Source: an uncultured Psychroserpens sp.
GTDB taxonomy: Bacteria; Bacteroidota; Bacteroidia; Flavobacteriales; Flavobacteriaceae
Length of the DNA stretch: 64,000 nt
NCBI RefSeq assembly: GCF_947492715.1
Contig: NZ_CANLNS010000003.1
Location: forward strand, 124,001-188,000
Reading direction: 5' to 3'
In this document: in pieces, positions 1 to 64,000 of the stretch
How positions within the stretch are numbered: position 1 is the first letter of the stretch
Layout of the letters: each line of letters opens with the position of its first letter
The notes under the pieces: generated by a model
The model's database searches: none
Told to the model about the DNA's origin: nothing
What the model saw: the letters and a program-made list of their open reading frames with translations, nothing else
Made by a program: the position numbers and the translations under genes

Positions 1-68
1 TCGTCAACAGTTTGTGTAGTGTTAGAAAGTATAGTTTCAACTTGAGGTTTTAGGGTTTCAAATGTCAT
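1..68 (-). CDS. N-terminal fragment of an unidentified protein
   Basis: An ATG on the minus strand at 68 opens a frame that runs off the left edge of the window without a stop. The visible residues begin MTFETLKPQVETILSNT. It is divergent from xrtF, with a 74-nt intergenic gap. The visible part is too short to assign a family, and no domain can be claimed. A GAF-domain protein is one guess, but nothing seen here proves it. Confidence 0.5.
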   Translation of the reverse strand, partial: MTFETLKPQVETILSNTTQTVD

Positions 69-142
69 AGGTTTCAAAAATTTTGGTAAAAGTATTTAAA
101 AAGTGCTATTTCTAGATTCATTTTGTATAATTTTAACTCTCA

Positions 143-700
143 ATGAAAGCACTTCTTGTAAAATATAAGTCGGTCGTCAAATTTATACTGACCTTTCTTT
201 CGGTATATTTTGTGCTCACATTAGCCTATAAATATTATTTAGATTTCTCTGATGGTTCGAAATACTATCCAGATTATATGACCAATCTAGTAGCTCAACA
301 AAGTGAATCTCTTCTCAATACGTTTGGCTATGAAACGGTTCTTAAACCACATGAAAATGAGCTTTCAATGAAATTGATAGTAAGAGGAAAATTTGTAGCT
401 AGAGTTGTAGAAGGTTGTAATTCAATAAGTGTGGTCATTATGTTTATTTCGTTTATAATTGCGTTTGCAGGAACGTTTAAGTCAACATTCATTTATATTC
501 TGGCGGGAAGCGCATTAATCTATTCTGTGAATTTATTTCGAATAGCCATCCTCTCTATTGGGTTGTATAATTATCCCTGGCGGGAAGATTTTTTGCATCA
601 TGTAATTTTTCCGTTGATTATTTATGGTATGGTCTTTTTGCTTTGGATGTTTTGGGTCAAGCGTTTTTCAAAAATTAAAAAAAAGGAATTAAATGCGTAA
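143..700 (+). CDS. xrtF: Exosortase family protein XrtF
   Basis: This is a 185-residue polytopic inner-membrane protein of the exosortase/archaeosortase superfamily, predicted cysteine transpeptidases that recognise C-terminal sorting tags at the membrane. The catalytic signature is visible: Cys92 in VVEGCNS, Arg133 in VNLFRI and His152/153 in FLHHV. There are about five hydrophobic segments. The short length and this motif set match the flavobacterial XrtF type. The stop overlaps the next gene by 8 nt, and that gene is its expected partner, so the two should be co-transcribed. The substrate is not visible here. Confidence 0.9.
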   Translation: MKALLVKYKSVVKFILTFLSVYFVLTLAYKYYLDFSDGSKYYPDYMTNLVAQQSESLLNTFGYETVLKPHENELSMKLIVRGKFVARVVEGCNSISVVIMFISFIIAFAGTFKSTFIYILAGSALIYSVNLFRIAILSIGLYNYPWREDFLHHVIFPLIIYGMVFLLWMFWVKRFSKIKKKELNA

Positions 701-1121
701 ACCTCTAACGTACATAGCACTCATAGTACTTTTTGGGTTGTTGGTTCTTATCCGTCTATTTGAAAATGAGCTGTTTTATGATCCTTATTTGTTGTTTTTT
801 AAAAGTGATTATTTACATATGGACTATCCTCGACGAGAAGTTTTAAAATTATCACTCTTTACCACCTTAAGGTTTGTTTTAAATACGGTGATTTCATTAG
901 GAATTATATTTTTATTTTTTAGAGATAAATCTATTGTAAAGTTTTCGGTTCTAGTCTATGGAGTGGCGTATCTCATTTTAATGATTTTCTTTCTTTATTT
1001 TGTAATTAACCCTAGACAAGAAGATTATTACTTGTTCTTTAATTTTAGACGGTTCTTAATTCAACCTATACTCTTATTGCTGTTAGTACCTGCATTTTAT
1101 TACTATAAACTCAAACAATAA
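693..1121 (+). CDS. Exosortase F system-associated membrane protein
   Basis: This 142-residue protein has about four hydrophobic segments and carries the features of the small membrane protein that accompanies XrtF in flavobacteria: an N-terminal RLFEN segment and a C-terminal region rich in Phe and Tyr ending in YYYKLKQ. Its start overlaps the end of xrtF by 8 nt, which implies translational coupling. The family's biochemical role is not established. It is inferred to assist the exosortase, mainly from its constant neighbourhood. Confidence 0.85.
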   Translation: MRKPLTYIALIVLFGLLVLIRLFENELFYDPYLLFFKSDYLHMDYPRREVLKLSLFTTLRFVLNTVISLGIIFLFFRDKSIVKFSVLVYGVAYLILMIFFLYFVINPRQEDYYLFFNFRRFLIQPILLLLLVPAFYYYKLKQ

Positions 1122-1167
1122 TTTGTTAATCAATACTTAATCTGTTTAGGTCTTAGTTCTTTTTTTA

Positions 1168-1175
1168 TAACTTTG
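1168..1175 (+). promoter_or_regulatory. Bacteroidota -7 element, possibly giving a leaderless mRNA
   Basis: TAACTTTG matches the Bacteroidota -7 consensus TAnnTTTG. Only four bases separate it from the ATG at 1180, so transcription would start at or next to the start codon. No clear -33 TTG is present at the usual distance. Confidence 0.45.
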
Positions 1176-1179
1176 CGAT

Positions 1180-1593
1180 ATGTTAAAGCAAGTTTTGCAT
1201 AGAATAAGCTCAGTAATAATGGCAATGCTGTTATTGTTTTCTACAGTATCTTTTACGGTGGAAAAGCATTTTTGTGGAGATGTTTTAATAGATGTTGCTG
1301 TTTTTAGTGATGTTCATAAATGTGGTTTAGAACTTGACGATTCGCAGCAAACTAATGTTGTTAAGAAATCTTGTTGCAAAGACACGCTTGAAATTGTTGA
1401 AGGTCAAGACGAATTAACCGTTAAAACATTTGATGATTTAGATGTTAACCAACAACAGTTCTTAACAGCTTATACTTATAGTTTTAATAGTCTGTTTGAA
1501 GTATTGCCAAAACAGATTATACCTCATAATCATTATCGACCTCCTAACTTGATTGTAGATGTACAGATTCTCGATCAGGTATTCTTAATTTGA
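1180..1593 (+). CDS. HYC_CC_PP family secreted protein
   Basis: This 137-residue protein begins with a hydrophobic leader (about residues 9-25) and carries the three signatures of the Bacteroidota HYC_CC_PP family: His-Phe-Cys at 30-32, a Cys-Cys pair at 65-66 and Pro-Pro at 121-122 after HNHYR. Together with Cys48 and His116/118 these are plausible metal-binding positions. It precedes an HMA-domain membrane protein, a TonB-dependent receptor and a periplasmic HMA protein, so a role in metal (perhaps copper) handling is inferred from context. The function of the family is not established. Confidence 0.85.
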   Translation: MLKQVLHRISSVIMAMLLLFSTVSFTVEKHFCGDVLIDVAVFSDVHKCGLELDDSQQTNVVKKSCCKDTLEIVEGQDELTVKTFDDLDVNQQQFLTAYTYSFNSLFEVLPKQIIPHNHYRPPNLIVDVQILDQVFLI

Positions 1594-1673
1594 TATAATC
1601 ACATAGTTTTAAACTTCTTAATGACTAAAATTTTCGTTTAGTCGATTATTCATTATATCAAATACAAAATACG

Positions 1674-2405
1674 ATGACACATACATATATAGTTACAGGT
1701 ATGACCTGTAACGGATGTAAAACTTCGGTTGAAAAGACTTTAAGAGGCATAGAAAACGTCACTGATGTTTCTGTGGATTTAGAAACGTCTGAAGTTAACA
1801 TTGTAATGTCAAAGCACATTGCTTTAGATACTTTAAGCCGAACTTTACCAAAAAAATATTCGATTTCAGAAAAAGAAATCAAAAACGCTTTTCATTCAGT
1901 TTCCCAAGAGAGTATTGGAGAGAAGAGCGAGTTAAGACAGTTACTTCCATTATTTTTAATTTTTGGTTACATCATGGTAGCCTCATTTCTTCTAAATAAT
2001 AAACCATGGGATTTGGAAGGATTTATGTTTGATTTTATGGGGTTATTCTATATCGTTTTCAGTTTTTTTAAACTACTGGATTTAAAAGGTTTTCCTGATA
2101 GCTTTAGAATGTACGACCCGTTAGCAAAGGCTGTTCCAGTCTATGCCTGGATCTATCCATTTATTGAAACGGCTTTGGGATTAATGCTTTTAATGCGATT
2201 TCAAACTACTGCGGCACTAGTGCTTACTTTAGTTGTTTTAGGAATAACAACCATTGGCGTTACTAAAACCCTATTAGATAAGAAGTCAATTCAATGCGCT
2301 TGTCTTGGAACAGCTTTAAAACTCCCTATGACAAAAGCAACATTTATTGAAAATAGTATTATGATTGTTATGGCAATCATTATGCTTTTAAAAATCTATA
2401 ATTAA
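1674..2405 (+). CDS. HMA-domain / MauE-like membrane fusion protein
   Basis: Residues 1-65 form a heavy-metal-associated ferredoxin-like domain with the metal motif GMTCNGC (Cys12, Cys15). After a short linker, residues from about 85 to 243 form a four-helix membrane domain of the MauE/DoxX type, including the CACLG segment near residue 210. HMA domains bind soft metal ions such as Cu(I), Zn or Hg. The fusion places a metal-binding domain next to a small inner-membrane module. It lies 80 nt after the HYC_CC_PP gene and its stop is one base from the next start, so it is in an operon with the TonB receptor. The metal is not determinable from sequence. Confidence 0.85.
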   Translation: MTHTYIVTGMTCNGCKTSVEKTLRGIENVTDVSVDLETSEVNIVMSKHIALDTLSRTLPKKYSISEKEIKNAFHSVSQESIGEKSELRQLLPLFLIFGYIMVASFLLNNKPWDLEGFMFDFMGLFYIVFSFFKLLDLKGFPDSFRMYDPLAKAVPVYAWIYPFIETALGLMLLMRFQTTAALVLTLVVLGITTIGVTKTLLDKKSIQCACLGTALKLPMTKATFIENSIMIVMAIIMLLKIYN

Positions 2406-2406
2406 A

Positions 2407-4650
2407 ATGAAAAAGAAATTAATAATTATACTATTAATACTTCCATTGGTTTCCTTTTCTCAGGAAAAAATAGAAGGTATTATAACTGAAGCATCATCGG
2501 GAAATGAAACGTTTCCTTTAGCTGGAGCAAATGTGTTTTGGCTCAATACATCTGTTGGCGCAGTAACCGATATTGAAGGAAAATTTAGTATCCCGTATCA
2601 ACCAAGTTATAAAAAACTTGTAATTAGTTATGTTGGTTTTAAGACAGATACGTTAACCATTACTAAGCCTAGGTATATTGAGCATTTACTAGAAGCTACG
2701 AGTGATTTGGATGAAATTACCTTGATAGCACGAAAACAGTCGACCACAAAATCGTATTTGAGTGCACAAAATATAACAACAGTGAGTAGTGATGAACTGC
2801 TTAAAGCGGCCTGTTGTAATCTATCTGAAAGTTTCGAAACCAACCCATCTATTGATGTGAACTTCTCTGATGCCGTAACAGGAACAAGACAAATTAAAAT
2901 GTTAGGATTAACAAGTAAATACATTTTAATTACTACTGAGAATATTCCGTCTATTCGTGGAGCTTCGCAAGCCTTTGGATTAAGTTTTATCCCAGGTACA
3001 TGGGTTGAAAGTATTCAAATTACCAAAGGAGCGGGAAGTGTTGTTAATGGTTTTGAGAGTATTGCTGGTCAAATTAATGCCGAGCTTCAAAAGCCATCTA
3101 CAGATGATAAACTTTTTGTTAATCTTTATGGTTCTGTAAACGGTAGATTAGAGTTAAATACCCATATTAATACAAAAGTAGATGATAAGTGGAGTACAGG
3201 CTTATATGTACATGGCAATTTAAGAGACAAAAGATTTGATAAAAATAACGACGGCTTTTTGGATGTTCCGTTAAAAAAACAAATCAATGTCATGAACCGT
3301 TGGCAATATACTAACCCTGAAAAAGGATTAGTAAGTTTTATTAACTTACGTTACTTAAATGATAATAATCAAGCCGGTCAGCTAGACTTCAATCCAGATA
3401 CTGATAAATTAACCACGAATGCTTGGGGAAGTGAGATTGATACTGAACGTATTGAAATGTCTGCTAAGTTAGGATATGTTAATCCAGAAGTTCCTTGGCA
3501 AAGTTTAGGTGTCCAGTTTGCATTTAGTTCGCATAATCAAGGCTCGTATTTCGGATTGAATAGATATGACATTAATCATAATAGCATCTATTCTAATGTC
3601 ATCTATAACTCTATTATTAGTGATTCACGCCATAAAATAAAAACCGGACTTGGATTTACTTATGACCATTATGATGAGTTTGCTTTAAATACTAATTTTG
3701 AACGCAGTGAGCGTTCGGCAGGTGCTTTTTTTGAATATGCTTATGATGACCTAGATAAGCTAACTTTAACAGTAGGATTACGTTTCGATACGCATAATTT
3801 ATTGGGTGAATTTATCACACCGCGTTTACATGCACGTTACACACCTTGGGAAAAATCGGCTTTAAGAGCATCAATTGGAAGAGGAAAACGTAGCGCTAAT
3901 ATCTTTGCTGAAAATCAAAACATCTTTGCAACGTCTCGAACCATTGGTATTTTGGATACTGGAGGAAGCATTTATGGGTTAGACCCTGAAATAGCTTGGA
4001 ATTATGGAATTTCATACCTACAAGGCTTTAATCTCTTTGGAAGAAAAGCCGATGTGACCTTAGATTTCTACAGAACTGATTTTAAAAATCAAGTAGTAAT
4101 TGATTGGGAAAATCCGCAACAAGTAAATTTCTATAACCTTGAAGGTGATAGTTATGCCAATAGCCTTCAGATTGAATTGAACTATAATATATTTGAGCAT
4201 GTCGATTTAAGAACTGCTTATAAGTACTATGATGTTAAAACAGATTATTTATCAGGGAAATTATCAAAACCGTTAATTCCTAAGCATCGCTTTTTTGCAA
4301 ATGCATCTTACGAAACACCTCTAGAGGAAGGTGAATCGGCACGTTGGAAATTTGATGTAACTTATAATTGGCTAAGTGAACAGCGCTTTGCGTCTACAGC
4401 ATCAAACCCCGAAGCATATAGACTGCCAGAAGAATCACCTACAATAGGAACGCTAAATGCACAAGTAACCAAAGTGTTTTCTCCAAAATTTGAAGTATAT
4501 TTAGGGGGTGAAAATATCACGAATGTAAGACAGAGTAATCCTATTTTAGGTGCCGACGACCCTTTTGGACCAAATTTTGATACTACTTTTGTATATGGTC
4601 CAATTTTTGGAAGTATGTATTACGCAGGATTACGATTTAAAATTAAATAA
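2407..4650 (+). CDS. TonB-dependent outer-membrane receptor, metal-cluster type
   Basis: This 747-residue receptor has a signal peptide (about 1-18), an N-terminal carboxypeptidase-regulatory-like beta domain (about 20-105), a plug domain (about 115-230, with AACCNL and the segment ending ITKGAGSV) and a long beta-barrel ending in aromatic LRFKIK. It imports a ligand across the outer membrane using TonB energy. The Cys-Cys in the plug and the flanking HMA proteins suggest a metal or metal complex as ligand. This is an inference from context. It is in an operon with both neighbours, with gaps of 1 and 8 nt. Confidence 0.9.
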   Translation: MKKKLIIILLILPLVSFSQEKIEGIITEASSGNETFPLAGANVFWLNTSVGAVTDIEGKFSIPYQPSYKKLVISYVGFKTDTLTITKPRYIEHLLEATSDLDEITLIARKQSTTKSYLSAQNITTVSSDELLKAACCNLSESFETNPSIDVNFSDAVTGTRQIKMLGLTSKYILITTENIPSIRGASQAFGLSFIPGTWVESIQITKGAGSVVNGFESIAGQINAELQKPSTDDKLFVNLYGSVNGRLELNTHINTKVDDKWSTGLYVHGNLRDKRFDKNNDGFLDVPLKKQINVMNRWQYTNPEKGLVSFINLRYLNDNNQAGQLDFNPDTDKLTTNAWGSEIDTERIEMSAKLGYVNPEVPWQSLGVQFAFSSHNQGSYFGLNRYDINHNSIYSNVIYNSIISDSRHKIKTGLGFTYDHYDEFALNTNFERSERSAGAFFEYAYDDLDKLTLTVGLRFDTHNLLGEFITPRLHARYTPWEKSALRASIGRGKRSANIFAENQNIFATSRTIGILDTGGSIYGLDPEIAWNYGISYLQGFNLFGRKADVTLDFYRTDFKNQVVIDWENPQQVNFYNLEGDSYANSLQIELNYNIFEHVDLRTAYKYYDVKTDYLSGKLSKPLIPKHRFFANASYETPLEEGESARWKFDVTYNWLSEQRFASTASNPEAYRLPEESPTIGTLNAQVTKVFSPKFEVYLGGENITNVRQSNPILGADDPFGPNFDTTFVYGPIFGSMYYAGLRFKIK

Positions 4651-4658
4651 CAATTAAA

Positions 4659-5012
4659 ATGAAAAAAATATTAATGATATGTGCTGTGCTTGTAACAACA
4701 GTAACATTTGCACAAAATAAAAATGCAAAGGCTTCTCTTGAAGTAGATGGTGTATGTATGATGTGTAAAGATCGTATTGAAAAGGCAGCTATTAGAACAA
4801 AGGGCGTTAAATCTGCCATTTGGAATGTAAAAACTCATGAGCTTAAGTTGATTTTTGATGAACGAAAAACCAACTTAGAAACAATAAGCAAAAAAATTGC
4901 TGCTGTTGGACATGATACTAAAGATTTGAAAGCAACAGATGAGGCTTACGCTTCAGTTCATCCTTGTTGTAAATATAGAGATAAAGAAATCGTTGATGAT
5001 CACGATAATTAA
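4659..5012 (+). CDS. Periplasmic heavy-metal-associated (HMA) domain protein
   Basis: This 117-residue protein has a signal peptide (about 1-18) and one HMA-like fold. The metal motif is GVCMMC (Cys33, Cys36), followed by a conserved KxxLxLxFD strand. A second Cys pair lies near the C-terminus in HPCCKYRD, and the tail is rich in Asp and His, both potential metal ligands. It probably carries a metal ion in the periplasm for the receptor encoded 8 nt upstream. It is the last gene of the block and is followed directly by a strong terminator. Confidence 0.85.
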   Translation: MKKILMICAVLVTTVTFAQNKNAKASLEVDGVCMMCKDRIEKAAIRTKGVKSAIWNVKTHELKLIFDERKTNLETISKKIAAVGHDTKDLKATDEAYASVHPCCKYRDKEIVDDHDN

Positions 5013-5020
5013 AAAAAAAA

Positions 5021-5040
5021 GCCCGAATGAAGATTCGGGC
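5021..5040. terminator. Bidirectional rho-independent terminator
   Basis: An 8-bp perfect stem (GCCCGAAT / ATTCGGGC) closes a four-base loop. It is preceded by ten A and followed by TTTGTTTTTT, so it can terminate both the plus-strand metal operon and the convergent DUF6090 gene. Confidence 0.9.
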
Positions 5041-5048
5041 TTTGTTTT

Positions 5049-5687
5049 TTAGTTTAAAATTTTCAAGATACTATCACAGCTTGAAATACCACGTTGTGTC
5101 GCTGCTTTCTTTATCATAAAAGAACCACGAATACTTTGCATGATGTTTTTAAGAAGTTTTTCATCAGTAAATGGTGATTTACCTTCGCGTACCAAATCGT
5201 AATCTGTATTGTATATGAAATAGCGTCCCAAATAATCTTTATTGATAGCTTCTTGTCGTTGATAAGCCTTTAGAATATCTTTATATATGGCATAATGTTT
5301 TAAAATATCAGATTTTAATTTGAAGTCGTTCATTAATTTTAAATCACCAGAGTTAATCAATGTTTGATGCGTATAATCTTTTGGAGAAAAATTGCTGAGG
5401 TTAGCAACTTTATAAACGCCTTGCAATACCTCCCTTTTTTGAGCTTGGTTTGTTCCAAGAACGGAAATAAGTCCGCTGGAAATTTTTATTTTTTCATCAA
5501 TCTCAGTAAGATTCGCTTCTAATTGTAATTTGTCGGTTTCTATGTCTTTTTTAAGATTGTTTATGTATTGCTCTTTTTGAGCATTATTGGCACTGGTCTC
5601 TCCCCATTTGTTCATGGCAAAAGCCAGAGAAATGCCTATAATAACAATAAGTATTTCGCCAAAGGCATATGTGAGTTGTTTTTTCAT
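5049..5687 (-). CDS. DUF6090 family membrane-anchored protein
   Basis: The 212-residue product starts with the hallmark of DUF6090: a short N-terminus, then one membrane segment reading GEILIVIIGISLAFAMNKW. A mostly helical soluble region (about 30-212) with a charged coiled-coil-like stretch at 35-70 follows. Such genes are common and multi-copy in Flavobacteriaceae; their function is unknown. It stands alone, convergent with the metal operon and sharing its terminator. Confidence 0.8.
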   Translation of the reverse strand: MKKQLTYAFGEILIVIIGISLAFAMNKWGETSANNAQKEQYINNLKKDIETDKLQLEANLTEIDEKIKISSGLISVLGTNQAQKREVLQGVYKVANLSNFSPKDYTHQTLINSGDLKLMNDFKLKSDILKHYAIYKDILKAYQRQEAINKDYLGRYFIYNTDYDLVREGKSPFTDEKLLKNIMQSIRGSFMIKKAATQRGISSCDSILKILN

Positions 5688-5831
5688 AACAGATTGATTT
5701 TCTTAAAACTAAGAAAATTAATCAAAAAAAGAGACTAACAAATCACTTCAAATAGTAACATAATATTGGAACGCTTTTTGTGACAGGATATATGCTATAA
5801 AATTCTTACATTTAAACAAACCTTTCAGACC

Positions 5832-8800
5832 ATGATAAAAAAATTACTTTCGCTTTCACTTTTATTTACATCTTCAATAGTTTTTGGGCAGATTGTTTTT
5901 CAGGAAACAGTCATAGATACTACAAATACATTTCAATTAGGTGTTAGTTCTCCTACAGGAACTTATTCGCGCGATGCCGTACAATTGGCAGATATGGATG
6001 GTGATGGTGATGCCGACTTGATTCCTAAATCGAACCCATTAATGTGGATTGAAAACACCAATGGACAAGGTACATTATCTATACAGCACATTGTAGATGA
6101 TAATGTCAATGGAGTTAATGCTATTAAAACCGCCGATATTGACTCTGATGGAGATATTGATATTATGATTGCAGAAAATGCTTCACCTATGCATATCATT
6201 GCGTGGTATGAAAATACCGATGGTGCTGGAACATTTAGTGCAAAACAGGTTATCACAACTCAAGTTGATAATCCAGCGATGATTTATATTTCTGATATTG
6301 ATGGTGATACAGATTTAGATATTTTATCCTCATCAAGAGGTGACGGAATTATTGCTTGGTATGAAAACACTGATGGACAAGCTGCTTTTGGGCCGCAACA
6401 GATAATTACAACCGCATCTTTTTCGAGTACGACTCAATATATTGAAATTGTAGCGGGAGATCTCGACGACGACGATGATAATGATATCATGTTTGCATCA
6501 AAGGGGAGTCCAGACCAAATTGTATATTGGGTTGAGAATACAGATGGTCAAGGTAATTTTGGGAGTCCTCAGCAGGCTTTTGATGTATTTGGAGGCATGT
6601 ATACTGTAAGTTTGGGTGATTTAGATAATGATGGCGATCTTGATGCTTATGGACAAAATGTTTTTGATGGCTTAATTTCTTTCGCTAATGATGGCTCAGG
6701 GAATTTTTCATTTATGAATTCCTTTTCTTCAAGTTATGATCTTTTTATTGGGTTTGCGCAATGGTTTGATGTTGATGGTGATGGCGATTTAGATATGTTT
6801 GGTTTTGGTAGAAACGACGATTTTGACATCAGTACAAATGAAGCAGGTATGGTTTGGTTTGAAAATACCGATGGTCAAGGTACCTATAGTGACGAGCAAT
6901 TTATTAGAAATATAAATTTTAGAACGTTTAGTTCAAGATTAGCTGTAGCCGATATGGATGGTGATGATTTGATTGATTTAGTGGTGAATAACGTTGATGG
7001 CTATGAACTGAGTTGGAATAAAAATCAATCTGGATCTGCTTTTTTTGAAGATTCTCAGGAAATAATTATTGACCTAAGAGAATTGAGAGATGTGATTTCA
7101 GCAGATCTTGATAATGATGGTGACCAAGATATTATTTATGGGTCTTCAGACAGTAAACTCAGTTGGTATGAAAACTTGGATGCATTGGGGAATTTTGGCC
7201 CTCAACAGTTGATTTCATCAAGTGCTTTCAGATTTAATTCAGTAGTTGCCAAAGACCTCGATGATGATGACGATATAGATTTAGTGGTTGCTACCCAAGA
7301 TGGAGATAAATTACTATGGTATGAAAATGACGGTTCAGGACAATTTTCTGTTGGAAGTGTCATATCTGATATTACTGTAAACCCCCAATTTGTAAGTGTT
7401 TTCGATGTTGATGGAGATGATGACAACGATGTTGTTTGTTTGGATAATCTAGGAGATCGCGTGGTTTGGTATGAGAATACAGATGGGCTAGGAAATTTTG
7501 GCTCAGAACAAGTTATTATTGATACCATAGATAACATAAAACCATTTGATTATGGGGATATTGATGCTGATGGCGATTTTGATTTAGTTATTAATCAGCC
7601 TTTTTCTTGGTTAGCCAACGATGGTAGTGGAAATTTTAGTGCACCTCAGGTTATCCCATCATCTAATGAAGACGCTATAAAACTATCTGATATTGATGGC
7701 GATGGCGATTTAGATATTTTTACGAGTGATCCTATTGGTTGGTATGAGAACGAGGATGGACAAGGAACGTTTGGCGCGTTTCAGGTGGTTTATGGTGGCG
7801 ACAATGTCTTTCCTAATGATTTCTTAGAGTTTACCGATATCGACAATGACGGAGATCCTGATGTTGTTATGAGCTTATTTACCGGAGTAAACAGTGATAG
7901 AATTATATATTTTAAAAATTACAATGGTGTTTTTGGTAATAACCCTATAACTTTAGGAGATACGAACCAAGGGCTGTCAGATTTTCATATTGCAGACTTA
8001 AATGGTGATAATAATAATGATGTTTTATACATAACTGCAGAATCACTCAGTAACTCTGATGCAGGTAAAGTGTCTTGGTTCAAAAATTTAGGTGTTTTGA
8101 GTAACCTCATTAGCGGAACAGTAACCTACGATAGTGATGGCGACGGTTGTGATGGGAGTGATGCAGGAATATCAAATGTTTGGATAGGTTCTGGTAGTAG
8201 TTTTGCTGCATTTTCAACATTTACAAATGACGACGGTACTTTTGCCATAGATGTGGGTCAAGGTGATTTCACAACATTATTGACTCCTAGTTTACCAAGT
8301 TATTTCACAGTGTCTCCACCTATTCACACTACCAATTTTGAAGGAGATAATGAAATAGATAACGCGGCCAATTTCTGTGTAACATCTACTGGGACTGCTA
8401 ATGATTTAACGATTAGCATTTATCCTATAAGTGAACCACGTCCTGGATTTGATACTTCATATGAAATAGTATATACTAATATAGGAACGACTGTGTTAAG
8501 CGGGACAGTAGAAATGGTTTTTGATGTGACTAAGATGCAATATTTAACGGCTTCTCAGGCTCCCAGTTCCCAATCTGGTGATCTGCTTAGTTTTGACTTT
8601 TCTAATATCGCTCCTTTCGAAAATCGATCTATAATTGTCGAGTTCAATGTTTTTACGCCACCAACAACTAATATTAATGATGTTATAAATACAGTTGTAA
8701 GTGTGAATCCTATTGCTGGTGATAATACTGAAAATGATAACACATACAATTTGTCTCAAACAGTTGTTGGGTCTTATGATCCAAATGACATAACAGTACT

Positions 8801-9434
8801 TGAGGGTGAGCAAATTTTATTAGAACAAACAGATGATTATCTGCATTATGTTATACGATTCCAAAATACGGGAACCGCAGAAGCAATTAACGTGAGAATT
8901 ACGAATATTATTGATCCAAAGTTAGAGTGGTTTACGCTTCAGATTGAAAGTATGAGTCATAATGGTCATTTGATAGTAGAAGATGGTATCCAAGCTGTTT
9001 TTACTTTTGACAATATATTATTGCCTAGTTCAAGTCAGAATGAAGCCGAATCCAACGGCTATATTGCCTATAAAATTAAACCAAAGCAAGATGCCAGCTT
9101 AGGTGATATTTTTTACAATGACGCCTCTATATTTTTTGATTTTAACCCAGCAATAGTGACGAATACCGTGTCAACTGAAGTCGTTGATGCGCTTTCTGTT
9201 GATGACATTGAAATACAGGACGTAGATATGTTTCCAAACCCAGCGGTAGATATCGTTAGCATAAGATCTAATGTGCCAGTTAAAACCATAACGGTAACTG
9301 ATATAAACGGAAGAAATATCAAACATTATAAAAATACAGATGTCTTTTCAGTTCTTGATTTAACAACAGGTATTTATTTTATAAAAATTGATATGGGAAG
9401 CAAATCGGTTGTAAAGAAACTTTTAAAGCACTAA
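5832..9434 (+). CDS. Secreted FG-GAP/VCBS-repeat protein with T9SS type A sorting domain
   Basis: This is a 1200-residue extracellular protein. A signal peptide (about 1-19) is followed by roughly fourteen repeats to about residue 755, each with a DxDxDGDxD-like acidic loop (for example ADMDGDGDAD, GDLDNDGDLD) and a W-x-EN(T/E)DG motif, typical of calcium-binding FG-GAP/VCBS blades that form beta-propellers. Next come a dockerin- or carboxypeptidase-regulatory-like region (about 758-850) and Ig-like DUF11/DUF7619-type domains (about 860-1110, with GSYDPNDI). The C-terminal 75 residues form a type A sorting domain (MFPNPAVD ... GIYFIKI ... VVKKLLKH), the export tag for the type IX system whose core genes gldKLMN lie 14 kb away. 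It is probably surface-attached; the ligand is unknown. Confidence 0.9.
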   Translation: MIKKLLSLSLLFTSSIVFGQIVFQETVIDTTNTFQLGVSSPTGTYSRDAVQLADMDGDGDADLIPKSNPLMWIENTNGQGTLSIQHIVDDNVNGVNAIKTADIDSDGDIDIMIAENASPMHIIAWYENTDGAGTFSAKQVITTQVDNPAMIYISDIDGDTDLDILSSSRGDGIIAWYENTDGQAAFGPQQIITTASFSSTTQYIEIVAGDLDDDDDNDIMFASKGSPDQIVYWVENTDGQGNFGSPQQAFDVFGGMYTVSLGDLDNDGDLDAYGQNVFDGLISFANDGSGNFSFMNSFSSSYDLFIGFAQWFDVDGDGDLDMFGFGRNDDFDISTNEAGMVWFENTDGQGTYSDEQFIRNINFRTFSSRLAVADMDGDDLIDLVVNNVDGYELSWNKNQSGSAFFEDSQEIIIDLRELRDVISADLDNDGDQDIIYGSSDSKLSWYENLDALGNFGPQQLISSSAFRFNSVVAKDLDDDDDIDLVVATQDGDKLLWYENDGSGQFSVGSVISDITVNPQFVSVFDVDGDDDNDVVCLDNLGDRVVWYENTDGLGNFGSEQVIIDTIDNIKPFDYGDIDADGDFDLVINQPFSWLANDGSGNFSAPQVIPSSNEDAIKLSDIDGDGDLDIFTSDPIGWYENEDGQGTFGAFQVVYGGDNVFPNDFLEFTDIDNDGDPDVVMSLFTGVNSDRIIYFKNYNGVFGNNPITLGDTNQGLSDFHIADLNGDNNNDVLYITAESLSNSDAGKVSWFKNLGVLSNLISGTVTYDSDGDGCDGSDAGISNVWIGSGSSFAAFSTFTNDDGTFAIDVGQGDFTTLLTPSLPSYFTVSPPIHTTNFEGDNEIDNAANFCVTSTGTANDLTISIYPISEPRPGFDTSYEIVYTNIGTTVLSGTVEMVFDVTKMQYLTASQAPSSQSGDLLSFDFSNIAPFENRSIIVEFNVFTPPTTNINDVINTVVSVNPIAGDNTENDNTYNLSQTVVGSYDPNDITVLEGEQILLEQTDDYLHYVIRFQNTGTAEAINVRITNIIDPKLEWFTLQIESMSHNGHLIVEDGIQAVFTFDNILLPSSSQNEAESNGYIAYKIKPKQDASLGDIFYNDASIFFDFNPAIVTNTVSTEVVDALSVDDIEIQDVDMFPNPAVDIVSIRSNVPVKTITVTDINGRNIKHYKNTDVFSVLDLTTGIYFIKIDMGSKSVVKKLLKH

Positions 9435-9443
9435 TAGAAATAG

Positions 9444-9473
9444 AAAAGCCTTTGATAATTATCAAAGGCTTTT
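9444..9473. terminator. Bidirectional rho-independent terminator
   Basis: A 13-bp perfect stem (AAAAGCCTTTGAT / ATCAAAGGCTTTT) with loop AATT lies between the ends of the T9SS-substrate gene and the convergent groEL. The A and T ends of the stem serve as U-tracts for either direction. Confidence 0.85.
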
Positions 9474-9526
9474 CAAATCAATATATGGTGTGTTTGAGTG
9501 AATAACTCACCTGTAACGGCTCATTA

Positions 9527-11179
<1,653 letters not shown>

Positions 11180-11190
11180 TTAAGTCTTAA

Positions 11191-11466
11191 TTAAACAATT
11201 GCTAGTATGTCACTTTCGCGCATGATGATATAATCTTTACCTTCTAACTTTAATTCTGTTCCAGCATATTTTCCGTAGAGAACAGTATCGCCAGAAGCTA
11301 CAGTCATAGGCTCATCTTTTGTGCCTTTACCAACAGCCACAACTTTTCCTTTTTGTGGTTTTTCTTTTGCATTATCTGGAATGATAATTCCTGAAGCTGT
11401 TTTAGTTTCAGCTTGCATAGGTTCTATAAGAACTCTATCTGCCAATGGTTTAATGTTTAAGCTCAT
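11191..11466 (-). CDS. groES: Co-chaperonin GroES (Cpn10)
   Basis: This 91-residue GroES begins [16 protein letters not shown] and contains the mobile loop (about 17-32) and the conserved [23 protein letters not shown] end. It caps GroEL in protein folding. It is the first gene of a two-gene operon. The upstream 100 nt hold a 7-bp inverted repeat and a strong match to the sigma-54 -24/-12 consensus, described separately, instead of a clear TAnnTTTG box. Confidence 0.97.
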
Positions 11467-11500
11467 TGTTATGTAAGTTTTTTAATTATTAATTTATGAT

Positions 11501-11516
11501 TAACGCTAAAGCGTTA
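11501..11516. repeat. Inverted repeat in the groES leader
   Basis: TAACGCT-AA-AGCGTTA is a perfect 7-bp inverted repeat with a 2-bp spacer. It lies directly downstream of the -24/-12 motif, at about the predicted transcription start. It could be an operator or a small 5' hairpin. It does not match CIRCE. Confidence 0.4.
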
Positions 11517-11533
11517 TGCTAAAAATGTGCCAA
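11516..11533 (-). promoter_or_regulatory. Candidate sigma-54 (-24/-12) promoter of groES-groEL
   Basis: On the minus strand the sequence is TTGGCACATTTTTAGCAT. It matches the sigma-54 consensus YTGGCACG-N4-TTGCW with GG and GC exactly 12 bp apart and only two departures (A for G after TGGCAC, A for the second T of TTGC). Transcription would begin near 11507, leaving a leader of about 40 nt. A receiver-less sigma-54 activator is encoded 2.2 kb upstream in the neighbouring operon. Confidence 0.5.
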
Positions 11534-11566
11534 TGCAAGTTTCCTGACAAAGTTGCAGAAATAAAA

Positions 11567-11590
11567 AATGCCAACTGAGAAGTTGGCATT
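11567..11590 (-). terminator. Rho-independent terminator after secG
   Basis: A 10-bp stem (AATGCCAACT / AGTTGGCATT on the minus strand) with a four-base loop is followed on the minus strand by a run of T. It closes the miaB-to-secG transcript and insulates groES. Confidence 0.85.
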
Positions 11591-11611
11591 GATATATGGT
11601 TTGTCTAATGA

Positions 11612-11965
11612 TTAGCCTCCAATAGAATCTAAAGGATTTGCGATATCATCAGCAGACGTGTCTGGAGTAGTTGCTGGCGTTGTTGTTTGCGTTCCATCGG
11701 TATTTACTTTAGAGTCTTGTGCACCTCCTGCACCAGGAATGGCAAAATTAGAGGTTAAAATAAGCGCTAATAATAAAGTGGCTAAAGCCCAAGTACTCTT
11801 GTCTAAAAAGTCGGTTGTTTTTTTAACACCGCCTAATTGTTGAGTACCACCTCCACCAAAAGATGATGATAATCCTCCTCCTTTAGGGTTTTGTACCATT
11901 ACTACTACTACGAGTAAAAATGACACGATAACGATTAGGATTAAAAATATAGTAAACGTATTCAT
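11612..11965 (-). CDS. secG: Protein-export membrane protein SecG
   Basis: The 117-residue protein has two membrane helices (about 4-24 and 55-76) joined by the SecG loop with NPKGGGLSSSFGGG. The C-terminal tail is rich in Thr, Pro, Asp and Gly, as is usual in Bacteroidota. SecG is the auxiliary subunit of the SecYEG translocon. It is the last gene of the minus-strand operon, 5 nt after the TPR gene. Confidence 0.95.
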   Translation of the reverse strand: MNTFTIFLILIVIVSFLLVVVVMVQNPKGGGLSSSFGGGGTQQLGGVKKTTDFLDKSTWALATLLLALILTSNFAIPGAGGAQDSKVNTDGTQTTTPATTPDTSADDIANPLDSIGG

Positions 11966-11970
11966 TAGTT

Positions 11971-12921
11971 CTATGTATTATTTTCTTGTAATTCTTTTAC
12001 TGCTTTAATTTGGTCTGCAAAGAAACCACTTTTTTCTGGATATTTCAAACTTAAAATTTTATAAGATTGAATCGCCTTTTCATAATTGTGTTGTTCGAGG
12101 TATATTCTGGCTAAAGTCTCTGTCATTAGACCATCGTGAGTCACTTTGTCGCTGGTGTCTATATTCACTTTTGGAGCCTCTTTAGAAGGGATGATTTTAG
12201 GCTTACTTTCTAAAAATTTATCGATGAGTTCAAATTTTTTGCTTACTGAAGCGTCTTTAGTTGCTTCAACCTCTTGTTCTTTATCTTCTGGAACGGCATC
12301 TGTTTCATTGCGTTCAATAGGTTTGAAACTTGTAATTTTTAGCCATTCTGCAAATGAATGTGTTTCGGTTTTATCAAAATCTAAAGGCTTACCAATTTGC
12401 AATTTTTCTTCAGGCGTTTCTTCAATGTGTTTGGCATCTATATCTAGAATGACACGTTCTGGAGTATTATCTTGAAGTGATAAGAAATGAGCAACCTCTT
12501 CTGGTTTTACTTTTTGTTCGAACAGGTTAGGGTCTAGCACACCTTCAGTGTTTTTGATATGCTCTTTTAAGGCGTCGTCAATAGTAACACTTTTATCTAC
12601 TGAAATATCATCAATTTCATTAACCTTAATTCCTTTAAGATGCTCAGAATTTTGCTTGATAATTTGAGATATTTCATTTTGATTAAATGCTTGAGACGTG
12701 ATATAATCAAATAAAATACTTCGGTCTGTTGTATATGCAGCTGTAGTTTTTAATTCTTGATTGTACTTATAACTCTCTTTGTTTTTTAAACCTTTAAGAT
12801 ATAATGCTCGTGCGGCTTGAAAATAAGGGTGTGCATTGCTAAGTGTTAATAATGCATCGGTTTGCTCATTAGTAATGTGCTGCGGATTTTGAAGTATGTA
12901 TGTAAAATCTTTAGTATTCAT
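11971..12921 (-). CDS. Conserved TPR-containing protein of the lptE-secG operon
   Basis: This 316-residue protein has no signal peptide. The N-terminal 80 residues are helical (HPYFQAARALYLKGLKN is TPR-like). The middle (about 110-240) is acidic and charged. A clear TPR unit lies at about 265-305 (LARIYLEQHNYEKAIQSYKILSLKYPEKS). Its start directly abuts the stop of lptE. The same arrangement with secG downstream is common in Flavobacteriia, but no biochemical role is established. A scaffold role at the envelope is possible; I infer nothing more specific. Confidence 0.8.
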   Translation of the reverse strand: MNTKDFTYILQNPQHITNEQTDALLTLSNAHPYFQAARALYLKGLKNKESYKYNQELKTTAAYTTDRSILFDYITSQAFNQNEISQIIKQNSEHLKGIKVNEIDDISVDKSVTIDDALKEHIKNTEGVLDPNLFEQKVKPEEVAHFLSLQDNTPERVILDIDAKHIEETPEEKLQIGKPLDFDKTETHSFAEWLKITSFKPIERNETDAVPEDKEQEVEATKDASVSKKFELIDKFLESKPKIIPSKEAPKVNIDTSDKVTHDGLMTETLARIYLEQHNYEKAIQSYKILSLKYPEKSGFFADQIKAVKELQENNT

Positions 12922-13422
12922 TTACCATTTGGCTAAGGTTGCATTAAAAATGTCTTGGGTTAAGCGTTCAAATATTTCTTCGTGAGCCGTTTCTCTTAAA
13001 GCGCCTTGTAGCAAAGAGCTTCCATCATAGTCATAAAAAAAGGAAAAACGTTGTTCAAACTCTTCGTCGGGCTCATCTTTATCATAAAATCGTACTTGCA
13101 CGGCTACAGTTAATCTGTTTTGAGCGGCAGTACTGTTGGCTTGAGCAGTTGTTGGAGAAATACGGTATTCTACAATTTCCCCCTCATAAACCAAATCACC
13201 ATTTGTAGTGGTGAGATTTAAATTGGTTTGATTGGCGATTAAATCTTGCAATGCCAAGGTAAAGTCTCGGTCAAAACCTGGTTCAATTTGGCTAGCATTA
13301 TTTACAAAGTAATTAACCTGAAACGTTTCGGCATTTAGCTTTTGTACTCCTGTAAATGAGTAAGGGCCGCAACTAAAAAGTAATACAGATATTAATGCTA
13401 TTATGTATTTATATGTTTTCAT
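12922..13422 (-). CDS. lptE: LPS-assembly lipoprotein LptE family
   Basis: The 166-residue precursor has a lipoprotein signal with Cys18 in LLFSCGPYSF. The mature part resembles Bacteroidota LptE, with GPYSFTG at the start, an alpha/beta core and the RLTVAVQVRFYD strand. LptE plugs the LptD barrel that inserts lipopolysaccharide into the outer membrane. It lies in an operon with a small ORF (3 nt upstream) and the TPR protein. The protein is short, and sequence conservation in this family is low, so the gene symbol rests partly on context. Confidence 0.85.
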   Translation of the reverse strand: MKTYKYIIALISVLLFSCGPYSFTGVQKLNAETFQVNYFVNNASQIEPGFDRDFTLALQDLIANQTNLNLTTTNGDLVYEGEIVEYRISPTTAQANSTAAQNRLTVAVQVRFYDKDEPDEEFEQRFSFFYDYDGSSLLQGALRETAHEEIFERLTQDIFNATLAKW

Positions 13423-13425
13423 CTA

Positions 13426-13623
13426 CTAATACGTGTTAGGACGTTTCATTGTAATAAATGCATAGATGTAACCAGCATTATCGGCAACATCAAAATCGAC
13501 ATTAATGAGTCTGTAACCTTGATAGTGCTTTTCGTTAACAAGATCTTCGGCTTCTTTTCTAATCGCTTCAGAGCTATTTCTAGCAAACGATTTTCGAATC
13601 ATAAATATTTCTATGGCTTTCAT
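13426..13623 (-). CDS. Small conserved hypothetical protein upstream of lptE
   Basis: This 65-residue ORF (starts MKAIEIFMIRKSF, ends FITMKRPNTY) ends 3 nt before lptE on the same strand, with no competing frame. Its pattern of a short strand, an amphipathic helix (SSEAIRKEAEDLVNEKHYQGY) and two further strands suggests a small alpha/beta fold. No signal peptide or membrane segment is seen. I do not recognise the family. The tight operon position supports a real gene. Confidence 0.6.
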   Translation of the reverse strand: MKAIEIFMIRKSFARNSSEAIRKEAEDLVNEKHYQGYRLINVDFDVADNAGYIYAFITMKRPNTY

Positions 13624-13722
13624 TGAAGTATGTCTATTTATTTAATATCAAATGTAATCATCTCTAATTTAAAAAGAACATCTATGCTACAACTTTAGTG
13701 TATATGATGTCATAAATTTATC

Positions 13723-14979
13723 CTAAAGATCATACTGTTTAATTTTCCTGTAGAGGGTACGCTCACTAATGCCCAATTCCGCAGCGGCTAACTTACGCTT
13801 GCCTTGATGACGTTCGAGTGATTTTTTAATAAGTTCCAACTCTTTGTCTTGTAAAGATAGCGTTTCTTCCTCTTCAATTTCTTCAGCAAAATGGTACTTG
13901 TCCTGATTTTTATCATCAGGATCATAATGATCATCGGTTTGCTCAGGAATAGCTAGAATCTCCAGGTCTTCAGTATGCGTTTCTTTTTGAGGCTCACCAT
14001 ATATTTTTTGAATTAAACCTTCATTGTCTTTTTGAACCTCGGAAGCATTGCCATTTTTCATGAGTTCCATAGTGAGCTTCTTCAGGTCATTTAAATCACT
14101 TTTCATGTCGAAAAGCACTTTATAAAGAATTTCACGCTCATTGCTAAAATCACTTTCGGATTTAGAGGTGTTAATAACAGCAGGAAGATTATTGCTTCCA
14201 CTAGGTAAATACCCTTGCAGCGTGGCAAAGCTAATGGTTCGATTTTGTTCTAATACTGAAATTTGTTCGGCTACATTTCGTAACTGACGAATATTTCCGT
14301 TCCATCTATGCTTTTGAAGGGCAATAACGGCATCATCAGTTAATTTGATCGTAGGCATTTTATATTTTAGAGCAAAATCACTCGCAAATTTTCTAAACAA
14401 TAAATGGATGTCTTCTTTGCGTTCTCGAAGTGGCGGAATATTAATATCTACAGTGCTTAATCTGTAATATAGATCTTCACGAAACTTCTCTTTTTTTATG
14501 GCCTCGAACATATTAACGTTTGTGGCAGCAACGATTCTAACATTTGTTTTTTGAACCTTACTCGATCCCACTTTAATAAATTCACCGTTTTCCAAAACAC
14601 GCAATAAACGCACTTGAGTGGTCAAGGGTAATTCACCAACTTCATCTAAAAAAATAGTACCACCATCGGCAACTTCAAAATAACCAGAACGTGTTGAGGT
14701 AGCACCTGTAAAAGCGCCTTTTTCATGACCAAACAGTTCACTATCAATTGTGCCTTCAGGAATTGCACCACAGTTTACGGCAATATATTTACCATGCTTT
14801 CGATGCGATAATTGATGTATGATTTTAGGAATACTTTCTTTACCAACACCACTTTCTCCAGTAACCAATACTGAAATATCTGTTGGTGCAACCTGTATCG
14901 CTTTTTCGATAGCCCGGTTGAGTTTTGGGTCGTTTCCTATGATGCCGAAACGTTGTTTTATAGCTTGAATGGATTCCAT
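13723..14979 (-). CDS. Sigma-54 interaction domain transcriptional activator without receiver domain
   Basis: The 418-residue protein begins directly with the AAA+ sigma-54-interaction domain (about 10-245): Walker A GESGVGKE at 41-48, an intact GAFTGA loop at 88-93, Walker B FLDEVGE and the arginine-finger region PPLRERKEDI. A variable acidic linker (about 265-370) separates it from a C-terminal Fis-type helix-turn-helix (about 375-418, AAAELGISERTLYRKIKQY). Lacking a receiver or GAF sensor, it must be controlled by expression or partners. It is 16 nt downstream of miaB, in the operon leading to lptE and secG. The nearby groES promoter looks sigma-54-dependent and is a plausible target. Confidence 0.92.
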   Translation of the reverse strand: MESIQAIKQRFGIIGNDPKLNRAIEKAIQVAPTDISVLVTGESGVGKESIPKIIHQLSHRKHGKYIAVNCGAIPEGTIDSELFGHEKGAFTGATSTRSGYFEVADGGTIFLDEVGELPLTTQVRLLRVLENGEFIKVGSSKVQKTNVRIVAATNVNMFEAIKKEKFREDLYYRLSTVDINIPPLRERKEDIHLLFRKFASDFALKYKMPTIKLTDDAVIALQKHRWNGNIRQLRNVAEQISVLEQNRTISFATLQGYLPSGSNNLPAVINTSKSESDFSNEREILYKVLFDMKSDLNDLKKLTMELMKNGNASEVQKDNEGLIQKIYGEPQKETHTEDLEILAIPEQTDDHYDPDDKNQDKYHFAEEIEEEETLSLQDKELELIKKSLERHQGKRKLAAAELGISERTLYRKIKQYDL

Positions 14980-14995
14980 TTATTTATAATGCTTT

Positions 14996-16441
14996 TTAAT
15001 TCTCCATTGAATACGCGATAGCTTCACCAATAAGTGTCGCACTGGTACAATCTGTTACCTGCATTTTTACTAAATCACCTATATTATAGTGTTCCTTTGG
15101 AAACACCGCAACAATATTCTGAGAGGTTCTTCCAGACCATTGTTGATCTGATTTTTTTGATTCTCTTTCTACTAATACTTCAACAACTGTATTTAAATAT
15201 TCTTTAGTTCTAATCTCACTATGTTCTCTTTGGCGTTGCACAATTTCTGCTAATCGACGCTTTTTTGTTTCCTCTGGAATATCATCTTCCATTTTACGTT
15301 CGGCCATGGTTCCTGGTCGTTCCGAATAGGTGAACATATAACCAAAATTATACTTTACATAGTCCATGAGACTTAACGTATCTTGATGGTCTTGTTCCGT
15401 TTCCGTAGGAAAACCAGCAATTAAATCTTGACTTATAGCACAATTAGGAAGGATGCGTCTAATATTATCGATGAGTTCGAAATATTCTTCACGCGTATGT
15501 AAACGATTCATTTCTTTAAGAATACGATTACTTCCACTTTGAACAGGTAAATGGATATGCTTACAAATATTATCAAACTTTGCCATGGTTTCGATAACAT
15601 CTAGCGTTAAATCTTGGGGATTAGAAGTAGAGAAACGAATACGCATTTTAGGTTGCGCTTTAGCACATAATTCTAAGAGTTGAGCAAAATTTACGGCAGT
15701 AGCCTTTTGCATATCGCTGGCCTTTACAAAGTCTTTTTTAAGTCCGCCACCATACCATAAATAACTATCTACATTTTGTCCAAGAAGTGTCATTTCTTTG
15801 TAGCCTTTGCTCCATAAATCATTCACTTCTTCAATGATACTTTGAGGGTCGCGACTACGCTCACGACCACGTGTAAAAGGAACTACACAAAAGGTGCACA
15901 TATTATCGCAACCTCTTGTAATAGATACAAATGCTGTTACACCATTGGTATTGAGTCTTACAGGAGCAATGTCTCCATAGGTTTCTTCTTTGGAAAGAAT
16001 CACATTAATTGCATCTCTACCTTCATCAACTTCGGCTAAGAGGTTTGGCAAATCTTTATATGCATCTGGACCTACAACGAGATCGACAATTTTTTCTTCT
16101 TCTAAGAACTTTGTTTTGAGGCGTTCTGCCATACAACCTAGAACACCAACTTTCATTTTGGGATTAATACGCTTTACAGCGTTGTATTTTTCAAGACGTT
16201 TTCTAACGGTTTGCTCTGCCTTGTCTCTAATAGAGCAAGTGTTTACTAAAACAAGGTCGGCATCCTCTAAACTTTGAGTGGTATTAAACCCTTGTTCAGA
16301 AAGGATAGATGCAACGATTTCACTATCGCTAAAGTTCATAGCACAACCATAACTTTCAATAAAAAGTTTGCGTGTATTGCCATCTTTTTGTTCTAAAATT
16401 AGATGTTCGCCTTGTTTGCTTTCGTCTATTGTTTTCTCCAT
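14996..16441 (-). CDS. miaB: tRNA-2-methylthio-N6-dimethylallyladenosine synthase MiaB
   Basis: The 481-residue radical-SAM methylthiotransferase adds the 2-methylthio group to i6A37 of tRNAs. It has the N-terminal UPF0004 domain with cluster cysteines (YGCAMN, NTCSIRD, GCMAE), the radical-SAM motif CDNMCTFC (CxxxCxxC) and a C-terminal TRAM domain. The position after Cys in YGCAMN is Ala where Gln is common. The frame continues upstream to a TTG at 16468, but the ATG at 16441 gives the family's usual N-terminus (MEKTIDESKQG) and length. It heads the operon that includes the sigma-54 activator, lptE and secG. Confidence 0.95.
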   Translation of the reverse strand: MEKTIDESKQGEHLILEQKDGNTRKLFIESYGCAMNFSDSEIVASILSEQGFNTTQSLEDADLVLVNTCSIRDKAEQTVRKRLEKYNAVKRINPKMKVGVLGCMAERLKTKFLEEEKIVDLVVGPDAYKDLPNLLAEVDEGRDAINVILSKEETYGDIAPVRLNTNGVTAFVSITRGCDNMCTFCVVPFTRGRERSRDPQSIIEEVNDLWSKGYKEMTLLGQNVDSYLWYGGGLKKDFVKASDMQKATAVNFAQLLELCAKAQPKMRIRFSTSNPQDLTLDVIETMAKFDNICKHIHLPVQSGSNRILKEMNRLHTREEYFELIDNIRRILPNCAISQDLIAGFPTETEQDHQDTLSLMDYVKYNFGYMFTYSERPGTMAERKMEDDIPEETKKRRLAEIVQRQREHSEIRTKEYLNTVVEVLVERESKKSDQQWSGRTSQNIVAVFPKEHYNIGDLVKMQVTDCTSATLIGEAIAYSMEN

Positions 16442-16476
16442 AAATCTTTGAAAGTATTGTACAGTCAATAAGCATG

Positions 16477-16508
16477 CAAAGATAGTATAATTTTAAGTAA
16501 TATGACAA
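16477..16508 (-). promoter_or_regulatory. Bacteroidota promoter for the miaB operon
   Basis: On the minus strand a TTG (16508-16506) is followed after 21 nt by TATCTTTG (16484-16477), a full TAnnTTTG match. The start would be near 16470, about 30 nt before the miaB ATG. An ATGACA-AAG-TGTCAT inverted repeat at 16502-16516 overlaps the -33 region and may bind a regulator. Confidence 0.6.
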
Positions 16509-16583
16509 AGTGTCATAGTTCAATTTGATTTGTAGATGTGTTTTATTTCACGTAATTTGAAATTTAATTTTAATCAACTACAT

Positions 16584-17357
16584 ATGCGTTTAGCAGAAAT
16601 CCAACAAAAAATACAGCGAGCACAAACGCTTGATTTTGGGCAAATTCTTAATGAGAGTATCGAACTATTTAAAAAAGTGTGGCTTCAAGGCTTTCTTATG
16701 CTGCTCATTATGATAGGAATAATGATTCCGTTTATGTTTATTGTCTATATACCTCTGTTTGTATTTGGAATTGCAGATGCAACAAGCCCAGGAGCTTATG
16801 ATGGGTTGGCGCCAATTGCTATGTTGTTCGTGTTTGTAGCTTATTTACTTTTTACGTTTATAATGATTATTATTTCTTTCGGACTTAAAGCAGGTCTCTA
16901 TAGGATTATGCGTCAAAAAGATCAGGATATCATTGGGAATGATGATTATTTTTATTTTTTAAGAAGACCATATCTTGGGAAAACTATAAATCTCTCTTTG
17001 GCTTATTTCGGTATTAGCTTACTTGCTACACTTTTATGTTTTTTTCCAGTCATATATGTCATGGTACCTTTAAATTTATTGATTGTTATCTATGCGTTTA
17101 ATCCAGATTTGTCAAACTCAGATCTTATCAGGTTGAGTTTTGATTTAGGAAATAGAAAGTGGTTAATTGCATTTGGATTGACCTTTGTGGCAGGTTTCTT
17201 AGCGCAAATAGTTGGAATGATGATGTGTATGATAGGTGTGTTTTTCACGGCGTCATTTGCTGCAATTCCGTTGTACTTTATATATAAAAAAGTTGTCGGT
17301 TTTGATGCAGACGATGAAGGTAGTTTAAAAAGAATTGGTGAAAATATAGAGTTTTGA
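16584..17357 (+). CDS. Polytopic membrane protein of unknown function
   Basis: The 257-residue protein begins with a cytoplasmic amphipathic segment (MRLAEIQQKIQRAQ, then DFGQILNESIELFKK). About six hydrophobic helices follow, and the protein ends in a charged tail. The layout (short soluble lead, paired helices, glycine/proline-containing membrane segments) resembles uncharacterised flavobacterial integral membrane proteins. An upstream in-frame ATG at 16536 would add 16 residues; I prefer the internal start because the family-like motif begins there. It is divergent from miaB and 45 nt from the next gene. Function unknown. Confidence 0.75.
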   Translation: MRLAEIQQKIQRAQTLDFGQILNESIELFKKVWLQGFLMLLIMIGIMIPFMFIVYIPLFVFGIADATSPGAYDGLAPIAMLFVFVAYLLFTFIMIIISFGLKAGLYRIMRQKDQDIIGNDDYFYFLRRPYLGKTINLSLAYFGISLLATLLCFFPVIYVMVPLNLLIVIYAFNPDLSNSDLIRLSFDLGNRKWLIAFGLTFVAGFLAQIVGMMMCMIGVFFTASFAAIPLYFIYKKVVGFDADDEGSLKRIGENIEF

Positions 17358-17402
17358 CGCAACCTTTTTAAAGTATTTGCATCTAAAAAGAAACATCTTT
17401 TT

Positions 17403-17840
17403 ATGAGACTACCAAAATTCCTAATGCTGTGCATTTGCGTTACGTTACTTTTAATGAATACCACGTGTGATGAAGACGATTTTATCCCTGAACCTTGTGA
17501 CCAAGTTGCGGTAATTGACAACGGTTTTTTTCAAACGGCAGAATCAAATTTATATACATTAAATGGTGTTGATTTAAACGGAGATTGTTTATTAATTTCT
17601 TTATCGGCAAGTGGGTGTGATGGTAATTCTTGGAGCATGGTTTTAGTTGATTCTGGAGAGGTTTCAGAATCGTTACCAGAACAGCGCTCATTAAAATTTA
17701 TATTCTCTAATACTGAAACTTGTTTAGCTGTTTTTAGTCAAGAACGTTCTTTTGACCTTAGACCATTACAAGTTGAAGGAAGTAATGAAGTGATTTTAAA
17801 TATTGAAGATTTTCCAGAGCCAATAACCTACCAGTATTAA
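17403..17840 (+). CDS. Probable small lipoprotein, function unknown
   Basis: The 145-residue ORF has an N-terminal hydrophobic segment ending at Cys22 (LLLMNTTCDEDD). This would be a non-canonical lipobox followed by an acidic stretch, as in Bacteroidota surface lipoproteins. The mature part has five further Cys residues and reads as an all-beta domain (SLYTLNGV, LLISLSASGCDGNSW, EVILNIEDFPEP). It precedes the LVIVD-repeat lipoprotein gene by 22 nt, so the two form a probable operon. I do not recognise the family. Confidence 0.65.
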   Translation: MRLPKFLMLCICVTLLLMNTTCDEDDFIPEPCDQVAVIDNGFFQTAESNLYTLNGVDLNGDCLLISLSASGCDGNSWSMVLVDSGEVSESLPEQRSLKFIFSNTETCLAVFSQERSFDLRPLQVEGSNEVILNIEDFPEPITYQY

Positions 17841-17862
17841 TAACTAACAAAATAATTATCAG

Positions 17863-19083
17863 ATGAAAAAGATAGCTCTTATACTAGCCGTTATTTTGTG
17901 CTGGTCATGTCATGACGACGACACACAATATGATGTTATAACGATTGCGATTCCGCAGACGATAAGCAAAATGGAATTAAGATCTTCGGTGGTTGTTGAA
18001 GCACCAAAACCCATTTTAGACGTTGGAAAAATTTATGCTTATCAAGATTATATTTTTATAAATGAAAAGTTTAAAGGCGTTCATGTTATTGATAATAGCA
18101 ATCCGCTATCTCCTCAGATGTTGGCCTTTATTAATATTCCTGGAAATGAAGATATTTCAATTAAGAATGACCATCTATATGCCGATAGTGCTGTAGATTT
18201 AGTTGTCTTTAATATTTCCAATTTAAACTCAATTGTTGAAATTGAACGCTTGGAAGATGTTTTTAATGCTTACGATTATCAAATCCCGAACGATGTTGAA
18301 TATGCCGATTATAGTAACTTTAATTCGGAAACTGAAATCATCGTTGGCTGGGATTTAATTCAAGAACGAAGAGAGCGCGTAAATGATGAAGCTATTATTA
18401 CGTTTGATGGTGCAGAAACATTTAGCGATGTAGGCACTGGTGGTTCATTGGCACGATTTCAAATTGTTAATGATTACCTTTATACTGTAGAGCGTTTCAC
18501 AATGAATGTGTTTAATATTACTAGTCTTACTCAGCCTAATTTGGTGCATTCTTATTACGCTGGTTGGAATATAGAAACAATGTTTCATGCTGATGGCTAT
18601 TTATATTTAGGAGGAACAAATGGTATGTTTATCCATAGTATTGAAAATCCAGCGCTACCCGAATATATTTCTGAATTTACACATTGGATAGGGTGTGATC
18701 CTGTTGTTGTTGATGGTGATTATGCCTACTTAACTTTAAGAGGAGGTAATGATTGTGGTCAGGAAGAGAGTGTATTAGAGGTTATTGATGTGAGTGATAA
18801 ATATAATCCAACCCTTGTTGGTCAATATCTTTTGGACAACCCTTATGGTTTAGGATTTAAAGACACTAACTTATTTGTGTGTGATGGGACATCTGGTTTA
18901 AAGGTATTCGATAAAATAGATCCTTTAAATTTACAAATGGTTAATTTATTTAATAACGTGCAAGCTACAGATGTGATTCCATTGGAGGACAGATTACTTA
19001 TGATTTCTGAAAATGCACTATATCAATATGAGTATAGTTCTGAAGATTCTATTGAGCTAATTAGTACATTCATTTTGAATTAA
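17863..19083 (+). CDS. LVIVD-repeat lipoprotein
   Basis: The 406-residue protein has a lipoprotein-type signal (Cys16 in LCWSCHDDD) and then a series of beta-propeller-like blades. Each blade pairs a 'what it does' strand with a VFNISN/VIDNSN/VIDVSD motif, diagnostic of LVIVD repeats (for example HVIDNSNPLSPQM, EVIDVSDKYNPTLVG). These proteins are anchored outside the cytoplasmic membrane, presumably in the outer membrane. Their ligands are generally unknown. It follows the small lipoprotein gene and is closed by a strong terminator. Confidence 0.85.
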   Translation: MKKIALILAVILCWSCHDDDTQYDVITIAIPQTISKMELRSSVVVEAPKPILDVGKIYAYQDYIFINEKFKGVHVIDNSNPLSPQMLAFINIPGNEDISIKNDHLYADSAVDLVVFNISNLNSIVEIERLEDVFNAYDYQIPNDVEYADYSNFNSETEIIVGWDLIQERRERVNDEAIITFDGAETFSDVGTGGSLARFQIVNDYLYTVERFTMNVFNITSLTQPNLVHSYYAGWNIETMFHADGYLYLGGTNGMFIHSIENPALPEYISEFTHWIGCDPVVVDGDYAYLTLRGGNDCGQEESVLEVIDVSDKYNPTLVGQYLLDNPYGLGFKDTNLFVCDGTSGLKVFDKIDPLNLQMVNLFNNVQATDVIPLEDRLLMISENALYQYEYSSEDSIELISTFILN

Positions 19084-19106
19084 AAAAAGATAGAATAAAC
19101 ATAAAC

Positions 19107-19132
19107 AAGCCCGAAATTATCGGGCTTTTTTT
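19107..19132 (+). terminator. Rho-independent terminator after the LVIVD gene
   Basis: An 8-bp stem (AAGCCCGA / TCGGGCTT) with a five-base loop is followed by a run of seven T. Confidence 0.9.
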
Positions 19133-19219
19133 GTAGAAATTCAATAGATGAAAATCACTTTTTTTGGATAAAATACAATCGAAATTCAGGAAAATTAGGA
19201 AGATAACTTATTTTTCATA

Positions 19220-19227
19220 TACATTTG
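19220..19227 (+). promoter_or_regulatory. -7 element of topA
   Basis: TACATTTG is a full TAnnTTTG match, 19 nt before the topA ATG. No good -33 TTG lies at the usual distance, so the assignment is moderate. Confidence 0.45.
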
Positions 19228-19246
19228 TAGCCTCAAAAAATCATAT

Positions 19247-21748
19247 ATGCCGAAGAATTTAGTTATTGTAGAGTCACCTGCAAAGGCCAAAACCATAGAG
19301 AAATTTCTTGGAAAAGATTTCAAGGTAGAATCTAGTTTTGGTCATATAGCAGACTTACCTTCAAAAGAATTAGGAGTCGATGTTGATGGGGATTTTAAAC
19401 CAAAATATCAAGTTTCAAAAGATAAAAAAGACGTTGTCAAAAAACTTAAGGATTTAGCTAAAAAAGCCGATATGGTATGGCTAGCGAGTGATGAGGATCG
19501 TGAAGGAGAAGCTATTGCATGGCATTTAGCAGAAACGTTAGGTTTAGACAAAGCGAAAACGAAACGTATCGTTTTTCATGAAATTACAAAGTCGGCAATT
19601 AAGAAAGCAATAGAGAATCCAAGAGGTATTGATTACGATTTGGTAGATGCTCAACAAGCACGTCGAGTATTAGATAGAATTGTTGGTTATGAATTGTCTC
19701 CAGTGTTATGGAGGAAAGTAAAAGGTGGTTTATCTGCAGGTAGAGTACAATCTGTATCTGTGAGATTAATTGTTGAAAGAGAACGCGAAATCACCAATTT
19801 TACGCCAGAAGCATCATATAGAATTGATGCCGAATTTTCAAATGAAGATGGGCAAACTTTTAAAGCAAAACTTCCTAAGAATTTTTCTTCAAAGGAAGAT
19901 GCTTATGCATTTTTAGAATCTAATGCTAATGCTAATTTTAAGGTTTCTAATTTAGAAAAGAAACCAGCAAAAAAATCACCTGCTGCGCCATTTACAACAT
20001 CAACCTTACAACAGGAAGCGTCTAGAAAACTAGGGTTTTCTGTAAGCAGGACAATGAGCAACGCGCAACGCCTATATGAGGCAGGTTTGATTACTTATAT
20101 GAGAACCGATAGTGTTAATCTTTCTGATGAGGCCAGAAAAGGAGCGCAAGCAGAAATTGAAGATGCTTATGGCTCTCAATTTAGTAAACCAAGAAATTAT
20201 AAAGGGAAATCTAAAGGTGCTCAAGAAGCTCACGAAGCGATTAGGCCAACAGATTTTAAGAGACATTCGGCAGATGTTGAAAGAGATCAAGCAAGGCTTT
20301 ATGACTTAATTTGGAAACGTGCCATTGCATCCCAAATGAGTGATGCACAATTAGAACGTACCAACGTGAAAATTGAAGCCTCTACACATAGCGATTTATT
20401 TTCAGCTAACGGAGAGGTTATTACATTTGAAGGTTTTCTTAAAGTGTATCTTGAAGGTACTGATGATGAAGATATAGAACAGGAAGGAATGTTACCTGCA
20501 ATGAGGGTAAACGATACCTTGCTAAATAGTTTTATTACAGCAACAGAGCGTTTTTCGAGAGCGCCATATCGATATACAGAAGCATCTTTAGTAAAACAGT
20601 TGGAAGAACTCGGTATTGGTAGACCATCTACTTATGCGCCTACTATTTCTACAATTCAAAATAGAAACTATGTAGAGAAAGGATCAAATGAAGGGGTTTC
20701 ACGTCAATACTCTCAACTATTACTGCAACAAGGATCTATTAAAGATAAAAGCTTAACAGAAAAAGTTAATAGCGATAAGGGTAAATTAGTGCCAACCGAT
20801 ATAGGTATGATTGTTACCGACTTTTTAGTAAATCACTTTGGAAGTATTTTAGATTATAATTTTACTGCGAAAGTGGAAGCCGATTTTGATGAGATTGCAG
20901 AGGGTAAGGAAGATTGGACTAAAATGATGAAAGATTTTTATAAGAGCTTCCATCCTAAAGTTGAAGATGTTGCAGCAAATGCCGATCGCGAATCTGGAGA
21001 ACGCATTTTAGGAACAGATCCAAACTCTGGAAAACAAGTTAGTGTTCGCTTAGGTAAATTTGGACCAATGGTACAAATTGGAACTGTAGATGACGAAGAG
21101 AAACCACAGTTTGCAAGTTTATCTCCAGACCAACAATTAACTACAATCACGTACGAAGAAGCTATGGAACTTTTTAAGTTACCTAAACAATTAGGAACTT
21201 ATGAAGGTGAAAATATTGAAGTTAATAATGGACGTTTTGGACCTTATGTGAAGTTTGGTAAAAAGTTTGTATCCCTTCCAAAAGGTATAAATCCTTTAGA
21301 TGTTGAAATGGAGGAGGCCATCGAACTTATAAAAGAAAAACAAAAGGCAGACGCACCTATATATACGTATCAAGATTTACCAGTGCAAAAAGGTAAAGGA
21401 CGTTTTGGACCATTTATTAAATGGAACAATATGTTTATTAATGTCAATAAAAAATATGACTGGGACAATTTATCCGACAGTGATATTGTAGAATTGATTG
21501 AAGATAAAATACAGAAAGAGAAAGATAAGCTAATCCACCATTGGGAAGATGAAGGTATTCGAGTAGAGAAAGCCAGATGGGGAAGACATAATGTTATTAA
21601 AGGTAAAATAAAAGTTGAATTACCTAAGACAGTTGATGTTTCTGAAATGACTTTAGAAGAAGCGCAGGCGCATATTGAAAAAAAGGCACCTAAGAAAAAG
21701 GCTGCTAAAAAGAAAACCACAAAGAAAAAAACGACCTCTAAAAAATAG
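19247..21748 (+). CDS. topA: DNA topoisomerase I (type IA)
   Basis: The 833-residue enzyme relaxes negative supercoils. It contains an N-terminal Toprim domain (LVIVESPAKAKTIEKFLG, acidic triad in SDEDREGEAIAWHL), the central type IA core with catalytic Tyr284 in ITYMRTDS, and several C-terminal glycine-rich Toprim_C repeats (RFGPYVKFG, RFGPFIKW). The end is a lysine-rich tail. The four-cysteine zinc fingers found in enterobacterial TopA are absent, which is normal for Bacteroidota. The next gene starts 5 nt downstream, suggesting one transcript with the arginase-fold gene. Confidence 0.97.
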   Translation: MPKNLVIVESPAKAKTIEKFLGKDFKVESSFGHIADLPSKELGVDVDGDFKPKYQVSKDKKDVVKKLKDLAKKADMVWLASDEDREGEAIAWHLAETLGLDKAKTKRIVFHEITKSAIKKAIENPRGIDYDLVDAQQARRVLDRIVGYELSPVLWRKVKGGLSAGRVQSVSVRLIVEREREITNFTPEASYRIDAEFSNEDGQTFKAKLPKNFSSKEDAYAFLESNANANFKVSNLEKKPAKKSPAAPFTTSTLQQEASRKLGFSVSRTMSNAQRLYEAGLITYMRTDSVNLSDEARKGAQAEIEDAYGSQFSKPRNYKGKSKGAQEAHEAIRPTDFKRHSADVERDQARLYDLIWKRAIASQMSDAQLERTNVKIEASTHSDLFSANGEVITFEGFLKVYLEGTDDEDIEQEGMLPAMRVNDTLLNSFITATERFSRAPYRYTEASLVKQLEELGIGRPSTYAPTISTIQNRNYVEKGSNEGVSRQYSQLLLQQGSIKDKSLTEKVNSDKGKLVPTDIGMIVTDFLVNHFGSILDYNFTAKVEADFDEIAEGKEDWTKMMKDFYKSFHPKVEDVAANADRESGERILGTDPNSGKQVSVRLGKFGPMVQIGTVDDEEKPQFASLSPDQQLTTITYEEAMELFKLPKQLGTYEGENIEVNNGRFGPYVKFGKKFVSLPKGINPLDVEMEEAIELIKEKQKADAPIYTYQDLPVQKGKGRFGPFIKWNNMFINVNKKYDWDNLSDSDIVELIEDKIQKEKDKLIHHWEDEGIRVEKARWGRHNVIKGKIKVELPKTVDVSEMTLEEAQAHIEKKAPKKKAAKKKTTKKKTTSKK

Positions 21749-21753
21749 CACCA

Positions 21754-22920
21754 ATGAATTTTAATTTTTTGTCACCTGTTTCAGATACAGTATTAGCTCA
21801 TAATGAGTTATTATCTGAACAAGCGCTTGGCAGAAAAATTAAGGTACATTCTACGCAGCTGGGCATTCCTGATTTAACAGGAGTTCGTTTGGCTATTATA
21901 GGCGTAAAAGAAAATCGTAATGATGTCAATTTCATGGGTGAAACATTGAATTTTGACACCATAAGAACATCGTTATATTCACTGTTTCCGGGTAATTGGC
22001 ATACAACTATAGCCGATTTAGGAGATATTCCTGCAGGTGATACTATAGAAGACACTTATTACGCCGTACGTACAATAATATCGGTTTTAATTGAGAAAAA
22101 AGTAATACCTATTATTATAGGTGGTAGTCAAGATCTTACTTATGCAAACTATCGTGCTTACGATACCATGTCACCAATGGTGAATATTGTAAATGTTGAC
22201 AGCAACTTTGACTTAGGTGATGCATCTGTTGAAATGAAGAATAATAGCTTTCTTGGTAAAGTTATTTTAGAACAACCATATAATTTGTTCAATTACTCTG
22301 TGGTAGGTTATCAAACTTATTTTAATTCTCAGGAGGAAATTGACCTCATGGAAAAGCTTTATTTTGAAGCGTATCGATTAGGCGATATTACCCATAATAT
22401 AAATATGGTAGAACCTGTGATGCGTGACGCTCATATTGTAACAATGGACTTGAAATCTGTTAGAGCTGCTGAAGTAGGTGCAAAGCAAAAATACTCTCCA
22501 AATGGATTTAATGGAAAAGAAATATGCGCAATTGCGAGATATGCAGGTATAAGTAATAAGGTGTCATCATTTGGTATTTATGAATTTAAATCGACGAATG
22601 AACTCGATGCGACACCTATGTTAATTGCTCAAATGATTTGGTATTTCGTCGAAGGTATAAATTGCAGAATAAATGATGATGATTTTGGTAACGAAGATAA
22701 CTATCAGAAATACAATGTATTGATTGAAGACGAAGAATTAATATTTTATAAAAGTATTAAAACTGGACGTTGGTGGATAGAAATACCTTTTTTACCAAAT
22801 GTTAATAATAAATTAAAAAAGCATACGTTATTACCTTGCACACATGAGGATTATTTGGAGGCAAGTCACGGTAAAATACCAGAAAGATGGTATAAAGCGT
22901 ATAAAAAGAACAGTTTTTAG
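21754..22920 (+). CDS. Arginase/formimidoylglutamase-fold protein, probably catalytically inactive
   Basis: The 388-residue protein has the ureohydrolase (arginase) fold signatures in order, but with metal ligands replaced. The usual GGxHD is GGSQD (residues 123-127, Gln for His), DAHxD is DSNFD (149-153, Asn for His), and SxDxDxxD is MDLKSVRAAE (231-240, second Asp absent). At least three of the six expected Mn ligands are missing. Hydrolysis of guanidino or formimino substrates is therefore unlikely. It lies between topA (5 nt) and gldK (186 nt). This suggests a structural or regulatory role, but that is inference. Confidence 0.8.
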   Translation: MNFNFLSPVSDTVLAHNELLSEQALGRKIKVHSTQLGIPDLTGVRLAIIGVKENRNDVNFMGETLNFDTIRTSLYSLFPGNWHTTIADLGDIPAGDTIEDTYYAVRTIISVLIEKKVIPIIIGGSQDLTYANYRAYDTMSPMVNIVNVDSNFDLGDASVEMKNNSFLGKVILEQPYNLFNYSVVGYQTYFNSQEEIDLMEKLYFEAYRLGDITHNINMVEPVMRDAHIVTMDLKSVRAAEVGAKQKYSPNGFNGKEICAIARYAGISNKVSSFGIYEFKSTNELDATPMLIAQMIWYFVEGINCRINDDDFGNEDNYQKYNVLIEDEELIFYKSIKTGRWWIEIPFLPNVNNKLKKHTLLPCTHEDYLEASHGKIPERWYKAYKKNSF

Positions 22921-23006
22921 TATATTTATCATTTGTTAATTAACATTTTTTTAATCGACGAAATGTTAACTTTTCGGGATTAAGTGCAAAAAATATTGAA
23001 AAAAAA

Positions 23007-23037
23007 TTGGTTTTTACAAAATATATAAATATGTTTA
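23007..23037 (+). promoter_or_regulatory. Candidate gldK promoter
   Basis: TTG (23007-23009), 20 nt, then TATGTTTA (23030-23037), one mismatch from TAnnTTTG. The start would be near 23044, with a leader of about 60 nt before gldK. Confidence 0.4.
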
Positions 23038-23106
23038 CTGCCTTAAAATAATTAAGGACACTATTTAACACATAATTACAACTAAATAATTTAACCTCGA
23101 GTTTCT

Positions 23107-24480
23107 ATGAATATTAAGAAGTTTGCTTTATTAACTGCCGTTTTAGCCCTAATGGTTAGTAGTTGTAACTCTGGTGACAGAGGACAACTTGTAGGCGTTA
23201 AAGGAAAGAAATGGCACCCAGAAAAACCTTATGGTATGGTACTTGTTCCAGGAGGAGCATTTATAATGGGTAAGTCAGATGACGATTTAGCTGGAGTGGA
23301 GGACGCTCCTACAAGAACAGTCACAGTGAGAGCCTTTTACATGGACGAAACAGAAATCACTAATAGTGAGTATCGTCAGTTTGTAGAATGGGTAAGAGAT
23401 TCAACTCTTAGAACAAAATTGGCAATTCTAGCCGATGAGATTGGCGAAACTCCTGGAAATGGAGGTATTGGTGAGTTTGCATTTAAAGATGCAGATCCAG
23501 ATAACATGTCAGTTTATGAAAAGTATATGTATAACAATTACAGTGGTTTAGGGCCAACTGGTTACGAAGGTAGAAAATTAAATAGCGACGTTGATTTAAT
23601 ATTTGATACAGCCGATTATCCAGATGAATACTATGCTGAGGTAATGGATACAATGTATTTACCAATTGAAGAATCATACAATGGTCAACGCACTTGGGAT
23701 GTGAAGAAATTCAAATTTCAATACAAGTACATGGATATCGAAAAAGCGGCTAAAGACAGAAATTTAAGACGTAAGGATGTTATCGTTACTGATGAGGTAG
23801 AAGTATATCCAGATACAACTGCATGGATTAGAGATTTTTCTTACTCATATAATGAGCCAATGCACAATGACTATTTCTGGCATGATGCATATGGAGATTA
23901 TCCTGTAGTTGGTGTGTCGTGGAAACAAGCAAATGCTTTTTGTCAGTGGAGAACGTTATATCACAATAGTTATAGAAAATCTAAAGGAAGACATTTCGTA
24001 AATAAATATAGATTACCTTCTGAAGCAGAATGGGAATATGCCGCAAGAGGTGGTTTACAAGGAGCAACTTATCCTTGGGGAGGACCTTATGCTAAAAATG
24101 ACAGAGGTTGTTTTATGGCGAATTTCAAACCTTTAAGAGGTGATTACGCAGCTGATCAAGCATTATACACTGTAGAAGCAGATGCCTACGAGCCAAATGA
24201 TTTTGGTTTATATAACATGGCTGGAAATATTGCCGAATGGGTACAAGGATCTTATGACGCAGCTTCGTACGAATACATGGCATCTTTTAATCCAACCGTA
24301 AATGACCCAGATAACGAACGTAAAGTTGTTCGTGGAGGATCTTGGAAAGATGTTGCCTACTTCCTACAAGTAAGCTCTAGAGATTATGAATATGCAGATT
24401 CTGCAAGAAGCTATATTGGTTTCAGAACTGTTCAGGACTATATGGGAACAGAGGTTACTAAAAATGCCGCAACTAACTAA
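23107..24480 (+). CDS. gldK: T9SS ring lipoprotein GldK (PorK-like)
   Basis: The 457-residue lipoprotein has its signal ending at Cys20 (ALMVSSCNS). The rest is a formylglycine-generating-enzyme/sulfatase-modifying-factor fold: VPGGAFIMGKSDDD, FYMDETEITNSEYRQFVEW, YRLPSEAEWEYAARGG, NMAGNIAEWV and VVRGGSWKD. In GldK this fold is structural. With GldN it forms the outer-membrane-associated ring of the type IX secretion and gliding machine. It heads the gldK-L-M-N cluster. Confidence 0.96.
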   Translation: MNIKKFALLTAVLALMVSSCNSGDRGQLVGVKGKKWHPEKPYGMVLVPGGAFIMGKSDDDLAGVEDAPTRTVTVRAFYMDETEITNSEYRQFVEWVRDSTLRTKLAILADEIGETPGNGGIGEFAFKDADPDNMSVYEKYMYNNYSGLGPTGYEGRKLNSDVDLIFDTADYPDEYYAEVMDTMYLPIEESYNGQRTWDVKKFKFQYKYMDIEKAAKDRNLRRKDVIVTDEVEVYPDTTAWIRDFSYSYNEPMHNDYFWHDAYGDYPVVGVSWKQANAFCQWRTLYHNSYRKSKGRHFVNKYRLPSEAEWEYAARGGLQGATYPWGGPYAKNDRGCFMANFKPLRGDYAADQALYTVEADAYEPNDFGLYNMAGNIAEWVQGSYDAASYEYMASFNPTVNDPDNERKVVRGGSWKDVAYFLQVSSRDYEYADSARSYIGFRTVQDYMGTEVTKNAATN

Positions 24481-24562
24481 ATTTAAAATAATTAACTCAA
24501 CTAAATATTTATTAATCTACTTAAGTTAACTATCGACTTAAAACTAAAAAAAAAACAAAATT

Positions 24563-25198
24563 ATGGCACAGAAAGGAAACATCACAATCACAAACATGGT
24601 CTACGGACTAGGAGCAGCAATCGTAATTGTTGGAGCTTTATTTAAAATTCAGCACTGGCCTTATGGTTCACTAATCTTAACGATTGGTATGGTTGTAGAA
24701 GCCTTGGTATTTACATATTCAGCTTTTGAAAGACAACAGTCAGATTTAGACTGGTCTTTAGTATATCCAGAATTGGCTGGAGGAGCTTCTTCTGCTAAAA
24801 AAGCAAAGAAAGAAGAGCCTAAAGATGCTGAAGGATTATTATCTAAAAAATTAGACAGCTTATTAAAAGAAGCTAAAATTGACGGAGAGTTAATGGCGAG
24901 CTTAGGGTCTAGTATTAAAAACTTCGAAGGTGCAGCAAAAGGAATTAGCCCTACGGTTGATGCTATGGCTGCTCAAAAGAAATACAGCGAAGAAATGTCT
25001 TTAGCTGCTGCTCAAATGGAATCATTAAATAGCCTTTACAAAGTACAAATGGAAAGCGCTAATCGTCAGGCACAAATTAATGAAGAATCTGTTGCTAACG
25101 CTGAGAAATTAAAAGAGCAAATGCAATCTTTGGCATCTAACTTATCATCATTAAATGGTGTTTACGGTGGAATGTTATCTGCGATGAACAAAAACTAA
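24563..25198 (+). CDS. gldL: T9SS/gliding motor protein GldL
   Basis: The 211-residue inner-membrane protein has two N-terminal transmembrane helices (about 12-29 and 37-57, MVYGLGAAIVIVGALFKI then GSLILTIGMVVEALVF). A long cytoplasmic region (about 75-211) rich in Ala, Lys and Glu and forming coiled coils follows. GldL and GldM form the proton-driven motor that powers T9SS secretion and gliding. The conserved glutamate in the second helix (VVEALVF) is present. Confidence 0.96.
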   Translation: MAQKGNITITNMVYGLGAAIVIVGALFKIQHWPYGSLILTIGMVVEALVFTYSAFERQQSDLDWSLVYPELAGGASSAKKAKKEEPKDAEGLLSKKLDSLLKEAKIDGELMASLGSSIKNFEGAAKGISPTVDAMAAQKKYSEEMSLAAAQMESLNSLYKVQMESANRQAQINEESVANAEKLKEQMQSLASNLSSLNGVYGGMLSAMNKN

Positions 25199-25251
25199 TT
25201 AGTTTTTTGAACTATAATTAATTTAATTAACAACTAAAAAACTAATTTAAC

Positions 25252-26817
25252 ATGGCAGGAGGAAAATTATCTGCAAGACAGAAAATGATTAACTTGATGT
25301 ACCTCGTGTTTATTGCGATGATCGCAATGACAATGACAAAAGAGGTATTGTCTGCATTCGGTTCTATGGATGCCAAGTTCGAATCTACAAATGCATTAAC
25401 CAATGCATCAAACGAGAACTTACTTAAAGGTTTAGCTTTAAAAGCTGAAGAAAAGCCTAAAGAATTTAGAGTAGCTGCAAATAAAGCAACACAAATTAGA
25501 GCAATTTCTGATAAGTTTGCTGCCTATATCGAAACATTGAAAAATGATATCGTAAAAGGTGGAGGATATGAGCTAGAAGAAGATGGTACTTTGCCATTCG
25601 AAGAAATGGACAAAGGTGATTACCTTGACGAAAAATGGTTTACTGGAGACAAGTTAACTAAAACAGGTCAAGAAATCATGGCTACTTTTGAAAAATATAA
25701 ATCTGATATTAAAGGTGTGCTTGGAGAAGAAGTATCTTATGGTGAAGCAATCACTAATTTTGATAAACGATTTGATTTAGGAGATATTAAACCTCAAGAG
25801 GGAGCTCCACTTAGCTACTTAGATTATAACTTTAAAGGATTTCCAGCAATTGCATCTTTTGCTAAATTAACGGCGATTCAAAGTGATGTTCGTACTACAG
25901 AAGCTAACTTGTATAACCTATTTTTAGGAAACTCTTTAGATCAAGCAGTTACACTTAAAAACTATCAAGCCATTGTAATTCCAGATAAAAATGCATTTTT
26001 TGCTGGAGAGAAATTTCAAGGTAAAGTTGTTCTAGGTAAGTACGCAAGTGTTACACCTGTTAAACTTAATGTTAACGGTAGCGAAGTTACTTTGACAGAA
26101 GAAGGAGCAATTGATTCTCTTGGTAATGCTCGATTAAATTTCACAACAGGAAGTGTTGGTGAAAATGAAGTTAAAGGTACATTTACTTTTATGGAAAAAG
26201 GTGAAGAATTACCTATCGAGTTTGCTGGGAACTATGTGGTTGTACCAAGACCAAACTCTGCTACAATTTCTGCAGACAAAATGAATGTTGTATATCGTGG
26301 TGTAACTAACCCAATGACAATTTCTTTTGCTGGAGTACCAGATAACAAAGTTGTTGCAACTGGTTCTGGACTTACAAGAGGTTCTGGACAAGGTAAATAC
26401 AACATGGTACCTTCATCAGGAAGAGAGGTTACAATTAACGTAACAGCAACTCTAGATGATGGATCTAAAGTAAGTGATAGAAAAACATTTAGAATTAAAG
26501 ATATTCCAAAACCAACAGGTAAAATTGTTGGAACGAGTCAAGGTAAATTACCAAGAAACAATGTTGAAATTGGTAAGGTGTCTGCTGAGTTGGAAGATTT
26601 CGATTTCGATTTACCTTTAACAGTAACAAGTTTTAAATTTAAAGTACCTGGACAGCCATCTGTTGTATGTTCTGGTAATAGACTTAATGGAGCTGCAAAA
26701 TCAGCTTTACGTAAAGCGAAGCGTGGTGCTACTGTTCAGATTTTTGATATCAAATCAAGAAGTAATGGACCAGTAATTAAACCAGCAACGCCAGCTGTTA
26801 TTGAATTATCAAACTAA
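25252..26817 (+). CDS. gldM: T9SS/gliding motor protein GldM
   Basis: The 521-residue protein has one N-terminal membrane helix (about 13-33, MINLMYLVFIAMIAMTM, within the diagnostic GGKLSARQKMINLMYLV). A long periplasmic part made of four extended domains reaches toward the GldK/GldN ring. It pairs with GldL to convert proton flow into motion. It is 53 nt after gldL and 40 nt before gldN. The length is normal. Confidence 0.97.
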   Translation: MAGGKLSARQKMINLMYLVFIAMIAMTMTKEVLSAFGSMDAKFESTNALTNASNENLLKGLALKAEEKPKEFRVAANKATQIRAISDKFAAYIETLKNDIVKGGGYELEEDGTLPFEEMDKGDYLDEKWFTGDKLTKTGQEIMATFEKYKSDIKGVLGEEVSYGEAITNFDKRFDLGDIKPQEGAPLSYLDYNFKGFPAIASFAKLTAIQSDVRTTEANLYNLFLGNSLDQAVTLKNYQAIVIPDKNAFFAGEKFQGKVVLGKYASVTPVKLNVNGSEVTLTEEGAIDSLGNARLNFTTGSVGENEVKGTFTFMEKGEELPIEFAGNYVVVPRPNSATISADKMNVVYRGVTNPMTISFAGVPDNKVVATGSGLTRGSGQGKYNMVPSSGREVTINVTATLDDGSKVSDRKTFRIKDIPKPTGKIVGTSQGKLPRNNVEIGKVSAELEDFDFDLPLTVTSFKFKVPGQPSVVCSGNRLNGAAKSALRKAKRGATVQIFDIKSRSNGPVIKPATPAVIELSN

Positions 26818-26857
26818 TCAACCTATTTATTGATTAACCCAAATTAAAATTAAAAAG

Positions 26858-27757
26858 ATGAATTATAAATTTTTATTATCAATTGTTGCCGCAGTAGGAT
26901 TCACATCAAGTATGTGTGCTCAGGCAAACCTTTTAAATGCTAAAACACCACAAGAAATTGGTGTTAAGACTGAAGCACAGTTGGCATTAGATAATGACAA
27001 GCCTTTAGAATATGGTTATGTTGATGATAGAGACATACTGTTTTCTAAAATGACTTGGGAAAAAGTTGTTTTGGATGAACGTGTGAACTTTCCATTGTAT
27101 TTCCCAGTAGATACTAATAATATTGGTAAAGAACGTAGGTCTTTATATCATACGTTGATTGCTGCTGTGAAAGACGGAAAAATCAAGAATGTTTATAATG
27201 ATTCTTATTTTACTGAAAAGAGATCAATGAAGGAACTAGGTGACATCACAACTAAAACTGATACTTTAGATATTGGTTATGACCAATTAAATGCTGATGG
27301 TTACGTAGATCCAGAATATATCAGAACCAGAAATATTGAAGCATTCGATATTAGTGCTTATTTAATTAAAGGACTTTGGTATTTTGATAAGCGTCATGGA
27401 GAATTAAAGTATAGAGTTCTTGGTATTGCTCCGGCTGCACCAGATATTAACTTTATCGATTCTGAAGACGAAACAAATAAGATACCTAATGCCTTATTTT
27501 GGGTGTTCTTCCCAGAAGCTAGAGAAGTATTACACGAAGGAAAAGCGTTTAATAACAAAAATAGCGCAATGCCAATCACTTTTGATCATTTGCTGAATTC
27601 AAGACGCTTTAATGGTTACATGTACAAAGAAGAAAATGTATATGGTGATAGAGAAGTTAAAGAATACATTGCAGATAATGCTTTGATGCAATTATTAGAA
27701 TCCGATCGTATAAAAGACAAGATTCGTAACTTTGAACAGGATATGTGGTCTTACTAA
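26858..27757 (+). CDS. gldN: T9SS ring protein GldN (PorN-like)
   Basis: The 299-residue periplasmic protein has a signal peptide (about 1-21, ending SSMCAQANL) and the GldN domain (VDDRDILFSKMTWEKVVLDERVN is cut here as two motifs: DDRDILFSK and VVLDERVN, and later YLIKGLWYFDKRHGE). It binds GldK to form the periplasmic ring of the type IX system. It is the last gene of the cluster and is closed by a strong terminator. Confidence 0.96.
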   Translation: MNYKFLLSIVAAVGFTSSMCAQANLLNAKTPQEIGVKTEAQLALDNDKPLEYGYVDDRDILFSKMTWEKVVLDERVNFPLYFPVDTNNIGKERRSLYHTLIAAVKDGKIKNVYNDSYFTEKRSMKELGDITTKTDTLDIGYDQLNADGYVDPEYIRTRNIEAFDISAYLIKGLWYFDKRHGELKYRVLGIAPAAPDINFIDSEDETNKIPNALFWVFFPEAREVLHEGKAFNNKNSAMPITFDHLLNSRRFNGYMYKEENVYGDREVKEYIADNALMQLLESDRIKDKIRNFEQDMWSY

Positions 27758-27777
27758 GTAAGAAAATAAATTATATG

Positions 27778-27810
27778 AAAACGCTCACTAAATTTTAGTG
27801 AGCGTTTTTT
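27778..27810 (+). terminator. Rho-independent terminator after gldN
   Basis: A 13-bp stem (AAAACGCTCACTA / TAGTGAGCGTTTT) with a short AATTT loop is followed by TTTTTT. It ends just upstream of the next gene's -7 element. Confidence 0.9.
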
Positions 27811-27818
27811 ATTTGGCT

Positions 27819-27826
27819 TACTTTTG
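27819..27826 (+). promoter_or_regulatory. -7 element for the FAD oxidoreductase, possibly leaderless
   Basis: TACTTTTG is a full TAnnTTTG match ending five bases before the ATG at 27832. Transcription would start at or next to the start codon. Confidence 0.5.
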
Positions 27827-27831
27827 TACTA

Positions 27832-28878
27832 ATGAAAATTGTAGATTATATCATTGTGGGTTGTGGCTTGGCTGGTATTGCGTTTTGTGAGCAGTTGAGA
27901 GCGACAGGAAAAGATTATGTAGTGTTTGATAATAAATCGCAACAGTCTTCTCGAGTAGCTGCAGGATTATATAATCCCGTAATTTTAAAACGCTTTACGA
28001 AAGTGTGGCGGGCAAAAGAGCAATTAGAATTGGCGCTTCCAAAATACAAAACATTAGAGCAACTCTTAGCGATTAAACTAAACCATAAACTACCTATATA
28101 TAGGAAATTTGCTTCAATTGAAGAACAAAACGAATGGTTTGTAGCTTCAGATAAGCCTGTTTTAAATCAGTTTTTATCAGTCGATTTAATACATAATTCT
28201 AATGTCTCAATTAATGCAAAATATGGCTTTGGTGAAGTCTTGCATTCTGGAAGAATAAATACATCACAATTAATCTCCTCTTATAGCAGTTACCTCCTAA
28301 ATAATGGTCAAATTGAACAAGATGCATTTCAGTATGATTTACTAGATATCCAAAGCGATTATGTTCATTACAAAGATTTAAGGGCTAAGTATATTGTGTT
28401 TGCTGAAGGCTTTGGGATATCCAAAAACCCGTTCTTTAATGCGCTACCATTAAACGGAACTAAAGGAGAAATGCTCACCATAAGCGCACCTAAATTGAAG
28501 ATGGATTTTATTTTGAAATCGTCGGTGTTTATAGTTCCTCTTGGTGAAGGTTTATATTGGGTAGGATCTACTTATGAATGGGAAGATAAAACACATGATA
28601 CTACAAACGAAGCCAAAGTCGCACTCGTTGATAAACTCAAACAAATTATTAACTGCGAGTTCGAAGTTGTAAATCAAGTAGCAGGAATTAGACCTACAAC
28701 GAAAGATCGCAGACCTCTGGTTGGCTCTCATTCGGAATATAACCGCATGTTCGTGCTTAACGGATTAGGATCACGTGGTGTTATGATGTCGCCTTATGTG
28801 GCGAATCAACTCTATAATTATATTGAAAATGGTGAACCTTTAGATAAAGAAATTGATATCAAACGACTTGATAAATAA
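27832..28878 (+). CDS. FAD-dependent oxidoreductase (DAO family)
   Basis: The 348-residue protein starts with a Rossmann FAD-binding motif (VDYIIVGCGLAGIAFCEQL, with GxGxxG). It ends with the glycine-oxidase/MnmC-like segment GIRPTTKDRRPLVG and LNGLGSRGVMMSPYVA. It probably oxidises an amino acid or amine with FAD in the cytoplasm. The substrate cannot be read from sequence. It is convergent with the DUF983 gene, the stop codons being directly adjacent. Confidence 0.88.
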   Translation: MKIVDYIIVGCGLAGIAFCEQLRATGKDYVVFDNKSQQSSRVAAGLYNPVILKRFTKVWRAKEQLELALPKYKTLEQLLAIKLNHKLPIYRKFASIEEQNEWFVASDKPVLNQFLSVDLIHNSNVSINAKYGFGEVLHSGRINTSQLISSYSSYLLNNGQIEQDAFQYDLLDIQSDYVHYKDLRAKYIVFAEGFGISKNPFFNALPLNGTKGEMLTISAPKLKMDFILKSSVFIVPLGEGLYWVGSTYEWEDKTHDTTNEAKVALVDKLKQIINCEFEVVNQVAGIRPTTKDRRPLVGSHSEYNRMFVLNGLGSRGVMMSPYVANQLYNYIENGEPLDKEIDIKRLDK

Positions 28879-29259
28879 TTACTTTTTAGTTAACGTTTTA
28901 TCGTAACTAACAAATAAGTTAATCCAAATGTTACGTGATAATCGCATAATAATGGGACCCAATATTATAAGCGTTCCTACTATGGCTAGAAAAGCGGTAA
29001 GTAAACTTGTCTCTAACACGAGATAGCTAATCAAAAAAGCGGCTACTGCAAAAGCAATACCTACACCATAACTCACATACATAGAACCATAGAAAAATGA
29101 AGGCTCTAATCTGTATTTAAAACCACAATGTGAGCAATTATCATTAATTTTTAAGACATCATTTAATAGATAAGGGTTTTTTCTTTGATACATAGATTCT
29201 TGATGACATTTAGGGCAAGCTCCGGTAAAAATGCTATATATTTTTGTGTCTTTTAACAT
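28879..29259 (-). CDS. DUF983 family membrane protein with zinc-ribbon motif
   Basis: The 126-residue protein has an N-terminal zinc ribbon (CPKC at about 15-18 and CSHC at about 41-44) followed by two membrane helices (about 56-78 and 84-104), the DUF983 layout. Its role is not established in this lineage. It is convergent with the FAD oxidoreductase. Confidence 0.88.
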   Translation of the reverse strand: MLKDTKIYSIFTGACPKCHQESMYQRKNPYLLNDVLKINDNCSHCGFKYRLEPSFFYGSMYVSYGVGIAFAVAAFLISYLVLETSLLTAFLAIVGTLIILGPIIMRLSRNIWINLFVSYDKTLTKK

Positions 29260-29371
29260 GACTTAAATTTGTTTACTTTTGTTGTCTTTACTGGCTACAA
29301 AATTAGTTTATTTGCTGGTATAATGATCAACAATTATAATGTTTATTGTAATTGTATTATTTGAAAAAACT

Positions 29372-31279
29372 ATGCTTAACATTCATAATCTTTCTATTTC
29401 TTTTCAAGGCGAATATTTGTTTGAAGACATTACATTTAAACTGAGTCCAGGCGATCGTATTGGTCTTATTGGGAAAAATGGTGCAGGGAAATCAACAATG
29501 TTAAAAATCTTATCGAAGGAACTAGAACCAGACTCTGGGCAAATTGCAGCAGATAAAAATTTGAGCTTTGGTTTCTTAAAACAAGATATCGATTTCGTAT
29601 TTGGAAGGACAGTTTTAGAAGAGTCCTATGAAGCATTTGAAGAGATAAAAGCATTAGAAGCCAAAATGGAAGACGTTAATGCGCAACTTGCTGAACGTAC
29701 AGATTATGAAAGTGAAGGCTACAATCAATTAATGATAGATCTTAATGATATTCAGCATCAATACGAAATAGTAGGTGGCTATAACTATCAAGGCGAAACA
29801 GAAAAGATTTTACAAGGCCTTGGTTTTAAACGTGAAGACTTTAATAAACTTACCGATACATTTTCTGGAGGTTGGCGCATGCGTATTGAGTTGGCTAAGT
29901 TATTACTTCAAAATAACGATATTTTATTACTAGATGAGCCCACCAATCATTTAGATATCGAATCGATTATTTGGTTAGAAAGTTTTTTAAAGAGTTATTC
30001 GGGAGCTGTAGTAATTGTATCCCATGATAAGATGTTTCTAGACAATGTTACTAACCGAACGATAGAGATTTCTTTAGGAAGAATATATGACTACCCTAAA
30101 CCCTATTCTAAATTTTTAATCTTAAGAAATGAGATTAAAGCGCAGCAATTGGCATCTCAAAAAAATCAGCAGAAGCAAATAGAACAAACAGAAAAACTTA
30201 TTGAGAAGTTTAGAGCCAAAGCAAGTAAGGCTACAATGGCGCAATCGCTGATTAAGAAGTTAGATCGAATGGAGCGCATTGAAGTTGATGAAGATGATAA
30301 TAGTGTAATGACCTTGAATTTTCCTATTTCAGTAACACCAGGAAAAGTGGTTATAGAAGCAGAGCAAGTGTCTAAAAGTTATGATGACAATCATGTGCTA
30401 TCTCATATCAATTTAATGGTTGAACGCGATAGTAAAACAGCTTTTGTTGGGCAAAATGGCCAAGGGAAATCAACCCTAGCTAAAATTATCGTTGGAGAAA
30501 TTAAACATAAGGGACACCTCAAATTGGGGCATAATGTTCAGATAGGTTATTTTGCCCAGAACCAAGCAGAGTATCTCGATGGAAGTAAAACGGTTTTAGA
30601 TACGATGATTGATGCGGCAAATGAAACCAACAGAACTAAAGTTCGTGATATTTTAGGGTCGTTCTTATTTAGAGGAGATGAAGTAGAGAAATATGTGAGA
30701 GTATTATCTGGAGGTGAACGAAATAGGCTCGCCTTAGCAAAATTAATGTTGCAACCATTAAATGTTTTAGTAATGGATGAGCCAACAAATCATTTGGATA
30801 TTAAATCGAAAAATGTGCTTAAAGAAGCGCTCAAAAAATTTGAAGGCACACTAATTTTGGTATCGCATGATAGAGATTTCCTTCAAGGCTTAGCGAATAT
30901 AGTTTATGAATTTAAAGACCAAAAAATAAAAGAGTATTTGGGAGATATAGACTATTATTTAGAGCAACGAAATGTTGAAAATCTTCGTGAAGTAGAAAAG
31001 AGAACGGTTATTAAGGAAGCACCCAAAACATCCAATAAGCAATCTTACGAAGAGCAAAAAAAATTGAAATCTCTAAATAATAAGCTAAGTAATATAGAAT
31101 CAAAAATTAGTCAGTTAGAAAAAGACATAAAAGAAGATGATGTAGAATTGGCTACTAATTATGATGCTACGGTTGCAGATGACACCTTTTTTGATCGTTA
31201 CCAAGCTAAAAAGGAGAAGCTGGCGCAATTGATGACCGATTGGGAAGCGCTCCAATATGATCTAGAAAAATTATCATAA
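29372..31279 (+). CDS. ABC-F family ATPase
   Basis: The 635-residue protein has two ABC ATPase domains in tandem (Walker A GKNGAGKST and GQNGQGKST, signatures FSGGWRM and LSGGERN, Walker B LLLDEPTNHLD and LVMDEPTNHLD). A charged inter-domain linker with the ABC_tran_Xtn arm and a C-terminal coiled coil (about 575-635) complete it. There are no membrane helices. It belongs to the ribosome-associated ABC-F translation factors (Uup/EttA-like) rather than transporters. The ATG at 29372 is chosen over the upstream ATG at 29339 because the family begins MLNIHNLSISF. Confidence 0.92.
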   Translation: MLNIHNLSISFQGEYLFEDITFKLSPGDRIGLIGKNGAGKSTMLKILSKELEPDSGQIAADKNLSFGFLKQDIDFVFGRTVLEESYEAFEEIKALEAKMEDVNAQLAERTDYESEGYNQLMIDLNDIQHQYEIVGGYNYQGETEKILQGLGFKREDFNKLTDTFSGGWRMRIELAKLLLQNNDILLLDEPTNHLDIESIIWLESFLKSYSGAVVIVSHDKMFLDNVTNRTIEISLGRIYDYPKPYSKFLILRNEIKAQQLASQKNQQKQIEQTEKLIEKFRAKASKATMAQSLIKKLDRMERIEVDEDDNSVMTLNFPISVTPGKVVIEAEQVSKSYDDNHVLSHINLMVERDSKTAFVGQNGQGKSTLAKIIVGEIKHKGHLKLGHNVQIGYFAQNQAEYLDGSKTVLDTMIDAANETNRTKVRDILGSFLFRGDEVEKYVRVLSGGERNRLALAKLMLQPLNVLVMDEPTNHLDIKSKNVLKEALKKFEGTLILVSHDRDFLQGLANIVYEFKDQKIKEYLGDIDYYLEQRNVENLREVEKRTVIKEAPKTSNKQSYEEQKKLKSLNNKLSNIESKISQLEKDIKEDDVELATNYDATVADDTFFDRYQAKKEKLAQLMTDWEALQYDLEKLS

Positions 31280-31288
31280 ACTCTAAAT

Positions 31289-31471
31289 ATGGTAGAGCAG
31301 TTTTTTCAATGTCCATATTGTTGGGAATCCATCTCAATGCTTATTGATGTGTCGCAATCTCAACAGCGATATATAGAAGATTGTGAAGTATGTTGTAATC
31401 CAATTCAAGTACAAATAACTACTGAAAATCAGGAAATAACGGGTTTTGAAGCACAAAACATAGAGCAATAG
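31289..31471 (+). CDS. CPXCG motif cysteine-rich protein
   Basis: The 60-residue protein has a single zinc-ribbon-like domain with CPYC (8-11) and DCEVCCNP (about 34-41) cysteine pairs, matching the small CPXCG family. It probably binds zinc. The function is unknown. It starts 9 nt after the ABC-F stop and is likely co-transcribed. Confidence 0.85.
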   Translation: MVEQFFQCPYCWESISMLIDVSQSQQRYIEDCEVCCNPIQVQITTENQEITGFEAQNIEQ

Positions 31472-31546
31472 CTGTTTTGTAAATCACTGATATACAAAGA
31501 CTTAACAAATGCATTGTTAAAGAAAAGTGTATTTCATCGAAAATAA

Positions 31547-31577
31547 TTGTATTTCAACCGATATTCGGTTACTTTCG
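31547..31577 (+). promoter_or_regulatory. Promoter of the leucine-rich-repeat gene
   Basis: TTG (31547-31549), 20 nt, then TACTTTCG (31570-31577), one mismatch from TAnnTTTG. The predicted start is about 30 nt before the ATG at 31613. The upstream frame extension to 31547 runs through this promoter and is not coding. Confidence 0.5.
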
Positions 31578-31612
31578 TAGTAGAAATTGTTGCCCAAAAC
31601 AAATCTACTATT

Positions 31613-32527
31613 ATGAAAACCGCTAGAATAACATTGTTAATGTGTCTTGTTACCTTATTGTCCTTTGGTAGCATTTCAACAAAAGAAAAAGAGGCTTTAA
31701 AAGATTTATATGCCTCAACAAACGGACCTCTTTGGAGAACCACTTGGAACCTTGATGCCCCAGTTAAAACTTGGCATGGTGTTGTTGTTAAAGACGACAA
31801 AGTGATCGCCCTAAATCTAGAATTTAATGGATTAAGAGGAAAACTTCCAGAATCACTTGGTGACCTAATTCACCTAAAACATATCAATTTTTTTAGAAAT
31901 AAACTTACAGGAGCAATTCCAGTATCTATTAAAAACTTAAAATCTCTTGAGACTTTAAATATTGCATTTAATATGCTTAATGCACCATTACCAAATGAAA
32001 TTGGTGATTTAGAATCTTTGAGAAAATTAAAATTGTTTATGAATACTATTGATGGGGAAATTCCTGCTAGTATCGGACAATTATCAAACTTAAGTACCTT
32101 AGAGTTGTATAGTAATCAATTGAGTGGAGAATTACCAAGTACAATTGGTGGTTTGGTGAGCTTAAAGAAAATGATGCTAAGTAGTAATAAGTTATCTGGT
32201 AAATTACCATCTAGCATTTCTAATGCTAAAGATTTAAAAATATTAAGTGTATTTGATAATAATTTCTTCGGAATGTTGCCTAAATCAATTTGCAGCCTAG
32301 CTAGTTTAGAAGAGTTAGTTTTATCAGACAATGCATTTTACGGCAACTTGCCAACAGACATGGCTAGTTTAACGAATTTAAAAGTATTATTAATAGGAAA
32401 TAATGATTTTAAAGGAGAGCTAGTGCAATTGAAAAAGCAACTACCAAATCTTCAACAATTTGATTTTGTAAGTATGAAATCAGATGGTGTTATTGTAACC
32501 TTAGATGAAGATGAAGACGATAATTAA
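31613..32527 (+). CDS. Secreted leucine-rich-repeat protein
   Basis: The 304-residue protein has a signal peptide (MKTARITLLMCLVTLLSFG) and an N-terminal cap (EKEALKDLYASTNGPLW, then W-x-GV). About nine plant-type LRRs follow (LxxLxxLxLxxNxLxGxIPxxIGxL), and the tail is acidic (DEDEDDN). Such LRR solenoids mediate protein binding at the cell surface or outside the cell. No T9SS sorting domain is seen, so the Sec route to the periplasm or outer membrane is more likely. The ATG at 31613 is chosen because it gives the signal peptide; the longer frame opens with TTG. Confidence 0.85.
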   Translation: MKTARITLLMCLVTLLSFGSISTKEKEALKDLYASTNGPLWRTTWNLDAPVKTWHGVVVKDDKVIALNLEFNGLRGKLPESLGDLIHLKHINFFRNKLTGAIPVSIKNLKSLETLNIAFNMLNAPLPNEIGDLESLRKLKLFMNTIDGEIPASIGQLSNLSTLELYSNQLSGELPSTIGGLVSLKKMMLSSNKLSGKLPSSISNAKDLKILSVFDNNFFGMLPKSICSLASLEELVLSDNAFYGNLPTDMASLTNLKVLLIGNNDFKGELVQLKKQLPNLQQFDFVSMKSDGVIVTLDEDEDDN

Positions 32528-32556
32528 TTAACATAGAGTTTTAAATTAGTAAGTAG

Positions 32557-32590
32557 CTCTCAACATTTATATGTTGGGAGTTATTTTTTT
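32557..32590 (+). terminator. Rho-independent terminator after the LRR gene
   Basis: A 10-bp stem (CTCTCAACAT / ATGTTGGGAG, one G-U pair) with loop TTAT is followed by TTATTTTTTT. Confidence 0.85.
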
Positions 32591-32600
32591 AAGATTATTA

Positions 32601-32630
32601 TTGTAGGAATAAAAAAGGGTTGTATATTTG
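32601..32630 (+). promoter_or_regulatory. Promoter of the initiator tRNA gene
   Basis: TTG (32601-32603), exactly 19 nt, then TATATTTG (32623-32630): an ideal Bacteroidota promoter. The start would be near 32637, just before the tRNA at 32642. Confidence 0.75.
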
Positions 32631-32641
32631 CAGTCCAATAT

Positions 32642-32714
<73 letters not shown>

Positions 32715-32724
32715 CTACTAAAAC

Positions 32725-32762
32725 ACCCTAATTACTTATAATTAAAGTAGTTAGGGTTTTTT
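32725..32762 (+). terminator. Element-borne terminator behind the tRNA
   Basis: A 13-bp stem (32725-32737 with 32745-32757, one G-U pair) closes a seven-base loop and runs into six T. It replaces the tRNA's displaced native terminator. Confidence 0.85.
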
Positions 32763-32768
32763 GATTCT

Positions 32769-32794
32769 AAAATCTTCCCAAAATCTTCCCAAAA
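32769..32794 (+). repeat. Left-end doubled repeat (possible integrase arm site)
   Basis: Two tandem copies of AAAATCTTCCC followed by AAAA, 26 nt in all. An identical 26-nt block in the same orientation lies at 42030-42055, inside the opposite end. This is the expected pattern for arm-type integrase binding sites. Confidence 0.65.
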
Positions 32795-32812
32795 CAGGAA
32801 TGTTAGAGTTTT

Positions 32813-32832
32813 CTAATAAAGTTTTTTATTAG
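32813..32832. repeat. Inverted repeat in the left-end non-coding region
   Basis: CTAATAAA-GTTT-TTTATTAG, a perfect 8-bp stem in the 130-nt stretch between the left repeat and the first small gene. It may be a weak terminator for the minus-strand cassette or part of the recombination site. There is no clear U-tract. Confidence 0.35.
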
Positions 32833-32924
32833 GTGTCAGAGAAAATTCATTCCTAAATTTTAATGGGGGTGCACCTATAAAAAGATAGTTGGGTAGGGGC
32901 TTTGCAAATGGGAGGTTATTCGAT

Positions 32925-33089
32925 TTATCTATTTCTAAGATTACGCACTTTTTGGATTAGAACATCTACTTCTGCAATTCTTTCTTTTTGAAATTCTTTA
33001 GAAGGATAGTCCTCGTACTCCTCAAATGCTCTTTTTCTGTAGCTGAGAGCTTCTAGTATATCACTTATGTCTTTTCCTGTTAATTCCAT
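32925..33089 (-). CDS. 54-residue ORF at the 3' end of the cassette
   Basis: The ATG at 33089 lies 10 nt after the stop of the receiver-like gene on the same strand. The product begins MELTGKDISDILEALSYR and ends VLIQKVRNLRNR. It is strongly helical and charged, with a heptad-like pattern, and has no signal peptide. I do not recognise the family. The tight spacing and lack of an overlapping frame support a real gene, perhaps a small partner or antitoxin-like subunit (inference). Confidence 0.6.
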   Translation of the reverse strand: MELTGKDISDILEALSYRKRAFEEYEDYPSKEFQKERIAEVDVLIQKVRNLRNR

Positions 33090-33099
33090 AGTAGCAAAA

Positions 33100-34848
33100 T
33101 TAAAATTGTGAGAAATCTACGTCAAAGTCATTCCTAGATAAGTATTGCATAAAATTTTGAAGTAAATCTGTCGAATAAGGTTCTTTGTAGTTTTTGATTC
33201 TCTGAATACCGAAATCAAATGACTTATTTTGAGTGTTAAAAATGTTTCTCCCTCCTAATTTTAGTTCCTTAATACATTCAGGTGTTTTGAAAAACGGGGT
33301 CAATTTATCAACACTTCCTTTTAATTCCGTTGGTAATTGCGCTTTAATATCATTAAAAGCTACATAAGCATTACCCTGCTTTTTGAAAACCGAATGAATT
33401 TTGGTATATCTTTTAATTAAGGGAAAATGTATTAAAGGATTACTTATCTCAGTAATGCTTAAATCCATTTTAGCTATCCCATCATCATTAAATACACATA
33501 AGTCCATAATATCTAAGGAAACTGTTTTAAAATTAGGGAAATCGGCATAAGTTCTTGTTTCTGGAGATATACTTCTTAGCTTGCAATATCTTACAGTAGA
33601 TAATTCTTTATCTTCTCTTGATTTATCTACTAGAGGAACTATAAAGGCTTTATTGTAATCATAATTTCTTTTTCCACTTTTTCTAATAGCAAGATTACAG
33701 GGTTGAGAAAGTAGAATATATTTTTTTTGACCAATCTGAAATATATCTCCGTTTGAAATTGGAAAATATAATTTGTTTATGATGTCTTTTTCATAATATA
33801 CCTCTCTTTTGTGTATAGCTATTGCATTCTGGTCTTTGTGAGGGAATTGATAACCAGTTTCCTCAAAGTCTAAATCTCTAATTTTAGACATTGAAGTTTC
33901 AAAAGAACTTTTAGTTGCATCATCTGTAAAAAGCTTGTAATTGGAATAATTTTGAAGAATCTTATGCAATCTAAACAATGAATTAGCTTCCCAAATACCT
34001 TCGTGTACTGATGCTTTCTGAACTATTAGATTAAAAGTCTTTGGCGATAGTGATTTCAGTTCTTCAATTGCTTCTGTAAAGCTATTTTCTAAAATTGATA
34101 TTGATTTGTCTTTTAGGTCTTCAATGTATTTAAGTGATATAATATTCTTTATCCCTTCGGCAAAAGCTGCAAGTTGTGGGTCAAATGCAAATCTCTTCTT
34201 TGAAATAGTATAAAATAATTTAGCATCAACATCGTAAGTTGAAGAATAAGTAAATCTAGTTTCGTCTTCATCTTCTATACTATATTTATGTGAGAAGATG
34301 CCACAGCAAACCTTCTCATTAAAATCGCTCTCTATTATTAGTTTTGCCAAATGAACTCCGTTAGATTCACCATTTTTACCAGACCAATTTTCAAACTCAA
34401 AGTCAAATAAACATAAATGCTTTTCACCATCCTCTAAACTTTCTAATTCATCTTTATGTTTAGCAACCCATTCGTCAGGTGTAAATAGTTCTACAATATC
34501 ACCTAAAACTTGTTTAATTTCCAAAGCAGGTATTATATTGGAACTAATATCATTATCTATATATGAGCATATTCTTTGCAATGAAATAGTCTGGTCATTA
34601 TTTTTCCAATATTCATTTATTTGCGTTTCGAATACTGGGTCAGGAGAAGTCCACTTTATATTAGAAAATTCAGGATAATCTGTTGCACTAGGAGGATTAC
34701 CACTAAACTTAACAGCTTTCATTTGACCTATGAAAAACTGCTTTTGCTCATTGGTGTCAAATTTATCATCAACATAAAGTATTTTCTTTATATTTTCTTT
34801 TTTAAGCAGGCTTTTAATAGAGTTAATAGCTTTTTCTGTTTCCTCCAT
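33100..34848 (-). CDS. Receiver-like protein with large insertion and unknown C-terminal domain
   Basis: The 582-residue soluble protein starts with receiver-domain landmarks separated by a long insert. The acidic pair Asp27-Asp28 is in KKILYVDDKF. A phospho-acceptor-like Asp149 is in CLFDFEFE. Ser186 is in GIFSHKYS and Lys217/218 in TISKKRF. Between the first and second landmarks lie about 120 residues instead of the usual 30. The C-terminal 340 residues contain a beta-rich segment (GDIFQIGQKKYILLSQPCNLAIR, listed here by its ends GDIFQIG and SQPCNL) of no family I recognise. The stop of the kinase-like gene is 2 nt upstream. I infer it receives a signal from that protein and may be the output component. 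Confidence 0.7.
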   Translation of the reverse strand: MEETEKAINSIKSLLKKENIKKILYVDDKFDTNEQKQFFIGQMKAVKFSGNPPSATDYPEFSNIKWTSPDPVFETQINEYWKNNDQTISLQRICSYIDNDISSNIIPALEIKQVLGDIVELFTPDEWVAKHKDELESLEDGEKHLCLFDFEFENWSGKNGESNGVHLAKLIIESDFNEKVCCGIFSHKYSIEDEDETRFTYSSTYDVDAKLFYTISKKRFAFDPQLAAFAEGIKNIISLKYIEDLKDKSISILENSFTEAIEELKSLSPKTFNLIVQKASVHEGIWEANSLFRLHKILQNYSNYKLFTDDATKSSFETSMSKIRDLDFEETGYQFPHKDQNAIAIHKREVYYEKDIINKLYFPISNGDIFQIGQKKYILLSQPCNLAIRKSGKRNYDYNKAFIVPLVDKSREDKELSTVRYCKLRSISPETRTYADFPNFKTVSLDIMDLCVFNDDGIAKMDLSITEISNPLIHFPLIKRYTKIHSVFKKQGNAYVAFNDIKAQLPTELKGSVDKLTPFFKTPECIKELKLGGRNIFNTQNKSFDFGIQRIKNYKEPYSTDLLQNFMQYLSRNDFDVDFSQF

Positions 34849-34850
34849 AT

Positions 34851-37322
34851 TTATTCACTAACGTTATTAAGGTTAAGGGAAAAGATATACTTATTACTAA
34901 ATTCATTTCTTTTCGGTTCCAATACAATCGAACAACCTGATGAGTCTAACAATTGTTGAGTAATAAAAAGACCTAACCCTCTTCCTTTAGCTTTTGGTTT
35001 CATAGTAGCGAAAGGTTCAAATACTTGGTTTTCAATTGAATTTGAAACTCCATATCCGTTGTCACTTATTGAAACCCAGGGCTTACTTATCTTGATTCGG
35101 ATTTCAGCCTTAAATTGAGATTCTTTTAATTGCTTTTCATTTAGCCAGTATTCAGAATTGTTTAATAAATTATCTATGACTTGTGTTAGTTTACCTTTAT
35201 TAATTCTTATTAAGAAATCTTCTATCACTTCAACACTAAATTTTATGTTTTTTGTTGAGAAGCGATTATTGTAATATTCTTCTTCTTCCTTAAAATACTG
35301 ACTCAATTTAAATGAATCTCTTTTTTCTTTGTTGTATTTTAATGATGGGTCTAAATGTTTTAGTTGAACCTTTAAGCCATTTACAGTTGAATTAATGTAT
35401 TCAATTAATACAAAAATATCAGAGTCAGTTAGGTTGTTGTTTTTAAGTTTTTTACTGTAAAACATCGACCTTTCATTAAGTCGTTCTGCAATAGTTGCAA
35501 ACTCGTGACTAACAGCCTCTGCTGTTAAACCTAAACTTGCTAATTCAGCAAAATTTTCTAATTGTTCTTCTAAGATTTCAATTTTCGGTTCAAGAATGTT
35601 TATCACATCCTCTATTTTTTCTGTTTTGCTAATTATCGAATTTGCCTTTTTTAATGCAGATTCTGCTTTATCTATATCAGCGAGTATTAACTCAATTGAT
35701 TTAGCAATTTTAGCTGTTTCTGGAGTGGATAAAAGGCTAGAGGAAGAATTTTCCTTGTGTATTTTTGTTAATTCACTTTTTGTATTGCTAAGACCTTTTT
35801 CTGCTTTTTTGCTCTCTTCAATATTTTCTTTTGCTTCCTGAGCAATTGATTTTCCTGTTTGAACAGCCTGTGATTGTGTCTTTATAGAACTCTTTTCAGT
35901 TTTAAACTCTCTTATAAATGAATTATAGTCTCTTCGAACATCGTTTAAGTAAGAGTTTATCCTATCTCTTATAAAATAAGCAAGTAGTACAAAATTGTCA
36001 GAATAAGGATTCGTAATGAATCCCTGTCTATCAGTTTTGTCAGTTAAATTTTTATTTACTCCTTCATCAATTAAGAAATAGCCAATCACATTTCCTGGTC
36101 TTAACGAATAAAATGACTTGCCAGTAGTTTTGTCATCTCCCAATTTTAACCAATCTCGACTATTTTCAAAGCCATAAGGTAAAACAGCAAATCCATTCCT
36201 ATATATTTTAACTCCTAATTGGTTGAGAGCAAATGCTTTGTAATTCTTTATTCCATCAAAAACATTTTTTATACTTTCGTCTCCTTCTAGCCATTTGTCT
36301 AATAAATAGTCATTCAATTTCCCTTTGAAGTTGCCTGGGTTGGCAATATCTCCATCTAAATAGTGTAGTTCTGGTATTTCATTCAGATGAAAAGATTTCT
36401 CAAATGAAAAAATAAACTTTTCATTTTTAGATTTTTTAATGTATTCTCTACCCTTTTTCGATAAAAGATACTCTGCAAATTTTGCTCCATTATCTGGTAA
36501 GAGATATTCGTAGTAGTCTTCCCTTTTTAAATTTTGACCAAGAAACTTTTCAAGTTTGGTATCTCCCTTTATAGTTAGTTTACTTTCTTTAAATTCGAAC
36601 GAATAACTCGCTATGGCTAATTCATTTAAAGCTAATTGAGTTTTTTCTAGGTCAATATTTTCATTATTCAACTTTAAATAAACATTGAAAGGGTGCTTAT
36701 TATTCTCCTTATATGGAGAAATCAATTGTATTATTTGAGCTTTGAATCTTTCAAGATTTGTACCTTTCCATACTGAATTATCTCTTAAACCTGAAAGGAC
36801 AATTTTTGTTCCTTTATTGTTAATTTTGAAAGACTCATTCTGAACTGTAACTTTACTTAGGGTGGACGTTGTTTCAAAATCCTTCCAATTAAAACCTACG
36901 TGTATTCCGTTATTATTTTCTTTTTTTGTGTATAATTCACAAACATCTGCAAGTCTTTGGGTGCTTAATCTACCTAATCCTTTATCTCCGAGTGGAGTGC
37001 GTTTCTTTTTTGTTTTTTTACCTAATTTTTTAAAGCTTCTTTTAGTGGATGCAGAAATCACAAGCCAGGAATTAATTATGGTTGATTCATCCATACCATC
37101 CCCATCATCCTCTACAACTATGTAACCTTTTTTTCCTGAGTAAAATAATTCGTCAGATGAATATTCATCGGTAGAGTTTATTTCAATCGAAACATAAGAT
37201 GAGTCAGCATCATAAGAATTTTTAATCAATTCCATAAGAGCTGTCACTTCATCTGGAACTAACTCTTCTCCAAGTTGTTTAACAATATGCGGAGTTATGT
37301 CAAATTTATATTCATTACTCAT
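34851..37322 (-). CDS. Dual GHKL ATPase: MORC/Hsp90-like N-terminus fused to a histidine kinase core
   Basis: The 823-residue cytoplasmic protein has two ATP-binding GHKL modules. The first (about 1-200) is MORC/MutL/Hsp90-like: N-box ELIKNSYDAD (31-40), G1 EDDGDGMDE (71-79) and G2 GDKGLGRLS (112-120). After a middle region and a long coiled coil (about 470-595) comes a kinase core: H-box with His606 in AVSHEFATI, N-box DNLLNN (717-722), G1 DNGYG (754-758) and G2 GRGLGL (780-785). There is no membrane helix or PAS domain, so the stimulus is probably intracellular. It sits 7 nt after the methyltransferase and 2 nt before the receiver-like gene. Confidence 0.85.
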   Translation of the reverse strand: MSNEYKFDITPHIVKQLGEELVPDEVTALMELIKNSYDADSSYVSIEINSTDEYSSDELFYSGKKGYIVVEDDGDGMDESTIINSWLVISASTKRSFKKLGKKTKKKRTPLGDKGLGRLSTQRLADVCELYTKKENNNGIHVGFNWKDFETTSTLSKVTVQNESFKINNKGTKIVLSGLRDNSVWKGTNLERFKAQIIQLISPYKENNKHPFNVYLKLNNENIDLEKTQLALNELAIASYSFEFKESKLTIKGDTKLEKFLGQNLKREDYYEYLLPDNGAKFAEYLLSKKGREYIKKSKNEKFIFSFEKSFHLNEIPELHYLDGDIANPGNFKGKLNDYLLDKWLEGDESIKNVFDGIKNYKAFALNQLGVKIYRNGFAVLPYGFENSRDWLKLGDDKTTGKSFYSLRPGNVIGYFLIDEGVNKNLTDKTDRQGFITNPYSDNFVLLAYFIRDRINSYLNDVRRDYNSFIREFKTEKSSIKTQSQAVQTGKSIAQEAKENIEESKKAEKGLSNTKSELTKIHKENSSSSLLSTPETAKIAKSIELILADIDKAESALKKANSIISKTEKIEDVINILEPKIEILEEQLENFAELASLGLTAEAVSHEFATIAERLNERSMFYSKKLKNNNLTDSDIFVLIEYINSTVNGLKVQLKHLDPSLKYNKEKRDSFKLSQYFKEEEEYYNNRFSTKNIKFSVEVIEDFLIRINKGKLTQVIDNLLNNSEYWLNEKQLKESQFKAEIRIKISKPWVSISDNGYGVSNSIENQVFEPFATMKPKAKGRGLGLFITQQLLDSSGCSIVLEPKRNEFSNKYIFSLNLNNVSE

Positions 37323-37329
37323 TCCTCAA

Positions 37330-38634
37330 TTACGTCTTAAAGATTAATATTTTCTCTTTATCCATTGTATTTGAGAAATTATTTCGACCAGGCATTCTTT
37401 TACTTAATATATCACGCTCTAAGTCAATAAATAAATCAATTCCCTTAGATTCAAGTAATTCAATGAGTATTTTATCATTTTGAACTACTTTATTATTGAC
37501 ATTTCTATTTCCGATAGTCCAAGCTTGATATGAATTTTCACCCATTTTGGGTAATATATTGTCAAGTGTTATATCTAAATCATTGATAAAAGAAATAACT
37601 TTTTTAGCCTTTTTCCTTTCATCAATTGAAAAACCATCAAAAAATCTTTTTAAGGAATTAGATTTGTTAAACATCTTTTCCTCTATTTTCTTAAAATCTT
37701 TTGGAAGATTCCCCCCTAAACTTTGAGTGTCTATTTGCTGTATAACTGACAAATAATCAATTGAGATTTCGTCACTAATTTCTTTTATTGGAATCCATTG
37801 TAGAGGAAGGTATGAGAACTGACCATAGGTAACGGTTGTTTGATTATCACCATAAGGAGGTGAGGTTATAAGTAGTCTAAACTGGTCATCAGAGTTGATA
37901 GATTTTTTTGAATCTCCCCATTTCACAGAAGCAGTGTGCTTATAGCTATTATTAATAACCAAGTCCTTATTTTCTAACTCTTGTCTAACATTTAAAATAT
38001 CTTCTACACTTCTTTCACAAATTTTAAAAAAAGATTCAATAGGATTTAATTTTCGTTTTTGTATTTCCTCCTGAGTTCGAATGTGCATTTTAAAGGTAGA
38101 AGTTCGGTCATTACTATTTAATCTAATTGCTTCTGCTAGTGCAACCCAAAAGAATTTTCGAAACTTCAAATTCTCTTCCCTTAAAATGGCTCTTCTAATC
38201 TGCGATAACTGAACTTGAACTTCTTTTTTAAACCACTTATCAATGTTCTTAAAGCTTACATCTATTTTTGATGAGCGACTTCTATTTATTCTTCCTTTTA
38301 ATTCTAAAAAACTATTTTTTAGGGAATATTCATAAACACTTGTTTTGACTTGACTAATTAGTACTGATAGAGGATTAATATCTTGACCAAAAACACTTGC
38401 GCCATATCTCATACCCGTTGTTAAGGCGTTGGACGCACCCATAAATGGGTCAATCATTGATACACCTTCTGGCATATCATTTATCAAAGTTTTAATGATG
38501 GATTCTTGAACTGAGGGAACCATCATTGCAGGATAGTTTAAAATTTTTCTAGCAAAATCTCTATTGTTGTAATATGTGCCGTTAAGAACATCGCTATGTA
38601 TATTAGATAGAGAATTTAGAATAGTTTCATTCAT
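37330..38634 (-). CDS. Site-specific DNA methyltransferase (amino-methylating)
   Basis: The 434-residue protein has SAM-binding motif I (IDPFMGASNAL, 61-71), a motif II-like QDINP (84-88) and the catalytic motif IV TSPPYG (257-262). This identifies an exocyclic-amine (N4-cytosine or N6-adenine) methyltransferase; the S/T-PPY form favours N4-cytosine. Motif I precedes motif IV, with about 190 residues between them holding the likely target-recognition region. No restriction nuclease is adjacent. It is the first gene of the tightly packed cassette, and its recognition site is unknown. Confidence 0.88.
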   Translation of the reverse strand: MNETILNSLSNIHSDVLNGTYYNNRDFARKILNYPAMMVPSVQESIIKTLINDMPEGVSMIDPFMGASNALTTGMRYGASVFGQDINPLSVLISQVKTSVYEYSLKNSFLELKGRINRSRSSKIDVSFKNIDKWFKKEVQVQLSQIRRAILREENLKFRKFFWVALAEAIRLNSNDRTSTFKMHIRTQEEIQKRKLNPIESFFKICERSVEDILNVRQELENKDLVINNSYKHTASVKWGDSKKSINSDDQFRLLITSPPYGDNQTTVTYGQFSYLPLQWIPIKEISDEISIDYLSVIQQIDTQSLGGNLPKDFKKIEEKMFNKSNSLKRFFDGFSIDERKKAKKVISFINDLDITLDNILPKMGENSYQAWTIGNRNVNNKVVQNDKILIELLESKGIDLFIDLERDILSKRMPGRNNFSNTMDKEKILIFKT

Positions 38635-38690
38635 TCATTTTAAAGTATGATGATTTAACCTCTAAAGGTACAAAATGCAATGATGTGAAC

Positions 38691-38698
38691 CAAAAATA
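38691..38698 (-). promoter_or_regulatory. Candidate -7 element for the methyltransferase cassette
   Basis: On the minus strand TATTTTTG matches TAnnTTTG, about 57 nt before the methyltransferase ATG. No clear TTG at -33. The 185-nt gap (38635-38819) also holds AGAGA-GGGG-TCTCT (38806-38818) right after the XRE gene, a weak terminator-like hairpin. Confidence 0.4.
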
Positions 38699-38819
38699 TA
38701 TTTATAAAGCAGGTTTCGTTTTTTTGCATTTTCCTTATATGTTTATATGAGTGGTTTTGCTCGTTTCTAAATCAAGCTAGGAAGAGTTAAAAAAAGCCGT
38801 GTTTTAGAGAGGGGTCTCT

Positions 38820-39089
38820 TTATTCATATTTAGAAGGAAAGTCGAAAAGTGAGCTTAATTCAACTTCAAGAACTTTAGCCAATTTTGCAGCAGTAGAAAG
38901 GGTGAAATTAACTCTTCCATTCTCTATTCTGGAGATACTTGTTTTTTCTACATTAAGGCGAGAGGCAATATCTAATTGAGATAACTCCAAACCTTCTCTA
39001 GTTTCTTTTACTTTAGAGCCGAATTGCTTTTGGAAATATTTTAATTCCTTTTGACTTAGTGTAATATTTTTCTTTTGTGAACTTGACAT
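38820..39089 (-). CDS. XRE-family helix-turn-helix regulator (control-protein-like)
   Basis: The 89-residue protein is a single HTH_3 domain at about 27-82 (VKETREGLELSQLDIASRL, VEKTSISRIENGR) with a short basic N-terminus. It resembles the controller proteins of restriction-modification systems. It is upstream of the methyltransferase cassette on the same strand. A perfect palindrome overlaps its own start codon and a second copy lies 44 bp away, indicating autoregulation. Confidence 0.9.
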   Translation of the reverse strand: MSSSQKKNITLSQKELKYFQKQFGSKVKETREGLELSQLDIASRLNVEKTSISRIENGRVNFTLSTAAKLAKVLEVELSSLFDFPSKYE

Positions 39090-39098
39090 TTATGTCAA
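39083..39098. promoter_or_regulatory. Operator 1, palindrome over the XRE start codon
   Basis: TTGACAT-TT-ATGTCAA is a perfect 7-bp inverted repeat that includes the XRE start codon (39087-39089). Binding there would block its own translation start region and promoter. Confidence 0.6.
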
Positions 39099-39127
39099 TG
39101 ATACTTGTTATATTAGCATCAAGGGTA

Positions 39128-39141
39128 AACATAAATGTCAA
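39128..39141. promoter_or_regulatory. Operator 2, second copy of the motif
   Basis: AACATAAATGTCAA is the reverse complement of TTGACATTTATGTT, matching 13 of 14 bases of operator 1. It overlaps the first possible start of the divergent gene (39135) and is flanked by AGGGT and ACCCT. The centres of the two operators are 44 bp apart, about four helical turns. Confidence 0.55.
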
Positions 39142-39557
39142 CCCTGTTTAAACTCTTACTTATTATGGGACAAAAAGAAATTAGAATTAAGAAGCTAGAT
39201 GTAAAGTCAATGGTAATCCTGATATTTATTCCATTTCTCCTAACTTTCATAATTGAGCATTTCGGAGATTTTAAATATCACGCTAATACTAATGGGAAAA
39301 ACCTTCCTGTAAATCAGATTGATATATTGACAATTAATTTTCACACTCCTTTTGGGAATACAATATGGAGAGATGGTAGTGGTTATACTTATACTGATAC
39401 AGTATTTAAAGGAGGTAAGTTTCATTCCTATAATAATAAACTACCTTATTATCTAAGAGGACTTGCCTCAGATGTTATTTATCCTTTAGTCTTTAGCTTG
39501 ATATTGATAGTATTGTTCTTTCTAAATAAAAAGTATAAGATTAAACTAACCTCTTAA
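39135..39557 (+). CDS. Two-helix membrane protein of unknown function
   Basis: The 140-residue product has one hydrophobic helix near the N-terminus (about 26-44, VILIFIPFLLTFIIEHF) and one near the C-terminus (about 112-131, YPLVFSLILIVLFFL). An extracytoplasmic region of about 65 residues lies between them. An internal ATG at 39165 would remove ten residues and leave operator 2 outside the coding region, which is attractive. It is the only cargo gene transcribed away from the methyltransferase cassette. I do not recognise the family. A membrane effector or a passenger gene are both possible. Confidence 0.6.
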   Translation: MSTLFKLLLIMGQKEIRIKKLDVKSMVILIFIPFLLTFIIEHFGDFKYHANTNGKNLPVNQIDILTINFHTPFGNTIWRDGSGYTYTDTVFKGGKFHSYNNKLPYYLRGLASDVIYPLVFSLILIVLFFLNKKYKIKLTS

Positions 39558-39587
39558 ATAGTAAATCTCTTAGCTAAATCCATTAAA

Positions 39588-39722
39588 ATGAAATCAGACA
39601 ATAAAGAAGAAAATCAAAAGACAGGAGTGTTTATTTCGAAAACGCAAGTCTTGTCAAAAAGAACTAAGTACTCTGACCCTTTGTTTATGATGTACAAAAG
39701 ATTTTCAAAAAAACGTAATTAG
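39588..39722 (+). CDS. Possible 44-residue basic peptide
   Basis: The ATG at 39588 lies 30 nt after the previous stop and opens a 44-codon frame. The product begins MKSDNKEENQKTG and ends MMYKRFSKKRN, strongly basic and without a hydrophobic segment. No homologue is recognised. The frame could be a chance ORF, but it has the same strand as, and close spacing to, the membrane-protein gene. Confidence 0.35.
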   Translation: MKSDNKEENQKTGVFISKTQVLSKRTKYSDPLFMMYKRFSKKRN

Positions 39723-40084
39723 TTATTCGTTTATAGATTTTAAAGAATTATAATAAATTTTATTATCAAATAAGCATCTGTTAATCAGTAGTTTGTAAAA
39801 AACAAATAATATAGAATTTTATGTTTTTGGAAAAGTCAAATCAAATATTTATTTTTACTTAAACCCTTTTAAGCTATAGACAATGATTAGGTGGTCAATC
39901 AAATTCAGGTTATAAAGAATTAAACGAAGATTAACTAAGAGACAGTTATAAAGAACTACTATAGGCTTTTTTTTTCAAGATTTTACTGAATACAAAGATT
40001 AACTACTCAATAGCATTAGTTGAATTGGTCAAAATCTATGATGTACGTGGAATAATCAATAATAATGACTATTAAATTTTATAG
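39723..40084. other. 362-nt gene-free stretch with short direct repeats
   Basis: No convincing ORF. Two 11-nt direct repeats occur: GTTATAAAGAA at 39909-39919 and 39945-39955, and AAGATTAACTA at 39927-39937 and 39995-40005. A run of ten T lies at about 39966-39975. This could be a degenerate remnant, a replication or excision-related site, or nothing. Confidence 0.35.
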
Positions 40085-40450
40085 TTATTCATTTAAGGGT
40101 TTATTAAAATTGTATGTCCCTATGTACTCTGGGTCATTAAGAAGATTTTCTATCTGTTTTATCGAGTATAGTGGTCTTCTTCCATTCCATCCATCTCTCT
40201 CGATAATTCCTCTTCTTTCTCTTTGAAAAAAAGTGCTTCGACTAATTTTTAATCTATCCATCGCTTCTTTTTGAGTGTAATACTCGATTTTTTCTTCTTG
40301 TTTAGGGAAATGGTTTTCTAATAACTCTTTAACACTATAGATTATGTTTTTTGATACGCTCTCGGTAATGTGATTAATTACTAGGTTGGCAATTTGATTT
40401 AAGTCTATTTTTGACTCTTCAATAAATAGTTTTGCAGGTAATGCTTCCAT
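40085..40450 (-). CDS. Helix-turn-helix DNA-binding protein, excisionase-like
   Basis: The 121-residue protein has a helical N-terminal half and a MerR-like HTH_17 domain at about 58-112: YTQKEAMDRLKISRSTFF then GRRPLYSIKQIENLL. Small proteins of this type near a tyrosine recombinase often act as recombination directionality factors or element regulators. It is encoded 196 nt downstream of the integrase on the same strand. A 5-bp palindrome sits 17 nt before its start. Excisionase function is an inference from family and position. Confidence 0.7.
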   Translation of the reverse strand: MEALPAKLFIEESKIDLNQIANLVINHITESVSKNIIYSVKELLENHFPKQEEKIEYYTQKEAMDRLKISRSTFFQRERRGIIERDGWNGRRPLYSIKQIENLLNDPEYIGTYNFNKPLNE

Positions 40451-40466
40451 ACAGTATAAAATTTAG

Positions 40467-40478
40467 GGTGTAAACACC
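40467..40478. promoter_or_regulatory. Palindrome upstream of the HTH gene
   Basis: GGTGT-AA-ACACC, a perfect inverted repeat 16 nt before the ATG at 40450. It is a possible operator for this HTH protein. Confidence 0.4.
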
Positions 40479-40490
40479 ATTAATAAATTA

Positions 40491-40515
40491 AGCTTATCAA
40501 GTTTTTTGATAAGCT
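40491..40515. repeat. 10-bp hairpin between integrase and HTH gene
   Basis: AGCTTATCAA / TTGATAAGCT with loop GTTTT, a perfect stem in the 195-nt gap. On the minus strand it is followed by TAATTTATT, so it may be a weak integrase terminator. Confidence 0.5.
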
Positions 40516-40645
40516 GTCTAATTAAATCTGAATTTGTTGCTGTATGAAATCTTAGATTGACTTTAAAGCCATAATATACCAATAAATAAGTATGCAGATT
40601 TCAATTAAGTAAGTAACAATTTTTGTGCCAAAACACATAGTATAG

Positions 40646-41962
40646 TTAAGAAACTATTTTCATTGAAGACTTTTGAAGTTCTTCCTGTTTCCATAATTCT
40701 CTTACAGCTTCTATGTGACTGTCATTTGAAATCTTTACGTAATCAAGTAGCTGTTTTTCTGAGGCGTGAGTTGTGATAGCAATTATAGTTTGATTGGGTA
40801 TTCTTCCATAGTGATTAGTAACAAAAGACCTTCTGCAAATATGTGAACTTACTAATTGATATTTGGGGTATAATCCTCTAATATCTCTTTTAGTTTCTTT
40901 GTCTTTTTTGTCGCCTAAGATTATTTGAGTAATACCTGCCTTAAAACAAATCTCTTTTATTTTTTCATTGAATTTAATTTCTAATGACTGTGGTGTGATG
41001 CTAAATAAAGGAGGTTGTCCATCTCTTTTCTCTAATGTTTTCTTTACATAAGGATGAATAGGTATTATAGCAGGTTTAGTTGTTTTTTGAGTACTAGTTA
41101 TTACAATGTTATCACCAACTATTTTAAAACGCTTAGAATCTCTTAAATCACTAATTCGTAATCCTGTGTGCAAACCAATAATAAATAGGTCTCTTATCTT
41201 ATCTAGTTCTTCATCTGGGATTTTTAAATTGTAAATAGCATCAATTTCCTTTTCGTTTAAATATGGGTCTAGTGGCTTTCTTCTCTTAAACGTAAAGTTT
41301 TTGCTTTTGTATTCTGGATTAACTGGGTATCCTTTGGCTTCGGCACTTCTGCAAAATGTTTTGATTTGGGCGATATATTTTTCGATGGTAGTATTGCCGT
41401 AAAGACCATCTATTTTTAAAAAGCTGACAAATGCAGAATGAAAGTCAAGATTTATATCTTTATGTCGCAGTCTTCTTCCTTGTTTCTCTTCAAACTCTTC
41501 TAATCTTGTCAAAGTTGTGCCATACTTTTGAATAGTCTTGTGGCTAATAACTCTACCAGTGTCGTTATTAATTCTGTTTTTGGAATCTTCAATAAACTTT
41601 CTTACAAACTCTACAAAGTAGACTTTATATTTGGCTTCTCCTTCATTGAGTTGTTTGTTGAATTTTTTAACGGTCTCATCTAACCATATTTTGTCTATGG
41701 TTTCTCCTTCTGAATATGATTGATTAAATTCTTCTCTTACGAAGTCTTTGAGATTGGTAATCCTTGTTCTCAATTCTTTCATTGGGAATTTTTCTGCAAC
41801 AGAATTGAATCGTTGTTTTTTGTTTGACCACCATTTATTGTTAATTAGGATATTAGTCTTTGTGAAAAGGTCTTTCCTTTCGTTGTTGATTTTCACATTG
41901 AATCTAATGTAAAGGTTAACAGGGTCTTTTTTTGTTTTTGATAAAATTGCAATACTTGCCAT
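40646..41962 (-). CDS. Tyrosine recombinase (integrase) of the element
   Basis: The 438-residue site-specific recombinase has the Bacteroidota arm-binding N-terminus (MASIAILSKTKKDPVNLYIRF is here cut to its motif SKTKKDPVNLYIRF), a SAM-like core-binding domain (about 110-220) and the catalytic domain. The active residues are visible: Arg269 in TGLRISD, Lys293 region, His374 and Arg377 in HICRRSF, His399 in TTHAS and the nucleophile Tyr408 in LLDYVKIS. All are intact, so it should be active. The longer frame begins at a TTG (42031) inside the right-end repeat and is rejected. The nearby att site is 230 nt away. Confidence 0.93.
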   Translation of the reverse strand: MASIAILSKTKKDPVNLYIRFNVKINNERKDLFTKTNILINNKWWSNKKQRFNSVAEKFPMKELRTRITNLKDFVREEFNQSYSEGETIDKIWLDETVKKFNKQLNEGEAKYKVYFVEFVRKFIEDSKNRINNDTGRVISHKTIQKYGTTLTRLEEFEEKQGRRLRHKDINLDFHSAFVSFLKIDGLYGNTTIEKYIAQIKTFCRSAEAKGYPVNPEYKSKNFTFKRRKPLDPYLNEKEIDAIYNLKIPDEELDKIRDLFIIGLHTGLRISDLRDSKRFKIVGDNIVITSTQKTTKPAIIPIHPYVKKTLEKRDGQPPLFSITPQSLEIKFNEKIKEICFKAGITQIILGDKKDKETKRDIRGLYPKYQLVSSHICRRSFVTNHYGRIPNQTIIAITTHASEKQLLDYVKISNDSHIEAVRELWKQEELQKSSMKIVS

Positions 41963-42029
41963 AATCTTAAAGGGTTTAATTAGTAATTTCTTTAGATAAT
42001 TTGAAGCAAGTAGTGTGCCGAAGTTCTTC

Positions 42030-42055
42030 AAAATCTTCCCAAAATCTTCCCAAAA
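42030..42055 (+). repeat. Right-end doubled repeat (possible integrase arm site)
   Basis: Identical in sequence and orientation to the 26-nt block at 32769-32794: two AAAATCTTCCC units plus AAAA. It lies 68 nt upstream of the integrase ATG and 138 nt before attR. It could also let the integrase control its own promoter. Confidence 0.65.
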
Positions 42056-42193
42056 ATACGAAAACAGATTGAAACTTTTATGTTTTAATTGGTGTCGTAA
42101 ATTGGATAAATGTTATGTTAAGTGTTATTTTTAAAGGTGTTTTAAAACAATTGTTAGTTTTATTAAGTTTTGTAGTGTTTCAGTTTTTGTAGA

Positions 42194-42207
42194 CCAGTTC
42201 CCGCTAC
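42194..42207 (+). other. attR core of the integrated element
   Basis: CCAGTTCCCGCTAC, identical to the tRNA 3' end at 32702-32715. Host sequence resumes immediately after. Confidence 0.85.
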
Positions 42208-42242
42208 AACAAGCCAAATACGAAAGTATTTGGCTTGTTTTG
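42208..42242 (+). terminator. Displaced native terminator of the initiator tRNA
   Basis: A 14-bp perfect stem (AACAAGCCAAATAC with GTATTTGGCTTGTT), loop GAAA, then TTT. It starts one base after attR. In the uninterrupted chromosome it would sit directly behind the tRNA. Confidence 0.85.
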
Positions 42243-42326
42243 TAAATGAGATTTTATAAAGTTTACTTTATAAAATTGAAATATCAAAAAGGTGTATAAT
42301 ATTTAGAATGTAAACTGACTTGGATG

Positions 42327-43589
42327 TTATTTAGACTTAAAATCAGTATCAACTAAAATCTTATTTGAACTGTCTGTGAGCTTTAAATAATCCACTTCAC
42401 CTGCACCTAAAAACCTAAAGCGTATACCAACAAGATGACCAATGGAAACGTTATAGCGCTTCATAAATCGGGTTTCGCCATCAATGATCACTTTTACTGT
42501 TTTGTTTTCTGTTTGTATTTGGATGTCTTTAAAATCCGATAAATCTGTACCAAAAGCAGAGAGATCATGCTGTTTGCCATTAAGATAAACATCATTTAAA
42601 AGAACGTTTATATCTGAGACGCAACCGGGAATCGAAAATGGAATTATCATAGCGCCTTTGGTTCCTAAAATGACAATTTTAGTGGTTTGACAAACAGCCC
42701 ATTTGTCTTTGTAACTATTTCTAAATGCAGTTTCTAATAGGAAATTATCACCAGAAATTTCTCCGAAATCATCAACGAGATGAAAAGAAGATTGGACAGG
42801 GTTTTCCATGTTTTGTATATCAAGCAAGGCAAAATCTGGAAGTTTCAAATGTGTACCAATAATTTCAGATGTTTTAAAATATTTTGGAATCGGTTCGTAA
42901 TCAATAGTACCTAACCAACCTTCACTTTTTATAAACAGGTCGTGCTCTTTTTTAATGTCGCCTTCAACCAACAACTTTGCCCTAAAATATCCAGGATAGT
43001 AATATTGCCCTGTGGCCTGAGACTGATTAGGCTCAAGTTTTATGGTTTTGGTAACATCCCAATACTGCTGAATATAAATACTATCAGAATCTAATCCTTT
43101 TAAATTGAAGTCAAAAACAACCGAGTTCGGTAAACCTTTAACAATAGGTCGGCTTTCAAATTCTAGTGCAGAAAAATCAAAATCCTCCAGTTTATCACTA
43201 ACACCGTTTATAACCGAAAAGAGAGAAATAAATACCAATGCAATAATAGCCGCATAAGCGAAAATCTTTTTTTGGTCTTTTTCAAATTTGTACGTCTTCG
43301 AAGTTTGTTGATCTTCAACCTTATTTTTAAAGTCTCTCCAATTTAAATATCCTGCAAATTGAGATAAGGTATTAAGGGTACTAATGCTGGGAGCATTCGT
43401 GTAGTTTACTTTTCCCCAAACACGTTTAAGGGTTGTAGGACTCAACAATACATTTGTTTTTTCCTGAATAACTTCACTTAGTTCTATAAATACATCACTG
43501 TGCCATTCGGTAGCATCTCCCCAACCTAGTTTTTCTTCTATTCGAAGTAGGCATTTTTTAACAAGCGCGTGGTTTTTATAAGTACTCAT
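42327..43589 (-). CDS. Membrane-anchored protein with N-terminal cytoplasmic helical domain
   Basis: The 420-residue protein has a cytoplasmic helical domain (about 1-95, containing VLLSPTTLKRVWGK and a WRDFKNKV helix, possibly DNA- or protein-binding). One membrane helix (about 108-126, FAYAAIIALVFISLFSVI) follows, then a long beta-rich extracytoplasmic part (about 145-420) with a lectin-like or LamG-like finish (VSIGHLVGIRFRFLGAGEVDYLKL). The ATG at 43589 is preferred; the longer frame starts with TTG. It is divergent from a secreted lectin-fold gene. Similar one-pass proteins occur in flavobacteria; their function is unknown. A transmembrane signal-responsive regulator is one possibility. 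Confidence 0.7.
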   Translation of the reverse strand: MSTYKNHALVKKCLLRIEEKLGWGDATEWHSDVFIELSEVIQEKTNVLLSPTTLKRVWGKVNYTNAPSISTLNTLSQFAGYLNWRDFKNKVEDQQTSKTYKFEKDQKKIFAYAAIIALVFISLFSVINGVSDKLEDFDFSALEFESRPIVKGLPNSVVFDFNLKGLDSDSIYIQQYWDVTKTIKLEPNQSQATGQYYYPGYFRAKLLVEGDIKKEHDLFIKSEGWLGTIDYEPIPKYFKTSEIIGTHLKLPDFALLDIQNMENPVQSSFHLVDDFGEISGDNFLLETAFRNSYKDKWAVCQTTKIVILGTKGAMIIPFSIPGCVSDINVLLNDVYLNGKQHDLSAFGTDLSDFKDIQIQTENKTVKVIIDGETRFMKRYNVSIGHLVGIRFRFLGAGEVDYLKLTDSSNKILVDTDFKSK

Positions 43590-43709
43590 GATATAAGACA
43601 AAAGTCACAAAAAATTACGAGTTGTACAACATTGAACGGTTTTGAACCAACTTGTTTTAGGCTTAAGATTAGAATGTTAGAGCTTTAATGAAATTTAAAT
43701 TTTTAAACT

Positions 43710-44816
43710 ATGAAAATCAAACATATCATTACAGGCATGATACTAATTGTTGCAGTAAACATTAGTGTAGCACAGAATAACATTCCCTTAGATACGACAA
43801 CTTGGACCATAAGAGGTAAACATCTTTTTGAGAAAAATCTAGGTGATGATGCCATTTATTTACAAGGTAGTATGACATTAAATGATATCAAATTTTTAAA
43901 TGGTACGATAGAGTTTGATGTTCATCTTAAGCGTTTTCAATCATTTCCCGGAATTAGTTTTAGAACACAAGAACGCGACTCCGAGAAGTTTTTATTAAGA
44001 CCACACTTATCAGGAAAGGAAGATGCTAACCAAGCGGCTCCAACAACTAATAATATTACCTCTTTTCAACTTTATTTCGGACCAAAGTATTCGTTTCCAT
44101 ATACTTATAAATTTGATGACTGGACTCATGTTAAATTGGTAATAAATGATAACAGAGCTCAAGTGTATCTAGATCATTCTGAAACGCCGCATCACTCATG
44201 GTACTTGTATCATGAGCCTAAAACCGGAGGAATTAGAATTCAAGCGGGTGGACGCGAAGGAGCTCAACATATTGCTAATGTTAAAATAGATCCGAATGCC
44301 ATTGAAATTGTAGATTTCAAGCCTATCAAAGAAAAAACAGTTGAGGATTTAATTCCAGAATGGGAAATATCAGACATGTTTGAAGAAAAAAGTGTTAATG
44401 ATCTATCCCTTTTGAAATCGGCACTGGCATCAAGAACATGGATCGGAACAATTCAAATTGAAGAAGGTATTGCAGCGAATATTGCCAGAAAAGTACATCT
44501 TTATGATGGAACACCTGGGAACACAGTCTTGGCAAGAGTGATTATCCATTCCGACAGCGACCAATTAAAGTTATTTGAGTTCGGATATAGTGATCGCGTG
44601 GTTGCTATTTTAAATGGAATCCCTATTTATAAGGGCACAAATAAATATAGATCTCGTGATTATCGCTACTTAGGAACTATTGGCTTGTTTGATGCTATCT
44701 ATTTGCCTCTTAAGAAAGGAGAAAATGAACTTTTAATGGCTGTATCCGAAGATTTTGGAGGATGGCTAATTACGGGTCGTTTTAAGAATAAAAAGGGGAT
44801 TAAAATCATTAAATAA
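43710..44816 (+). CDS. Secreted concanavalin/DUF1080-like lectin-fold protein
   Basis: The 368-residue protein has a signal peptide (about 1-21, ending ISVAQNN). A beta-sandwich of the LamG/DUF1080 type follows (about 25-195, FLNGTIEFDVHLKRFQSFPGI, FDDWTHVKLVIND, GGIRIQAGGREGAQHIANVKI, each under 22 residues and typical). A second beta domain (about 235-368) completes it. It probably binds carbohydrate or another ligand outside the cytoplasm. It lies next to a ruined serine-hydrolase gene of the class often found with such domains. Confidence 0.7.
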   Translation: MKIKHIITGMILIVAVNISVAQNNIPLDTTTWTIRGKHLFEKNLGDDAIYLQGSMTLNDIKFLNGTIEFDVHLKRFQSFPGISFRTQERDSEKFLLRPHLSGKEDANQAAPTTNNITSFQLYFGPKYSFPYTYKFDDWTHVKLVINDNRAQVYLDHSETPHHSWYLYHEPKTGGIRIQAGGREGAQHIANVKIDPNAIEIVDFKPIKEKTVEDLIPEWEISDMFEEKSVNDLSLLKSALASRTWIGTIQIEEGIAANIARKVHLYDGTPGNTVLARVIIHSDSDQLKLFEFGYSDRVVAILNGIPIYKGTNKYRSRDYRYLGTIGLFDAIYLPLKKGENELLMAVSEDFGGWLITGRFKNKKGIKIIK

Positions 44817-44892
44817 TACCGAAATGAAACAGATTTCATGATGCAGTTATGGCTAATATCAAGGCAGGTTGTCATATTACATTTTAGACTAG

Positions 44893-45968
44893 AATGATAA
44901 GAACTATCAAGATACTGTGCATTTTTTATTGATGCTGTTGAACCACGGAAACTATAAAGGAAATGTTATTGTAACACCATCCTTATTGCAAAAAATGCTA
45001 ACAACACAGGTTAGAAACCATCCAGTTATGATGGGGAGAAGTTTTGGCTTTTCGGTATATGATACTAACCCCAAAGTACTTTTTAGTAATGGTCATTTCA
45101 AAGGATTTTACAGTGCTCTTTACCTGTACCCAGAATTAAACCTTGGTTTTTTATTTACGTTTAATGGTAATTATGGATACGGACCAACGCAGTCTGTTAT
45201 TGATGTAGTCAATAAAAACATATTACATCTAGAATATGAAAATGTGCTACCTGTTAAGCAAAACGATAAACAACCAGATATTGATTTATCGAAGTATGCT
45301 GGTCGGTATTTAAACACGCGCAGTGCTTTTAAAAATATTGAAAAAATAGATAATTTCCTGGAGAAGGCATTAGGATTTCAGTAACGAATAAGAACGCTTT
45401 GGTATTGGAAAATGGGGCTACCTATTACCATTATAAAGATGAGATATTTCGAAGTGAATCTGGTGATGTCATTGCTTTCAAAACCAATAAGAAACAAAGT
45501 CCAAAATATGTGTTAATAGGTGAAAGAGCTTTTCTGAAAATGAAAGGTTTAGACCATGAATACTTGCATTTAGGTCTATTTTGTTTAATTAGTTTGATGT
45601 CATTAGTGACCATAATATATTATGTCTTAAAGAGAAAAGAGAAGGCTTCTAAGGAAGAAACGAAATTGAGAAAAATAGCATTCTATCTAGCTTCAACTAT
45701 TGTTGTCTTTTTCTTATTACTATTCATTCTACTAGATATTATTGACGTTACAACCCACTATAAGGTTCCTCTATCTTTGAATTTTGCCCTGCTATTGCCG
45801 CATGTTTCCGCCCTTTTAGCACTAATATTTCCATATTATGTTTTTAAGTTCATTAAAAGTGAAAAACAAATAAGCATAAAGAACATTTATGCTGTCTTTT
45901 TTATGCTATTGATGTTAAGTCACATATGGTTTTTTAACTACTGGGAGTTCTTATTTTATAATATATAA
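44893..45968 (+). pseudogene. Serine-hydrolase (beta-lactamase family) remnant, truncated and frameshifted
   Basis: Two consecutive frames are parts of one gene. The first (to 45384) matches the C-terminal half of a beta-lactamase-like serine hydrolase (HFLLMLLNHGNYKG, GRSFGFSVYD, FSNGHFKGFYSALYL). The second (from about 45381) continues it in another frame (ISVTNKNALVLENGATYY) and adds a membrane tail of four helices. The switch at about 45370-45382 fits loss of a single base. The N-terminal half with the catalytic SxxK is absent, and a stop lies directly upstream (44890-44892). The product cannot be functional. Confidence 0.8.
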
Positions 45969-47312
45969 CTAAAACACTAAGCTAAATACAGAACCTTCGC
46001 CTTCTACGCTCTTTACCACAATTCTTCCGTTATGTAGTAGCATTATTTGCTTACAAAGGCTTAGTCCAATGCCACTACCTGTAGTTTTGCTAGTAAAAAA
46101 GGGAACAAATATATTTTCTAAAATATCCGATGGTATTCCAGAACCGTTGTCGTAGACTTTAATAACAATCTCTCTGTTTTGATTTTGTTCGGCTAGGATT
46201 TTGATTTTAGCGTCTTTCTTGTTTTTACATGCATCAACAGCGTTCAATATGAGATTAATTAATACTTGTTCGATGAGATGCGTATCAATATCTAATGATA
46301 GTTTTGGGCCTGAGATTTTAAATTCAACGTCAATATCCTTTGCTTGAATAGAAGGCGCCATTAGTAACTCAATATTGTCAAATAACTCTTTAATTTTAAC
46401 TTTTTGTAAGTTGAGCTTCGTCACTTTACTTAAGCTTCTATAGGTTTTAGCGAATTTCAAAAGGCCTTCACTTCGGTTTTTTATGGTTTTTATACCAGCA
46501 TTAAGATCTTCTAATTCTAAATGAGATGTTTGCGGATTCTCAATAGCCAGTTGTAAATTTCTTTGAAGTGTATCGGCAAGAGATGAAATAGGCGCAATAG
46601 AATTCATGATTTCATGCGTCATTACACTCAATAATTTTTTCCAAGATTCTGATTCATTCTTGTTTAAAGTACGATCTATATTTTGAATAACAACTAACTT
46701 AAAAGCATCATCATCTACCTGAAAAACAGTATCTGAAATCAAAATTTTAATATGCTCGTTTTGTAATGCAATAGAAATAGAGCTCGATTCCTTATGATAG
46801 GTTTCAAAAATGGTATTGTATAATTTGGGTTTTCTGTTTTCTACGAAACGAATGTTTTTAAAAGAAGGAACATCAAGAATTTCTCCAAATGACTCATTAC
46901 TCCAAAGTACATCGCCCGTCTCCAAATTATAGGCTATAATACCTATGTCTACCATTTCTAAAATCTTTTGCAGATAAACGTATTGCGCTTGATTTTTAGA
47001 GTTGATTTCTTTTATGGTTCTATTAATTTCGTTAAACCCTGTATATAAAAACCGAATGTCTTTTGGTCCTCTATCTTCTGGAAACCATCTCGAAAAATCG
47101 CGATACTTAACGGCTTCAAAAAAATCATCCATCACTACAAATCGTCGTTTTACGAATGTATAAGTGTTAATGATAAAATAGAGCAGTACAATACCTATAA
47201 TTACAGCATAGGTTGTTTTGTCTTTATAGATAACATAGCCCAAAGCAAGAATTCCACTAACAAGAATTAGTATTCTAAAAAATAATCTGAGAATATAACC
47301 TTTAAAGTTCAT
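45969..47312 (-). CDS. Sensor histidine kinase, NtrY/NtrB-like
   Basis: The 447-residue kinase has two N-terminal membrane helices (about 10-30 and 35-53), a HAMP-like/linker region and a PAS-like domain (about 108-215). The HisKA/HATPase core follows: His233 in MTHEIMNS, N-box NLILNAVDA, G1 VYDNGSGIP and G2 TTGSGIGLSL. Only a short loop separates the two helices, so the signal is probably membrane-embedded or cytoplasmic. It overlaps its response regulator by 11 nt. The pair is divergent from the efflux operon it likely controls. Confidence 0.92.
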   Translation of the reverse strand: MNFKGYILRLFFRILILVSGILALGYVIYKDKTTYAVIIGIVLLYFIINTYTFVKRRFVVMDDFFEAVKYRDFSRWFPEDRGPKDIRFLYTGFNEINRTIKEINSKNQAQYVYLQKILEMVDIGIIAYNLETGDVLWSNESFGEILDVPSFKNIRFVENRKPKLYNTIFETYHKESSSISIALQNEHIKILISDTVFQVDDDAFKLVVIQNIDRTLNKNESESWKKLLSVMTHEIMNSIAPISSLADTLQRNLQLAIENPQTSHLELEDLNAGIKTIKNRSEGLLKFAKTYRSLSKVTKLNLQKVKIKELFDNIELLMAPSIQAKDIDVEFKISGPKLSLDIDTHLIEQVLINLILNAVDACKNKKDAKIKILAEQNQNREIVIKVYDNGSGIPSDILENIFVPFFTSKTTGSGIGLSLCKQIMLLHNGRIVVKSVEGEGSVFSLVF

Positions 47313-48648
47313 ACTTGTCTAGTCGTCTATATAAAGCGGCTCTTGTAATACCAAGTTCTTTTGCAGATTTAGAAACGTTTCCTTTGTTTTTCTCCAACAC
47401 CGTGAGAATGGCATTTTTTTCTATATCATCTAAGTTTAAGCTAGTTGCTGATTTACTTTTGGTTGCAGAGCGTTCAATAGATGAAAATACCAAATCTTCT
47501 GGTTTTAGTACGCTGCCATCTGTCATAATAACAGCGCGTTCAAGCACATATTGAAGTTCTCTCACATTACCTGGGAAGTCATGCTTTTTTAGTTTTGAAA
47601 TAAAACCAGGATCAAAAGTAAAAGGTGTTTTATTATACTTTTCGGCATATAATGAAACAAAATGACGTGACAATTCGGTAATGTCTTTACCACGTTCTCT
47701 CAGTGGAGGAACAATAATATCAACAGTGTTTATTCTATAGATTAAATCCTTCCTGAATTTTTTTTCATCTGCCAATACTGAGGGATCTATGTTTGTAGCA
47801 CAAATTAACCTAATATCAACAGGAATCGACTCATTAGAACCTAATGGTGTAACTTGTCTGTTTTGTAGAACAGTTAAGAGTCTAACTTGTTGCCCTAAGC
47901 TAATATTGCCAATTTCATCTAAGAATAAAGTGCCACCATTTGCAGCTTCAAAACGTCCTTTTCTATCTTCCCTAGCATCTGTGAAAGCACCTTTCTTATA
48001 GCCAAATAATTCACTTTCAAAAAGTGTAGATGTGAGTGCTCCAACATCTACTTTTACAAAGGGTTTATTTTTCCTTTTAGAATTATCATGAAGTGCCCTT
48101 GCAATCAAGTCTTTACCTGTTCCGTTTTCGCCTAACACTAACACATTCGCATCGGTTGGTGCTACTTTTTTTAACTTAACAAAAACATCCTCCATAACAT
48201 CACTTTCTCCAATAATATCTAAGCTAGAGTTAAGGTGTTTCTTTTGTGTAGTTTTAGATTTTTTCTTTTCAAGAATGGTTGTTATGGTTTCAATGACTTT
48301 TTCATTCTTCCATGGCTTCATTAAAAAATCTGAAGCACCTTCTTTAAGCCCTCTTATAGCTAAGTCTATATCTGCGTAGGCTGTCATAAGTATAACAGCT
48401 GTTTCTGGTCTTTCATTTCGGATTTCATTCAACCAAAAAATGCCCTCGTTACCTGTGTTTACCAAGCCATTGAAGTTCATGTCTAAGATTATTACATCAA
48501 AACCTGTACGCTCTATTTGCGCATTAATATTGCTTGGGTTTTTTTCGGTGACAACACTTTTTACAAGCGGTTTTAATAAAAGGCGCAATGCTGTTAAGAC
48601 ATCTGCATCGTCATCAATAACTAATATTGTAGCTTCTTTTAATACCAT
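47302..48648 (-). CDS. Sigma-54-dependent response regulator, NtrC family
   Basis: The 448-residue activator has a receiver domain (acidic pair DDD 12-14, Asp56, Lys111), an AAA+ domain (Walker A GENGTGKD at 173-180, loop 220-225, Walker B LFLDEIGN) and a C-terminal Fis-type HTH (AKELGITRAALYRRLDKY). The sigma-54-contacting loop reads GAFTDA instead of GAFTGA. This substitution may alter sigma-54 contact. It is encoded upstream of the kinase and divergent from the adaptor gene, with three phased CCGAA repeats in between that are good candidates for its binding sites. Confidence 0.93.
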   Translation of the reverse strand: MVLKEATILVIDDDADVLTALRLLLKPLVKSVVTEKNPSNINAQIERTGFDVIILDMNFNGLVNTGNEGIFWLNEIRNERPETAVILMTAYADIDLAIRGLKEGASDFLMKPWKNEKVIETITTILEKKKSKTTQKKHLNSSLDIIGESDVMEDVFVKLKKVAPTDANVLVLGENGTGKDLIARALHDNSKRKNKPFVKVDVGALTSTLFESELFGYKKGAFTDAREDRKGRFEAANGGTLFLDEIGNISLGQQVRLLTVLQNRQVTPLGSNESIPVDIRLICATNIDPSVLADEKKFRKDLIYRINTVDIIVPPLRERGKDITELSRHFVSLYAEKYNKTPFTFDPGFISKLKKHDFPGNVRELQYVLERAVIMTDGSVLKPEDLVFSSIERSATKSKSATSLNLDDIEKNAILTVLEKNKGNVSKSAKELGITRAALYRRLDKYEL

Positions 48649-48703
48649 GTATACAATATTACAATATTATATTCAGCTTCGAAAGGCTCAAAAACCAAAA
48701 ATA

Positions 48704-48761
48704 TTCCGAAGTAAAAATATGTTCATTTCCGAACATAAAGTGTATCAAAACCGAACACTTT
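48704..48761. promoter_or_regulatory. Phased CCGAA(CA) repeats, candidate enhancer sites
   Basis: CCGAA occurs at 48706, 48729 and 48751, spaced 23 and 22 bp (about two helical turns). The middle copy is part of TGTTC-N6-GAACA (48720-48735). The third lies between AAAGTGT (48737-48743) and ACACTTT (48755-48761). All are about 50-120 bp upstream of the adaptor gene's candidate -24 element, the usual place for NtrC-type sites. Confidence 0.5.
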
Positions 48762-48809
48762 AATAATTCTTTAAAATAGTAAAATATTGATAATCAAAGC
48801 TGTAGATGT

Positions 48810-48826
48810 TTGGCATTATCTTCACT
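48810..48826 (+). promoter_or_regulatory. Weak sigma-54-like promoter of the efflux operon
   Basis: TTGGCAT-TATCT-TCACT keeps the -24 GG and the 12-bp spacing, but the -12 dinucleotide is AC instead of GC. The predicted start is about 20 nt before the ATG at 48855. The match alone is weak; the adjacent sigma-54 regulator and upstream repeats support it. Confidence 0.35.
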
Positions 48827-48854
48827 ATATATTAATCATATAAAAAAACAAAAC

Positions 48855-50105
48855 ATGGACGTTCCAATTCAGAAGAAAAAATTCTCAACAAAAAAACTCG
48901 GACTCATAGGAGGCGTAATAGGCATATTGGTGTTAATCGCTTATGTCATTATGCAAACTTCAGGAGGTTCTAAGTTGAATGTCGAAAAAGAACGTATTTC
49001 AATTAATACAGTTAGTAACGATGTGTTTCAAGAAAACATTCCAGTTAACGGAATTGTTCTACCCATCACAACAATATATTTGGATGCTTTGGAAGGCGGG
49101 AGAGTAGAGGAAAAATTTGTGGAAGATGGCGCTATTTTAAAGAAGGGAGAACCTATTCTAAGATTGTCTAATACAGATTTAGAATTGAGCCTCATCAATC
49201 AAGAGACTTCAGTATATAATTTGTTGACGCAAATGCAGATTTCTCAAAATGCTGCGCGTCAAAATACAATTAATAGACAAAATCAATTTACCGACGTTGA
49301 AAATAACTTAATTGAAGCAAAACGTGTTTATGATCTCAACAAACGTCTATATGATAAAGGGGCTATTGGGCGCATGGATTATGAATCGTCAAAGAATAAT
49401 TTCGACTACCAAAAAGAACGTATGAAATTGGCAAAACAAGTTTTGTCAGAAGACTCTATATCTACAAAATTAGAGGTTAGCCAGGCAAGAAGTTCATATT
49501 CAAGAACGCAAAGTGCTCTAGAACTGATGAGAAAAAAAGTAGGGGATCTAGTTGTAAAAGCTCCAATTGATGGACAGTTAACTTCATTAGATGCGGAAAT
49601 TGGACAATCGATTAATAAAGGAACACGATTAGGACAGGTTGACGTACTTAGCGGTTATAAGGTAAGAGTAGATATAGACGAACATTATATTTCAAGAATT
49701 TATACTGGGCAAACAGGAACAGCTGTGCTTAACGGTAAGACTTATACTTTAATTATTAAAAAAGTATTTACACAAGTCACTAATGGTCGTTTTCAAGTGG
49801 ATATGCAATTTGAAAAGGATGTTCCTGAAGGCATTAGACGCGGTCAGAACTTGCAGATTAGAGTGGCGTTAAGTGCAGAGAAAGAAGCCTTGTTAGTTGC
49901 TAAGGGTGGTTTTTTTCAGAAAACAGGGGGAAACTGGATTTTTAAAGTGAGCGAAGATGGAAACAGTGCTTACAAAGTAAACATTCGATTAGGAAGTCAA
50001 AATACAGAATACTATGAAGTTGTAGAAGGTTTAAACCCAGGAGATAAAGTGGTTACCTCTAGCTACGATTCATTTGGTGATACCGAAGAACTTATATTAA
50101 AATAA
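48855..50105 (+). CDS. Membrane-fusion (HlyD/RND-type) efflux adaptor
   Basis: The 416-residue periplasmic adaptor has an N-terminal membrane anchor (about 17-35). A lipoyl/barrel-sandwich domain is split by a coiled-coil hairpin (about 110-225, rich in Gln, Asn and Arg), with VKAPIDGQLTSLDAEIGQ returning to the barrel. Beta-barrel and membrane-proximal domains follow. It links inner-membrane MacB-type permeases to a TolC-like outer-membrane channel. The upstream in-frame TTG at 48810 lies in the promoter, so the ATG at 48855 is used. It heads the efflux operon. Confidence 0.9.
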   Translation: MDVPIQKKKFSTKKLGLIGGVIGILVLIAYVIMQTSGGSKLNVEKERISINTVSNDVFQENIPVNGIVLPITTIYLDALEGGRVEEKFVEDGAILKKGEPILRLSNTDLELSLINQETSVYNLLTQMQISQNAARQNTINRQNQFTDVENNLIEAKRVYDLNKRLYDKGAIGRMDYESSKNNFDYQKERMKLAKQVLSEDSISTKLEVSQARSSYSRTQSALELMRKKVGDLVVKAPIDGQLTSLDAEIGQSINKGTRLGQVDVLSGYKVRVDIDEHYISRIYTGQTGTAVLNGKTYTLIIKKVFTQVTNGRFQVDMQFEKDVPEGIRRGQNLQIRVALSAEKEALLVAKGGFFQKTGGNWIFKVSEDGNSAYKVNIRLGSQNTEYYEVVEGLNPGDKVVTSSYDSFGDTEELILK

Positions 50106-50131
50106 AATCAGTCAATAAACACATAAATACA

Positions 50132-50809
50132 ATGATACAAATTACGGACTTAGAGAAATTTTACAGAACAGAAGAAGTTCAAACCATTGCCTTAAACAAA
50201 TTGTCATTTGGCGTAAAGCAAGGTGAGTTTGTTGCTATAATGGGGCCTTCAGGTTGTGGTAAATCAACACTGTTAAACATTTTAGGATTATTAGATGATC
50301 CTGATAGCGGAAGTTTCAAGTTTAACGGCGAAGAGGTTGCAGGTTATAATGAACGAAAGCGTTCAGAATTGAGAAAACATAATATTGGTTTTGTGTTTCA
50401 GAGTTTTAATCTAATCGATGAACTTACCGTTTTTGAAAACGTTGAGCTGCCTTTAATTTATACCGGAGTAAAACCTGCAGATCGTAAAAAACAAGTTGAA
50501 GCTGTTTTAGAAAAAATGCAAATCATGCATCGTAGAAATCACTTTCCTCAACAATTATCTGGAGGTCAACAGCAACGTGTAGCAGTGGCAAGGGCTGTAG
50601 TGAATAAACCAAAATTAATTCTTGCCGATGAGCCTACAGGAAATTTAGATAGTACAAATGGTAATGAGGTTATGGATTTATTAATTGACCTCAATGAAGC
50701 CGGTACAACAATTATAATGGTAACACATAGTGAACATGACGCAAAGTATAGTCATAGGATTATTAGAATGTTAGATGGACAAAAAGTAACAGAGAACATT
50801 TTGAACTAA
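50132..50809 (+). CDS. ABC transporter ATP-binding protein (MacB/LolD type)
   Basis: The 225-residue ATPase has a complete catalytic set: Walker A GPSGCGKST (38-46), the MacB-type [20 protein letters not shown] region, signature LSGGQQQR, Walker [14 protein letters not shown] with intact D-loop, and H-loop VTHSEHD. It energises the FtsX/MacB-family permeases encoded next. It follows the adaptor by 26 nt; a 125-nt gap with a strong hairpin precedes the first permease. Confidence 0.93.
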   Translation: MIQITDLEKFYRTEEVQTIALNKLSFGVKQGEFVAIMGPSGCGKSTLLNILGLLDDPDSGSFKFNGEEVAGYNERKRSELRKHNIGFVFQSFNLIDELTVFENVELPLIYTGVKPADRKKQVEAVLEKMQIMHRRNHFPQQLSGGQQQRVAVARAVVNKPKLILADEPTGNLDSTNGNEVMDLLIDLNEAGTTIIMVTHSEHDAKYSHRIIRMLDGQKVTENILN

Positions 50810-50845
50810 AAACAATCATCAATCAAATAATCATTAGGCTTTTGT

Positions 50846-50889
50846 CACTTCAGTATAGACTTAATCAATCAACTATTTATACTGAAGTG
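50846..50889 (+). repeat. 12-bp inverted repeat between ATPase and first permease
   Basis: CACTTCAGTATA (50846-50857) pairs perfectly with TATACTGAAGTG (50878-50889) around a 20-nt loop. A further GCTTT/AAAGC extends it across a small bulge. There is no T-tract, so it is more likely an mRNA processing or stability element or an operator than a terminator. Confidence 0.6.
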
Positions 50890-50933
50890 TTAAAGCTCAT
50901 CAAATTAAAAACGAACAGTAATCTTTAGAAATC

Positions 50934-53339
50934 ATGCTAAAAAATTATTTCAAAATAGCGTTTAGAAACCTTCTTAAAAACAAGGTGTATTCATTTATTA
51001 ATATTTCTGGATTAGCTATTGGTATGGCGGCAACAATGCTTATAGGGCTATGGGTTTATGATGAGCTTAGTTATGATGATTATTTTAAAGATAAGGCAAC
51101 TATAGCACAAGTTTTTCAACACGAAACCAACAATAATGAAACCGATACGTCGCCAGCAATCCCGAGACCTCTAGAGTTTGCTTTGCGTGAAAATCATAAT
51201 GATAATTTTGAACACATCATTATGTCCTCTTGGGAGCAATCAAGATATCTTAAGCATGGTGAGGTTAATATTTATACCACTGGAAATGCGATGCAAGAAG
51301 CTGCGCCAGAAATGCTAAACCTGGAAATTATTGAAGGTGTTAGGGATGGCTTGAAAGAAAAAAACGCTCTTATGATTTCGGAATCTACAGCAAAAGCGCT
51401 GTTTGGATCTGATGTTGCCATTGGAAAAATTGTGAAGGTCAATAATGAACACGATTTAGTTGTTACGAGTGTTTATAAAGATATTCCTAAAAACAATTCG
51501 TTTAGCGATATGGAGTATATCATGCCATGGAAACATTATATCACTACGCAGCCTTGGTTAGAACGAGCGAAAAACTCTTGGGGAAATAGCTCGTTTCAAT
51601 GTTTCGTACAGATTAATAATAATACAGCGATGGACGCAGTTTCTGATAAGATCAGAGATGTGAAAAAGATTGGTGATCCTGGTGAAGCAGAATTTAATCC
51701 GGAAATGTTTCTGTTTCCTATGAAAGATTGGTATTTAAGAGCAGATTTTGAAAATGGAGTGCAATCTGGAGGGCGTATTGAAAATGTGTGGTTATTTGGT
51801 GTCATAGGTTTGTTTATTCTAATTCTGGCATGTATTAATTTTATCAATTTAAGCACTGCGCGCTCAGAAAAAAGAGCTACTGAAGTTGGTATTAGAAAAT
51901 CGATAGGATCTCAGCGAGGGCAATTAATATTTCAATTTTTAACAGAGTCATTTCTAATTGTATTGTTATCATTTGTATTTGCCGTAGGCATCGTTATCTT
52001 ATTTTTAAATGGGTTTAATAATTTAGCGAGTAAAGCCATTGTTTTTCCTTGGGCTAACCCTATGTTCTGGATGGTCTCTTTAGGTTTTATAATACTTACA
52101 GCCTTTTTATCGGGAAGTTATCCTGCATTGTACTTATCTTCTTTTAACCCAGTGGCAGTCTTAAAAGGAACTTTTAAAGCTGGACGCTATTCATCCTTAC
52201 CAAGAAAAGTACTTGTTGTTACACAATTTACGGTATCTATAGCATTGATTATTGGAACGCTCGTTGTCATGAATCAAATTCAATTTAGTAAAGATCGGCC
52301 TGTAGGATATGATAAAGAGGGTTTGCTTCAAATTCCTGTAATGAGTTCAGAATTTGTTGGAAAGCACGAAACAATGCGAACACAGTTTATTGCTTCTGGA
52401 GGTGCTGTTAGTATGACCACCCTGAGCAGTCCAACAACAAGTGTATGGTCTAATCGAAGTGGTTATACATGGGAAGGGAAACCTGAAGGCTTTCAAGAAG
52501 ATCTCGCCCATACGTCTGTTAATTATGATTTTGTGGAAACTTTGGGATTAAAACTTATAGAAGGCAGAGGGTTTTCACGAGAATTTGCAACCGATTCAAA
52601 TGCTGTGATTATTAATAAAACAGCTGCAAGTTATATGGGCCTAACTAATCCGATAGGAACATTAATTAGAGACTCTGATGTTGGTGATCCTAACCCTGAA
52701 CCACCTTTGAAGATTATCGGAGTTGTTGAAGATATGATAGTACAATCTCCATATAGTCCAGTAAAACAAGCCATGTATCCTTTTGAAAAATACGGTAACA
52801 TAGCCTTTTACAACCTTAGGCTAAATCCAGAGAAAAGTACAGGTGAAAATTTAGAAATTATTAAAGGCGTTTTTAAAAAGAATTTCCCAAATACACCTTT
52901 TGACTATCAATTTGTAGATCAAGAATATGGTAAGAAATTCAGATCAGAAGAGCGCATTGCAAGTTTAGCGAAAGTCTTTACCATATTGGCAATTTTTATA
53001 AGCTGCTTGGGACTATTTGGATTAGCATCTTTTGTTGCAGAACAGCGCACCAAAGAAATAGGAGTTAGAAAAGTATTAGGGGCATCAATTAGTCAATTGT
53101 GGTTATTACTTTCAAAAGATTTTATAACACTAGTTGTGATATCACTTTTAGTGGCTTCTCCTCTGGCTTATTATGTGATGGGACAATGGTTGCAGAAGTT
53201 TAGTTATCGCACATCTGTAGGTTGGGATGTGTTTGCTGTCGCCTGTATAGGTGCCTTAGTAATCACATTAATTACTGTGAGTTTTCAAGCTATAAAAGCG
53301 GCAACAGCGAATCCAGTGAAATCATTACGTACAGAATAA
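50934..53339 (+). CDS. FtsX/MacB-like ABC permease, copy 1
   Basis: The 801-residue permease has an N-terminal membrane helix (about 18-40, ISGLAIGMAATMLIG), a periplasmic MacB-core domain (about 45-275) and three helices of the FtsX domain (about 290-400). A second periplasmic domain (about 455-670) and three C-terminal helices (about 675-795) complete it. The cytoplasmic coupling motifs ATEVGIRKSIGS and TKEIGVRKVLGAS are present. It is full length. Sequence resembles copy 3 more than copy 2. It probably extrudes or moves lipids, peptides or toxins using the upstream ATPase; the substrate is unknown. Confidence 0.92.
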   Translation: MLKNYFKIAFRNLLKNKVYSFINISGLAIGMAATMLIGLWVYDELSYDDYFKDKATIAQVFQHETNNNETDTSPAIPRPLEFALRENHNDNFEHIIMSSWEQSRYLKHGEVNIYTTGNAMQEAAPEMLNLEIIEGVRDGLKEKNALMISESTAKALFGSDVAIGKIVKVNNEHDLVVTSVYKDIPKNNSFSDMEYIMPWKHYITTQPWLERAKNSWGNSSFQCFVQINNNTAMDAVSDKIRDVKKIGDPGEAEFNPEMFLFPMKDWYLRADFENGVQSGGRIENVWLFGVIGLFILILACINFINLSTARSEKRATEVGIRKSIGSQRGQLIFQFLTESFLIVLLSFVFAVGIVILFLNGFNNLASKAIVFPWANPMFWMVSLGFIILTAFLSGSYPALYLSSFNPVAVLKGTFKAGRYSSLPRKVLVVTQFTVSIALIIGTLVVMNQIQFSKDRPVGYDKEGLLQIPVMSSEFVGKHETMRTQFIASGGAVSMTTLSSPTTSVWSNRSGYTWEGKPEGFQEDLAHTSVNYDFVETLGLKLIEGRGFSREFATDSNAVIINKTAASYMGLTNPIGTLIRDSDVGDPNPEPPLKIIGVVEDMIVQSPYSPVKQAMYPFEKYGNIAFYNLRLNPEKSTGENLEIIKGVFKKNFPNTPFDYQFVDQEYGKKFRSEERIASLAKVFTILAIFISCLGLFGLASFVAEQRTKEIGVRKVLGASISQLWLLLSKDFITLVVISLLVASPLAYYVMGQWLQKFSYRTSVGWDVFAVACIGALVITLITVSFQAIKAATANPVKSLRTE

Positions 53340-53364
53340 TCATCAATCAAAAAATAGAGCAGTT

Positions 53365-55812
53365 ATGATTAAAAATTATATCAAAATAGCATGGAGAAAC
53401 ATCATGAAGCAGAAAGTGTTTTCTCTAATTAATGTTATTGGTCTTACCATAGGCTTAAGTGCGTCTTTTGTAATTGGTTTGATGATTTTTTATGATACCA
53501 CTTTTGATAACTTTCATAACGATGGAGATCGAATTTATAGAGTAGTAACAAATTTTGGTAGCCCAGATGGAGATGATTATAATTCTGGAGTGACACTTGC
53601 TTTAGAAGATGCTATTAAAGAAGATCTAAACTTTGAAATCATAAGCGGATTCTATATAGAAAGACCAGCAATAGTTGAAAACAAAGACAATAATTCTGAG
53701 TTCAAATGGCCTAACTTCGTTGTTTATACTGATAAAAATTATTTTGAAATTTTCGATTACAATTTTTTGGCAGGAGATGAAGTAGAGGTCTTGTCGAAGC
53801 CAAACACAGTAATTTTAACTGAGAAGCGAGCGGCGGATTATTTTCCCGAATTGAAACCGGCAGAAGTCATTGGAAAAACTTTAGTTTATAATGATTCATT
53901 ACAGATAACAGTTACAGGAATTGTTGAAAATTTTAAACAACGAACAGATGTCGTTTTCGAAGAATTTATATCTCGACCAACGCTATTACAAACAAGATTA
54001 AGGCAAGATGTTTTAAATAAAAATTGGAACAATACAAATTCGGCCTCTCAGCTTTTCGTTAAGGTTTCTGAATCTGCTAATTTCGAAACCATTCAAAAGC
54101 GTTTTGATGAACTAACTTTAGAGCATAGAAGTGAAGATGCAAAAAAATATAACAACACAAGAACCTTTGAGTTACAGCCATTAAGTGATATTCATTTTAA
54201 CGAAAATTATGGAATCTACGATTGGAGTAAAGGGCAGGCTAGTAAATCATTATTAACTAATTTGGCCTTAGTAGCTTTGTTTTTATTGGTGTTGGGTTGT
54301 ATTAATTTTATTAACCTTAACACTGCGCAAGCATCCCAACGCGCAAAAGAAATAGGTATTAGAAAAACTTTAGGAAGCTCTAGAAAACAACTTATAGGGC
54401 AATTTATGGGAGAAACATTTTTGTTGGTTTTTCTATCGGCCATATTATCACTTTTACTATCAAAGTGGTTAATTAGTGTGTTTTCAGATTTTATTCCAGA
54501 AGGTCTAGAGTTTGAACTTTTTAAATCTCCAATAATTATTCTAGGGATTATTATTTTACTCCTAATCGTTACAATTTTATCAGGATTTTATCCTGCACTT
54601 GTTTTGTCGAAGTTTAATGCTGTCTCTGTTTTACAAAACCGTTTATCAGTAGGAGAAAATAAAGTGAAACTAAGAAAGTACTTAACTGTGTTTCAGTTTA
54701 CCATTGCTCAAGTGTTTATAATCGCAACATTATTGGTAGGTAAACAAATTAATTTTCTACTTAGCAAAGATATGGGTTTCAAGACCAACGCCATTGTTTC
54801 GGTATATAGCCCTAGAGGAGAACGAGAAGTCTCTAAGAAAAAAATTTATGCCGAGAAGTTAAGAGGTATACCAGAAATAAAGGGCATTAGTATAGGCGGT
54901 AATCCTCCAGCATCATTTTCAACTAGTACAACAAATGCGTCATATGTTGATGGTGATAAAGAGGTCACATCTGAGTTGCAATTTATACATGGAGATACTA
55001 ATTATTTAGATGTTTTTGAATTGAATTTACTCGCAGGACGTGTGCATAGAAATGATACTGTAAGAGAGTTAGTTATTAACGAGACATTTGGCAGAATACT
55101 TGGTTTTCAGAGCCCAGAAGAAGCTATTGGTAAAAATGTCGTTTTAAGTGGAGAAAATATACCTGTAGTTGGAGTTATGTCCGATTTTCATCAACGCTCT
55201 TTAAAAACAGGAATAGAGCCAATGGCTTTAATAGGAGATTGGTATCGCCCAAGGTTTAGTCAGTTTCAAGCCCTTCATATTTCATTTAAAAATGAATCTT
55301 CAGAAGGATTGAAACGTACATTGACTAAAATTGAAAATGCCTATAAAACTGTATATACTGAAGTAGATGATTATCAATTAATCTTTATGGATGAAACCAT
55401 TCAGCAATTTTATAGTCGTGAAGAAAAAGTGTCTAAATTACTAAACTGGGCAACAGGATTATCAATTTTGATTAGTTCTCTAGGGTTACTCGGACTCGTA
55501 ATTTACACTACAAATAGACGTGTAAAAGAAATTGGAGTAAGAAAGGTTTTAGGTGCTTCACTCTTACAAATTAACACACTACTGTGTAAAGAATTTTTAA
55601 TCTTAGTTGCTATCGCTTTTGTAGTTGCTGTTCCAATAGCTTGGTATGGCATTAGTAGCTGGCTTCAAGATTTTACTTATAAAACTGGCATAAGTTTTTG
55701 GGTGTTTTTAATTAGTGGAAGTGCCATGATATTATTTGCACTTATTGTAATTAGTGCAAAAACCTTACATGCAGCAAACACAAATCCAGTAAACTCACTA
55801 AGATCAGAATAA
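53365..55812 (+). CDS. FtsX/MacB-like ABC permease, copy 2
   Basis: The 815-residue protein has the same architecture as its neighbours: helix at about 20-42, a large periplasmic domain, FtsX helices at about 295-410, a second periplasmic domain and three helices at about 690-805. The coupling motifs are AKEIGIRKTLGSS and VKEIGVRKVLGAS. It is the most divergent of the three and starts 25 nt after copy 1. Whether the three permeases form heteromers or separate pumps cannot be told. Confidence 0.92.
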   Translation: MIKNYIKIAWRNIMKQKVFSLINVIGLTIGLSASFVIGLMIFYDTTFDNFHNDGDRIYRVVTNFGSPDGDDYNSGVTLALEDAIKEDLNFEIISGFYIERPAIVENKDNNSEFKWPNFVVYTDKNYFEIFDYNFLAGDEVEVLSKPNTVILTEKRAADYFPELKPAEVIGKTLVYNDSLQITVTGIVENFKQRTDVVFEEFISRPTLLQTRLRQDVLNKNWNNTNSASQLFVKVSESANFETIQKRFDELTLEHRSEDAKKYNNTRTFELQPLSDIHFNENYGIYDWSKGQASKSLLTNLALVALFLLVLGCINFINLNTAQASQRAKEIGIRKTLGSSRKQLIGQFMGETFLLVFLSAILSLLLSKWLISVFSDFIPEGLEFELFKSPIIILGIIILLLIVTILSGFYPALVLSKFNAVSVLQNRLSVGENKVKLRKYLTVFQFTIAQVFIIATLLVGKQINFLLSKDMGFKTNAIVSVYSPRGEREVSKKKIYAEKLRGIPEIKGISIGGNPPASFSTSTTNASYVDGDKEVTSELQFIHGDTNYLDVFELNLLAGRVHRNDTVRELVINETFGRILGFQSPEEAIGKNVVLSGENIPVVGVMSDFHQRSLKTGIEPMALIGDWYRPRFSQFQALHISFKNESSEGLKRTLTKIENAYKTVYTEVDDYQLIFMDETIQQFYSREEKVSKLLNWATGLSILISSLGLLGLVIYTTNRRVKEIGVRKVLGASLLQINTLLCKEFLILVAIAFVVAVPIAWYGISSWLQDFTYKTGISFWVFLISGSAMILFALIVISAKTLHAANTNPVNSLRSE

Positions 55813-55845
55813 ATCAATCATCAATCAGTATCAAAACGAATAATT

Positions 55846-58206
55846 ATGATTTTAAATTATATAAAAATAGCATTTAGAACTTTATTAAAAAATAAAGGCT
55901 ACAGCTTCTTAAATATCTTTGGATTAGCCATTGGAATAACATGTGCGTCTTTAATTTTTTTATGGGTCGAAGATGAACTTAATTTTAATGAAGACTTCGC
56001 AAGGCAAGATGAAATTTATATTGTACCTACAAATCAGAATTATGAAGGAGAGTGGCGTACGTTTTATTCTTCTCCAGGACCATTAGCCCAAGATATGAAG
56101 AATGATATTCCTGGGGTTTTAAAGGCGACAAGGTCTAGCCAAGAAACTCGCTTGTTTGCAGTAGGAGATAATTCGATTAATAGAACAGGACGTTATGCCG
56201 ACGCTGATTTCCTAGATATTTTTAGCTTAAAGTTTATTGAAGGTCGTAGAAAAAATGCTTTTACTAATCCAGAAGCTATAGTTCTTACTCAAGAAACGGC
56301 AGAACAGCTATTTGGTATTGGAGAAAAAGCATTGGGTAAAGTTGTGAGGGTTAGTAATAGAGATAATTATCTTGTAACTGGCGTCGTAGAAAATTTACCA
56401 AAAAATGTGTCATTTCCTTTTGATTGGGTCGCTCCTTTTGAGCGCTATAGAGATGGTGCAGAGTGGATGACGCAATATGGAAATAATTTTTCTGATACAT
56501 TCGTAGAATTAACGCCCGAAGCAGATTTTGAAACTGTCGATAAACAACTAAGAGGGCTCATTAAAACGAAGGAAGAACGTACCGATGATTATGCGTTTTT
56601 ACACACAATAAAAGATTGGCATTTAAGATCAAAATTTGAAAATGGAAAAAAAGTTGGAGGCCGCATTACTTATGTGAGGCTGTTTACAGTCATTGCCTTT
56701 ATAATTTTACTTATTGCTTGTATTAATTTTATGAATCTAAGCACTGCTCGTAGCGAAAAACGTGCTAACGAAGTAGGTGTACGAAAGGCAATGGGTTCGG
56801 GTAGAGGCCGATTGATAACACAATTTATTTCTGAAGCTTTAATTCTATCATTTATCGCTACAATTCTTAGTGTTATTTTACTAGCTGTTTTATTACCTCA
56901 GTTTAATCTTATTATCGATAAGAGTTTAGAACTCGGATTGTCCAATCCAATGCATGTTTTTGGACTCTTTGGTATTGCGCTGGCATGTGGTCTTCTGGCA
57001 GGTTTGTATCCAGCATTTTACTTGTCATCTTTTAAACCAGTAGAAGTCTTAAAAGGGTTAAAGGTTACCGAAGGTTCTGCAACTTTAATACGAAAAGGAT
57101 TGGTTGTTGGGCAGTTCACAATTTCAATCGTATTTATTATTGTAACCATACTAGTGTATCAGCAAATTCAGCATGTGAAAAACAGAGAATTAGGTTATGA
57201 TAAAGACCAGTTATTATCTATGCGAGTGAATAGAGATATCATTGATAAATTTGACGTTATTCAGCAAGATTTAATTAGTTCAGGTTCTGTTTATAACATT
57301 GCCTTATGTAATTCTCAATTACTTTCTGGCGGTAACAATGGTTCTGGTTTTCAGTGGAAAGGAGGAACAGATACCGAAGATGTGTTGATTTCGTTTAGAA
57401 ATATTTCTGAAGGCTTTTTTGATACAACTGGAATGGAAATTATTGAAGGTCGCGGATTTAGTAGAAATATAGATGCAGACAGCACATATACTCTAGTATC
57501 TGAATCTTTAGCGAAGATGATGAGTAACGAAAATGAAAGCGCTATTGGAAAAACAATAAGCAGAGATGAAGATGTTTTGGAAGTGATAGGCGTGGTTAAA
57601 GATTATTTATATGGCGATATGTTTGGTTCTAGTGATCCTGTTTTATTTTTTAATTACCACAACTATGCACGTTACATGTATATAAAAACAAAAGATGGCG
57701 TGCCTATTGCCGAAGCATTATCAACTATTGAAACAGTATTAAAGAAGCATAATCCAGCTTATCCTTTTGAGTATACGTTTGTAGATGAGTCCTTTGACGC
57801 TAAGTTTAAGAATGAACAGTTAGTGGGTGAGTTATCTCAAATATTTGCAATATTGGCTATTCTAATTTCTTGCCTTGGACTTTTCGGATTAGCGGCTTAT
57901 ACGGCCGAGCAACGCAGAAAGGAAATAGGTGTTCGTAAAGTATTAGGAGCTAGTGTGTCTGGGATTGTAAAATTATTATCAAAGGACTTTCTGAAACTTG
58001 TGGTAATTTCAATTGTAATCGCAATACCAATAGCATGGTATTTTATGAGAGATTGGCTTCAGGATTATGCATATCGTATAGAAATCAATTGGAAGGTCTT
58101 TGCCGCTGCTGGTATTATTGCTGTTTTGATAGCAATGTTAACCGTGAGTTTTCAGGCCATTAAAGCGGCTATAGCTAACCCAGCCGATAGTTTAAAAACA
58201 GAATAA
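55846..58206 (+). CDS. FtsX/MacB-like ABC permease, copy 3
   Basis: The 786-residue protein has the same layout as copies 1 and 2: an N-terminal helix, two periplasmic MacB-core domains and two sets of three FtsX helices. The coupling motifs are ANEVGVRKAMGSG and RKEIGVRKVLGAS. The shared N-terminus (KIAFRTLLKNKGYSFLNI) and C-terminus (TVSFQAIKAA) show that it and copy 1 are recent paralogues. It is followed 15 nt later by a GIN-domain gene. Confidence 0.92.
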   Translation: MILNYIKIAFRTLLKNKGYSFLNIFGLAIGITCASLIFLWVEDELNFNEDFARQDEIYIVPTNQNYEGEWRTFYSSPGPLAQDMKNDIPGVLKATRSSQETRLFAVGDNSINRTGRYADADFLDIFSLKFIEGRRKNAFTNPEAIVLTQETAEQLFGIGEKALGKVVRVSNRDNYLVTGVVENLPKNVSFPFDWVAPFERYRDGAEWMTQYGNNFSDTFVELTPEADFETVDKQLRGLIKTKEERTDDYAFLHTIKDWHLRSKFENGKKVGGRITYVRLFTVIAFIILLIACINFMNLSTARSEKRANEVGVRKAMGSGRGRLITQFISEALILSFIATILSVILLAVLLPQFNLIIDKSLELGLSNPMHVFGLFGIALACGLLAGLYPAFYLSSFKPVEVLKGLKVTEGSATLIRKGLVVGQFTISIVFIIVTILVYQQIQHVKNRELGYDKDQLLSMRVNRDIIDKFDVIQQDLISSGSVYNIALCNSQLLSGGNNGSGFQWKGGTDTEDVLISFRNISEGFFDTTGMEIIEGRGFSRNIDADSTYTLVSESLAKMMSNENESAIGKTISRDEDVLEVIGVVKDYLYGDMFGSSDPVLFFNYHNYARYMYIKTKDGVPIAEALSTIETVLKKHNPAYPFEYTFVDESFDAKFKNEQLVGELSQIFAILAILISCLGLFGLAAYTAEQRRKEIGVRKVLGASVSGIVKLLSKDFLKLVVISIVIAIPIAWYFMRDWLQDYAYRIEINWKVFAAAGIIAVLIAMLTVSFQAIKAAIANPADSLKTE

Positions 58207-58221
58207 AATACTTAAAAGATT

Positions 58222-58965
58222 ATGAAAAATTTAAAATACGTCGCAATCCTAATGATGGCCTGTATGAGTCAGACTATGTTTGGACAAACAAAAAAGAATG
58301 TTAGTGCTTTTAATAAAGTAATTATTAGTCCGCATATTGAAACCATTTTGGTTGAAGGAAATGACGAATCGGTTACTATTTTAGATAGTACAGAACCTGA
58401 AGATAAAATTACTATTGAAGTAAAAGGCGAGACACTAAGAGTATATCTAGATGATGCCAAAGAAGTGACTAAGCATGAAAAAGTAGTAAGAAACGGTGTT
58501 AAAATAAAAGTGCCTATATACAAAGGCAAAGTGTTAACTATTAAAGTAACTTATAAAAGTTTAAAATCATTGTCAGTGCGTGGAGAACAGATGACACTTT
58601 GCGAAAGTACGATTGATACCAATAAGTTTAAACTTAATATTTATGGAGAATCGCAGGTTGTTTTTAATGATGTTCAACTTTCAGACTTTGATGTAGATAT
58701 GTATGGTGAAAGTAAATTGTTTATAAAAAAAGGGGTTATCGATAGACAAAAAATAACAGTATATGGCGAAGGAGAAATAGACTTAGTTCAGGTGGAAAAT
58801 AAGATCTCTAAGTTAAAAGCTTTTGGCGAAGCAGAATTTATGATTCAGTCCTCTGGGCATATAAAATTTACGGCTTATGGTGAAGCAAAACTGCAATACA
58901 AAGGAGATGCATCAATAAGTAAAGGAATAAGTTTTGGAGATTTTGAAATTTCTCAAATAGACTAA
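58222..58965 (+). CDS. GIN-domain (DUF2807-like) secreted protein
   Basis: The 247-residue protein has a signal peptide (about 1-21). A putative auto-transporter-adhesin-head GIN domain follows, a right-handed beta-helix whose rungs repeat Y/F-GE motifs (IYGESQVVF, MYGESKLFI, VYGEGEIDL, AFGEAEFMI, AYGEAKLQY). Such domains are periplasmic or outer-membrane exposed in Bacteroidota and have no proven function. Its place between the permeases and the second ATPase suggests an envelope role in the same pathway (inference). Confidence 0.85.
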   Translation: MKNLKYVAILMMACMSQTMFGQTKKNVSAFNKVIISPHIETILVEGNDESVTILDSTEPEDKITIEVKGETLRVYLDDAKEVTKHEKVVRNGVKIKVPIYKGKVLTIKVTYKSLKSLSVRGEQMTLCESTIDTNKFKLNIYGESQVVFNDVQLSDFDVDMYGESKLFIKKGVIDRQKITVYGEGEIDLVQVENKISKLKAFGEAEFMIQSSGHIKFTAYGEAKLQYKGDASISKGISFGDFEISQID

Positions 58966-58980
58966 TAAGATATAGCAATT

Positions 58981-59658
58981 ATGACAAATACATTATTAAA
59001 GTTAAGCAGGGCAACTCGCGAGGTTAATTCAGGAAGTAAGGCCGTTAAACTTTTAGAGCATATAGATCTTACGGTTACCGAAGGGGAGTTTATCTCTCTT
59101 ATGGGACCTTCAGGTTCAGGAAAATCTACCTTGCTTAATTGTATCGGAATGCTAGATAGTTTCACAGGAGGTGGTTATACGTTTTTAGGAGAACCTGTAC
59201 ACCGTATGAAAGAGAAAAATAGATCCAAACTTTATAAAGAATATATCGGATTTGTATTTCAGGCGTACCATCTTATTGATGAATTGACCGTATTTGAAAA
59301 TATTGAAACGCCATTATTATATAAAAATGTGAAATCTTCTGAACGAAAAGCACTAGTAGCTGATATGTTAGACCGATTTAATATTGTAGGTAAAAAAGAT
59401 TTGTTTCCAATTCAATTAAGTGGTGGGCAACAACAATTAGTTGGCATTGCACGCGCCTTAATTAGTAAACCAAAATTGATCTTGGCAGATGAACCAACAG
59501 GAAATCTAAATTCTAAACAAAGTGAAGAAATCATGGAATTGTTTTCTCAATTAAATAAGGAGGGAGTAACCATAATCCAGGCAACACATTCTGAAAATAA
59601 CGCCTCTTATGGTTCTCGAATTGTTAATCTTCTCGATGGAAAAATAGTCACAGAATAA
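58981..59658 (+). CDS. Second ABC ATP-binding protein with atypical signature and D-loop
   Basis: The 225-residue MacB-type ATPase has Walker [10 protein letters not shown] (42-50), a normal Q-loop region and Walker [10 protein letters not shown]. Two departures from its sibling stand out: Leu153 replaces the usual Arg after LSGGQQQ, and the D-loop reads GNLNS (Asn177) instead of GNLDS. It could pair with the first ATPase or drive one of the three permeases. It starts 15 nt after the GIN gene. Confidence 0.9.
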
Positions 59659-59668
59659 CTAAATAATT

Positions 59669-61087
59669 ATGATACTAAAACAACTAATATGTGCCCTATT
59701 TTTTTTGATGGGCTGGGGATTATATGCGCAAGATCTATCGTTAAATAGTTATTCTTTAGATGAATGTATAGCATTGGCTTTAAATAATAATCTCGATTTG
59801 AAAGCAACCCATTTACGCGCAAATTCAGAAAAGCTTAATCACCAGCAATCCAAAGCAAATCTGTTACCAAGTGTTAATGGAAATTTTAATTTAGGTGTTA
59901 ATGATGGAAGGAGTATAGATCCATTTACTAACGATTTTATAAATCAAGAATTTACATTCTCTAATGCAGGATTAAATTTAAATGCGACCATTTTTAATGG
60001 CTTTCGTTTGCTAAATACTGCAAAACAAAATAAGCTAAATAGACTTGCTGCCGATATGGAAAACGAGGCAGCTCAACAAGATATAATCTTACGAGTAACC
60101 CTCGCATATCTTCAAGTATTAAACGCTCAAGATAATCTTTTACTTGCTAAGCAACGTTTAGAAACCACCGAAAAACAATTGAAAATTCAACAAGAGTTTT
60201 ATGAAAACGAATCTGGGAACCCTGCAGATTATACAGATATTGTAGCCCAAAAAACGATAGATGAAACTAGTATTATCGTTTCAGAAAGTGCCTTAAATAA
60301 TGCCAAGCTGAACCTATTGAGATTACTTAATGTAGGTGATACTTTTAATGTAGAAACTAAAGATTTGGTTTTGGATATTAATCCCTATGGGTTGTCGGTA
60401 GAAGACGTATATGCAGACGCTTTGGAAAATTTAGCGACATTTAAAGCTAGACAGCTCAGAATTGACGCTTCAAGAAAGGGTGTAAGTGTTGCAAAATCTC
60501 AATTTACTCCCGAAATATCAGTTTTTGGAGGGTTAAATACTAATTATTCAAGTGCTGCTCAAACATTCACTGAAGCTGGAACATCGATAGTCGAGACCGG
60601 AGACTTTGTAACAATAAATAATCAAAACATACCAGTACTTACAGAACAGACATCCTTTGATGCACAGCGTATAGGCTTTAGAGATCAGTATGATAATAAC
60701 TTAAGTACAGTGATAGGAGTTTCAGTGAACATACCACTGTTTAATGGGTTTAGAGCTAAAAATAACGTAGCCTTAGAAAAGATAAGAGTAGAAGAATCTC
60801 TTTTAGAGTTAGATCGGTTGTACTTAGATATTAAAAGTACCATTGCACAAGTGCATTTCGATATGAATGCTAGCTATATGCGATATGAAAGTTTACAAAA
60901 ACAAGTAGAGGCTTTCCAAGAATCGTATAGAATTAATGAAATTAGATTTAGAAATGGAGTTTCAAATTTCTTAAACTATGTGACAAGTAAAAACAATTTA
61001 GATAACGCAAAACTCAATCTTACAAATACGAAATATGAGTATATATTGCGTACAATAGTTTTAGAGTATTACCGCGGAAATTTTTAG
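59669..61087 (+). CDS. TolC-family outer-membrane channel
   Basis: The 472-residue protein has a signal peptide (about 1-20). Two outer-membrane-efflux-protein repeats follow, with long amphipathic helices (YSLDECIALALNNNLDL at the start, YDNNLSTVIGVSVNIPLFNGF later). A channel of this type completes a tripartite efflux line with the adaptor and the MacB-type permeases. It is the last gene of the operon, 10 nt after the ATPase. Confidence 0.92.
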   Translation: MILKQLICALFFLMGWGLYAQDLSLNSYSLDECIALALNNNLDLKATHLRANSEKLNHQQSKANLLPSVNGNFNLGVNDGRSIDPFTNDFINQEFTFSNAGLNLNATIFNGFRLLNTAKQNKLNRLAADMENEAAQQDIILRVTLAYLQVLNAQDNLLLAKQRLETTEKQLKIQQEFYENESGNPADYTDIVAQKTIDETSIIVSESALNNAKLNLLRLLNVGDTFNVETKDLVLDINPYGLSVEDVYADALENLATFKARQLRIDASRKGVSVAKSQFTPEISVFGGLNTNYSSAAQTFTEAGTSIVETGDFVTINNQNIPVLTEQTSFDAQRIGFRDQYDNNLSTVIGVSVNIPLFNGFRAKNNVALEKIRVEESLLELDRLYLDIKSTIAQVHFDMNASYMRYESLQKQVEAFQESYRINEIRFRNGVSNFLNYVTSKNNLDNAKLNLTNTKYEYILRTIVLEYYRGNF

Positions 61088-61172
61088 TAAGAAACTACAA
61101 AACCAATGTTATGAATACATCACTTTCCTAAAAAGCTGTTTGTCTTTTTTTAAGAAGTAAAAAAGGTTTTTT

Positions 61173-61180
61173 TATTTTTG
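61173..61180 (+). promoter_or_regulatory. -7 element for the TrmH-type gene, possibly leaderless
   Basis: TATTTTTG is a full TAnnTTTG match with five bases before the ATG at 61186. Transcription would start at or next to the start codon. Confidence 0.45.
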
Positions 61181-61185
61181 AAGCT

Positions 61186-61644
61186 ATGATAGATAACTTC
61201 GAAAACGAGTTCTTCGGAATAGGGATTCAAAACGGTAAAACACCTGAGAATTTAGGTGTGCTTTGGCGTTCTGCACAAAATTTAGGAGCCAGCTTTATTT
61301 TTACTATCGGAAATCGTTATGCCAAGCAATCTAGCGATACACATAATGCCGTGAAGTCTATGCCGTATTTTCATTATGAAAATTTTGACGAGTTTTACAA
61401 AAACCTTCCTAAAGGAGCGCGTATTGTGGGTGTTGAACTAACTGAAGAAGCAGAAGATTTAGAAACATTTCATCATCCGCGACGTTGTGTTTACCTATTG
61501 GGAGCCGAAGATCATGGATTATCTCACAAAGCTATTGAAAAAAGTCATTTTTTGGTAAAGTTTAAATCCCAATTGAGTCTAAATGTTTCTGTTGCGGGAA
61601 GCATCGTAATGTACGATAGAGGTATTAGCAAACCGCGTTCATAA
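61186..61644 (+). CDS. TrmH/SpoU-family RNA 2'-O-methyltransferase
   Basis: The 152-residue single-domain SPOUT protein shows the family motifs: NxGxLWRSAQNLGAS (motif 1), LLGAEDHGLS (motif 2) and LSLNVSVAGSIVMYD (motif 3), which form the SAM-binding knot. It lacks extra RNA-binding domains. It probably methylates a ribose in tRNA or rRNA; the target is not readable. Its stop codon abuts the convergent CPBP gene with no gap. Confidence 0.9.
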   Translation: MIDNFENEFFGIGIQNGKTPENLGVLWRSAQNLGASFIFTIGNRYAKQSSDTHNAVKSMPYFHYENFDEFYKNLPKGARIVGVELTEEAEDLETFHHPRRCVYLLGAEDHGLSHKAIEKSHFLVKFKSQLSLNVSVAGSIVMYDRGISKPRS

Positions 61645-62358
61645 TTATTTAGGCTGTTGTGAATTGTTGTTCAATAATTGATTGGATTTATAGGCAAGAA
61701 TCATTGAATATAGATCTACAATAATGTGGAGCAAAATAGGTAACCACAGTGATTTCGTTAAAAACCAAGCTCCAGAAAAAATAAAAGCTAATATAAAAGC
61801 GCCAAACGTATTTTTCTTTCCTGTAGTTGTGAGGTGACCAAATGCAAAAGGAAGATTAGCCAGTAACATTGCGACCAAAATAGGAACATATTGAGTGAGG
61901 TACCAAAATAAAAATCCGCGATATACAATTTCTTCGCAAATACCAGCTATAAACGATATGATAATCGTAATTTTTAATTCAGGTTTCGTGCTAGGCATTA
62001 AGAACGAGACATCCTTATTGGCTTTTTGAAATTTTTTAGCTGCCTTTTCGGTTAGACGTAAAGATTTAAAAATATACAGTGCTAAGAATGAAATAGCGAA
62101 GAGTCCAAGAATCCATAAAGGTTTATTTAAAAAGTGTAACCAAATATGATCTAGACGTTTTCCGTTTAAGATAAATGGTATAATTACGATAATCGTTAGA
62201 CAGATTAAAATGAGTCCGGTTTGTCTAAATACTAGAATTTTTGAGCTGGGTTGCTCTATAAGTAATTGTCTTGCTTTTTTTCCATTCCAAATAGCGTAAG
62301 CAGGAAATATAATGCCAACAATTAGTGCAGCTATTGTATATAAGTATAGACTTGACAT
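61645..62358 (-). CDS. CPBP-family intramembrane metalloprotease
   Basis: The 237-residue polytopic protein has about eight hydrophobic segments. The CPBP (Abi/CAAX-protease-like) motifs are EExxxR at Glu142, Glu143 and Arg147 in GICEEIVYRGF, His175 in FAFGH, and HxxxD at His211/Asp215 in LLHIIVD. These would form the glutamyl/metal active site. Such proteins process prenylated or membrane substrates or act in self-immunity. It lies 1 nt after the AraC-type gene, so the two form an operon. Confidence 0.88.
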   Translation of the reverse strand: MSSLYLYTIAALIVGIIFPAYAIWNGKKARQLLIEQPSSKILVFRQTGLILICLTIIVIIPFILNGKRLDHIWLHFLNKPLWILGLFAISFLALYIFKSLRLTEKAAKKFQKANKDVSFLMPSTKPELKITIIISFIAGICEEIVYRGFLFWYLTQYVPILVAMLLANLPFAFGHLTTTGKKNTFGAFILAFIFSGAWFLTKSLWLPILLHIIVDLYSMILAYKSNQLLNNNSQQPK

Positions 62359-62359
62359 A

Positions 62360-62959
62360 TTACATAGAATTTAAAAGTGTTCTCCAAATTTTTTGATCTT
62401 CTGCAATTATAAATTTGTTTTTTATAGTGTTCTCATCCTGCGGAACACTATTAATCTTAGGCATAATAGATAGTACCTTTGCTTTTTTAATGTCTTCATC
62501 AGAGTAGCCTTTATGTTTTAGATCTTCTTTAAGATTATGTACCAAGCCCTCAATATGTTCTTTAATGTCCTCTATTGTATCAACCTCAAATGTTTTAATG
62601 ATAAAGCCCTCTGGTCCAATATTTAGTAATGTTTTAATTTTTTGGGCAATAGCTTTCAAATCATCTGGAGCAATGAAATAATGTTTTTTAAAGGCTCTTG
62701 TAAAGGTTTCATAGTCACTATAACCAAAAATTTCGGTCAACTCATGAACTTTATGAGTACCAGAAAGGAGTAAGGTATAGGCTTTACGCATTTTAATCTC
62801 TTCTATAAATTCAAAGGGTGTTCTTCCTGTTTCTTTTTTGAAAACACGATGAAAATAACTAGGAGACATGCATGATATCTGAGCTAAGTCATTTAGCGCT
62901 AGCTTTGAAGATAAATGACTTTCTATATGGTCTAATACTTTGCCTATTCGTGCATCCAT
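62360..62959 (-). CDS. AraC-family transcriptional regulator with N-terminal HTH
   Basis: The 199-residue protein has its two AraC helix-turn-helix motifs at the start (about 4-100): LALNDLAQISCMSPSYFHRVFK, here represented by LALNDLAQISC and SYFHRVFKKETG, and ELTEIFGYSDYETFTRAFK. A helical C-terminal region (about 105-199) has no recognised ligand fold. The reversed order (DNA-binding first) occurs in a subset of the family. It is in an operon with the CPBP protease and divergent from era. Confidence 0.88.
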   Translation of the reverse strand: MDARIGKVLDHIESHLSSKLALNDLAQISCMSPSYFHRVFKKETGRTPFEFIEEIKMRKAYTLLLSGTHKVHELTEIFGYSDYETFTRAFKKHYFIAPDDLKAIAQKIKTLLNIGPEGFIIKTFEVDTIEDIKEHIEGLVHNLKEDLKHKGYSDEDIKKAKVLSIMPKINSVPQDENTIKNKFIIAEDQKIWRTLLNSM

Positions 62960-63069
62960 AAATCAAAAGTAAGGAAATGTTGGAGGAGGCTGTATGACAA
63001 ATCTTGCATTAATTTGTTGCTTTTTAAGGCTTAATTAAGCTCATATAATAGAAAAAGTATTAAAGGTCG

Positions 63070-63077
63070 TAACTTTG
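63070..63077 (+). promoter_or_regulatory. -7 element of era
   Basis: TAACTTTG is a full TAnnTTTG match 22 nt before the era ATG. No clear TTG at -33. Confidence 0.45.
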
Positions 63078-63099
63078 TAGCCTATTTAAATTAAAAAGA

Positions 63100-63984
63100 A
63101 TGAGTCACAAAGCAGGTTTTGTAAACATAATAGGTAATCCAAATGTTGGAAAGTCCACTTTAATGAATGCTTTTATCGGTGAGAAATTATCCATTATTAC
63201 ATCTAAGGCACAAACCACAAGGCATCGTATTTTAGGGATCGTAAATGGCGATAATTTTCAAGTCATTTTAAGTGATACTCCAGGAATTATAAAACCAGCT
63301 TATGAGTTGCAGGAGTCAATGATGGATTTTGTGAAATCGGCTTTTGAAGATGCAGATGTGCTTATTTATATGGTTGAAATAGGAGAAAAAGAGCTTAAGG
63401 ATGAAGCCTTTTTTAAGAAGATTACCAATTCTAAAATTCCAGTATTACTACTTTTAAATAAGATAGATAAATCAGATCAACAGCAGTTAGAGGCACAAGT
63501 TCAAATCTGGTCTGAAAAAGTGCCCAATGCCGAAATTTTTCCAATTTCAGCCTTAGAAGGTTTTAATGTTACTGAAGTTTTTAATAGAATTATTGAGCTA
63601 TTGCCTGCTTCACCAGCCTTTTATCCAAAAGATCAGCTAACAGATAAGCCAGAACGCTTTTTTGTTAATGAAACCATTAGAGAGAAAATTTTGATGCACT
63701 ATAAAAAGGAGATTCCTTATGCTGTTGAAATTGATACAGAAGAGTTTTTTGAGGAAGATAAAATCATTAGAATGCGATCTGTAATTATGGTAGAACGTAA
63801 CACACAAAAGGGGATAATTATTGGTCATAAAGGAAGTGCCCTTAAGCGTGTAGGTATTGAAGCTAGAAAGGATTTAGAACAATTTTTCGGCAAACAGGTT
63901 CATCTTGAATTATATGTTAAAGTGAACAAAAATTGGAGAAGTGATCAACGTCAACTTAAACGTTTTGGTTACAATCAAAAATAA
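63100..63984 (+). CDS. era: Ribosome-assembly GTPase Era
   Basis: The 294-residue GTPase has G1 GNPNVGKST, switch region QTTRHR (G2), G3 DTPG and G4 NKID (in LLLLNKIDKS). A C-terminal KH RNA-binding domain follows (about 205-294, GIIIGHKGSALKRVGIEARKDLE, here by its GxxG core IGHKGSAL). Era assists maturation of the 30S subunit by binding near the 3' end of 16S rRNA. The gene ends 16 nt before the window edge. Confidence 0.97.
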   Translation: MSHKAGFVNIIGNPNVGKSTLMNAFIGEKLSIITSKAQTTRHRILGIVNGDNFQVILSDTPGIIKPAYELQESMMDFVKSAFEDADVLIYMVEIGEKELKDEAFFKKITNSKIPVLLLLNKIDKSDQQQLEAQVQIWSEKVPNAEIFPISALEGFNVTEVFNRIIELLPASPAFYPKDQLTDKPERFFVNETIREKILMHYKKEIPYAVEIDTEEFFEEDKIIRMRSVIMVERNTQKGIIIGHKGSALKRVGIEARKDLEQFFGKQVHLELYVKVNKNWRSDQRQLKRFGYNQK

Positions 63985-64000
63985 GTTAAACTTCGGCATG

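Follow-up and report, generated by a model that had tools for sequence, protein, structure and literature searches.

A conserved methyltransferase–kinase–receiver trio on a tRNA-integrated element as a candidate phosphorelay-driven defence module

In the 64-kb window, i.e. the whole stretch of DNA analysed in the present study, a tRNA-Met gene carries a tyrosine-recombinase element of approximately 9.5 kb (32702–42207), whose cargo includes adjacent genes for an amino-methyltransferase, a kinase and a receiver protein. These three genes are conserved as a unit and co-diverge. On balance, we favour reading the trio as a self-contained, phosphorelay-driven defence module, restriction-like or abortive in its action, which resides on the tRNA-integrated element. 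An earlier reading of this DNA (the original prediction) had proposed a self-contained modification plus two-component-style system that senses invasion; of that interpretation the element, the unity of the trio and its defence-gene neighbours were borne out, but a related kinase–receiver pair next to restriction–modification genes (PMC8011034) and GHKL paraMORC ATPases in restriction–modification operons (PMC2292703) had been predicted before.

The element and its integration site

The integration target is tRNA-Met(CAT) (32642–32715, + strand), the sole tRNA gene found by ARAGORN in the window, and its 3' end constitutes attL. Direct reading of the sequence gives three G:C pairs closing the anticodon loop, in agreement with its earlier designation as an initiator tRNA. 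The 14-bp core CCAGTTCCCGCTAC lies at 32702–32715 (attL, + strand) and in identical form at 42194–42207 (attR, + strand), and these are its only two exact matches in the window. Inside both ends the 11-mer AAAATCTTCCC is doubled, at 32769–32790 on the left (+ strand; copies starting at 32769 and 32780) and at 42030–42051 on the right (+ strand; copies starting at 42030 and 42041), as expected for arm-type integrase sites, which these repeats may represent; a fifth copy occurs elsewhere in the window in the opposite orientation. The integrase, a tyrosine recombinase (40646–42031, − strand), has an open reading frame and matches Phage_int_SAM_5 (E 5.9e-10) and a XerA-like model (E 6.7e-14). Its listed start, TTG, overlaps the right-hand repeats, and the ATG at codon 24 is therefore probably the likelier start. 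The G+C content of the element is 29.8%, compared with 34.0% in the remainder of the window.

The sequence now to the right of attR is ACAAGCCAAA. Among the 23 genomes of the genus there are two in which the anticodon arm of the tRNA runs through the core into ACAAGCCAAA without a break, so that the site is uninterrupted; the source genome is among the 23 and, as expected, gave no such match. An insertion event is thus supported by sequence comparison with congeners, and the direct repeat at the tRNA 3' end, the internal integrase and the empty site in relatives are together those of a tRNA-integrated tyrosine-recombinase element. The integrated element, intact integrase and doubled repeats of the original prediction all stand, as do its coordinates and gene order. 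In one of the two empty-site genomes, G309, the trio is present on a different contig.

Two further observations concern this site. In the congener G315, an integrase of 55% identity, broken by one internal stop, adjoins this core and the sequence that follows it. Another core, partial (GTTCCCGCTAC), lies at a distance of 169 bp, and no tRNA was found in the surrounding 18 kb; these cores and the broken integrase are possibly remnants of one site used repeatedly. Directly to the left of the tRNA gene, and outside the element, 31547–32527 encodes a leucine-rich-repeat protein (LRR_14, E 1.5e-25).

Methyltransferase, regulator and small ORFs

The cargo genes are closely spaced, with gaps of 7, 2 and 10 nt from the methyltransferase through the kinase and receiver to a 54-aa ORF, exactly as first described, and a gap of 185 nt between the methyltransferase and an XRE regulator. 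The amino-methyltransferase (37330–38634, − strand; 434 aa) matches the PADLOC MTase_II model (E 5.1e-91) and contains the motifs DPFMG and SPPYGDN; N6_N4_Mtase was found in 56 of 61 relatives, and by family assignment the protein would be the DNA methyltransferase required of a Type II restriction–modification (R-M) system. The XRE regulator (38820–39089, − strand; 89 aa) resembles R-M control proteins (HTH_3, E 3.9e-12; Control_protein, E 4.1e-11). Its start is spanned by the perfect palindrome TGACATTTATGTCA (39084–39097), a possible operator, and a half-site, ATGTCA, lies at 39135, between the XRE gene and a divergent 140-aa ORF; the two sites may point to XRE autoregulation.

The 54-aa ORF (32925–33089, − strand), 3' of the receiver gene, has relatives at the same place in only two other loci (L043 and L076). 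Two ORFs did not figure in the original prediction: the 140-aa ORF (39135–39557, + strand), taken from the ORF list and without a family match in Pfam, PADLOC or NCBIfam scans, and a 121-aa HTH-like ORF (40085–40450, − strand; weak HTH_17 match, 0.049; mad1, E 1.6e-5), which may be an excisionase-type or regulatory protein. Elsewhere, a small related ORF of 66–95 aa, possibly a regulator, directly precedes the methyltransferase or the trio in five of 77 loci (L006, L008, L010, L046 and L081).

The kinase joins a MORC-like module to a histidine kinase core

The kinase (34851–37322, − strand; 823 aa) was characterized by Pfam searches, a structure model, fold matches and residue conservation, and is laid out as a MORC-like GHKL module (aa 8–467), a coiled coil and a histidine kinase core (aa 603–823, with H606). 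The predicted structure combines a GHKL module of the MORC/Hsp90/MutL type with a histidine kinase: both model and residues indicate a GHKL plus S5-type N-terminus with intact ATP motifs, similar to MORC3, MutL and Hsp90, Pfam places HATPase_c_3 at the N-terminus and HATPase_c at the C-terminus, and conserved residues for ATP binding are present at both GHKL sites. The earlier description as a dual-ATPase kinase needs correction in that the first ATPase is best seen as a MORC-like clamp module and not as a second kinase domain.

The N-terminus also resembles restriction enzymes of the BbrUII/HgiDII type, residues 5–229 aligning with positions 1–209 of the NF050001 profile (E 1.1e-23) with a score of 83.7 bits, where the cut-off is 550, and it matches the PADLOC REase_II model (E 1.3e-12). 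The rest of those enzymes is not common to the kinase; the resemblance is to the non-nuclease part of BbrUII, and PADLOC, Pfam and NCBIfam identified no nuclease family in the element. The congeners G296 and G317 encode a further GHKL protein, of 775 and 781 aa respectively (L117, 7301–12700 and L118, 7269–12500), with an N-terminus 39–40% identical with that of the element kinase. In each genome its gene is followed by ORFs of approximately 220, 210 and 530–578 aa, in matching order. This may be a separate cluster built around a GHKL protein, the last ORF of which has a methyltransferase-like motif.

The receiver carries a C-terminal domain of its own

The receiver protein (33100–34848, − strand; 582 aa), examined through a structure model, fold matches and residue conservation, consists of a REC domain (D27, D28, D149, S186 and K217), a helical linker and a C-terminal effector-like domain (G367, D368, Q382, C384, R389, R550 and R572). 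The REC fold is present in the predicted model, and the receiver-like label given originally is to be corrected in that the protein has its own output domain. G367, D368, Q382, C384 and R389 are invariant (70/70), and the phosphorelay residues of the system (DHp His, CA motifs and REC Asp/Asp/Ser-Thr/Lys) are likewise kept, D28 in 64 of 70 and each of the rest in 69 or more.

The best fold matches of the predicted C-terminal domain, weak in themselves, are MazF, CcdB, ToxN and PemK, and a MazF-like fold is weakly supported. At the sequence level a PemK identity was rejected, hhalign against 16 PemK proteins giving a probability below 1%. A Foldseek search with the whole receiver was insensitive, as it recovered even the REC domain only at E 0.33; its top matches were mostly unrelated (MscS and TIM barrels) and no nuclease fold was prominent among them. 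No nuclease family was matched by the receiver and no DNA-binding family by its output domain. None of the solved structures is similar to the receiver in sequence, and the C-terminal domain alone gave eight matches to solved structures up to E 10, the best at 0.26 and none convincing. A free-standing family of this domain was also sought: in the searched length range 13 matches were obtained, with no clear stand-alone family, and each of the four stand-alone candidates inspected starts at a point within the receiver, with M as first residue in two cases, so that such matches may be fragments.

The trio is conserved as a unit

A scan with a kinase alignment, using one genome per species, gave 190 relatives, and the best 80, representing 77 distinct loci gathered by kinase alone, were retained. 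These data show that the trio recurs in unrelated genomes, which the original prediction had named as support for its reading: in 69 of the 77 loci the methyltransferase, kinase and receiver genes are adjacent, in this order and on one strand. Four further loci have the trio rearranged or fused, with the methyltransferase convergent and after the receiver in L072 and L078, the order receiver, methyltransferase, kinase in L081, and kinase and receiver joined in one 1266-aa ORF, without the C-terminal ATPase region of the kinase, in L079 (9290–13090; an Armatimonadetes bin), where the fusion is either natural or an assembly or gene error. In L061, L063 and L080 one gene is missing at a contig end, and in L069 the kinase is truncated and no methyltransferase was found. 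According to their titles, the loci come from Bacteroidota, several proteobacterial groups, Actinobacteria, Planctomycetes, Acidobacteria, Spirochaetes, Lentisphaerae, Anaerolineaceae, Armatimonadetes and a nanoarchaeal bin.

The three proteins have correlated distances (0.86, 0.89 and 0.83), values reached in none of 999 permutations, in a set of 69 loci with all three proteins near full length, which differs from the 69 in canonical order in that three order variants are included and three loci with cut receivers are left out. When up to four neighbouring ORFs of at least 60 aa per side were clustered (n=493), the commonest family occurred in six of the 77 loci and the next in five; among these ORFs there was neither a fixed fourth gene nor a recurrent nuclease beside the trio.

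The trio is also rare and patchy. All 23 genus genomes have a kinase-domain match of some kind, but a full-length orthologue is found in only two (the source genome and G309), and in a phylum sample of 296 genomes two match at E<=1e-100, the source genome included. The receiver is matched by two of 72,556 plasmid records and the kinase by two of 50,697 phage records.

Defence genes surround the trio in other loci

Of 262 flanking ORFs of 140–900 aa, at most two per side, we scanned 137 chosen at random, which represent 66 loci, and 203 PADLOC families were matched at E<=1e-10, those listed including GajA, PtuA, AriA, BrxL, pAgo and MTase_II models. For the control, 20 stretches of the source genome provided 186 ORFs, of which 137 went through the same PADLOC scan, and only four families were matched. 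The comparison counts families, of which one protein can yield several, and the control comes from a different genome set and is slightly shorter (44,450 compared with 48,433 residues); even so, the difference is large. The placement of the trio in defence-rich neighbourhoods is consequently upheld. Among the Pfam families listed for the flanks, Phage_integrase was commonest (5/137), with ArdA and HNH_2 at two each and BrxL and a BsuBI/PstI endonuclease at one each.

Within the element itself, PADLOC, Pfam and NCBIfam scans revealed no named multi-gene defence system, again as foreseen; PADLOC returned generic Type II methyltransferase, REase N-terminus and regulator models and the weak mad1 match, with no other mad gene matched in the element. 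The exclusion of BREX, DISARM and Dnd holds, in that PADLOC matched none of their signature proteins in the eight element ORFs. Detocs comprises a TPR-bearing kinase, a stand-alone receiver and a nucleoside phosphorylase effector. The trio shares with it a kinase and, as proposed here, a REC-fused effector, but has a methyltransferase instead of the remaining parts: the scanned ORFs gave no Pfam match to TPR, a stand-alone receiver or a nucleoside phosphorylase, and Detocs too was rightly set aside.

Relationship to published systems

The trio is not wholly new in kind, because a 2021 paper had already predicted a related kinase–receiver pair next to R-M genes. As described in the available text of Bellieny-Rabelo et al. 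(PMC8011034), the HEF_HK kinase and Response_reg_2 receiver (PF19191/PF19192) are linked in 91.6% of 644 regions, are over-represented beside R-M genes, with neighbouring methylases that are mostly C5, and are tied to paraMORCs; the receivers have no other known domain, and the main text as available does not use the words 'phage' or 'defense'. The trio is similar in its soluble kinase (HATPase_c_3, DHp and HATPase_c), adjacent receiver and upstream methyltransferase. In contrast with what that text describes, it has an amino-methyltransferase and lacks a recurrent Vsr or nuclease neighbour. In addition, the kinase scores 17.7 bits against PF19191, below the 24.1 cut-off, although two of its relatives (P0126 and P0177) carry PF19191 in precomputed annotation, and membership of the receiver in PF19192 was ruled out by sequence, with 0 of 57 receivers (the element's own and 56 of the 75 from the loci) matching at E<=0.01. 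On these grounds, the trio is a branch apart from the HEF_HK/Response_reg_2 systems.

A PF19192 search of 296 phylum genomes gave 14 genomes with a match, seven of them over the cut-off. Each of these seven Bacteroidota receivers adjoins a 966–1001-aa kinase, with a gene of approximately 355–368 aa beyond, and a simple pattern flagged a C5-type motif in two of the seven; their partner kinases score only 84–128 bits against the element-kinase profile. The seven receivers have G..CD (7/7), the following R (5/7) and the last C-terminal R (7/7), but neither D368 (G-D in four, G-T in three) nor R389 is fully kept. With one alignment (A3), hhalign matched the receiver to PF19192 weakly, in two collinear blocks with probabilities of 14 and 33% (P 0.002 and 4.5e-4), and with another (A1) the probability was below 1%, PF19192 being represented by only seven proteins. 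From the partial C-terminal motif and the weak collinear matches, the two branches probably share the output domain, and the receiver is likely to be a distant relative of the PF19192 family.

As to the N-terminal module, paraMORC GHKL-S5 ATPases in R-M operons were described in 2008 by Iyer et al. (PMC2292703), and the trio kinase likewise has a GHKL plus S5-type module in an operon with a methylase; unlike the paraMORCs of that text, which are fused to a nuclease, TIR or other domain, it has this module fused to a histidine kinase core. VcSduA (Shedu type I-D), a GHKL-nuclease protein formerly annotated as paraMORC3, protects against phage, and its GHKL clamp-like N-terminus, similar to that of the kinase, controls the effector, according to the available text of PMC12137116. 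However, VcSduA is a single protein with a DUF4263 nuclease, whereas the proposed effector of the trio would be separate and receiver-gated; Pfam found no DUF4263 in the element ORFs scanned. A prediction overlapping the trio may already be in print, as one figure legend in the portion available of the DefensePredictor paper (PMC13092281), on predictions that had not been validated, lists HATPase and REC; the corresponding portion of a BREX paper (PMC12839542) contains no such trio. The literature search gave PMC8011034 and PMC2292703 as the direct precedents, and no two-component wiring of self/non-self DNA discrimination was found among the papers searched.

A proposed mechanism and its alternatives

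Clamps of the MORC and MutL type act on DNA, and REC domains, which HisKA kinases phosphorylate, gate the outputs attached to them; the conserved residues for His-Asp phosphotransfer and for methylation are present in the trio. In the defence module that we favour, which would resemble R-M but have a phosphorelay for its restriction arm, the amino-methyltransferase would mark host DNA, and the soluble kinase would probe DNA with its N-terminal MORC/MutL-type ATP-driven clamp. On meeting unmarked or foreign DNA it would autophosphorylate H606 and pass the phosphate to D149 of the receiver, and the phosphorylated REC domain would then release the C-terminal domain. As an effector with a MazF/CcdB/PemK-like scaffold, this domain would attack nucleic acid or otherwise stop the invader or the cell. 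We infer that the module would sense both DNA and its methylation, carry out phosphotransfer, have effector activity and provide phage resistance. That the output domain is an effector is argued from the lack of a recurrent nuclease gene beside the trio together with the invariant polar set with its cysteine. More tentatively, it is possible that the MORC-clamp histidine kinase reads the marks of its own methylase and switches on, by His-Asp transfer, a private effector in which a MazF-like scaffold bears a new active site (G-D, Q-x-C-[DN], R, R, R).

If the output domain were instead to bind DNA or protein, and so control the methyltransferase or R-M genes elsewhere, the trio would be a regulatory two-component system. 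SH3-like folds also occur in binding domains, and the presence of an XRE regulator of its own shows that control matters. The 2021 authors, in the available text, propose that the signalling serves to control R-M systems (PMC8011034). We nevertheless consider this unlikely, given that neither a nuclease nor another target gene recurs beside the trio, where the commonest neighbour family reaches only 6/77, and that the output domain combines its polar set and cysteine, invariant in 70/70, with no match to a DNA-binding family.

The BbrUII/HgiDII and REase_II resemblance of the kinase N-terminus and the dedicated methyltransferase of the operon would also suit a phospho-gated restriction complex, a Type II-like enzyme split over two proteins in which the C-terminal domain, docked on the clamp-kinase, would itself be the site-specific DNA nuclease. 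This seems rather doubtful, as the receiver shows no nuclease fold or family, albeit by the insensitive whole-model Foldseek search, and retention of the His-Asp residues implies that there is signalling, a step which known Type II enzymes do not need. It is more improbable still that the trio is a selfish addiction device, with the methyltransferase as antidote and the receiver as killer, that keeps the element in its host: the trio does lie on a mobile element with an integrase, and R-M systems can act as addiction modules (discussion of PMC8011034, as available), but Phage_integrase was found in so few of the flanking ORFs scanned at other loci, where defence models are abundant, and the receiver in so few plasmid records.

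For the receiver family reported in 2021 without another known domain (PMC8011034, in its available text), the trio would suggest an output domain. It would also join MORC ATPases, two-component phosphorelays and restriction–modification, which are usually studied separately. If our reading is correct, the fused kinase, as a simple biochemical read-out, would make sensing by a prokaryotic MORC-type clamp directly testable. If the proposed mechanism is true, two-component signalling would serve as a direct wiring of self/non-self DNA discrimination.
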